Below are positions 1-28,626 of a stretch of DNA of 28,626 nucleotides, in pieces. Location: positions 1-28,626 of the IMG/VR virus record IMGVR_UViG_3300031539_000232; one strand, given 5' to 3'. This DNA is from a virus. A program made the translations under genes and the position numbers. The notes under the pieces were generated by a model. It was not told where the DNA came from, did not search any database, and was given only the letters and a program-made list of their open reading frames with translations. The first letter of the stretch is position 1. Each line of letters opens with the position of its first letter.

Positions 1-174
1 TTCCATTATTAATTTTCCACCAGTCTCGGATAACATCCTGTCCATATCTGCTAAAAAGTTTAATGCGGCACTTATGGCAGATGCCTTGTTCCGTGTACAG
101 TACCTAAGCTGAAGATACTCTGTATTGGCAATATCCCTAGCTGTCATACCCATTGTAACTTTTTTAGTTTTCAT
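1..174 (-). CDS. Partial small protein, ribbon-helix-helix-like
   Basis: The reading frame opens with ATG at 174 and runs off the left edge of the window (58 codons seen). The N-terminus is a short basic strand (MKTKKVTMGMTARDIANTEY) followed by a segment, TRNKASAISAALNFL, that resembles the helical part of ribbon-helix-helix DNA-binding proteins. This would suggest a small transcriptional regulator, but the fold is inferred from pattern alone. A textbook sigma70 promoter ends 7 bases before the ATG, and there is no Shine-Dalgarno sequence, so the message would be leaderless or nearly so. The C-terminus lies outside the window. Confidence 0.6.
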   Translation of the reverse strand, partial: MKTKKVTMGMTARDIANTEYLQLRYCTRNKASAISAALNFLADMDRMLSETGGKLIME

Positions 175-181
175 TTGCAAG

Positions 182-210
182 AGTATATATCATTAAAAAT
201 ATCATGTCAA
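182..210 (-). promoter_or_regulatory. Sigma70-type promoter of the partial left-edge gene
   Basis: On the minus strand TTGACA (210-205) is separated by exactly 17 bases from TATACT (187-182). The ATG of the gene at 174 begins 7 bases after the -10 box, so the predicted start of transcription falls on or beside the A of the ATG. This is an early-type host promoter. Confidence 0.75.
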
Positions 211-219
211 CATAAATTA

Positions 220-885
220 TCATGCAAATCCAAACGGATCAGTAAATACCAACTGTACCCCAACCGGGGTACGCCTATACATAACATTATCAGCATGTAA
301 ATCAAGAGAGCCAATATAACCATACTCCCCATTCACGATGTCCTTTAAAAAGTCCAACGCCCATTTAAATTCATCATTATTAACAATAAACCTACCATGG
401 TTTTTATTCCAAAAATAAGAAATACAATATAAAGGAATCTGTTCAGCATACTCAAGTAGGGGTGTAAATTTACCAGATAGAAAGCGGTTAATCTCCGGCC
501 CCCTGAAATATCGTGAAATCAATTCTCTTAATTCTTCCTCACTAACATTCTTCCACGATACTAATTTTTCCATAGTCCAATCACGGAACACGCGGCCTTC
601 CGCATCCTTGTCATCGTTTGTGACATATATTCGGGGGAAGTGTATGTTTTTGTTCCATATCTTTTTCTTTTTAAGTAACTTCGCATATGAGACAAACGCA
701 TCCCCCATTTCATCAGGACGCCTATGGTATTTCGTAATCATATGTGGCTCATCTTCGTCGTGTTTCACAAAGGAAAAATGGCCGGGGTCATTAGACAATC
801 CATATTCTTCAGGGTGGCCGCGTTCTTTCGGGTCAAATTCCCGGTGTTTTCTTGTATGTTTTGTTGTTATTTCTGACAGTTTCAT
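220..885 (-). CDS. Kinase/aminoglycoside-phosphotransferase-like phage protein
   Basis: 221 residues. Near the C-terminus it carries SLDLHADNVMYR (residues 193-204) and, 16 residues on, VFTDPFG (213-219). These match the catalytic loop (D-L-H-x-x-N, Asp195 and Asn200) and the metal-binding D-P/D-F-G segment (Asp216) of protein-kinase and APH-type phosphotransferases; related loops occur in uncharacterised phage proteins. The N-lobe lacks a clear glycine-rich loop, so activity is unproven. Its start (MKLSEIT) resembles those of several head-associated proteins in this window. GATAAATA lies 5 bases before the ATG and no ribosome-binding site is visible, suggesting late, leaderless expression. 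It could phosphorylate a host or virion target; the substrate is unknown. Confidence 0.6.
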   Translation of the reverse strand: MKLSEITTKHTRKHREFDPKERGHPEEYGLSNDPGHFSFVKHDEDEPHMITKYHRRPDEMGDAFVSYAKLLKKKKIWNKNIHFPRIYVTNDDKDAEGRVFRDWTMEKLVSWKNVSEEELRELISRYFRGPEINRFLSGKFTPLLEYAEQIPLYCISYFWNKNHGRFIVNNDEFKWALDFLKDIVNGEYGYIGSLDLHADNVMYRRTPVGVQLVFTDPFGFA

Positions 886-890
886 AACAA

Positions 891-898
891 TATTTATC
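891..898 (-). promoter_or_regulatory. Late promoter motif GATAAATA, 5 bases before ATG
   Basis: GATAAATA on the minus strand (898-891) is followed by TTGTT and the ATG at 885. With T4-type geometry, where transcription starts about 6 bases after the motif, the transcript would begin at the ATG. Confidence 0.55.
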
Positions 899-910
899 TA
901 CACGCCAGAC

Positions 911-1042
911 TTAAATCTTTAATATTTCATCTGAGTCACTTGGTGTCATGTGTATCATTAAAAATATCAACGTCATAGGCCACCCCACACTTACACCAGT
1001 AGCACAAAATATTAATACGATTGTTGTTAATGTATCCATCAT
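911..1042 (-). CDS. 43-residue hydrophobic peptide, possible small membrane protein
   Basis: A short open frame in the gap between the glycosyltransferase and kinase-like genes encodes 43 residues ending in TAA. It starts with tandem ATG codons (1042 and 1039). Residues about 5-31 are hydrophobic (TTIVLIFC, then PMTLIFLMI) and could form one membrane helix, or two short ones; the tail is acidic (SDSDEILKI). A consensus sigma70 promoter (TTGACA-N17-TATACT) sits just upstream, with the predicted transcript start on the second ATG. No Shine-Dalgarno sequence is present. It is unrecognised. The perfect promoter and clean membrane-like composition argue that it is real, but it is short. Confidence 0.45.
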   Translation of the reverse strand: MMDTLTTIVLIFCATGVSVGWPMTLIFLMIHMTPSDSDEILKI

Positions 1043-1045
1043 ATA

Positions 1046-1074
1046 AGTATATATTACCCTAAAGTCACTGTCAA
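1046..1074 (-). promoter_or_regulatory. Sigma70-type promoter upstream of the 43-aa ORF
   Basis: TTGACA (1074-1069), a 17-base spacer and TATACT (1051-1046) on the minus strand. The -35 box overlaps the stop codon of the glycosyltransferase gene. The -10 hexamer and spacer length are the same as those of the promoter at 182-210. Confidence 0.75.
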
Positions 1075-1679
1075 CCCTTTCCAATTTTTCCCTTTGCCTT
1101 ATACAATGCTTTACTATCGCCCTTAGATGCCCTATGGCATATAATAGCGTGCCTGCTGGGTTCGGGATTATTCACCCTAAGCATTTCAAAGTAGTCTTCG
1201 GGTAATTCATCTACCCGTAAGTTCGTGATAATTTTACCAGAACTCTTCCACATATCATCCAATGATAACTCATCAGACCACGTATCCTCGGATATTCTAC
1301 GGTTCCACTCCTGTAAAAAAGAAAGGGCAGCGTCTGTATAATTTAAATACAATGTACCAACCTGCCATATACGTTTCCTATGGGGGGCCATTTTTCGTGC
1401 GGCAAAGTCAAAGGGGTAATCCCCCTTAAACAGTTCTGGTAATTTCATAAGAGAACCATCCACATCTATCCACAGTACCGGGGTCTTTAACTCCTGTAGA
1501 GTCTCATAAATAAAGACTGGTTTCATTCGGGTATTTGCAAGGTAATCACCTGTGTCTTTACGTTCAACGATATGATGATTCAACCCCATTCGCTCACAAT
1601 CTCGTATCATTAGACCGGCATACTTCGGATATTTCCATGATCGTGTAAAGAAACTTATAATTGTTGGATACTCATTCAT
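1071..1679 (-). CDS. Glycosyltransferase-like protein (nucleotide-sugar, DxD)
   Basis: 202 residues. WIDVDGSLMKLPELF (residues 70-84) has the D-x-D motif (Asp72, Asp74) that binds metal and nucleotide-sugar in GT-A type glycosyltransferases. It sits after a conserved TPVLW strand, as in the nucleotide-diphospho-sugar transferase superfamily. It overlaps the end of the pyruvyl transferase gene by 8 bases, so the two are translationally coupled and probably act in one pathway. Likely role: adding a sugar to a polysaccharide or virion component. Acceptor and sugar cannot be told from the sequence. Confidence 0.65.
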   Translation of the reverse strand: MNEYPTIISFFTRSWKYPKYAGLMIRDCERMGLNHHIVERKDTGDYLANTRMKPVFIYETLQELKTPVLWIDVDGSLMKLPELFKGDYPFDFAARKMAPHRKRIWQVGTLYLNYTDAALSFLQEWNRRISEDTWSDELSLDDMWKSSGKIITNLRVDELPEDYFEMLRVNNPEPSRHAIICHRASKGDSKALYKAKGKIGKG

Positions 1680-2451
1680 TTAAATATGCCTGTAATGGTT
1701 TCATTATCTTATTTACATCTATATCTATATCCACTTGGTAGTTAAACTTTCCCAAATCCTCTGGTGGTATACGCTGTTGGAAGTCAATACACTCAGGAAT
1801 CAATTTTACAGACTGGAAATAGTCCTTAAATTTCAAACCATCCCCGTTTAGTTTATCAGAATGCTTAACCCATACAGCGGGTATACCATAAGCGTGGGCT
1901 ATGATAACTCCATGTAAGGAACTACTGATTATCTTCTCACACTCCAGCACTTGGGCTATGACACGCAGTGGGTTGTGATCTAAGGGGTTTATTACCTTTA
2001 TGTTAGGCAAACCAGTGTACCACTTAGAAACTTGATCTGTGTCAACATAATGAGCAAAGAACCCATATTCATATTTCTTCTGAACATCTGGTTTGTTAAA
2101 CACTTTAGGCATAAGCAGTGCCGGGTCACCAAACACAGGATTACATGGTATGCGTTTCTCTTTAAGCTTTTCGTATGTTAATGGCCCGCGTACGGACAGA
2201 TACAAAGCATCTCGCTTTAATGTGTCGTTGTCACGCATCATCCCACTACCCCACACTATGGTGTTACTACCCGCATGATTAATAATACTGCCAACCCCAA
2301 TCAATGTTCCAGAGGGAAACGGGCGATGCGTATATACACACTTATATCCAAATAGGCTGTCTAATAGAATGGGGGTTAGTATGTCTCCGAAGTTCCCGGG
2401 TTGTGGACCTTTGGACCACCACGCATTGATTGTACGTTCTGTCTTATTCAT
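1672..2451 (-). CDS. Polysaccharide pyruvyl transferase family protein
   Basis: 259 residues. Family hallmarks are in order: GNFGDILTPILLDSLFG near residue 20, IGVGSI, WGSGMMRD, SVRGPLTYEKLK, FGDPALLMP, and ISSSLHGVIIAHAYGIPAVWV near residue 175. These match the polysaccharide pyruvyl transferase family (CsaB/WcaK type), whose members transfer pyruvate ketals to glycans or otherwise modify surface polysaccharides. In a phage it may alter host surface glycans or decorate virion proteins together with the overlapping glycosyltransferase. There is no Shine-Dalgarno sequence before the ATG. A GCTAAATA motif lies 6 bases upstream, suggesting a late, leaderless message. No internal ATG could serve as a sensible alternative start. 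Confidence 0.82.
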   Translation of the reverse strand: MNKTERTINAWWSKGPQPGNFGDILTPILLDSLFGYKCVYTHRPFPSGTLIGVGSIINHAGSNTIVWGSGMMRDNDTLKRDALYLSVRGPLTYEKLKEKRIPCNPVFGDPALLMPKVFNKPDVQKKYEYGFFAHYVDTDQVSKWYTGLPNIKVINPLDHNPLRVIAQVLECEKIISSSLHGVIIAHAYGIPAVWVKHSDKLNGDGLKFKDYFQSVKLIPECIDFQQRIPPEDLGKFNYQVDIDIDVNKIMKPLQAYLNE

Positions 2452-2457
2452 GTTACA

Positions 2458-2465
2458 TATTTAGC
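2458..2465 (-). promoter_or_regulatory. Weak late-type motif GCTAAATA before the pyruvyl transferase gene
   Basis: GCTAAATA (2465-2458, minus strand) ends 6 bases before the ATG at 2451. It differs from N-ATAAATA at one position, so it is a weaker candidate than the others. Confidence 0.35.
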
Positions 2466-2508
2466 ATTCCTATTTACACGTGAAATTTACACAAAAAAGG
2501 TATATTAC

Positions 2509-2516
2509 AATAAATA
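2509..2516 (+). promoter_or_regulatory. Late promoter motif AATAAATA
   Basis: AATAAATA on the plus strand lies 29 bases before the ATG at 2546. An AAAGGTG ribosome-binding site (2533-2539 region) lies between. A TATAAT also occurs at about 2521-2526, without a good -35 box. Confidence 0.5.
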
Positions 2517-2545
2517 CTTCTATAATCTATCAAAGGTGTCTTATT

Positions 2546-3334
2546 ATGGAACTGTTAAACGAACTTACATCCAACTGGGAAATTGCGTCTCTAACTGAAG
2601 AGATGGATATAGTACTGGCAGAATATAAAGAGTTAATCCTCTTTACTCAACTAAATGAAGGGGTACTAGATGACCTAGGTGACGAAATAGGTCAGCGGGC
2701 CGCTGAAATACAACGTAGAATTGACGTTATAACTAAGGCTAGAGACATAGTAGCTAATCTACAAAAGAACGGGGAGTTGACGCCGGAACAAATTAAATGG
2801 CATAAAAACAACTTGACTAAAAATAGAAAGTCTTTAAGCTCTGCCCTTAAGCGTACATCCTCTAAGATGAAAGCATTTAAGAAAGCTGCGGCAAAGGCAG
2901 TTAAGCAAGCGAAGAGTGATAAACCTAGCAAGAGCCCAGTAGTCGATACCCCTGTTGCTAACCCCGCTGATGACCCTGTTGATGGTGGACGTGATGTTGA
3001 TCTAGCAAACGAATTATCTCAACTACACAAACTAGCCCCCATAACATTGAGCAGAATAAAAAGCGGAAGTATAGATCCTAATAATGTAGATATGGATGAT
3101 AATAACTATGAGGCTAAAATGGATGCCATAGAAGCCTTGGAAGATGGTGGGTATTTGGCTATGAACGGTAAGCTTACAGATAAAGGAGAGGCTACTGTGA
3201 CTGCTATTAGAGGTAAACAACGAACTAGAAGCAGCATAAACCGCTCAAGTGACCCAATAAGTGCCCTTGCGGATATGGGTGATGATGATGAAATGGATGG
3301 AGACTCCCGTCTAAATAAATTAAACTTCAACTAA
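2546..3334 (+). CDS. Putative internal head protein: coiled coil plus winged-helix-like domain
   Basis: 262 residues from the ATG at 2546. This start is preferred over an in-frame ATG at 2480 because an AAAGGTG ribosome-binding site precedes it and its N-terminus (MELLNELT) matches the next gene (MLLLNELT). Residues 1-75 look helical and carry LTE (16-18). Residues 80-125 are very rich in Lys. A Pro/Asp-rich linker follows, then a compact domain at about 155-225 (LSQLHKLA ... GYLAMNGKLTDKGEA) with a winged-helix-like pattern that is also found in the protein at 6680. The tail is acidic. Late promoter, basic middle and N-terminal tag suggest a DNA-associated protein packaged in the head. This is inference; no named family is recognised. 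Confidence 0.7.
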   Translation: MELLNELTSNWEIASLTEEMDIVLAEYKELILFTQLNEGVLDDLGDEIGQRAAEIQRRIDVITKARDIVANLQKNGELTPEQIKWHKNNLTKNRKSLSSALKRTSSKMKAFKKAAAKAVKQAKSDKPSKSPVVDTPVANPADDPVDGGRDVDLANELSQLHKLAPITLSRIKSGSIDPNNVDMDDNNYEAKMDAIEALEDGGYLAMNGKLTDKGEATVTAIRGKQRTRSSINRSSDPISALADMGDDDEMDGDSRLNKLNFN

Positions 3335-3343
3335 GAGAATATC

Positions 3344-3955
3344 ATGCTGCTACTGAATGAACTTACTGATAAATTTGAAATATCTGCCCTAGCGGAAAGT
3401 ATTGATTCTATATTACGAGAATATGATGATATAGTTAAAAAAATTCCAATACGGGAGGGTATGTATAGTATGACAGATGAGCTAACCAGAAGTCTAGCTC
3501 TTCTAGATAATCAAATACAAGAAATAAAAAGTGTCCGGGCGAAAACTAAAGAATTATATCAAAAGGGTGATACCTCTAAGGAAGACGCCATCCTTTCCCG
3601 TAGAGGCCATGTGGCTAAGATGAGAAAGTCGGTAAGTTCGGTTACTGAGTTACTACAAAAGTTCCGCAAATCTATTGATGTTTACCTTAACGACAGCAAT
3701 GAATATCTGAAAACTTCCAAGAACACAATGTTTAAACACGCCAAGAACGATGGTGATATGTCAACAAAAATGCCACGGAAGGATATAAGAAAAATGCAAC
3801 AGCAACGCAGTCAGCGAATGGGTAATAAAGGTGAGCAACAACCTACCAATCGACGAAAGTCTATGGCAGCAAAAACAGATGTACCGACGTTACGGCAAAA
3901 ACCGGATCAACGTCGGGGTGAAAGACGAAGGTCTATGGCTACGAGAAACCCTTAA
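3344..3955 (+). CDS. Putative internal head protein, paralogue of the preceding gene
   Basis: 203 residues. The first ~120 residues parallel the upstream protein (MLLLNELTDKFEISALAES against MELLNELTSNWEIASLTEE, then an equivalent helical stretch). The winged-helix-like domain is missing and is replaced by a strongly basic, Gln/Arg-rich tail (KMQQQRSQRMG ... RRGERRRSM). It starts 10 bases after the upstream stop, with a weak AAGAGAA ribosome-binding site. A basic tail and ALAE/LTE-type site near the N-terminus fit a DNA-binding internal head protein. Its 3' end overlaps the end of the convergent gene at 3939 by 17 bases. Confidence 0.68.
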   Translation: MLLLNELTDKFEISALAESIDSILREYDDIVKKIPIREGMYSMTDELTRSLALLDNQIQEIKSVRAKTKELYQKGDTSKEDAILSRRGHVAKMRKSVSSVTELLQKFRKSIDVYLNDSNEYLKTSKNTMFKHAKNDGDMSTKMPRKDIRKMQQQRSQRMGNKGEQQPTNRRKSMAAKTDVPTLRQKPDQRRGERRRSMATRNP

Positions 3956-4412
3956 GGGTTGCTTTAATAACGATACGAGACACTAAGCCCTGTAGTGTAT
4001 TCACAATTGGGGTATTTGACTTACTTGCTATAAACTCTATGTATCCATGTAGTTCGTAACTATCATCCAATTTAATAATATCATCGGACTTCATGTGCGT
4101 TCCCATCTCTACTAAAGTAATGGGGGCCATTGATTTACCAGAAAAATTAAAAACCCTAAGATTTGCCTTACTCAGTGAATCGTGTTCCCATGATACTTGA
4201 GTTATATACTTGGGGTTCGTAAAGGTCTCTTCCCCCACATAAGTTTCCCAATCATCAACGGTTGGATCTAATATAACCAAATCTGGAATTTTTGCTTCGG
4301 CTAAGAGATCACATAATTCTTTACGCCAAGGCGTTTTCATATCCCCGGCTAAGAATACTGCGAATTCATTAGCCTCCACGTCGTATGTATCTTTCGGTGT
4401 TAATGTTCTCAT
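3939..4412 (-). CDS. Nucleoside 2-deoxyribosyltransferase-like protein
   Basis: 157 residues. FAVFLAGDM at residue 18, LVILDPTVDDW near 45, the Q-x-x-W-E-H block near 72, and a PITLVEMG segment near 96 follow the pattern of the nucleoside 2-deoxyribosyltransferase-like family, which has a Rossmann-like fold with a glycosidase-type Glu. A role in nucleotide salvage or modified-nucleotide metabolism is plausible but untested. The stop is TAG, followed two codons later by a second in-frame TAG. TATAAATA ends 5 bases before the ATG, and no Shine-Dalgarno sequence is seen. About 17 residues precede the first core strand, so the exact start is less sure than the frame. Confidence 0.65.
   Translation of the reverse strand: MRTLTPKDTYDVEANEFAVFLAGDMKTPWRKELCDLLAEAKIPDLVILDPTVDDWETYVGEETFTNPKYITQVSWEHDSLSKANLRVFNFSGKSMAPITLVEMGTHMKSDDIIKLDDSYELHGYIEFIASKSNTPIVNTLQGLVSRIVIKATLKGFS
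3947..3960. repeat. 14-bp palindrome at convergent gene ends
   Basis: AACCCTTAAGGGTT spans the stop codon of the plus-strand gene and lies inside the 3' end of the minus-strand gene. It can form a 5-bp stem with a TTAA loop but has no T tract, so it is at best a weak terminator. Confidence 0.4.
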
Positions 4413-4417
4413 AGATG

Positions 4418-4425
4418 TATTTATA
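4418..4425 (-). promoter_or_regulatory. Late promoter TATAAATA, 5 bases before ATG
   Basis: An exact T4 late consensus (4425-4418 on the minus strand), followed by CATCT and the ATG at 4412. It lies in a 13-base gap, and no ribosome-binding site fits in the predicted leader. Confidence 0.6.
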
Positions 4426-4974
4426 TCAATGATGTGATTTCATCTCCCTCTTTGCCATGAACCTCTTTATTTCCTCAAAGGCGTAGGGTCTATATTCGGG
4501 GGATATCTCCTTACTATCAACTCCCACATCAACCGACTTACAGTTTGGTGGTAGTGACCCATGAGAATGCCCATATAGATGCCACGAGCCGTGGTGTGCT
4601 CTATTCCATACCCTCATTCCATAATGGAACAAGACCATGTGCTGCTTCTCTATGGTCACCTCTCGGTAATGATAGATAGCGTCAAGCAACCCACTGCCAA
4701 TAAAGTTCCCACTATGTTTGGCAAGAGCCTTATCGTGGTTTCCTAGAATGAGACTCTTCTTCCCATTCAAACGCCGTAAGGTGTTTTGTATTTGATTTTC
4801 AGGCATGAACCCGAAGTCTCCTAAAAACCACACAACATCACCCGGTCGGACGACATTGTTGTGTTCATTTATCAGTGCCTCATTCATTTCCTCTACGGAT
4901 GTGAATGGCCTATCTGCGAACCGGCAGATGTTTTTATGACCAAAGTGTTGGTCGCCTGTAAAAAATGTATCCAT
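4426..4974 (-). CDS. Calcineurin-like metallophosphoesterase
   Basis: 182 residues with the full set of metallophosphoesterase motifs: GDQHFGH (residues 7-13; D-x-H), GDFGF (near 52), GNHD (near 78), a lone His in LFHYG, and GHSHG (near 135). These residues coordinate two metal ions in enzymes that hydrolyse phosphomonoesters or cyclic nucleotides. The length is typical of the small phage and bacterial single-domain members. The ATG has a good AAAGGAG ribosome-binding site 7-8 bases upstream. The substrate is unknown. It is distinct from the Mre11-type nuclease at 16144. Confidence 0.85.
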   Translation of the reverse strand: MDTFFTGDQHFGHKNICRFADRPFTSVEEMNEALINEHNNVVRPGDVVWFLGDFGFMPENQIQNTLRRLNGKKSLILGNHDKALAKHSGNFIGSGLLDAIYHYREVTIEKQHMVLFHYGMRVWNRAHHGSWHLYGHSHGSLPPNCKSVDVGVDSKEISPEYRPYAFEEIKRFMAKREMKSHH

Positions 4975-5036
4975 AAATTTCTCCTTTAGTTATATACATT
5001 CTTTACCCCTGTGGTTGGCATTATTGCCCTATCTTG

Positions 5037-5348
5037 TTACCTATTGTTACGATAATCATAATCAAGTGGGTATTTATTTATATCCAGATCAGTAACCTCA
5101 AACTCAGGAAACACCTCCATGATAGCATTTAGACCCTCTTCCATATCAGAAAAGTAGAAACACTTACCATCATCTTGCCCGGTCATAAAAAACTCTGTGA
5201 TATCATCTACCTGTAGCTCCCGGTCCTCACATATTTCCTGATATAGTTCTATATCTTCAGGTTCAACGAAGCCACTACATTCAGCCCACCGACATCCAAG
5301 CCGCTCAATATCCAGCTTAGAACTAGAGTCTACAATAATACCCTTCAT
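5037..5348 (-). CDS. Small acidic protein of unknown function
   Basis: 103 residues, strongly acidic (many Asp/Glu), with three Cys near residues 19, 24 and 40 and a fourth near 63. No motif is recognised. The ATG at 5348 overlaps the stop of the upstream gene by 4 bases and has a GGGGGAG ribosome-binding site, so the two are coupled. It ends in TAA. Composition and tight coupling support a real gene; function is unknown. Confidence 0.7.
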   Translation of the reverse strand: MKGIIVDSSSKLDIERLGCRWAECSGFVEPEDIELYQEICEDRELQVDDITEFFMTGQDDGKCFYFSDMEEGLNAIMEVFPEFEVTDLDINKYPLDYDYRNNR

Positions 5349-5659
5349 ATTCTCTCCCCCGAGTTATATTTTAATATACATGCGTCTGATATACGATACG
5401 CTAATACCGCATCCTGACAATAATATTTGATCGTAAGATCTATAATGCTATTTATGTCATCCCTTGTACACATGATTCTTACTGGAATCATCCTTTCTTT
5501 AAATAATACATCATCTGGATTAACCCACTGCCCAGTGACTGGCTTTAAGACGGTTAGCCCGGAAGAAATTGCACGCACCTTAGCATCCCACACCCTGTGA
5601 TATCTGGTATGTATAGGTTTGCCGGTGTTGCTTATTGTGGGTACAAGTATCTCCCACAT
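5345..5659 (-). CDS. Conserved-looking small phage protein, unknown function
   Basis: 104 residues from the ATG at 5659, chosen because GGAAGA lies 6 bases upstream. An in-frame ATG at 5674 would add MEENS but has no ribosome-binding site. The sequence (KPIHTRYHRVWDAKVRAISSGL, with the block VLKPVTGQWV and then ERMIPVRIMCTRDDI) resembles a hypothetical protein type I recall from phages and plasmids, but no function is known to me. It shows a mixed alpha/beta pattern and a final basic helix. It overlaps the downstream acidic protein by 4 bases. Confidence 0.65.
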   Translation of the reverse strand: MWEILVPTISNTGKPIHTRYHRVWDAKVRAISSGLTVLKPVTGQWVNPDDVLFKERMIPVRIMCTRDDINSIIDLTIKYYCQDAVLAYRISDACILKYNSGERI

Positions 5660-5730
5660 GCTATTTTCTTCCATTTTCAGTATCCATAATTTAAAGATGG
5701 CAGCATGATATCACAATAATATTTGAATGT

Positions 5731-5970
5731 CTATAGGGGGGTATTATCTAATACTTTATCTGATGTTCTGCGGTGATGATCACCACAGCGGGTTTTATCT
5801 AGGTCTTTAACCCAATTGGTTTGGGTTTCATATACACATACCTTAGCCTTCAATTCCTCGACATGATTAAAAAACCCCCTAACCTTATTGTACAGAGGGA
5901 TAAAAAAAACGTATAATACTAATAAACTAAAAACAGCTATTAGTATATAATTAATTGTCTGATAATCCAT
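5731..5970 (-). CDS. Small single-span membrane protein ending in UAG
   Basis: 79 residues. Residues 7-27 (NYILIAVFSLLVLYVFFIPLY) form one N-terminal membrane helix, followed by a hydrophilic, probably helical domain (VEELKAKV) with Cys at about 45 and 62 and a basic DHHRR patch. The topology could suit a spanin-like or other envelope protein, but nothing specific is recognised. It overlaps the upstream gene by 20 bases and has a GAGG ribosome-binding site. The stop is TAG. If decoded by the suppressor tRNA encoded about 180 bases upstream, the protein would gain 18 residues, ending at a TGA at 5677-5679 and filling the gap to the next gene. Confidence 0.65.
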   Translation of the reverse strand: MDYQTINYILIAVFSLLVLYVFFIPLYNKVRGFFNHVEELKAKVCVYETQTNWVKDLDKTRCGDHHRRTSDKVLDNTPL

Positions 5971-6130
5971 TATATACCTCTGGAGGATTTGCTAAAATCT
6001 GATCAGTAATAGAGTGCATTTCACGTACATTTTCAATGTCCATAGCAAAATAAACACCGGCCTTCCTAATAATATATACCACTTTGCCATCTTTTTTCAT
6101 GGTTTTATACAACTCAACCTTATTATCCAT
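5951..6130 (-). CDS. Small protein of unknown function downstream of the tRNA
   Basis: 59 residues from the ATG at 6130, selected because AAAGGGG lies 5 bases upstream; an in-frame ATG at 6145 would overlap that site. Sequence is mixed (KVELYKTMKKDGKVVYIIRK ... VYFAMDIENVREMHSI), suggesting a small alpha/beta fold. No family is recognised. The ribosome-binding site lies in the 16 bases between the tRNA 3' end and the start codon, so the message probably matures by tRNA processing. Confidence 0.6.
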   Translation of the reverse strand: MDNKVELYKTMKKDGKVVYIIRKAGVYFAMDIENVREMHSITDQILANPPEVYNGLSDN

Positions 6131-6146
6131 ACGTACCCCTTTCATT

Positions 6147-6223
6147 TGGCGCTTCGGGTGGGAATCGAACCCACGACGCAGGATTTTAGAGATCCCCGCT
6201 CTGTGCCACTGAGCTACCGAAGC
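6147..6223 (-). tRNA. Amber-suppressor tRNA, anticodon CUA
   Basis: A complete cloverleaf can be drawn. Acceptor stem GCTTCGG/CCGAAGC; D stem GCTC/GAGC with a 9-base loop; anticodon stem GGGAT/ATCCT (one G-U pair) with loop CTCTAAA; variable region GCGTC; T stem GTGGG/CCCAC with loop TTCGATT; discriminator G; and CCA encoded in the DNA. Standard numbering puts C34-U35-A36 as the anticodon (plus-strand positions 6187-6189 read tag), which pairs with UAG. The short variable region excludes class II Leu/Ser/Tyr types. The G at position 73 is compatible with charging by GlnRS, TrpRS and some others; identity is not decided. It is the only tRNA seen in the window. Confidence 0.9.
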
Positions 6224-6229
6224 ATATAA

Positions 6230-6595
6230 TCATTTACCTAACAACTCATCAAACTTAGACCGAACCTTAGCCGCCCACTTCTCATTCTTCTTATTTATAG
6301 CGTGATGCACCAATGTACAAAGCTGTGCTGGAGACATATTCGGATAGACCCTAGCCAGCACATCTAATATACACTGAATAGAATCAGCAGCCTCATAGAA
6401 GGGGGCGTCCATGATTCTAGGTTTATTTGTGATTTTACCACGCTCTATCATAACAGCCTCGGCAAACTCACCAACCTCTTCTGTGATTTTAATTTGAGAA
6501 TCCGCAATAGTCCAGTCTACGGCCTCATTAAGGGGTTGCAATTCCCGGGATAATTTGATAGTATCAAACATTGCATCGTTAATATGTTCGGGCAT
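6230..6595 (-). CDS. MazG-like nucleotide pyrophosphohydrolase
   Basis: 121 residues. KITEEVGEFAEA (36-47) supplies the E-E-x-x-E metal-binding helix, and FYEAADSIQCILDVLA (66-81) supplies the matching E-x-x-D helix. This is the all-alpha NTP pyrophosphohydrolase (MazG/dUTPase-2-like) pattern, and the length is usual for single-domain phage forms. Such enzymes hydrolyse (d)NTPs to monophosphates and may adjust nucleotide pools. The ATG has GGAG about 10 bases upstream. A TTTACA-N17-TATAAT promoter precedes it, so expression is probably early. The tRNA follows 6 bases after its stop. Confidence 0.8.
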   Translation of the reverse strand: MPEHINDAMFDTIKLSRELQPLNEAVDWTIADSQIKITEEVGEFAEAVMIERGKITNKPRIMDAPFYEAADSIQCILDVLARVYPNMSPAQLCTLVHHAINKKNEKWAAKVRSKFDELLGK

Positions 6596-6624
6596 TAGTT
6601 CTTTTCTCCATTAATTGAAAAGAT

Positions 6625-6653
6625 ATTATAAACGATATTGACAACCTTGTAAA
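6625..6653 (-). promoter_or_regulatory. Sigma70-type promoter of the MazG-like gene and tRNA
   Basis: TTTACA (6653-6648), a 17-base spacer and a perfect TATAAT (6630-6625) on the minus strand. Transcription would begin near 6618 and run through the MazG-like gene into the tRNA and the small genes beyond. Confidence 0.75.
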
Positions 6654-6654
6654 G

Positions 6655-6662
6655 GATAAATA
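6655..6662 (+). promoter_or_regulatory. Late promoter motif GATAAATA
   Basis: GATAAATA on the plus strand, 17 bases before the ATG at 6680. It directly abuts the divergent early promoter of the MazG-like gene. Confidence 0.5.
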
Positions 6663-6679
6663 TAATAAGAACAACACTT

Positions 6680-7114
6680 ATGGAACCAATTATGAAAATA
6701 AATGACATGATAAACGAACAAGAATACTTGACACTGGAAAATGATCTCAGTTTCAATGATCTATCTTCCCTCCATATCGCCGCACTTAGGGCAATAGACG
6801 AAGGTCGGATGGATGTGGATAATGCGTCGGACCGAATGATGTTTGTGCTATATGAATTACAGGAATTCACGCTGGTTGATGATGAATATAACTTAACACG
6901 AATGGGGTACAAAGCTATAATGCTTGCTCATCGGCTAGGTGGAAGCTTAGAACGGCGCAGAGCTGGCACCCAGAAAGACATTGATCTAGATGATATTGAA
7001 GACATTGAATTTGATCCGAATGATGTTTATGATGATGATTATGCGGGGTACGATAGTACTCTAGATGACTATGATTCTATATTCAATATGAATCGGACAG
7101 GTTCTATACGATAA
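6680..7114 (+). CDS. Acidic protein with winged-helix-like domain, possible head protein
   Basis: 144 residues, or 140 if translation begins at the in-frame ATG at 6692. Neither start has a strong ribosome-binding site; the second gives MKINDMINEQ, which resembles the tagged N-termini of nearby head proteins. Residues about 30-90 (LSSLHIAALRAIDEG ... FTLVDDEYNLTRMGYKAI) parallel the C-terminal domain of the protein at 2546. The tail is a long run rich in Asp, Tyr and Glu. It is an isolated plus-strand gene between minus-strand blocks, with a late-type promoter and a strong terminator. Function is unknown. Confidence 0.68.
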   Translation: MEPIMKINDMINEQEYLTLENDLSFNDLSSLHIAALRAIDEGRMDVDNASDRMMFVLYELQEFTLVDDEYNLTRMGYKAIMLAHRLGGSLERRRAGTQKDIDLDDIEDIEFDPNDVYDDDYAGYDSTLDDYDSIFNMNRTGSIR

Positions 7115-7115
7115 A

Positions 7116-7137
7116 AAAGGGGGCGATTGCCCCCTTT
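7116..7137. terminator. Bidirectional intrinsic terminator
   Basis: A perfect 9-bp stem (AAAGGGGGC/GCCCCCTTT) with a GATT loop. On the minus strand it is followed by TTTTTTAT, and on the plus strand by TTTCTTA. It lies between the ends of the acidic protein gene and the prohead protease gene, and so closes both converging units. Confidence 0.85.
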
Positions 7138-7147
7138 CTTATTTACC

Positions 7148-7783
7148 TTATGGTAATATACTCGAAAAACTCTTTAAAATCAATTTCTTGAGATACGCTT
7201 GAGCCTTTGGATCATGTTTAACAGCCTCAGCTAATGTCAAAATCTGACGACCAGCCGCATCCTGTTGTAATGATTCATAGATTGGGGATGGCATTGCACC
7301 GGCGGCTGATGGAGTTACCACCAAGTCACAAGTAACAAAGTTGAATCCACTTACGTTACCATCATCACCAACATCACCAGTACCTCTACTGGATACTCCA
7401 TAACGAGCACCACTCTCGGCCATTACCTGTGCAATCTGACCCATCGGGGTGTCTAGGAGCACTGCTTTACCTACAGCATTAGTACCATCCATGTACAACT
7501 CTTTAATAACATGAGACACTCTGTCCATATTAATTGTCAAAGTCTGTGGATGATCAAGCTCTCCGAAAATACCACCATGTGTTTTTATAGTATTTGCGGC
7601 GTTATTAACAGCGGTCGCAATCTCAGACAGTGGATATTTACGCTTATTCCTATTCTCAACAACGGCCTGCATAAAAATGCCTTTCAGATAGGTCCGTTTA
7701 GACCCATCTGCGCCCTTCACACTTTCAGTAATAATATTACCTTCATGTGGCTCTAATGTTTCGATTAATAAATTAGTACGCAT
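7148..7783 (-). CDS. 21: Prohead core protease (gp21-like)
   Basis: 211 residues, almost the length of T4 gp21 (212). GIFGELDHPQTL (71-82) contains the probable catalytic His78, and YGVSSRG (128-134) the catalytic Ser; TCDLVVTPSA (151-160) is a further conserved block. The family is the T4-type prohead serine protease, which assembles in the scaffold core and cuts head proteins after (L/I)-x-E sites. NIITE (16-20) near its own N-terminus is a candidate self-cleavage site. The ATG has an excellent AAGGAGGT site overlapping the upstream stop. It is the last gene of the head block. Confidence 0.85.
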   Translation of the reverse strand: MRTNLLIETLEPHEGNIITESVKGADGSKRTYLKGIFMQAVVENRNKRKYPLSEIATAVNNAANTIKTHGGIFGELDHPQTLTINMDRVSHVIKELYMDGTNAVGKAVLLDTPMGQIAQVMAESGARYGVSSRGTGDVGDDGNVSGFNFVTCDLVVTPSAAGAMPSPIYESLQQDAAGRQILTLAEAVKHDPKAQAYLKKLILKSFSSILP

Positions 7784-7792
7784 GGTACCTCC

Positions 7793-8509
7793 TTATTTTT
7801 GTGCGTTCTTACTATGCTCTTTCCTGACATCATGGGCGTCATATCCGCCATCTGTTTCAAGATCAGAAGCACCACCCGCGTGAGCGGGCTCAGAACCACC
7901 CTTAATAGGGTCTTTTTGTACTTTACGTGGGTCTTTACTGTCGTAATAACCTTTCTTATTGCGGGCATCAGTCTCGTGACCACTATGGGCAGGAGAGTTG
8001 TCACCTTTGATAGGGTCGTCATAACCATCTTTCTGACCACCATCGTAAGTTCCAGCCTTACCATCTTTGTTACCCAAGTTCTTAGAGTCAGCCAATCTCT
8101 TCATACGGGCCGCTCTACCTGCTTCCTGTTTGGAAACGGCAGGTGAAACTCGTGCAATCTGAGACTCCTCATTGATGGCATCCTCATTCACTTTGTACTT
8201 TTCAGATACAAATTTGTACATGCTATCTAATGTATCAAAATCTTCCTCAAATTTACCATCAGTAGATACGAATTTAATACCGGTTGTTTCGTCGTCGATA
8301 TCGTTCGTAATTGAACCGATTTTCTTTCCAGCAATGATTACATCATCACCTTCAAGTTTAATCTTGTTTTCTACAGAAGCTTCTAAAGTCTTCTTAGACT
8401 TTTCACTAATGTATGCTGACATTGACTCACGTTCAGCGTCTTGATCGCCATATGCTACGGCATCCACAAAGCTTGAAAGTGATTCGTATAATTCTGTTTT
8501 CTTATCCAT
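7793..8509 (-). CDS. Putative prohead scaffold/core protein
   Basis: 238 residues. The N-terminal segment (SFVDAVAYGDQDAERESMSA, about 12-31) has a helix-G-D-helix pattern resembling modules in T4-type prohead core proteins, and also the shared module of the three proteins upstream (MVMALSRGDHEAAQ). Residues 45-110 form a beta-rich, acidic section; the tail is a hydrophilic repeat-like stretch with two KDPIKG/DDPIKG segments and PAHSG/PAHAG. Position immediately before the protease matches where head assembly genes lie in T4 relatives. The ribosome-binding site is TAGGAAA. Identity as scaffold is an inference from position and composition. Confidence 0.6.
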   Translation of the reverse strand: MDKKTELYESLSSFVDAVAYGDQDAERESMSAYISEKSKKTLEASVENKIKLEGDDVIIAGKKIGSITNDIDDETTGIKFVSTDGKFEEDFDTLDSMYKFVSEKYKVNEDAINEESQIARVSPAVSKQEAGRAARMKRLADSKNLGNKDGKAGTYDGGQKDGYDDPIKGDNSPAHSGHETDARNKKGYYDSKDPRKVQKDPIKGGSEPAHAGGASDLETDGGYDAHDVRKEHSKNAQK

Positions 8510-8522
8510 TTTAGTTTCCTAG

Positions 8523-8762
8523 TTAATCGCCTACATTAGAGATTTCCATATAGTTCAGGAATTTGGTAGGATTGTATTCCTCCTTTCCATCACCTTTGGT
8601 AACCTCTTGTTCGGCGCGTTTTTGCTTCTGAGCCCTTCTTCCATTTCTGGTAGGACTATCTATTTTGGTTAACTCGTCGTCTTCTTTATCAACTACATCA
8701 GAAAACGAATTAACATATTCATAGTATTCTTTCAAATACTCCTTAAAACTCTGCTTACTCAT
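8523..8762 (-). CDS. Small charged head-block protein, unknown function
   Basis: 79 residues. The N-terminus is an amphipathic helix (SFKEYLKEYYEYVNSF), followed by an acidic patch, a basic RNGRRAQKQKR stretch and a short hydrophobic end. It starts 3 bases before the previous stop region, with a GGTGGAG ribosome-binding site taken from the Gly-rich coding tail upstream. It occupies a place where T4 relatives carry small prohead core proteins (gp67/gp68), but no sequence match can be claimed. Confidence 0.6.
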   Translation of the reverse strand: MSKQSFKEYLKEYYEYVNSFSDVVDKEDDELTKIDSPTRNGRRAQKQKRAEQEVTKGDGKEEYNPTKFLNYMEISNVGD

Positions 8763-8764
8763 AT

Positions 8765-9088
8765 TTATGCTCCACCTCCGGCTCCACCACCAGCACCACC
8801 ACCAGCACCACCTCCGGCACTCCCAGCGGCTCCACTTCCAGCGGCTCCTCCGCCGTCTCCGGCTGGGGCTCCACCATCACCTGTGGGGGCTGCACTATTT
8901 CCATCACCACTGTCACCAGTGTCAATGGCCATTTTTGTTCCACCTACACCATACATATCTTTCTGTTTGGTACGTGGTACTTTGCTGATTGCCTCAGCAT
9001 TGTCCGTATATACGTTAGGTAGTGGACCACCTGATAAATTAGTTTCATTACCCGGGGACACTACATTAGCAAGTTCACTCAATTTCAT
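8765..9088 (-). CDS. Small head-block protein with Gly/Ala-rich tail
   Basis: 107 residues. It begins MKLSELANVV, then a hydrophilic region, then from about residue 57 an almost pure Gly/Ala/Asp tail that ends in repeated GAGG units. Such tails are usually disordered and flexible. The N-terminus resembles tag-like starts of other proteins here (MKLSEIT at 885). Ribosome-binding site TAGGATTA. No function is recognised. The frame is supported by its fit between neighbours and by a normal start and stop. Confidence 0.6.
   Translation of the reverse strand: MKLSELANVVSPGNETNLSGGPLPNVYTDNAEAISKVPRTKQKDMYGVGGTKMAIDTGDSGDGNSAAPTGDGGAPAGDGGGAAGSGAAGSAGGGAGGGAGGGAGGGA
8768..8890. repeat. Low-complexity GGN/GCN repeat encoding the Gly/Ala tail
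   Basis: The DNA is a run of degenerate ccaccagcacc-type triplets, GC-rich against its AT-rich surroundings. It encodes GAGG units on the minus strand and creates spurious His/Leu-rich frames on the plus strand. Confidence 0.75.
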
Positions 9089-9661
9089 TTAACTAATCCT
9101 ATCGTCCATATCACGAGTTCCACGATCCATCATGTCGTCGTCACCTAGGTCATCATTATAATTATGAGAAACTTCGGGGTCTGTGTGCGGCTTTGCTTTC
9201 ATTTTTAATTCTTCAATTGCAGCCCTAATGTTCTTAGCTGGCTTAGAATTTCTCCCACCATTACGAACTATGCTATCCAAGCTCATTGTCAAGTTATCAA
9301 TGTCTCGTTGAATGGCATCGGCATCTTGGAATTCTGGATCATCTGCGGCATTATAACCGTAATCCTGTCGGGCCATTCCCATGCTATCCATATCTGCATC
9401 CATATCTGGATCGCTAAAAGCATCGTATTCACGAATACGACTACGACCACGTACTCCACGTTCAGCACCTCGTTTCATATTAGCATGGCGATTCCCACCA
9501 CCCATACGATTCATACGTGCTCTCATAGGGTTGCCTTCTGTTAACTCTGCCGACTTAGCCATTTTACTAGCCATGACTTCAGATGAAGCCTGCTGTGCTG
9601 CCTCGTGGTCACCACGGGACAATGCCATTACCATATCTCTAATTTTATCTCTATCTGCCAT
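9089..9661 (-). CDS. Module-tagged head-block protein C (190 aa)
   Basis: Residues 5-34 carry the module DKIRDMVMALSRGDHEAAQ...SSEVMASKM shared with the two genes upstream. It is followed by LTE (near residue 42), which fits the (L/I)-x-E cleavage rule of T4-type prohead proteases. The remainder is unrelated to the other two: an Arg/Met/Gly-rich stretch (RMNRMGGGNRHANMKRG), then acidic sections with a helical centre (IQRDIDNLTMSLDSIVRN). The ribosome-binding site is AGGAAAG. Likely a packaged or core protein whose tag is removed on maturation; this is inference. Confidence 0.65.
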   Translation of the reverse strand: MADRDKIRDMVMALSRGDHEAAQQASSEVMASKMAKSAELTEGNPMRARMNRMGGGNRHANMKRGAERGVRGRSRIREYDAFSDPDMDADMDSMGMARQDYGYNAADDPEFQDADAIQRDIDNLTMSLDSIVRNGGRNSKPAKNIRAAIEELKMKAKPHTDPEVSHNYNDDLGDDDMMDRGTRDMDDRIS

Positions 9662-10475
9662 TATCTTTCCTATTAGCTATTGTTACCAATCATTGGCGGC
9701 ATCACGATCATCGCCCCAAGGGTCTGGATCATCGTCACCGGGTAAATGATCAAATGTATTTCTGGCACCAGTCCACTCCCCGGACATCTCAGCGTCTGGG
9801 TATGCTGCCTTGGCTTCTTCATAACTATCAAACGAATCTAAAAACTGAATTAAGTCTTGACCAGCTAATACTGAATTAGGTCCGTACCCGTCTTGTTTTA
9901 TACCCTTTACGTCAAACCCATCACCGTGCTTAGACCTATGTATTTCATAATAGTCATAGTCTCTTTCGGATCTACGTGATTCGGTAATTCCAGCCATTTT
10001 ACTAGCCATAACCTCAGATGAAGACGATTGTGCTGCCTCGTGATCACCACGGGACAGTGCCATTACCATTTCTCTAATTTTATCTTTGCCACTCATTTTA
10101 ATTTCCTATTTCTCTATTGAAATAATCCAAATCAGCACGTGTGTTACCACCCGCTTCTTGTTCAGCGGCGCGATGTATATCATCCTTAGCCTCTGGGGAT
10201 AATTTATCCCAAAAATTTTCTATTCCTCCGCTAATTTCTCCGTTCTGATACTTATCGTTCAGTTCATAATGAGTATCATCAGACACCCCCGATATATCTT
10301 CCCATCCGTAACCTTGGAATATTTCTGGGTATTCGTCCATTCCATTGCCCGGACGATCATGGTGGGCCTCATTCATAGTTTTAGACATTTTACTAGCCAT
10401 AACCTCAGATGAAGACGATTGTGCTGCCTCGTGATCACCTCGTGAAAGGGCCATTACCATTTCTCTAATTTTATC
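9560..10475 (-). repeat. Three copies of a ~90-bp coding repeat
   Basis: Near-identical segments lie at 10386-10475, 9995-10084 and 9560-9649. They encode the first ~30 shared residues of three consecutive genes. By direct comparison the first two differ at only about 4 of 90 bases, with the 3' half of the module identical. The third differs from them at roughly 10-15. Downstream sequences of the three genes are unrelated, so only the 5' coding ends are duplicated or kept uniform. Confidence 0.85.
9683..10096 (-). CDS. Module-tagged head-block protein B (137 aa)
   Basis: Residues 5-34 are the shared module (DKIREMVMALSRGDHEAAQSS...MASKM), followed by ITE at about 37-39, a candidate prohead protease site. 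The C-terminal ~95 residues (DYDYYEIHRSKHGDGFDVKG ... AKAAYPDAEMSGEW) look like a small folded domain rich in aromatics, ending in an acidic Asp/Pro tail. That part has no resemblance to its neighbours. Ribosome-binding site AGGAAAT. Function is unknown. Confidence 0.65.
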   Translation of the reverse strand: MSGKDKIREMVMALSRGDHEAAQSSSSEVMASKMAGITESRRSERDYDYYEIHRSKHGDGFDVKGIKQDGYGPNSVLAGQDLIQFLDSFDSYEEAKAAYPDAEMSGEWTGARNTFDHLPGDDDPDPWGDDRDAANDW

Positions 10476-10490
10476 TGTATCATTACTCAT
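10098..10490 (-). CDS. Module-tagged head-block protein A (130 aa)
   Basis: Residues 6-35 carry the shared module, followed by a MNE site (about 39-41) at the position of LTE/ITE in the sister proteins. The rest (HHDRPGNGMDEYPEIFQGYG ... ENFWDKLSPEAKDDIHRAAE) appears to be a short acidic region and two helices. It overlaps the upstream gene by 8 bases and has a GAGGAAAT ribosome-binding site. No known family is recognised. Confidence 0.65.
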   Translation of the reverse strand: MSNDTDKIREMVMALSRGDHEAAQSSSSEVMASKMSKTMNEAHHDRPGNGMDEYPEIFQGYGWEDISGVSDDTHYELNDKYQNGEISGGIENFWDKLSPEAKDDIHRAAEQEAGGNTRADLDYFNREIGN

Positions 10491-10923
10491 TGAACATTTC
10501 CTCTAAATTTACTTTGCCTTTTTTAAGATCGTTGTAAAAGGCTAATGCAAGCCCTTCTATCACAATCTGACGAACCTTTGATGGAAATATTGATTCCCAC
10601 AACCGGGCTTCTTTAATAACATCCTGTGCATACTTTTTAGCACCATCAGAAACAAGGCGACCCCATGCTCTTTCAGCTAGTGGTCCGTTGTACTCACCTT
10701 TCTTCCAATGTTTGAATACTGTTTTCTTTATATCTGGTATTTGTGAACTTATTGAATCATTGCTTTCAATAAATAGAGCAAGCTCTTTGGCCAACGATTT
10801 AGTATCAGAGCCCTCTCTGAGGGATTTCATCTTACTATATCCATGAAGAAAACTACCGAACGACTTGCCGGTAACCTTCCCTGAACTTTCTGTAATAACA
10901 TCGTTTAATAATGAATCTTTCAT
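10483..10923 (-). CDS. Head-block protein of unknown function (146 aa)
   Basis: 146 residues, mostly helical in pattern, with two Trp-containing segments (TVFKHWKKGEYNGPLAERAWGRL). The N-terminus MKDSLLNDVITESSGK holds ITE at residues 10-12, a candidate prohead protease site. It follows the portal gene directly, the position of small prohead core genes in T4 relatives, but no specific similarity is claimed. A CATAAATA late motif lies 33 bases upstream and GAGG serves as ribosome-binding site. Confidence 0.62.
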   Translation of the reverse strand: MKDSLLNDVITESSGKVTGKSFGSFLHGYSKMKSLREGSDTKSLAKELALFIESNDSISSQIPDIKKTVFKHWKKGEYNGPLAERAWGRLVSDGAKKYAQDVIKEARLWESIFPSKVRQIVIEGLALAFYNDLKKGKVNLEEMFNE

Positions 10924-10956
10924 CGTTGCCTCATCATAAATAGGTAATCTTTTAAT

Positions 10957-10964
10957 TATTTATG
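10957..10964 (-). promoter_or_regulatory. Late promoter motif CATAAATA
   Basis: CATAAATA on the minus strand (10964-10957) in the short gap after the portal gene, 33 bases before the ATG at 10923. It would drive the small head genes and the protease. Confidence 0.5.
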
Positions 10965-10990
10965 GATTCGGGGCATTTTACCTGTAAAAG

Positions 10991-12691
10991 TTACGCCGTT
11001 CCGGGTGCTGGTGCCTCTGAACCTTGGCCTAATGGCTCCTCTCCGCCAACCGCACCAATCTCTTTATTATCACCAGTATCTTCATCACCCATCTCTTCAT
11101 CACCTAATTCTGATTCCCCTTCTGGTGGTGCACCACCCGGGGCACCTCCACCCATACCACCATCAAGACCACCAGCCTCTGCGTCTTCTGGTTGATATAT
11201 CAAGGACAAATCCCTATCATCACCCTCTGAATCCAATCCCTTCTCTTTACGGATCATATTTTCATTGAGTCTAATTTCATCTTTACTCAGACCAGCATAA
11301 CGTTCTAATATGAATCGCTTAGACAAGTATGGTACGCCATCGGCGGTACTAAAGTTATTAAGCATATCAGCGTCCATGGCCTGTTGACGAGATTGATGAT
11401 ACTCAGAACACTCAGGTAATGTAATACGGTACAGGGTTGCATCTATATGTACACCGGAATCATATACCCATCGTTTGAACTCAGCATCCAATACATCCTC
11501 TACATACCTCTGTAGTCGTTGTATGAACTGTGAGAACTTAATCTCCTGTACATATGCCAACCCAACTCTGGATTCGTTCTCGATAGCCTGACCGTCTTCG
11601 GTGGATGTACCAAGATAAGATGCCGGGATACGTAATGCTCTCCACATCTTACGGTAAAAATAATCCAATTCTGTTAATTCACCAAGACCCTGTCCGGCTG
11701 GGAGTGTTTCTACCCTTGAGCTATTACCGTTTGGTCTTGTTGCGAAATAGAAATCCTCGTTCATGCTCTGTGGGTTATAGACAGATTCAACCTGCCACTT
11801 ACCACCATAGCGAACTGGAGTTTTCTTTTGTTTGATTTGATTTCTAAACTTTTCTAATACACCGGGTACCAAATGATCCGGGCGATTACCAACATCTATA
11901 TAAAACACCCGCTTTTCGGGGGCTCTAGATATTCGGTAAATTAAAATGGAGTCTTCTAATAATTCCTTCTGCTTAAACACGCGGTATGCCGGTCTTAACA
12001 CGGATATACCAAACGGTGCTTCCTCAGACATATCATCTGTAATGCTGAAACGAATTATCTTATCCTTATCCATAGGGGTAACATTGTAATCTGCTATGTC
12101 ACCATGGGTCTGGAATGAGAGGCTTGCTTGCCAATACTGATTGGGCTTCTTATATTCCTGTTGAACATACCACCCACGAATGTCTGTGAGATCATCCTCA
12201 GAGACGATGGCACCTATAACGTGCTTAGGGTGAATATATTTGAACGGCTTATTCTTATCCTTGCCTCTTTCAAAGAAGCAATCACCATACTTTATCATGT
12301 TTCTGGATAAGTGAAATAATCGACCACTCTGCCAGTGATGTATTTTACACCAAGTTTTAAGGGCCGCTCGGAGGGTTGCAAACACATGACCGGGCACATT
12401 CTCTTCTGATCCAGCCTCAACCATTATGTTGAGAGGCATACGAGTTTTAGGGTTGTTACCCGCCATCTCCTCTGCCATTATGTCCAAAGCCCGGGCTACG
12501 TCAATGTCATTATCCATCACATCATATTCGCGATAACGCACTAGACGTGTCGTTGAACCCTGTATAACTCGCTGGTACCAGCCATGATTGCCGTATAAAC
12601 CCCTACCACCAGAGATGTCCTGATTATTTGAAATCGCAACATTCGGTGACTGAGGTGATATTACTTTAAAGTATGTTTGTATTGTGCTCAC
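10991..12691 (-). CDS. 20: Portal vertex protein (gp20-like)
   Basis: 566 residues, close to T4 gp20 (524) plus a tail. LVRYREYDVMDNDIDVARALDIMAEE near residue 50 is characteristic of the T4-type portal N-terminus. Later blocks (DCFFERG, HPKHVIGAIVSEDDL, YRISRAPEKRVFYIDVGNRP, WRALRIPASYLG) are also typical. Twelve copies form the ring through which DNA is packaged. The start is GTG, with AGGA 7 bases upstream; an overlapping ATG is out of frame and stops at once. The last ~60 residues are Gly/Glu/Pro-rich and probably disordered. TATAAATA lies 26 bases upstream. Confidence 0.88.
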   Translation of the reverse strand: MSTIQTYFKVISPQSPNVAISNNQDISGGRGLYGNHGWYQRVIQGSTTRLVRYREYDVMDNDIDVARALDIMAEEMAGNNPKTRMPLNIMVEAGSEENVPGHVFATLRAALKTWCKIHHWQSGRLFHLSRNMIKYGDCFFERGKDKNKPFKYIHPKHVIGAIVSEDDLTDIRGWYVQQEYKKPNQYWQASLSFQTHGDIADYNVTPMDKDKIIRFSITDDMSEEAPFGISVLRPAYRVFKQKELLEDSILIYRISRAPEKRVFYIDVGNRPDHLVPGVLEKFRNQIKQKKTPVRYGGKWQVESVYNPQSMNEDFYFATRPNGNSSRVETLPAGQGLGELTELDYFYRKMWRALRIPASYLGTSTEDGQAIENESRVGLAYVQEIKFSQFIQRLQRYVEDVLDAEFKRWVYDSGVHIDATLYRITLPECSEYHQSRQQAMDADMLNNFSTADGVPYLSKRFILERYAGLSKDEIRLNENMIRKEKGLDSEGDDRDLSLIYQPEDAEAGGLDGGMGGGAPGGAPPEGESELGDEEMGDEDTGDNKEIGAVGGEEPLGQGSEAPAPGTA

Positions 12692-12717
12692 ATTCCAATC
12701 CTATGTGTTCTTTGGTA

Positions 12718-12725
12718 TATTTATA
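12718..12725 (-). promoter_or_regulatory. Late promoter TATAAATA of the portal gene
   Basis: An exact late consensus on the minus strand (12725-12718), in the 55-base gap between the hub and portal genes, 26 bases before the GTG start. Confidence 0.65.
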
Positions 12726-12746
12726 CCCCAGCCTCTGAAGTGATCC

Positions 12747-14558
12747 TTATATCAGGTCATCGTTGCGTTTTAATTGCAGCATCTGAGTAAATGATCGAGA
12801 TTGATCACCACTCCCAAACATATTAACCACCCTCGTAATATGATAGTAGTCATCATAATAGAATCGCTGTGGTACGTCCGAATCCTTTTCTGCCATAGGT
12901 TTAAGGTATATTGTGAGCTTTAAACCCATAGGGTCTGTTTCTGGTTTTGAATAATAGTGTTTAACACCCTCACTATCGGAGGCCACATCCTTTGGGTTTC
13001 GGTTAACATCCGAAAGAAGATATGGGTTGCCACGTATACTCATCACAAAATCAGTTGTTTGGATATATGTATATCTATCCATTAAATTTAAAATATCACT
13101 AGCCCGTTGAGCACTTTCCAACCCATCATTAACATATGTGCCTATCATAACCCGAACACCACTATACATAGTTTCAAAAAAGTCCAAATCCGGCTTACGT
13201 TCCGCAGAACCCTGTTCCCTATCCGCATAAATAATACCAGCACCATCCGCATCACTTTGTTTCTCAAGCATTTTATCACCAACCCTATAATTAATATGGG
13301 ATTTAAATTCTATTACATCCATGTCTTTTGGTTCTGAGGTATTTACAAAAAAATGTAAAACCGTAGGCATGTTTTCTCTTGGTAATTCATATTGCCTAAT
13401 TTTAATAGTAACTTCATATCTATTCGTTGTTTTTCTAATCGCAGTTATGGTAGTTTTGAACGTTTTAGGTTTTTCATCAACGGCGTCGTCAGCGACCGTT
13501 TTAGATAACAACATTATATTTGATATTAAATTAACAAGGGTAGTACCGGTTCGCACGGGGAACGTTCGAACCCCCTTATTATCTTGTAAAATATCAGGTT
13601 GCTCAAATGGCATATTTCTATTATCAATAGGATACGACTCATATTTTGAATCTAGATCTATTACATAATCTATAGGTAATTTTTCTGGATCTGGTTTCTT
13701 TGTTTGCTTGGGAACCACAACAATTTTATCAACACTATCCGTGCGTACCTCTCGCATCCATTGCTGTAACTGTGCTTTATGTGCATATTTTACCTGATTT
13801 AAATCAGCCTCAAGACCATCAAATATATCCTTAAGGGTTGTCATCGGCTTAGATAAATCATTTCTATCCTTCCTGTTTGATGTATTCGCTGCGTTTTCAA
13901 TGGCTCTCGTGTCGAGACTCAATATTGTACCGTCACCCTTTGGTATAGTATCATGTAAATTACCGTCCTTATGAGTTATATTCATCTGGAATAAACTAGA
14001 AAATGATCGCAACTCACCTAGTGTATTAGATGCACCAATTGCATATAATATGTGTGTATGTGGAGCCGGAGATGGTTGTAATATCGTAGCGGAAACAGAC
14101 TCTATACTTGCTAAATTAAAGTAATAGGGGGCCGGAGCAATAATCTCATCGTTGTTATTGAATATAGTTTTAAGCATAAAGGTTGCGTGGGAAAGAGACA
14201 TCGGACCGCTTTTAAGGAAATGACCTAATACTGTGTTATGTAAAAAATTTAAAAAAGTATATTGGGCCGTCTTATCAGCTATAACTATTTTTCCAACACT
14301 TGTTGACGTACTTACCCCCATAACAGGAGCAAAATCAAAATCCCAGATGGCTTCGGGTATGGTAAAATTCTTCTCACGGGCCTCATTAACTACCACAATA
14401 TTATTACCAACCGCTCCCACCGCTGGCTTCCCCACCGCTGAATTTTCTATATCAACGTTTACAGTATTAAATGCATCCTCGGCAAATTTAAAAGCTATGA
14501 GAATATGTCGATGTGCTGTCGTGTTACCTACATCTATGGGGTTTTGTGGGATAGACAT
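12747..14558 (-). CDS. Probable baseplate hub protein (gp27-like)
   Basis: 603 residues, beta-rich. The C-terminal end (FYYDDYYHITRVVNMFGSGD, followed by SRSFTQMLQLKRND) has the layout seen at the end of phage baseplate hub and tail spike-hub proteins, where a final beta domain contacts the tube. It lies directly after the gp53-like gene and before the portal, within a tail-baseplate group. The N-terminal section (ENSAVGKPAVGAVGNNIVVV, EKNFTIPEAIWDF) is not diagnostic. The assignment to hub is moderate, from the C-terminal pattern, size and position. AGGG ribosome-binding site; TAA stop. Confidence 0.55.
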   Translation of the reverse strand: MSIPQNPIDVGNTTAHRHILIAFKFAEDAFNTVNVDIENSAVGKPAVGAVGNNIVVVNEAREKNFTIPEAIWDFDFAPVMGVSTSTSVGKIVIADKTAQYTFLNFLHNTVLGHFLKSGPMSLSHATFMLKTIFNNNDEIIAPAPYYFNLASIESVSATILQPSPAPHTHILYAIGASNTLGELRSFSSLFQMNITHKDGNLHDTIPKGDGTILSLDTRAIENAANTSNRKDRNDLSKPMTTLKDIFDGLEADLNQVKYAHKAQLQQWMREVRTDSVDKIVVVPKQTKKPDPEKLPIDYVIDLDSKYESYPIDNRNMPFEQPDILQDNKGVRTFPVRTGTTLVNLISNIMLLSKTVADDAVDEKPKTFKTTITAIRKTTNRYEVTIKIRQYELPRENMPTVLHFFVNTSEPKDMDVIEFKSHINYRVGDKMLEKQSDADGAGIIYADREQGSAERKPDLDFFETMYSGVRVMIGTYVNDGLESAQRASDILNLMDRYTYIQTTDFVMSIRGNPYLLSDVNRNPKDVASDSEGVKHYYSKPETDPMGLKLTIYLKPMAEKDSDVPQRFYYDDYYHITRVVNMFGSGDQSRSFTQMLQLKRNDDLI

Positions 14559-14565
14559 TTAAATA

Positions 14566-14919
14566 TTACCCTATACCTGAAGTCTGTCGGGTTAATATAT
14601 CGTAAAACACCCTGTTTCTAGATGGTAATGAAATTACCTTACCTACAGCAAGTTCCTCATTTATATCAACAATATTATTATATTGTAATACAATCCACCC
14701 TAGATCATTCCTCCCATAATACAAATATGCAATTGCGTCTGGCGCACCTGCATACCGCAGCTCAATTGTATATATTATGTCAGTAATATCATCGCGTTGT
14801 ATGGGTGTTCTCTCCCACCACCTGATAAATTTTTCACCAACATCAGAAAAACCCCCCTGCACATATCTAGAGGTCTTTTTTAATACTGAACTTTTATCAT
14901 CATATAGTTTAAATGCCAT
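14566..14919 (-). CDS. 53: Baseplate wedge protein (gp53-like)
   Basis: 117 residues. ELRYAGAPDAIAYLYYGRNDLGWIVLQYNNIVDINEELAVGKVISLPS (about 53-100) follows the T4 gp53-type pattern: Y-x-G-x-P-D, a tyrosine-rich Y-G-x-x-D-L-x-W strand, an N-N-I-x-D turn and a closing G-x-x-I-x-L-P-S. The last part is LysM-like. gp53 joins wedges round the hub in the T4 baseplate. It is shorter than T4 gp53 (196). It is separated from its neighbours by a few bases only. Confidence 0.68.
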   Translation of the reverse strand: MAFKLYDDKSSVLKKTSRYVQGGFSDVGEKFIRWWERTPIQRDDITDIIYTIELRYAGAPDAIAYLYYGRNDLGWIVLQYNNIVDINEELAVGKVISLPSRNRVFYDILTRQTSGIG

Positions 14920-14921
14920 AA

Positions 14922-15470
14922 TTAATATCCCGGTAATGTACCTGCCTTAAATTGGGCTAAATCAAAATCACCACCAGTTGATACTGAGTCTCCTCCCCGG
15001 TATCCCAATCCGTGGGCTTCTATTAGAGAGATGGTTACCTCATGTATAATTGGCATCATTGCCTGATTACCCGCCTCCTCAATATAATCAACATCCTCCG
15101 GAAACGATATACTCAAATCACTCATAACAACAGGTATACTGTAGAACTGCTCCTTATATCCAGTAAATTTAAGAATAGGGGGCTTACCTATAAGGAACGT
15201 TGCATTATCCTCTGGGAGCATCCATGCCCGCAACAAATTCAGGCTCTTATAATTATCTTTCCCCTCTAGTATTGTTCTAGAAAGAAAGCGGGCGTTAATA
15301 GTCCATGATCTATTTTGTGTAACTCTATAAACAGTAACAGCCGTGGAGGATGGTAGTCCTTGATTGACATAATCCGCTGATCTACTTTCGGTAATCGTCG
15401 GAGTAATCGCAAACATGACAAATTCCCCGGGGTTAGATGAATTACTTAGTGTTATCTCGTGTGTTCCCAC
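14922..15470 (-). CDS. Baseplate/tail-tube junction protein (gp48/gp54-like, tentative)
   Basis: 182 residues from the GTG at 15470, which has GAGGAG 6 bases upstream. A TTG at 15491 is also in frame but sits directly against the promoter motif and has no ribosome-binding site. FVMFAITPTITESRSADYVN, RSWTINARFLSRT, LNLLRAWMLPED and PVVMSDLSISFPEDVDYI form a pattern I associate with small myovirus baseplate proteins next to gp53, related in role to tail-tube initiators. Predicted beta-rich. The precise gp number is uncertain. Confidence 0.6.
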   Translation of the reverse strand: MGTHEITLSNSSNPGEFVMFAITPTITESRSADYVNQGLPSSTAVTVYRVTQNRSWTINARFLSRTILEGKDNYKSLNLLRAWMLPEDNATFLIGKPPILKFTGYKEQFYSIPVVMSDLSISFPEDVDYIEEAGNQAMMPIIHEVTISLIEAHGLGYRGGDSVSTGGDFDLAQFKAGTLPGY

Positions 15471-15491
15471 AATATGCTCCTCATATACCAA

Positions 15492-15499
15492 TATTTATA
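15492..15499 (-). promoter_or_regulatory. Late promoter TATAAATA of the baseplate-head block
   Basis: An exact late consensus on the minus strand (15499-15492). Predicted transcription starts near 15486, leaving a leader of about 16 bases that contains the GAGGAG site for the GTG start at 15470. It supports 15470 as the start. Confidence 0.65.
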
Positions 15500-15532
15500 T
15501 CATTACACAACACTTGCAAATACACGATTTAC

Positions 15533-15561
15533 TTGGCTTTTTTATCGTAGTATGGTATAAT
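15533..15561 (+). promoter_or_regulatory. Sigma70 promoter with extended -10, upstream of gp55
   Basis: TTGGCT (15533-15538), a 17-base spacer and TATAAT (15556-15561), with TGG directly before the -10 box (extended -10). It would give early transcription of gp55, gp47 and gp46. Confidence 0.65.
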
Positions 15562-15574
15562 AGGATTTCTTAGG

Positions 15575-15582
15575 TATAAATA
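15575..15582 (+). promoter_or_regulatory. Late promoter TATAAATA upstream of gp55
   Basis: An exact late consensus 30 bases before the gp55 ATG, and 13 bases downstream of the early -10 box. The gene for the late sigma factor would thus respond to its own product. Confidence 0.65.
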
Positions 15583-15612
15583 GAGGGTATATAACAATAA
15601 TAAGGAATCCCG

Positions 15613-16122
15613 ATGATACAGAAGTCCCAAGTTACTGAAGATAATATCCCAACCCCTAAGAAAAAAGAGGTTGTAAAAAAGAATGAACCGAAACCCAAGA
15701 AGAAAAAGAACTATCTGAATAATAAAGATATGATGGCCCAACTTCGGTTGTGTCATGAACAAGATAAAATGACAGATGAGTTCGCTAAGATGATTATGCT
15801 TCTTGCTGAACGGTATGGTAGTAGATATGAATACTCTGATTACAGTCCTCACATTGAAGATATGAAAGCGGTTGCTGTTACAAATGTCGTACGGGCTTGG
15901 CGTAGCTTCGATCTGGAAAGATACAATAATCCATTTGCGTACTTCACACAGGCCATAAAACATACCTTCTGGCAATATGTTTCACAAGAAAAGAAACATA
16001 GATTAAACCGAGATACCATCCTCATTAGTATGGGGGAGTTGCCTTCTGATACTTACATGGAAGATTATCGAAAAGAGCTGCTTGAATTAAAGAACGAAGC
16101 AAAGGGTACCGGTGGCGAATAA
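15613..16122 (+). CDS. 55: Late-transcription sigma factor (gp55-like)
   Basis: 169 residues (T4 gp55 is 185). After a lysine-rich N-terminus comes KNYLNNKDMMAQLRLCHEQD (36-55), characteristic of gp55. The segment DMKAVAVTNVVRAWRSFDLERYNNPFAYFTQAIKHTFWQYV (about 82-122) resembles sigma70 region 2, which binds the RNA polymerase clamp and the -10 element. gp55 directs polymerase to TATAAATA late promoters, and such motifs are frequent upstream of structural genes in this window. Start chosen for the AAGGAA site about 8 bases upstream. It leads an operon with gp47 and gp46. Confidence 0.85.
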   Translation: MIQKSQVTEDNIPTPKKKEVVKKNEPKPKKKKNYLNNKDMMAQLRLCHEQDKMTDEFAKMIMLLAERYGSRYEYSDYSPHIEDMKAVAVTNVVRAWRSFDLERYNNPFAYFTQAIKHTFWQYVSQEKKHRLNRDTILISMGELPSDTYMEDYRKELLELKNEAKGTGGE

Positions 16123-16143
16123 CAATAATTAAAGGAAATCAGA

Positions 16144-17181
16144 ATGAAAGGCAAATCAGCCTGTTTTACTGATATACACTGGGGAAGAAAGAATAATAGC
16201 GAACTACACAACCAAGATTGTATCCGGTTTATAAAGTGGTTTTGTGACAATGTAAGGGCAGATGATCAGATAGACCATATCGTGTTTATGGGTGACTGGT
16301 TTGAACACAGATCAGCTATCAATGGTTTGACGCTGGACTATGCCTATGAAGGGGCATGTATGTTACGTGACCTCAATCTCCCTGTATATTTCCTCGTTGG
16401 CAATCATGATCTCTATTATCGTACCACGCGGGATGTTCACTCAACCCGCTCCTTTGATTCTCTGGGCTTCACCGTGGTTAATACACCTACAGTGTTTGAA
16501 GACATTGGACAGAAGGGCACCTTGATGTGTCCATTCCTCTTTGAAAATGAGTATGCTGATTTAGCACAACACTTCAATGTCCCCATATGGTTTGGACACT
16601 TTGAATTTAAGGGGTTTATCCTCACTGGTGAAACTAGGATGAAAGAACACGGGCCCGACCCACTGGACTTCAAACGTCCCACTAGAATATTCTCCGGACA
16701 CTTCCATAAGCGTCAAACAGGAACCAACATCACATATATTGGAAACGCGTTCCCTGCTGACTTCAGTGATGCAAATGATACAAGCAGGGGAATGATGGTA
16801 TACGAACATGGATTAGATGATGTATTATTTATCGACTGGCCCGAGTGTCCTAGTTACATCAAAACGAAACTATCAGACTTGGTCGCTGATGCCCCTTCTA
16901 TTTTACGGAAGGATGGTATTGTAAATTGCATTGTTGATATGGACATCAACTATGAACAGAGCATCAAACTGAAAGAACAACTAACAACGAAATATGAATT
17001 AAGAGAGATTACGTTGCATGAAAGTGCGGAACAAATGGAAGCCCTTGAAGGTACAAACGTGGATGAATTAGAATTAGAAACCCTCGATACCACAAGTGCC
17101 ATGATAATAAACATGCTCAGTAAAATAGAAGCAGAATCCATAAACAACGATACTCTCATAAAAATTTTCGAGGAATTATAA
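16144..17181 (+). CDS. 47: Recombination nuclease subunit gp47 (Mre11/SbcD family)
   Basis: 345 residues, close to T4 gp47 (339). All phosphoesterase motifs are present: TDIHWG (Asp10, His12), GDWFEHR (Asp51), GNHD (86-89), GHFE (His152) and SGHFHKR (His186, His188). With gp46 it forms the SbcCD/Mre11-Rad50 complex, which processes DNA ends for recombination-dependent replication and host DNA degradation. The last bases overlap the gp46 start (TAATG), showing translational coupling. AAAGGAAA ribosome-binding site. Confidence 0.92.
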   Translation: MKGKSACFTDIHWGRKNNSELHNQDCIRFIKWFCDNVRADDQIDHIVFMGDWFEHRSAINGLTLDYAYEGACMLRDLNLPVYFLVGNHDLYYRTTRDVHSTRSFDSLGFTVVNTPTVFEDIGQKGTLMCPFLFENEYADLAQHFNVPIWFGHFEFKGFILTGETRMKEHGPDPLDFKRPTRIFSGHFHKRQTGTNITYIGNAFPADFSDANDTSRGMMVYEHGLDDVLFIDWPECPSYIKTKLSDLVADAPSILRKDGIVNCIVDMDINYEQSIKLKEQLTTKYELREITLHESAEQMEALEGTNVDELELETLDTTSAMIINMLSKIEAESINNDTLIKIFEEL

Positions 17182-19349
17182 TGAGCACACCGATTAAATT
17201 TAAAGAACTCACCTTACGTAATTTCATGTCATATGGAAATAATGTGACTACCATAAATCTCGAATTCAATGAACCGACACTGGTTATAGGTCACAACCTT
17301 GATGCCGTGGTAAATGGTCAGATTGACAGTAATGGTGCTGGCAAGTCTGCAATATTGGATGCCCTGTCATTCGTTTTATATGATAGAACCATCTCTGGTA
17401 TTGATAAAGCCGATTTAATTAATAATGTAAATAAGAAAAACCTTGAAGTATCGTTACTGTTTGAGAAAAATGGATTGTTATATAAAATTATTAGATCTCG
17501 TAAATCCAAGACCAAGGGAGATGTTAAGTTCCTTGTCGAAGATAAAGAAGGTGTGTTACAAGATAAAACCCCAGACAGTGTAGCGAATACCAATAAAGAA
17601 ATCGAACGTATCGTTGGTGTCCCCTTTGAAGTGTTCTCCCGTATCATTGTATTCAGTGCCACATTTGAACCATTCCTGAAGTTACCTAGTCGCCACGTCA
17701 GTAAAGCCAATCAGACAGGTATCATGGAAGAGTTGTTTGGTTACACTGAACTTACAGATAAAGCCGAAACCCTTAAAGAAAAGATCAAGGGGGTGCGTGT
17801 TGAATTTACACACCTTGAGGACCTACAACGACAGATTGTCCTAGAGATGGAACGCCACACGAAACAGATTGAGTTAACTGAACATAGGATACGTGATTGG
17901 GATAAAACACAACAGAGTAAAATATCCCTTCATAAACAATCACTTGAAGAGCTTTCCTTAGTGGATTTCGATAGTGAACGTGCAGCTTTGGAACAAATAA
18001 ATGATATCAATGGTGACATAACCACGTTCACAAGTGACATACGAGTACTCACAACGGAGCTACTTAACCTACGCAAACAAAAAGCAGATGCTGAAGACAG
18101 AAAAAACAAAATAGAAGTCCTTCGTAAGAAAGTTAAGACCATAGAAGAGAAGATAGACTTTGAGAAAGAAACAGCGGCAATAGAGCAAGTAGCTGCTGTT
18201 AAATATGACATAGCTGAAGCCACTATAAGCTGTGAGGCACTTAAAGACCTTATAAAAGCTATCACCACGGAAGAAACCAAAATAGATGAAGAGATGGAGC
18301 ACCTACAAGATAACAAATGTCCATACTGTAAACAAACATTTGAGGATGCAAATACTAAATTAAAAGACTTAACCTCACATAAAAAAGACTTAACAAAAAA
18401 AGGAAAGGGGCACGCTAAAGAGTTAAAAGCAGAAAATCTTATTTTGTCTGGACTTGAGGAAGACTTGGTTGAAGCAAACGCGGCATTGGTGTGGACCGGT
18501 ACACTACAGGAACTTAACAACATAAAAGCCGACTATGAGAGGTATAAAACCCAGATAGCCGCATATACGGAAGATGATGATAATGTAGATGACACGGTTG
18601 AAGCTAAAACAGCTACACTTGAAGCTAAAACAGCTTCAATGAAAAAACTACAGGATCAACTAGATGCTATCAGCCGTGGCCGTAAGTATACCACCACTGG
18701 TGAATTAGAGAGGGCGGCTGCTAATAAGGATGGACTAGTGGCCAATATAGAAACAATGTCCACGGAAACAAATCCCCATATTGATACACTGGCTGACTTG
18801 AATGTTATAACCTTTGATAATGACAAGTCTGAACAATTGAATAAACTAGATAGCACACTAACCCACCAAGAGTTCTTACTTAAGTTGTTGACTAGAAAGG
18901 ATTCATTTGTAAGAAAGAATTTATTAGACAAAAGTTTACCATTCCTTAATAGCCGCTTGATGATATATCTGAAACGGCTTGGATTACCACACAGGGTTGA
19001 ATTTCAGGGTGATATGAGTGCAAGCATTTCCCAATTTGGTACCGGGTTATCTTTCAGTGGTCTATCATCTGGACAAGCAGCGAGGGTCAATCTGGCACTA
19101 GCGTTTGCATTCAGGGATGTACTTCAAGCACGACACGGTAAGATCAGCTTCTGTATGCTGGATGAGTGCCTTGATACTGGGCTTGGTAATGTGGGTGTTC
19201 AATTAGCAGCACAGATGATTAAGGAAATTGCTACAGAGGGTGATATGTCTATGCTTATCATCTCACATAGAGACGAAATAGCCAGCATGTTTGATAATAA
19301 AATGGTTGTTGAATTGAAAGGTGGTTTTTCTAACATCATAAAAACGTAA
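17181..19349 (+). CDS. 46: Recombination nuclease subunit gp46 (Rad50/SbcC family)
   Basis: 722 residues, clearly longer than T4 gp46 (560). Walker A is SNGAGKSAILDAL (Gly54-Lys55-Ser56). Long coiled coils flank a zinc hook CPYC (Cys380, Cys383). The ABC signature is LSSGQ (628-632), and Walker B is CMLDE (Asp661, Glu662). ATP-driven dimer closing regulates the gp47 nuclease. The extra length lies mainly in the coiled-coil arms, one of which contains a short tandem repeat (EAKTATLEAKTAS). Confidence 0.93.
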   Translation: MSTPIKFKELTLRNFMSYGNNVTTINLEFNEPTLVIGHNLDAVVNGQIDSNGAGKSAILDALSFVLYDRTISGIDKADLINNVNKKNLEVSLLFEKNGLLYKIIRSRKSKTKGDVKFLVEDKEGVLQDKTPDSVANTNKEIERIVGVPFEVFSRIIVFSATFEPFLKLPSRHVSKANQTGIMEELFGYTELTDKAETLKEKIKGVRVEFTHLEDLQRQIVLEMERHTKQIELTEHRIRDWDKTQQSKISLHKQSLEELSLVDFDSERAALEQINDINGDITTFTSDIRVLTTELLNLRKQKADAEDRKNKIEVLRKKVKTIEEKIDFEKETAAIEQVAAVKYDIAEATISCEALKDLIKAITTEETKIDEEMEHLQDNKCPYCKQTFEDANTKLKDLTSHKKDLTKKGKGHAKELKAENLILSGLEEDLVEANAALVWTGTLQELNNIKADYERYKTQIAAYTEDDDNVDDTVEAKTATLEAKTASMKKLQDQLDAISRGRKYTTTGELERAAANKDGLVANIETMSTETNPHIDTLADLNVITFDNDKSEQLNKLDSTLTHQEFLLKLLTRKDSFVRKNLLDKSLPFLNSRLMIYLKRLGLPHRVEFQGDMSASISQFGTGLSFSGLSSGQAARVNLALAFAFRDVLQARHGKISFCMLDECLDTGLGNVGVQLAAQMIKEIATEGDMSMLIISHRDEIASMFDNKMVVELKGGFSNIIKT
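18598..18635 (+). repeat. 17-bp tandem direct repeat in the gp46 coiled coil
   Basis: TTGAAGCTAAAACAGCT occurs twice with a 21-base period (7 codons), encoding LEAKTA-type heptads. One heptad insertion or deletion here would keep the coiled-coil register. Confidence 0.75.
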
Positions 19350-19352
19350 TGC

Positions 19353-19405
19353 GTAATAAATGTCACATTAAGTCCACTTTAGGTACTTAATGCACCACTT
19401 ATTAC
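19353..19405. terminator. Long imperfect hairpin between convergent gp46 and helicase genes
   Basis: Arms at 19353-19373 and 19385-19405: GTAATAA and CATTAAGT segments pair with TTATTAC and ACTTAATG across an internal loop, with a CC/GG extension near the tip. It fills the 74-base gap between two convergent genes. There is no clean T tract, so it may act as a bidirectional attenuator or 3'-end stabiliser rather than a classical terminator. Confidence 0.5.
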
Positions 19406-19423
19406 ACGTTATGACTTACCGTA

Positions 19424-21064
19424 TTACTCTATTACACTAAAGGCATCTTTCCACCATTCAGGTGTCAATCCCTTAAATTGTGCCCATAGCTTAGAAAATG
19501 CAGAATCTAGGATATAAGTATTACCCCAATCATCATGGCTTCTCACGATACGACCCCCACCCTGAATGATACCAGTCATCGCCTGACGCTGGTACCACTC
19601 ATTAGAGAGGTCTAGGCGGCGTTTTACCCACTCATCCCCTAGGTAGGGGTAGGGTACCTTCACAAAGATCGCAAATCGAGCTGTGTTGCCTGTGAGGTCC
19701 AACCCCTCAGTACATGAAGGTGATATTAATATGGTTGGCACCTTACCTTTATTATCAGTGAACTCTGCAATGCAATCGTCCCGGCTACCGTTGTCTTCGG
19801 GATCATGTGTAATTATATTGTGACTGACACGCCCCTGAAGCTCACCAATTAACCACTTAGCAATATTAAAACTACCAGTGTGAATAATACCAGACTTTTC
19901 TTTGTGGGCATCCATCAACATAATTACCTTATCCACCATCTTAGTACGCAATGGGGCATTTACCGGTTTATCCCAACCATATGTCATTTTTGACGTAGGT
20001 ATGAAATATACAGGGCGGTTTTCTTTTTTAAACTCAGATGGTAATGAGATAGTGGCGGATTCATCTACTGGGATACCCAAGTCTGTTGCATATGACTTGA
20101 AGTTCAAAATAGTAGATGACATGAACAAGAAGCGGTTAGCTTTAGGTTCCAATATATGGTGAAAGAGATTAGCCCCGAAAATTTCCTTGAACTGAAACAT
20201 ATTCTTATCTACCATCAACACGTAAAATTCTTCCACAGTCGCAAAGTTTTTATTCACCAAATTCCTTACCAATACCCTATGCCGTGTGATATCTTTAAAA
20301 TCGTTTTTAGTTCTTATCTCAGATGGTAACAATGAACCCGGGGAAAATTCATATTTGTTATCAATTTCCTTAACCATAATTTCTAGGTCACCGAAGCGAT
20401 CACAAACTGCCGGGTAGTATGTTTCAATCAACCAGTCATGTGCTTCTTTCAGACTAGATGGGCGAAAGAATGACAATTTCATGGAATCACATCGCCTAGT
20501 ATTAACATTAACCGCTCTGTGACTAACTAAGTTATTTTCCAAAGTATGACACTCATCAAATACCATCAGATCTTTAACTGGAAAATCCATTGATGTACCC
20601 GGGAATAGTTCTGAATACAACAATCCCAGTTTGTAGCTCAATGCAACATGTGGTGTATTTGCTATTCGCTGGAATGCCTCTTTAGATGGACATGTGGGAC
20701 ATGCCGGTTTGATATCATTTCCTATATCACAATTCAGGCCGAGTTTGGTAGTACACATATAATTGGCCTTTCCATATACAGCTATTAGGTTTTGGTCTAT
20801 AAATGAATCTTCATATTGTTTTTGTAATATACGCTGTGGGGTTAGGATATATGAACTTCCAAATGTTTTGTTACCTAGGAAACTCGCATATGATATAGCT
20901 ATAGGTGATTTACCCCCACCCACTGGTACCTGAAGGAATATGTATTTCGCCTTAGCTGGTAATTCAGCCATCCAATCTAATGTAGTTATTTGTGTTTCTC
21001 TGGGTGGGTCGTTAGGCATTGCCCAATGATCCCATATATTTCTAGCTGGTATTATATCACTCAT
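19424..21064 (-). CDS. XPD/DinG-type Fe-S DNA helicase
   Basis: 546 residues, superfamily 2 helicase. Walker A is VPVGGGKSPIA (Gly49-Ser53). Four Cys (104, 112, 122, 125) between motifs I and II match the 4Fe-4S pocket of XPD/DinG helicases. Motif II is DECH (170-173). The C-terminal half has LISPSCTEGLDL and the motif VI block IIQGGGRIVRSHDDWG. Such enzymes unwind DNA 5' to 3' and act in repair and replication. In a phage it could serve replication restart or recombination beside gp46/47; that role is inferred. Expression is probably early, from TTGACC-N17-TATATT. The ribosome-binding site GGAG is about 10 bases from the ATG. Confidence 0.85.
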   Translation of the reverse strand: MSDIIPARNIWDHWAMPNDPPRETQITTLDWMAELPAKAKYIFLQVPVGGGKSPIAISYASFLGNKTFGSSYILTPQRILQKQYEDSFIDQNLIAVYGKANYMCTTKLGLNCDIGNDIKPACPTCPSKEAFQRIANTPHVALSYKLGLLYSELFPGTSMDFPVKDLMVFDECHTLENNLVSHRAVNVNTRRCDSMKLSFFRPSSLKEAHDWLIETYYPAVCDRFGDLEIMVKEIDNKYEFSPGSLLPSEIRTKNDFKDITRHRVLVRNLVNKNFATVEEFYVLMVDKNMFQFKEIFGANLFHHILEPKANRFLFMSSTILNFKSYATDLGIPVDESATISLPSEFKKENRPVYFIPTSKMTYGWDKPVNAPLRTKMVDKVIMLMDAHKEKSGIIHTGSFNIAKWLIGELQGRVSHNIITHDPEDNGSRDDCIAEFTDNKGKVPTILISPSCTEGLDLTGNTARFAIFVKVPYPYLGDEWVKRRLDLSNEWYQRQAMTGIIQGGGRIVRSHDDWGNTYILDSAFSKLWAQFKGLTPEWWKDAFSVIE

Positions 21065-21088
21065 TATTGTTTTTCTCCATAGGTTTAT

Positions 21089-21117
21089 AATATAGCAGAC
21101 CTTCTACCAAAGGTCAA
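21089..21117 (-). promoter_or_regulatory. Sigma70 promoter of the helicase, extended -10
   Basis: TTGACC (21117-21112), a 17-base spacer and TATATT (21094-21089) on the minus strand, preceded by TGC (extended -10). Confidence 0.75.
21098..21115. repeat. Inverted repeat inside the helicase promoter spacer
   Basis: GACCTT-CTACCA-AAGGTC, a perfect 6-bp inverted repeat covering the end of the -35 box and most of the spacer. It could be an operator for a repressor. Confidence 0.4.
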
Positions 21118-21167
21118 TGTAAATTTTTTTGACAACTATTAAAACGGTATAAAATAACTTATAAGTA

Positions 21168-21313
21168 AATAAAAAAACACAATTTAACAACCTTTGGAAC
21201 AAAGGTTGTTAAATTCACCTTAACAAATCCGTGTACACGGATTAGGTAAGGTGAATCAGAGAGGGTAAATAGAGGGAGGTTAAGGAATGGAACTACAAAG
21301 ACCTTAATGGTTT
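21168..21313 (-). ncRNA. Candidate phage small RNA with own promoter and terminator
   Basis: A stretch of about 145 bases bounded by a consensus sigma70 promoter (21320-21348) and a perfect intrinsic terminator (21181-21215), all on the minus strand. It contains no ATG-started frame of note. Its 5' part is a C/U-rich region with CCTTAACCTCCCTC, complementary to Shine-Dalgarno sequences (AGGAGG/GGGAGG). A second hairpin follows at 21216-21253: CACCTTA/TAAGGTG outer stem, AATCCGTG/CACGGATT inner stem, separated by a 3-by-3 internal loop. The layout (single-stranded C-rich seed, hairpin, terminator hairpin plus U tract) is that of a regulatory small RNA. Function is unknown. Start and end positions are predicted. 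Confidence 0.7.
21181..21215 (-). terminator. Perfect intrinsic terminator of the small RNA
   Basis: A 16-bp perfect stem (AATTTAACAACCTTTG and its complement) with a 3-base loop. On the minus strand it is followed by GTGTTTTTTTATTT. On the plus strand there is no T tract, so it works in the minus direction. Confidence 0.88.
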
Positions 21314-21319
21314 AAAAGC

Positions 21320-21348
21320 ATTATAACGGTTGTCCAAAAATTTGTCAA
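21320..21348 (-). promoter_or_regulatory. Consensus sigma70 promoter of the small RNA
   Basis: TTGACA (21348-21343), a 17-base spacer and TATAAT (21325-21320) on the minus strand: both hexamers perfect with optimal spacing. It points into the intergenic region, away from the RuvC-like gene that ends just upstream at 21393. Confidence 0.88.
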
Positions 21349-21392
21349 GCTTTATTTTCACCTTTTTTTGAATTTGTTTGATATAAGTCAAG

Positions 21393-22139
21393 TTATTCTC
21401 GTAATTGATCAATTATTGTACTAAATTCATTGTCCGTATCACATACCTGTGAAGCACTATGGTACATGACTACACTATCATTTATATCTTCTAGCGGCTT
21501 AGGAACCTTCTTCAACCCAAATACCACTTCTTGTTGATCCCGTAAGAAATTAACCCAGTCTGTTTGAATCGAATCATTCTCTGTAAGTGCCTTGTAGATA
21601 TCGTGCTTCTTAAAACTACCACCGGCTACACCTTCGTTGTTACGATATTCAACCTTTATAACTTTCTTACCTTTATAAATTGGATCATATGTTAATTTAG
21701 CTGCCATCTTTTTTACAGTTGATGGTGAAAGTACCACAAGCTCTGTATTAGATCTGGTAAATAAGTTCCGCCTAACAAGAGTACCGAATGTGACTAGGTC
21801 AATCAACGGACCAGCATTAGATGAAAAACTGTAACCCTCTATAAGAATAATGGTACTATACCCTGAATCGCAGTTGGTGTCAATTAATTTTCTGATAAGG
21901 TTAGCAGTACGTTGAAATGTTTCTAGCTTATTGATTTCTAATTGTGCATAATTTTTTTCATTGTTATAGCTCGTATCAATGGTAGTTATATCACAAAATT
22001 CAGAGGCACGTTCGAACCACCCATTGAGAGCTTGTTTTTTAGTCAATGATATACTGGCAGCAACTATGGAAAAGAGCTTTCCATTAATAGTGAGTGCCGT
22101 GCTTATGAGTGAGGGGTCTATTGTAATTATGTTAATCAT
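21393..22139 (-). CDS. RuvC-like Holliday-junction resolvase/nuclease
   Basis: 248 residues, RNase H-like fold. IITIDPSLISTAL (4-16) supplies Asp8, ILIEGYSFSSNAGPLIDL (98-115) supplies Glu101, and LEDINDSVVM (216-225) supplies the C-terminal acidic pair (Asp218, Asp221). This spacing is that of RuvC-type crossover-junction endonucleases. T4 itself uses the unrelated endonuclease VII (gp49), so this would be a functional replacement for debranching before packaging. CATAAATA ends 4 bases before the ATG and there is no Shine-Dalgarno site; since Asp8 needs this N-terminus, the start is fixed and the message is probably leaderless and late. Confidence 0.75.
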   Translation of the reverse strand: MINIITIDPSLISTALTINGKLFSIVAASISLTKKQALNGWFERASEFCDITTIDTSYNNEKNYAQLEINKLETFQRTANLIRKLIDTNCDSGYSTIILIEGYSFSSNAGPLIDLVTFGTLVRRNLFTRSNTELVVLSPSTVKKMAAKLTYDPIYKGKKVIKVEYRNNEGVAGGSFKKHDIYKALTENDSIQTDWVNFLRDQQEVVFGLKKVPKPLEDINDSVVMYHSASQVCDTDNEFSTIIDQLRE

Positions 22140-22143
22140 ACCC

Positions 22144-22151
22144 TATTTATG
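22144..22151 (-). promoter_or_regulatory. Late promoter motif CATAAATA, 4 bases before ATG
   Basis: CATAAATA (22151-22144 on the minus strand), followed by GGGT and the ATG at 22139. The GGG is too close to the ATG to act as a ribosome-binding site. Confidence 0.55.
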
Positions 22152-22159
22152 GGTATTTT

Positions 22160-22507
22160 TCAGTAATGAACTACAGCTACAGCAAGTCCATGTTCGTGGG
22201 CTACGTTGATCATATTCATTGTTCCACGTGAATCACCATCCCAATATGCCAATAATCCATCAGCAAACTCAGCCATTTTCTTATTTCTAATATACCCGGC
22301 AGATTTACCAAACTTATTCCAGTTTGCTGGGAACTCATGATATAATATACCATTCCTAATAGCCCAGTTCTTTCCAAATGTATCAGGGCCTTTAGCTAAA
22401 CCTGTAACAATTTCAAGTTCTTCGTAGTTTGCATGAATTATATTCAAGTCGTGGTAGACGCGGGGTTCATCGTTGTATAACCGACCACCAGCGACAATTA
22501 GTTTCAA
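22160..22507 (-). CDS. SLOG-superfamily protein (DUF2493/YspA-like)
   Basis: 115 residues. MKLIVAGGRLYND at the N-terminus, VTGLAKGPDTFGKNWA (34-49) and KSAGYIRNKKMAEFADGLLAYWDGDSRGT in the middle to C-terminal part are the hallmarks of DUF2493/YspA proteins, a SLOG-type Rossmann fold thought to bind nucleotide-derived ligands. The start is TTG, directly next to the upstream stop, with GGGA 9 bases before it. Function in phages is unknown; roles in sensing or nucleotide metabolism have been proposed for the superfamily. Confidence 0.78.
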   Translation of the reverse strand: MKLIVAGGRLYNDEPRVYHDLNIIHANYEELEIVTGLAKGPDTFGKNWAIRNGILYHEFPANWNKFGKSAGYIRNKKMAEFADGLLAYWDGDSRGTMNMINVAHEHGLAVAVVHY

Positions 22508-22702
22508 TTATATTTTTCCCATAGACATACTTCGTAATTTCATTTCGCGTTCATGTTCTTCACTTACAAATTCACTAACAACCTGTTTTTCAAATGGTGA
22601 CAATTCAAACGCTGTGTGGTAGTTAATACCAGCATGATAATGTGAGAGTATAACACAGTCCTTAACTAAATCCCTAACTTGACCCTCAAAAATGGTCAGC
22701 AA
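22508..22702 (-). CDS. Small protein following the gp26-like gene; start uncertain
   Basis: 64 residues if translation starts at the TTG at 22702 (LTIFEGQVRDLVKDCVILSH ... ELSPFEKQVVSEFVSEEHER). It is helical, with an acidic end. The only strong ribosome-binding site, AGGAGG, overlaps the stop of the upstream gene and lies 19 bases from the TTG. Between them is a 5-bp hairpin (CAATT/AATTG). The frame stays open upstream in the -1 frame relative to the gp26-like gene, back past a TTTTTT run. Possible mechanisms: TTG start, a CTG start at 22699 with the hairpin shortening the spacing, or a frameshift fusion. A tail or baseplate assembly role is suggested by position only. Confidence 0.55.
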   Translation of the reverse strand: MLTIFEGQVRDLVKDCVILSHYHAGINYHTAFELSPFEKQVVSEFVSEEHEREMKLRSMSMGKI

Positions 22703-22725
22703 TTCTTTTAATTGCTCTGTTCCTC

Positions 22726-23688
22726 CTATTCTGAGGGTATCATAAAAAACGTTATAGGATTCAGTAATGTACTTATATTACGTTCATGTGTACAGTCATC
22801 TGATTGACATTTTACATTATACGTGAAATCGGTCCCCCATACAATAAATTCTTTTGATCTTTCCTCTATTTCACGTTTTAATGATAGTGGTAGTTTATTT
22901 GCCCACTCACATATCATATCCCAATCAGTTACATCATCCACTGATAATATCGTAGATGCTATCATAAATGATATAAATTCTTCAAGTACCGTCAAGTCAA
23001 GACTGTTGGTTTGGTTCTGAAATTGGTATGTGGCTACCGCACTATCCATTTTCATTGGGGTTATTTGTAATTTTTGTCCATTTGATAGCGTCAATTGGTA
23101 CTTAGCCAATTCATCTTCGGCCATTTCCACTGTATTATTCTGAACTATACCCCCTAAATCTATAACATATGTCTGCTCATCTGACTGTTTGGCATCAATA
23201 ACAGCTATTTTGGCCTGCACTTGGTCACTAAGTAGTGCCTCTTCTAGTGTAAGGTCTTGGTCTTCTGCCTTCTGCCGTATTTCATCAAAAAATTCAGCCC
23301 GCTTTAAAGTATTTCTAGTGTGTTGTTTATTTTCACATACTGGGCAACGGGTGTGAACCTGATATGATCCACCGTATGATACTATGCGGAGACACGCCAA
23401 TATATAGTCAACATCCTTTCCCAATAACCGTAAAGGTTTTAATATTTGGGGTACACATCGCTTAAACACGCGGTCTATAGCCGTGCCATCAAATAAAAAC
23501 TCAGGTGAACGCAATGTTATCTCATCAATGGAAGTCATAGAAAAAACTTCTACCTCACCATCCACTACGTCACCATCTAATTCACCATCCGTGTAGAATA
23601 GCCCCCTAGATGGTAATCTGAACCGTTTTCCGGGTAATCTAATTTTTGATAGTAATGAATTTTCGGTGCCTGTTTCGTTGTCTGTCAT
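22726..23688 (-). CDS. 26: Baseplate protein of the T4 gp26 family
   Basis: 320 residues. LPSRGLFYTDGEL near residue 25, GEVEVFSMTSIDEITLRSPE (about 44-63), KPLRLLGKDVDYILACLRIVSYGG and a CPVC pair form the pattern of the T4 baseplate protein family (gp26 type). These proteins act in baseplate hub assembly. The size exceeds T4 gp26 (208). TATAAATA lies 29 bases upstream, and GAGGATT serves as ribosome-binding site. The stop is TAG and is part of the AGGAGG sequence before the next gene. It is divergent from the tape-measure-like gene. Confidence 0.72.
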   Translation of the reverse strand: MTDNETGTENSLLSKIRLPGKRFRLPSRGLFYTDGELDGDVVDGEVEVFSMTSIDEITLRSPEFLFDGTAIDRVFKRCVPQILKPLRLLGKDVDYILACLRIVSYGGSYQVHTRCPVCENKQHTRNTLKRAEFFDEIRQKAEDQDLTLEEALLSDQVQAKIAVIDAKQSDEQTYVIDLGGIVQNNTVEMAEDELAKYQLTLSNGQKLQITPMKMDSAVATYQFQNQTNSLDLTVLEEFISFMIASTILSVDDVTDWDMICEWANKLPLSLKREIEERSKEFIVWGTDFTYNVKCQSDDCTHERNISTLLNPITFFMIPSE

Positions 23689-23717
23689 GATTAATCCTCA
23701 AATGTTATACTGTCCAT

Positions 23718-23725
23718 TATTTATA
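23718..23725 (-). promoter_or_regulatory. Late promoter TATAAATA of the gp26-like gene
   Basis: An exact late consensus on the minus strand (23725-23718), 29 bases before the ATG at 23688. It is divergent from the plus-strand late promoter at 23764. Confidence 0.65.
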
Positions 23726-23763
23726 ATAGTCTCAGACATGTGAAACTCACCTTTGTATTGGTA

Positions 23764-23771
23764 TATAAATA
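23764..23771 (+). promoter_or_regulatory. Late promoter TATAAATA of the tail operon
   Basis: An exact late consensus on the plus strand, 27 bases before the ATG at 23799. It would drive the tape-measure-like, gp5-like and possibly gp25 genes. Confidence 0.65.
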
Positions 23772-23798
23772 CAACCATAACATACAGAGTGAGATGAT

Positions 23799-26456
23799 AT
23801 GGTTGACACAGCACAACAAGCACAGGAATATCTTAATATTATTGCTAAGAATACGGGCGAAGCTGTAAAATTACTGGGCGGAACCCCTGCGGGTGGCGGG
23901 TTGACTAATACCCTCTTTAATATTAACAAAGGTGGACAAGACCTAATCCCTACCTTCCGTAAATTATTTCGTGGGTTTAAAAAATTATATGAAGTGTCTT
24001 CTGACGCAGCTAAGGCCCAAGTCTCCCTCACAGACGCACACCTTAAAAAACTCGGAGCCTTGAGTAAATCGAAGAAGGGATTAGATGATTTTATCGACTC
24101 ATTAAAGGAACAAGCCAAAGAGAGTAAGGGTTCAATAAGAGCCTCAGATGCATCAACAAAAACGCTGATTAAATTAGCGGAGATGCAAAGTGCTTATATA
24201 AAGACTGCTAAGAACTTAGATGATGAAAATTTAAGAGTTGTAGAATCTGTGGGTGTACTTAACACCGCAATTAAAAATCAGGCTGAGATACAAATTATTG
24301 GCATGTCTGCTCTTGATGTTTTTGTTAAAAAAATGAGGGAGGGAACAGATAGTGGTATGAGTTTATTCGAAACATTCAATACCAATAAGGATTTACTTAA
24401 GGCTGTAAATGTAGAGCTGGACAACCATGGTGTAACTGCTGGTATTCTAAATGAAGCCTTTCTAGATGCTGGTAATGATATTGATAAATTTACCGATAAT
24501 GTAAATGATGCCGCAATTAAATTTACTAAGAGTACTGACTCCTTTGCTAAACAACAAACAGAAATGATCAGTAAGGAAGCAGAGGCCCTTGACGAACACT
24601 TACGTGAGTTTAACAAACTGAAAAAGGAAATGAAAGACTCTGGTGGTGGTATGATGAGCATGGTGGGTGGTCCAATGGTGAAGATTTTAGAAAAGGTGGC
24701 AGGGGCTGCTATATTTTTTGTTACCCGAATGGGTAATGCGGCATCAGAGTTACATGCATACGCGTTGGATCTAGGGGACGATAAATCGGTTGGTGATTTA
24801 TTAAAATCTTCGTTGTTGACGGGAAACACACCGGAAGCTATAGCTAGATTTGTCGCAAACAATAGAGACGTAATGACATCCCTCACTAAGTCTTCAATGT
24901 TATCAGCAGGTGATGCCGGTGATGTAATTACTCAGTTTGGTAATGTTATACAAAATGCCTTTGGTGCTATTGGTGAAACACAGTTAGATATGGTAAGTAA
25001 AAGTATAACTGCCCTTGCCAATATGGGAGTAGATCCATCCAATATAACAAACTTTAAAAATTATGTAGATGGTATATACGAAATGGCCCGGACTTCAAAT
25101 AAAGCACCCGACGAGCTTTTTAGTGAATTTGCTGATATGGCACAAAACCCTGACTTTCTTGCATATCTTAATACCCTGACTTCTGGTACAGATGCTGTAC
25201 AATTATTAGTAGATGAATTTCAAAATTTACGTATGAGCGTAGGTATGAATGCTGATGAATTTATGAAATATAGGAAACAATTGGCAAGTGAACGTAATAG
25301 AACTGGTGTTGACAGGGTAGTTCAGGGTGTTATGGCGGCGAATCTGGCCGCAGTGTTAGGGATGTCCAAGAAAGAACAAGCTATAATACAGCAAGGTAAA
25401 GCATTCCCCGAATCATATTCCCCAGAACAAATGCAAGAATTTGAAGCAACATATGCAGACATGCAGGTTAGGCTTGCCAATAGGGAAACAACATTACGTA
25501 AGATGGGGATGGATATTGATAGTGTTTCTGCACAAACACAGTTAGAAATATATTCAAGAGAAAGTAATGTAAAAGCAGATTATGCTCTTGCACTACAACA
25601 AAAGTCGGGAGTTCCGAAATCAATACAAGAACAACAAGAGGCACGAATGAAGGCGGCTGGAAAGGGCCCAGAAGAGATAATGAAAACAACTGCCTTTATT
25701 AAAGAGATAATTGCAGGGTTAGCTAAAAACCCACTAGGGCCAGTGGCCTTGGCAGCATATGTTGACGATATTATTGACCAATTTAAACTGAATGTTGATG
25801 CAGACTTATTAATGCAACAGATTAAAGATTTCTCCCCCGAGGGTAGTGACACTTTATTTGCTGGTATAGCTGGCGCAACTGGAGCGGTAGTAGATGGACT
25901 GGGTAAAGTCGGCCTTGCTTCACTGGACCTAGCCAGAAAGATGGGGTGGATTACAACCGGTGTAGAGCCGGGTGTAACGACAATAACGGATGAAGAGACG
26001 GCAGCGATCCAGAGGGCCGCTGTTGATGGGATTGTGCACGAGTGGCTCCCGGAAATGACATATATCAGGGGTGAAGACGCTACCTACGACTCTAAAATGA
26101 GCCGATCAAAACAACACCAAGATGAAAGTTTTATACGAGAGAGTGCCCTAACCGCTTATAAGCAGGGCATGGGGGACCCGGAACTCACTGGGAAAATGAT
26201 GCAAAGACTAATGGATGCACGGCTTAACGATATGCGGGCAGAGAAGGAAAAAATAGATAGGCTACAGGAAAATATGGGGGAAGATACGAGTAGAGCGGAA
26301 GCAAGGGAAGCTAGGAAGATAATCCTTATGAAGGAACAACTGGCAGAGAGTCAAAAAATGCGTAAAGCTGTTGAGAATCCGGGGGAGCCTTCTTTATTGA
26401 TAACGGCCGGGAGTCACAATCAGAAACCTCTTAGGGGTAGGGAAGAAAATATATAA
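23799..26456 (+). CDS. Probable tail tape-measure protein
   Basis: 885 residues, largely helical, the longest protein in the window. It has a short hydrophobic segment near residues 300-320 (EKVAGAAIFFVTRMG) and long regions of low-complexity helix. The C-terminal ~100 residues are strongly charged coiled coil (MRAEKEKIDRLQENMGEDTS). Size, helix content and position before the gp5-like gene and divergent from gp26 fit a tape-measure protein (gp29 role), which sets tail length and is ejected through the tube. No catalytic motif is visible. GAG-type weak ribosome-binding site. Its stop overlaps the next start by one base. Confidence 0.55.
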   Translation: MVDTAQQAQEYLNIIAKNTGEAVKLLGGTPAGGGLTNTLFNINKGGQDLIPTFRKLFRGFKKLYEVSSDAAKAQVSLTDAHLKKLGALSKSKKGLDDFIDSLKEQAKESKGSIRASDASTKTLIKLAEMQSAYIKTAKNLDDENLRVVESVGVLNTAIKNQAEIQIIGMSALDVFVKKMREGTDSGMSLFETFNTNKDLLKAVNVELDNHGVTAGILNEAFLDAGNDIDKFTDNVNDAAIKFTKSTDSFAKQQTEMISKEAEALDEHLREFNKLKKEMKDSGGGMMSMVGGPMVKILEKVAGAAIFFVTRMGNAASELHAYALDLGDDKSVGDLLKSSLLTGNTPEAIARFVANNRDVMTSLTKSSMLSAGDAGDVITQFGNVIQNAFGAIGETQLDMVSKSITALANMGVDPSNITNFKNYVDGIYEMARTSNKAPDELFSEFADMAQNPDFLAYLNTLTSGTDAVQLLVDEFQNLRMSVGMNADEFMKYRKQLASERNRTGVDRVVQGVMAANLAAVLGMSKKEQAIIQQGKAFPESYSPEQMQEFEATYADMQVRLANRETTLRKMGMDIDSVSAQTQLEIYSRESNVKADYALALQQKSGVPKSIQEQQEARMKAAGKGPEEIMKTTAFIKEIIAGLAKNPLGPVALAAYVDDIIDQFKLNVDADLLMQQIKDFSPEGSDTLFAGIAGATGAVVDGLGKVGLASLDLARKMGWITTGVEPGVTTITDEETAAIQRAAVDGIVHEWLPEMTYIRGEDATYDSKMSRSKQHQDESFIRESALTAYKQGMGDPELTGKMMQRLMDARLNDMRAEKEKIDRLQENMGEDTSRAEAREARKIILMKEQLAESQKMRKAVENPGEPSLLITAGSHNQKPLRGREENI

Positions 26457-28132
26457 TGGATAGGTCAATAAATGGATTAGTGAATGATTTTATTGATGAT
26501 AATTCAGAGAATGGTGATAAAACTCATATAGCCGATTTGATATCTATTGGTATTGTTGTGGATAATGATGATCCCCTCCAACAGGGCCGACTTCGAATTT
26601 TCTGTCCAGCATATAACGATAACCCTAAAAAATTACTCCATTTAACATGGTCGGCGTATGTTTCCCCGGTTGGTGGTGTTATTAGTCAAGATAACTTTGC
26701 ACGAGGTCACATACCGGGTACTGAATTCACAACCGGTCCCGTACACTATGGGTTCTGGGCTATTCCGGAAATTGGTGCACATGCTTTAGTTGCTTGCATT
26801 AATGGTGACCCCCGACGCCGCGTGTGGTTAGGGTGTTTACCTAGTCACCAAGAGACACATACCATTGGTAATGGTAGATTCAAGCACACTGGTGGTGGTG
26901 TAGATGGCCCACAATCATCAACGGGTGGACCAATTGAGCCCGCATCCACTAAATTAAAAGAAGCATTTAATGGTGAGATCACTGCAAGTGAGTGGAAAAC
27001 CCGAGGAGCCGATTACCAAATTACATCAGTTACTGAAGCACCGTCTCCTAATAAGAGTGTGTATATAGATGATGATTTAGAAACCATAGTTGAAAATGAG
27101 GAAGATGAGTGGGTCAAAGAAATTCTGGGAGAAGGTGGCTATGACTGGAGTGGCTATAAAAACCTAGGATCATTTTTAGCATCAAGGGTATTCTCTTGGT
27201 CAACCCCCGGGTTCCATTCTATTTCTATGGACGACCGACCATTCAACTCCCGTATTAGAATAAGAACAACGGGTGGAAGTCAAATAATATTAGATGATAC
27301 CAATGAACGGATATATTTCTCAACCAGTGGTGGTAAAAGCTGGATTGAAATGGACGCCGCTGGTAACATTGATATGTTTGCTGAACGTAGACTGTCTATA
27401 CACGCTGAGAAGGATTTAAACTTCACCTCTGGTGAGTCCATACGTCTCAAGGCTGATAAGTATATTTCAATGTATGCTGGCACAGAAGATGGGCAGACTC
27501 CTCTGAATGATCTAGTACCTGATGGTGATATTCGTATACAATCAAGTAATGATATGCATGTATTAGTGGGAGGTAATTTACAGGCTAATGTGGGTCTTGA
27601 TTTTGCGGCCACTTTCGGGTCTAATCTAGCAGTTACCACGACCACTAATTTAACATTTAGGGGCAAAGTAAATATTAGTACAGACGACGACCTCGGAATA
27701 TCAACTTGGGGTAATATCAACCTTGAGGCGAATGACGTAACCTTCACCATTTCGGGAAAGGGAACATCAATTGACCTATTGACTTTATTTCTTGATGATT
27801 TTGTGAAGACATTTAATGCCCATGAACACGTAAATTCTGGTGCTAATTTACTATTAGAAGCCTCCATTCCAATGCCATTCCCTGTAATAATAGTAGTTGC
27901 ACCGGATGAAACTGAACTAGCACCTTGGACAAACAGAGTTCCAGAGCACGAGCCTTGGCCCCGTGTTATGATGCAGGACTCTGATGATACTGTAAACACT
28001 GTTAATGATGGGCCTCTCAATAACGTTGATTGGATTGAGCAGTATGATAATGTGGGTGAAGAAGGCCGAAAGCCTATAGGTAAAATTGAGGGAACTGAGG
28101 AAATTGAGCGAGAGCGTTTCTGGAGAAGGTAA
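26456..28132 (+). CDS. 5: Baseplate hub/spike protein (gp5/VgrG-like) without lysozyme domain
   Basis: 558 residues. Residues ~25-145 form the OB-fold seen in gp5/VgrG proteins (GIVVDNDDPLQQGRLRIFCP, then PEIGAHALVACINGDPRRRVWLGCL). Residues ~270-440 are repeats of a beta-helix type (GGSQIILDDTNERIYFSTSG, DMFAERRLSIHAEKDLNF), the membrane-piercing needle. FNAHEHVN and RVPEHEPWPR near the end are also typical. The lysozyme domain that T4 gp5 carries between these parts is not seen. It forms the trimeric spike below the hub. Translation is coupled to the upstream gene (TAATG). Confidence 0.82.
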   Translation: MDRSINGLVNDFIDDNSENGDKTHIADLISIGIVVDNDDPLQQGRLRIFCPAYNDNPKKLLHLTWSAYVSPVGGVISQDNFARGHIPGTEFTTGPVHYGFWAIPEIGAHALVACINGDPRRRVWLGCLPSHQETHTIGNGRFKHTGGGVDGPQSSTGGPIEPASTKLKEAFNGEITASEWKTRGADYQITSVTEAPSPNKSVYIDDDLETIVENEEDEWVKEILGEGGYDWSGYKNLGSFLASRVFSWSTPGFHSISMDDRPFNSRIRIRTTGGSQIILDDTNERIYFSTSGGKSWIEMDAAGNIDMFAERRLSIHAEKDLNFTSGESIRLKADKYISMYAGTEDGQTPLNDLVPDGDIRIQSSNDMHVLVGGNLQANVGLDFAATFGSNLAVTTTTNLTFRGKVNISTDDDLGISTWGNINLEANDVTFTISGKGTSIDLLTLFLDDFVKTFNAHEHVNSGANLLLEASIPMPFPVIIVVAPDETELAPWTNRVPEHEPWPRVMMQDSDDTVNTVNDGPLNNVDWIEQYDNVGEEGRKPIGKIEGTEEIERERFWRR

Positions 28133-28136
28133 TCCC

Positions 28137-28144
28137 CATAAATA
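28137..28144 (+). promoter_or_regulatory. Late promoter motif CATAAATA before gp25
   Basis: CATAAATA on the plus strand, 21 bases before the ATG at 28166, with an AAAGGG ribosome-binding site between. Confidence 0.5.
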
Positions 28145-28165
28145 TATGAAAGGGTTAAAATTAGC

Positions 28166-28546
28166 ATGACATCAATTTATAGAGGATTTTCCTTTAAAAA
28201 CTGGCAACGGAATAAGTCTTTTATACTTACAGACGTTGAATTAGTTAAGCGGGATCTACTTAATCACATCTTCACTGGAAGGGGTGAGCGGGTTTTTATG
28301 CGTCATTGGGGGACAGATATACAGGATTTACTGTTCGAACCGTTTGATCATAATACCATAGTATTGATTTCAGACCAAATACGCGAGGTAATAGATTATG
28401 ATCCACGAGTGGTATTGGATAGTGACGATGACTATAGCGTAATACCATATTACGATGATAGTATTTTAATCATAACTGCTAACTTACGCTACGTGGAATT
28501 GGACCTAAGTGACATACTCGACATACATTTAGAATTTAACGTCTAA
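28166..28546 (+). CDS. 25: Baseplate wedge protein gp25
   Basis: 126 residues (T4 gp25 is 132). YRGFSFKN at the start, a helix with LVKRDLLNHIFTGRGERVFMRHWGTDIQDLLFEP (about 27-60) and the closing beta part match gp25/TssE proteins. The conserved L-F-E-P block lies in the wedge core interface. With two other wedge proteins it forms the universal core bundle of contractile injection systems. AAAGGG ribosome-binding site 11 bases upstream. The next gene begins 23 bases after its stop. Confidence 0.88.
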   Translation: MTSIYRGFSFKNWQRNKSFILTDVELVKRDLLNHIFTGRGERVFMRHWGTDIQDLLFEPFDHNTIVLISDQIREVIDYDPRVVLDSDDDYSVIPYYDDSILIITANLRYVELDLSDILDIHLEFNV

Positions 28547-28556
28547 CAGTACACAG

Positions 28557-28564
28557 GATAAATA
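28557..28564 (+). promoter_or_regulatory. Late promoter motif GATAAATA, 5 bases before ATG
   Basis: GATAAATA on the plus strand, followed by GACTT and the ATG at 28570. A weak AGGA overlaps its 5' end, 11 bases from the ATG, so conventional initiation from an upstream message is also possible. Confidence 0.5.
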
Positions 28565-28569
28565 GACTT

Positions 28570-28626
28570 ATGAGCAGATTTATAAACAAAGCGGAAAATT
28601 GGGAAAGAGCATATGATGCCTTTCAA
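28570..28626 (+). CDS. Partial gene after gp25, possibly a baseplate wedge protein
   Basis: Only the first 19 residues (MSRFINKAENWERAYDAFQ) lie in the window, and the frame is open to the right edge. Following gp25, a gp6-type baseplate wedge protein would be expected in many myoviruses, but too little is seen to identify it. Confidence 0.5.
   Translation, partial: MSRFINKAENWERAYDAFQ

Follow-up and report, generated by a model that had tools for sequence, protein, structure and literature searches.

Lytic jumbo phages have, to our knowledge, yielded few known small RNAs, and phage genomes mostly lack annotation of their RNA genes. The closest described systems are the rhizobial small RNAs alpha-r14/NfeR1, which combine variable stems with an unpaired, C/U-rich anti-Shine-Dalgarno sequence that blocks ribosome binding sites, each of their three hairpins carrying an ultraconserved CCUCCUCCC among its unpaired bases (PMC10746234). 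A review of phage-encoded small RNAs does not mention jumbo phages (PMC12197685). At the other end of the size range, GOLLD and ROOL are large ornate phage RNAs of unknown function (PMC12286853).

The DNA analysed here over its whole length (the window) comprises the 28,626 bases of one virus record and represents part of the genome of an uncultured jumbo phage. Its gene content (genes for a T4-like portal, SbcC/SbcD, a helicase and the baseplate) and its protein matches put it close to three cultured phages, Xanthomonas phage XacN1 and Stenotrophomonas phages RAS14 and CM1 (43-47% identity for the helicase and 43-46% for the RuvC-like protein). The RuvC-like protein has weaker matches in huge uncultured phages as well. 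Scans of bacterial and archaeal genomes with the helicase returned distant DinG-like proteins and nothing closer, and cultured phages showed no DNA similarity to the window region. The locus lies on the minus strand between a RuvC-like resolvase gene upstream (21393..22139; phrog_159, 2e-8) and a DinG-like helicase gene downstream (19424..21064; phrog_2488, 5e-98; Pfam Helicase_C_2, 4e-19). Elsewhere in the window, a gp55-like late sigma factor gene (15613..16122, plus strand; phrog_234, 9e-24) is the first gene before sbcD and sbcC. The sole Rfam match in the window is an amber-reading tRNA with a CUA anticodon (6147-6223, minus strand), and TAG is the stop of only 2 among the window ORFs of 90 aa or more. 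Recoding of TAG in the window was rejected, as no long gene was interrupted by TAG or lengthened by reading it through.

A preliminary description of this DNA had proposed an undescribed small RNA between the two genes, with a perfect sigma70 promoter (strand not given), a perfect 16-bp terminator with a U tract, an inner hairpin and an unpaired C/U-rich 5' part carrying CCUCC. It had also named an Rfam search, RNA folding, conservation of promoter and terminator in related phages, and target prediction as checks. Each of these elements was found, all on the minus strand. The promoter (21348-21320) is a 12/12 match to sigma70, its -35 box TTGACA (21343..21348) and -10 box TATAAT (21320..21325) being separated by a 17-nt spacer. 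The predicted transcript of ~143 nt (21171..21313) takes its start from the -10 box and its end from the U tract. Its 5' part includes a pyrimidine-rich, G-free stretch of 35 nt (21258..21292), mostly unpaired in the predicted fold, whose pyrimidine content is equalled by only 3.5e-5 of the window 35-mers; CCUCC, the proposed anti-Shine-Dalgarno core, lies inside it (21275..21279). The 44-nt inner hairpin (21213..21256) includes the perfect 18-nt palindrome AATCCGTGTACACGGATT. It is followed by the stem of an intrinsic terminator (21181..21215; 16 perfect pairs, a loop of 3, then GTG) and a tract of seven U (21171-21177). This terminator is not ideal, because the U tract begins 3 nt past the stem and only 4 of the stem pairs are G-C.

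Under a second-order Markov model, 0.04 perfect sigma70 promoters are expected per window, and 2 were seen. The other match (6638-6666, plus strand) is inside coding sequence and has no terminator. No perfect stem of at least 14 bp is expected under the same model, and the terminator stem is the only one in the window of at least 10 bp. The small RNA is predicted to fold far more stably than its shuffled versions (-39.8 vs -19.3 +/- 3.0; z -6.75). The region is noncoding, as had been described, with no ORF of 40 aa and no ATG seen by eye. Searches against Rfam 15 at the gathering threshold matched the tRNA only in the window, and a relaxed search gave chance-level hits, so that no family was found for the small RNA at either threshold. 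What marks an independent small-RNA gene, its own promoter and an intrinsic terminator without a coding frame, is present at this locus.

The closest layout was found in L004 and L005, two contigs that are identical in sequence here and count as one independent phage. Their helicase and RuvC-like proteins are 69% and 53% identical to those of the window. Nothing else in the RuvC-helicase gap is as well conserved as the promoter: together with the RNA start region, it is identical at 32/40 bases (80%) in L004, against a neutral level at fourfold sites of 38% (helicase) and 47% (RuvC). The -35 box is conserved in L004, which has TAAAAT as its -10 box with a 16-nt spacer. The RNA body (~40% identity) and the 5' part of the small RNA (38%) are both at the neutral level. 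The L004 RNA has a pyrimidine-rich, G-poor 5' part (7-8% G in both RNAs), two strong hairpins and a U-rich tail (z -4.5); the sequences and loops of these hairpins are unrelated to those of the window RNA, and thus no protein-binding motif is evident. From this comparison, what persists is position, promoter, architecture and base composition, but not sequence. Pattern scans for the small-RNA promoter and the post-terminator block returned L004/L005 only, so the conservation of promoter and terminator looked for in related phages was seen in one independent phage.

Downstream of the terminator, the helicase has a separate promoter, TTGACC-17-TATATT (21089..21117, minus strand), whose L004 counterpart is TTGACT-17-TATATT, and such a promoter, at about -55, is found in many relatives as well as in the window and L004. 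The AT-rich block between the terminator and this promoter (21118..21180, minus strand) is 76% identical to L004 (48/63 bases) and better conserved than the small RNA. An independent small-RNA gene is supported because L004/L005 keep the layout and the helicase promoter is separate. The original proposal of an undescribed gene, with promoter and terminator of its own, no Rfam match and a layout kept in a relative, therefore stands, on what the sequence shows of its promoter and terminator, predicted structure, synteny and layout conservation.

Alignment-based scans turned up 41 helicase and 58 RuvC loci, and many relatives have a gap of 600-900 nt before the helicase without a long same-strand gene. 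In 13 distant XacN1-like relatives, the same spot and strand upstream of the helicase hold a large structured RNA, here called F1 (L104:4748-5164, L031:290-716, L067:5699-6184, L022:3233-3755 and nine more). F1 exceeds 400 nt, has a multi-helix fold with a G-run near its 3' end and shares the conserved blocks GGCUGCA, AAGGUC, UUUCGGAAUUAA, GACUYACUAAAAC and AAAAAUGGGGGAGGG. Its members matched over a 169-position core, and several have a TTGACA promoter close upstream. Covariation was assessed in A5, a core alignment of 10 sequences, against a structure that RNAalifold had predicted from that same alignment. In A5, 85.5% of cells pair, 27/38 pairs are changed on both sides (shuffles, 18.4 +/- 2.1) and the covariation score is 0.547, compared with 0.246 for shuffles and 0.206 for the best slid version. 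The covariance model R1 found three members unused in its building (L038, L039 and L050; E below 1e-14), all at the locus. A relaxed Rfam search of one F1 locus gave chance-level hits only, a search at the gathering threshold of the window and 23 relatives gave nothing but the window tRNA, and cultured phages showed no DNA similarity to F1. By these comparisons, F1 is a covarying RNA family absent from Rfam and first seen here. R1 gave no significant hit in the window, L004, L006, L009, L021, L023, XacN1 or RAS14, and its best score in an unfiltered search of the window gap was 6.6 bits, which is not significant. With nhmmer and the covariance model both negative, homology of the small RNA to F1 was not detectable.

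Other noncoding forms occur at the locus. XacN1 (L013:4940-5264, minus strand) and RAS14 (L014:5930-6260, plus strand) have in common a noncoding stretch, 70% identical over ~290 nt and unannotated in both, in which compensatory stem changes can be seen by eye in the alignment. In L026 and L049, 12/12 sigma70 promoters are followed by short, AT-rich, hairpin-rich noncoding stretches before the helicase, unrelated in sequence to the window RNA. Further long noncoding gaps lie at the locus in L009, L021, L023, L036, L037 and L047. Those of L009, L021 and L023 all have a hairpin followed by a AAAACAAAACUG-like sequence, while those of L037 and L047 form a third kind (69% over 851 nt of upstream sequence). 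The L006, L009, L021 and L023 gaps aligned too weakly to give a common fold.

Related phages place several unrelated-looking kinds of noncoding stretch here, and in XacN1-like phages this locus seems to be a noncoding-RNA site that changes fast. The short form may be derived, because the nearest relatives of the window by protein (L006, L009 and L021) have long gaps. It is possible, though doubtful, that XacN1-like jumbo phages reserve the RuvC-like/DinG-like gap for noncoding RNA, and that the undescribed large structured RNA of many distant members was replaced there in the window lineage by a compact, terminator-ended RNA with the same role in the infection cycle. Judged from position alone, the short and the large RNAs may share a role. 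One suggestion from the comparison is that the location and transcription signals of a noncoding-RNA gene can persist even when its size and sequence become unrecognizable.

The reading of CCUCC as an anti-Shine-Dalgarno seed was not supported. CCUCC is absent from the L004 RNA, which has CUUCC, CCUCU and CUCUCC and a C/U-rich stretch, and the identity of the 5' part is neutral. Pairing of the 5' part with window start regions (-14.6 kcal/mol vs -13.6 +/- 0.7 for shuffled RNAs) showed no significant excess and was not clearly better than pairing with random 55-mers. The Shine-Dalgarno match cited at the protease gene is present (AAGGAGGT), but it is the only such site in the window. The anti-Shine-Dalgarno reading of the small RNA is thus a weak one. 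Target prediction over the window 5' regions gave no significant overall excess and one candidate, just before the gp55-like gene (15577..15608, plus strand). There, TAAATAGAGGG (15577-15587) is complementary to 11 bases of the small RNA (21266-21276) and TAAGGAAT (15601-15608) to 8 bases (21281-21288). The predicted pairing of this start region, -30.3 kcal/mol (z -4.2), was matched by 9/400 dinucleotide shuffles (~2%) over 33 start regions. A conserved gp55 target was rejected, as the orthologous L004 start region lacks the complementary bases. The gp55-like late sigma gene is a suggestive candidate target, a lead and not a result.

Our tentative explanation, held at somewhat below even odds, is an independent, sigma70-transcribed noncoding-RNA gene that acts in trans by base pairing, with the gp55-like start as its best candidate target in the window. 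Host sigma70 RNA polymerase would transcribe the RNA from its own strong promoter, and the intrinsic terminator would end it ahead of the separately promoted helicase gene. The product would be an RNA of roughly 140 nt whose long 5' part is unpaired and rich in pyrimidines and whose 3' part forms two stable hairpins. The pyrimidine-rich part would most likely pair in trans with phage or host messages, at 5' regions rich in purines; pairing at the gp55-like start would hold back late functions early in infection. Transcription, base-pairing action, target and timing are what we infer, and the small RNA would time the switch to late genes if that target is real. Base pairing is our first choice, because the pyrimidine-rich part is unpaired and compositionally kept, with action through the hairpins close behind. 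Against it, the putative seed is not conserved in L004, which would be unusual for a seed, and the hairpins could act instead. Moreover, the exact layout is common to only two independent genomes.

Action through the folded part, as a compact replacement for the large RNA that binds a protein of phage or host or has a structural role, is rather unlikely but comes next. The larger, strongly covarying RNA of 13 relatives at the same locus fits it, as do the short forms, whose hairpins are stable (z -6.75 and -4.5) and whose 5' sequence can vary freely. However, the covariance model misses the short RNA even with filters off (best 6.6 bits), and the unrelated hairpins and loops of window and L004 reveal no motif for a protein to bind. 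A G-free C/U stretch could instead serve as a decoy or sponge that captures an RNA-binding host protein, for instance Rho or S1, or competing host small RNAs. A protein that reads composition would explain why the window and L004 share a pyrimidine-rich, G-poor composition and not a sequence, but these partners are candidates only, and we consider such a decoy improbable. Intergenic terminators are common, and the neutral RNA body would be expected if the locus were an ordinary end-of-operon RuvC terminator beside a fortuitous promoter, with no functional RNA. Against it, no other part of the gap is as well conserved as the promoter (32/40 vs 38% neutral), which lies upstream of the terminator, and L026 and L049 too have 12/12 promoters here; we rate this reading slightly less probable than the decoy. 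The least likely reading is that the unit is transcribed as a leader or attenuator for the helicase gene, with which the shared strand and the terminator upstream of the helicase would agree. It is disfavoured because the helicase has a separate conserved promoter (at about -55 in the window, L004 and many relatives), and no alternative anti-terminator fold was seen.

Like alpha-r14/NfeR1, the window small RNA is noncoding and has an unpaired C/U-rich part; unlike them, it has a single CCUCC in a linear 5' stretch that is not conserved, and its hairpins lack the ultraconserved CCUCCUCCC. It resembles phage-encoded small RNAs generally (PMC12197685) in being a short, predicted phage transcript that encodes no protein. 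With F1 it shares its place upstream of the helicase on the same strand, but F1 is more than 400 nt long, with conserved blocks and a multi-helix fold, whereas the window RNA is short and is missed by the F1 covariance model. GOLLD and ROOL had no Rfam match in the window or the relatives scanned; unlike them, the locus does not lie in a tRNA island, and the window RNA is far smaller. It is F1 that resembles GOLLD and ROOL in kind, as a large ornate phage RNA.
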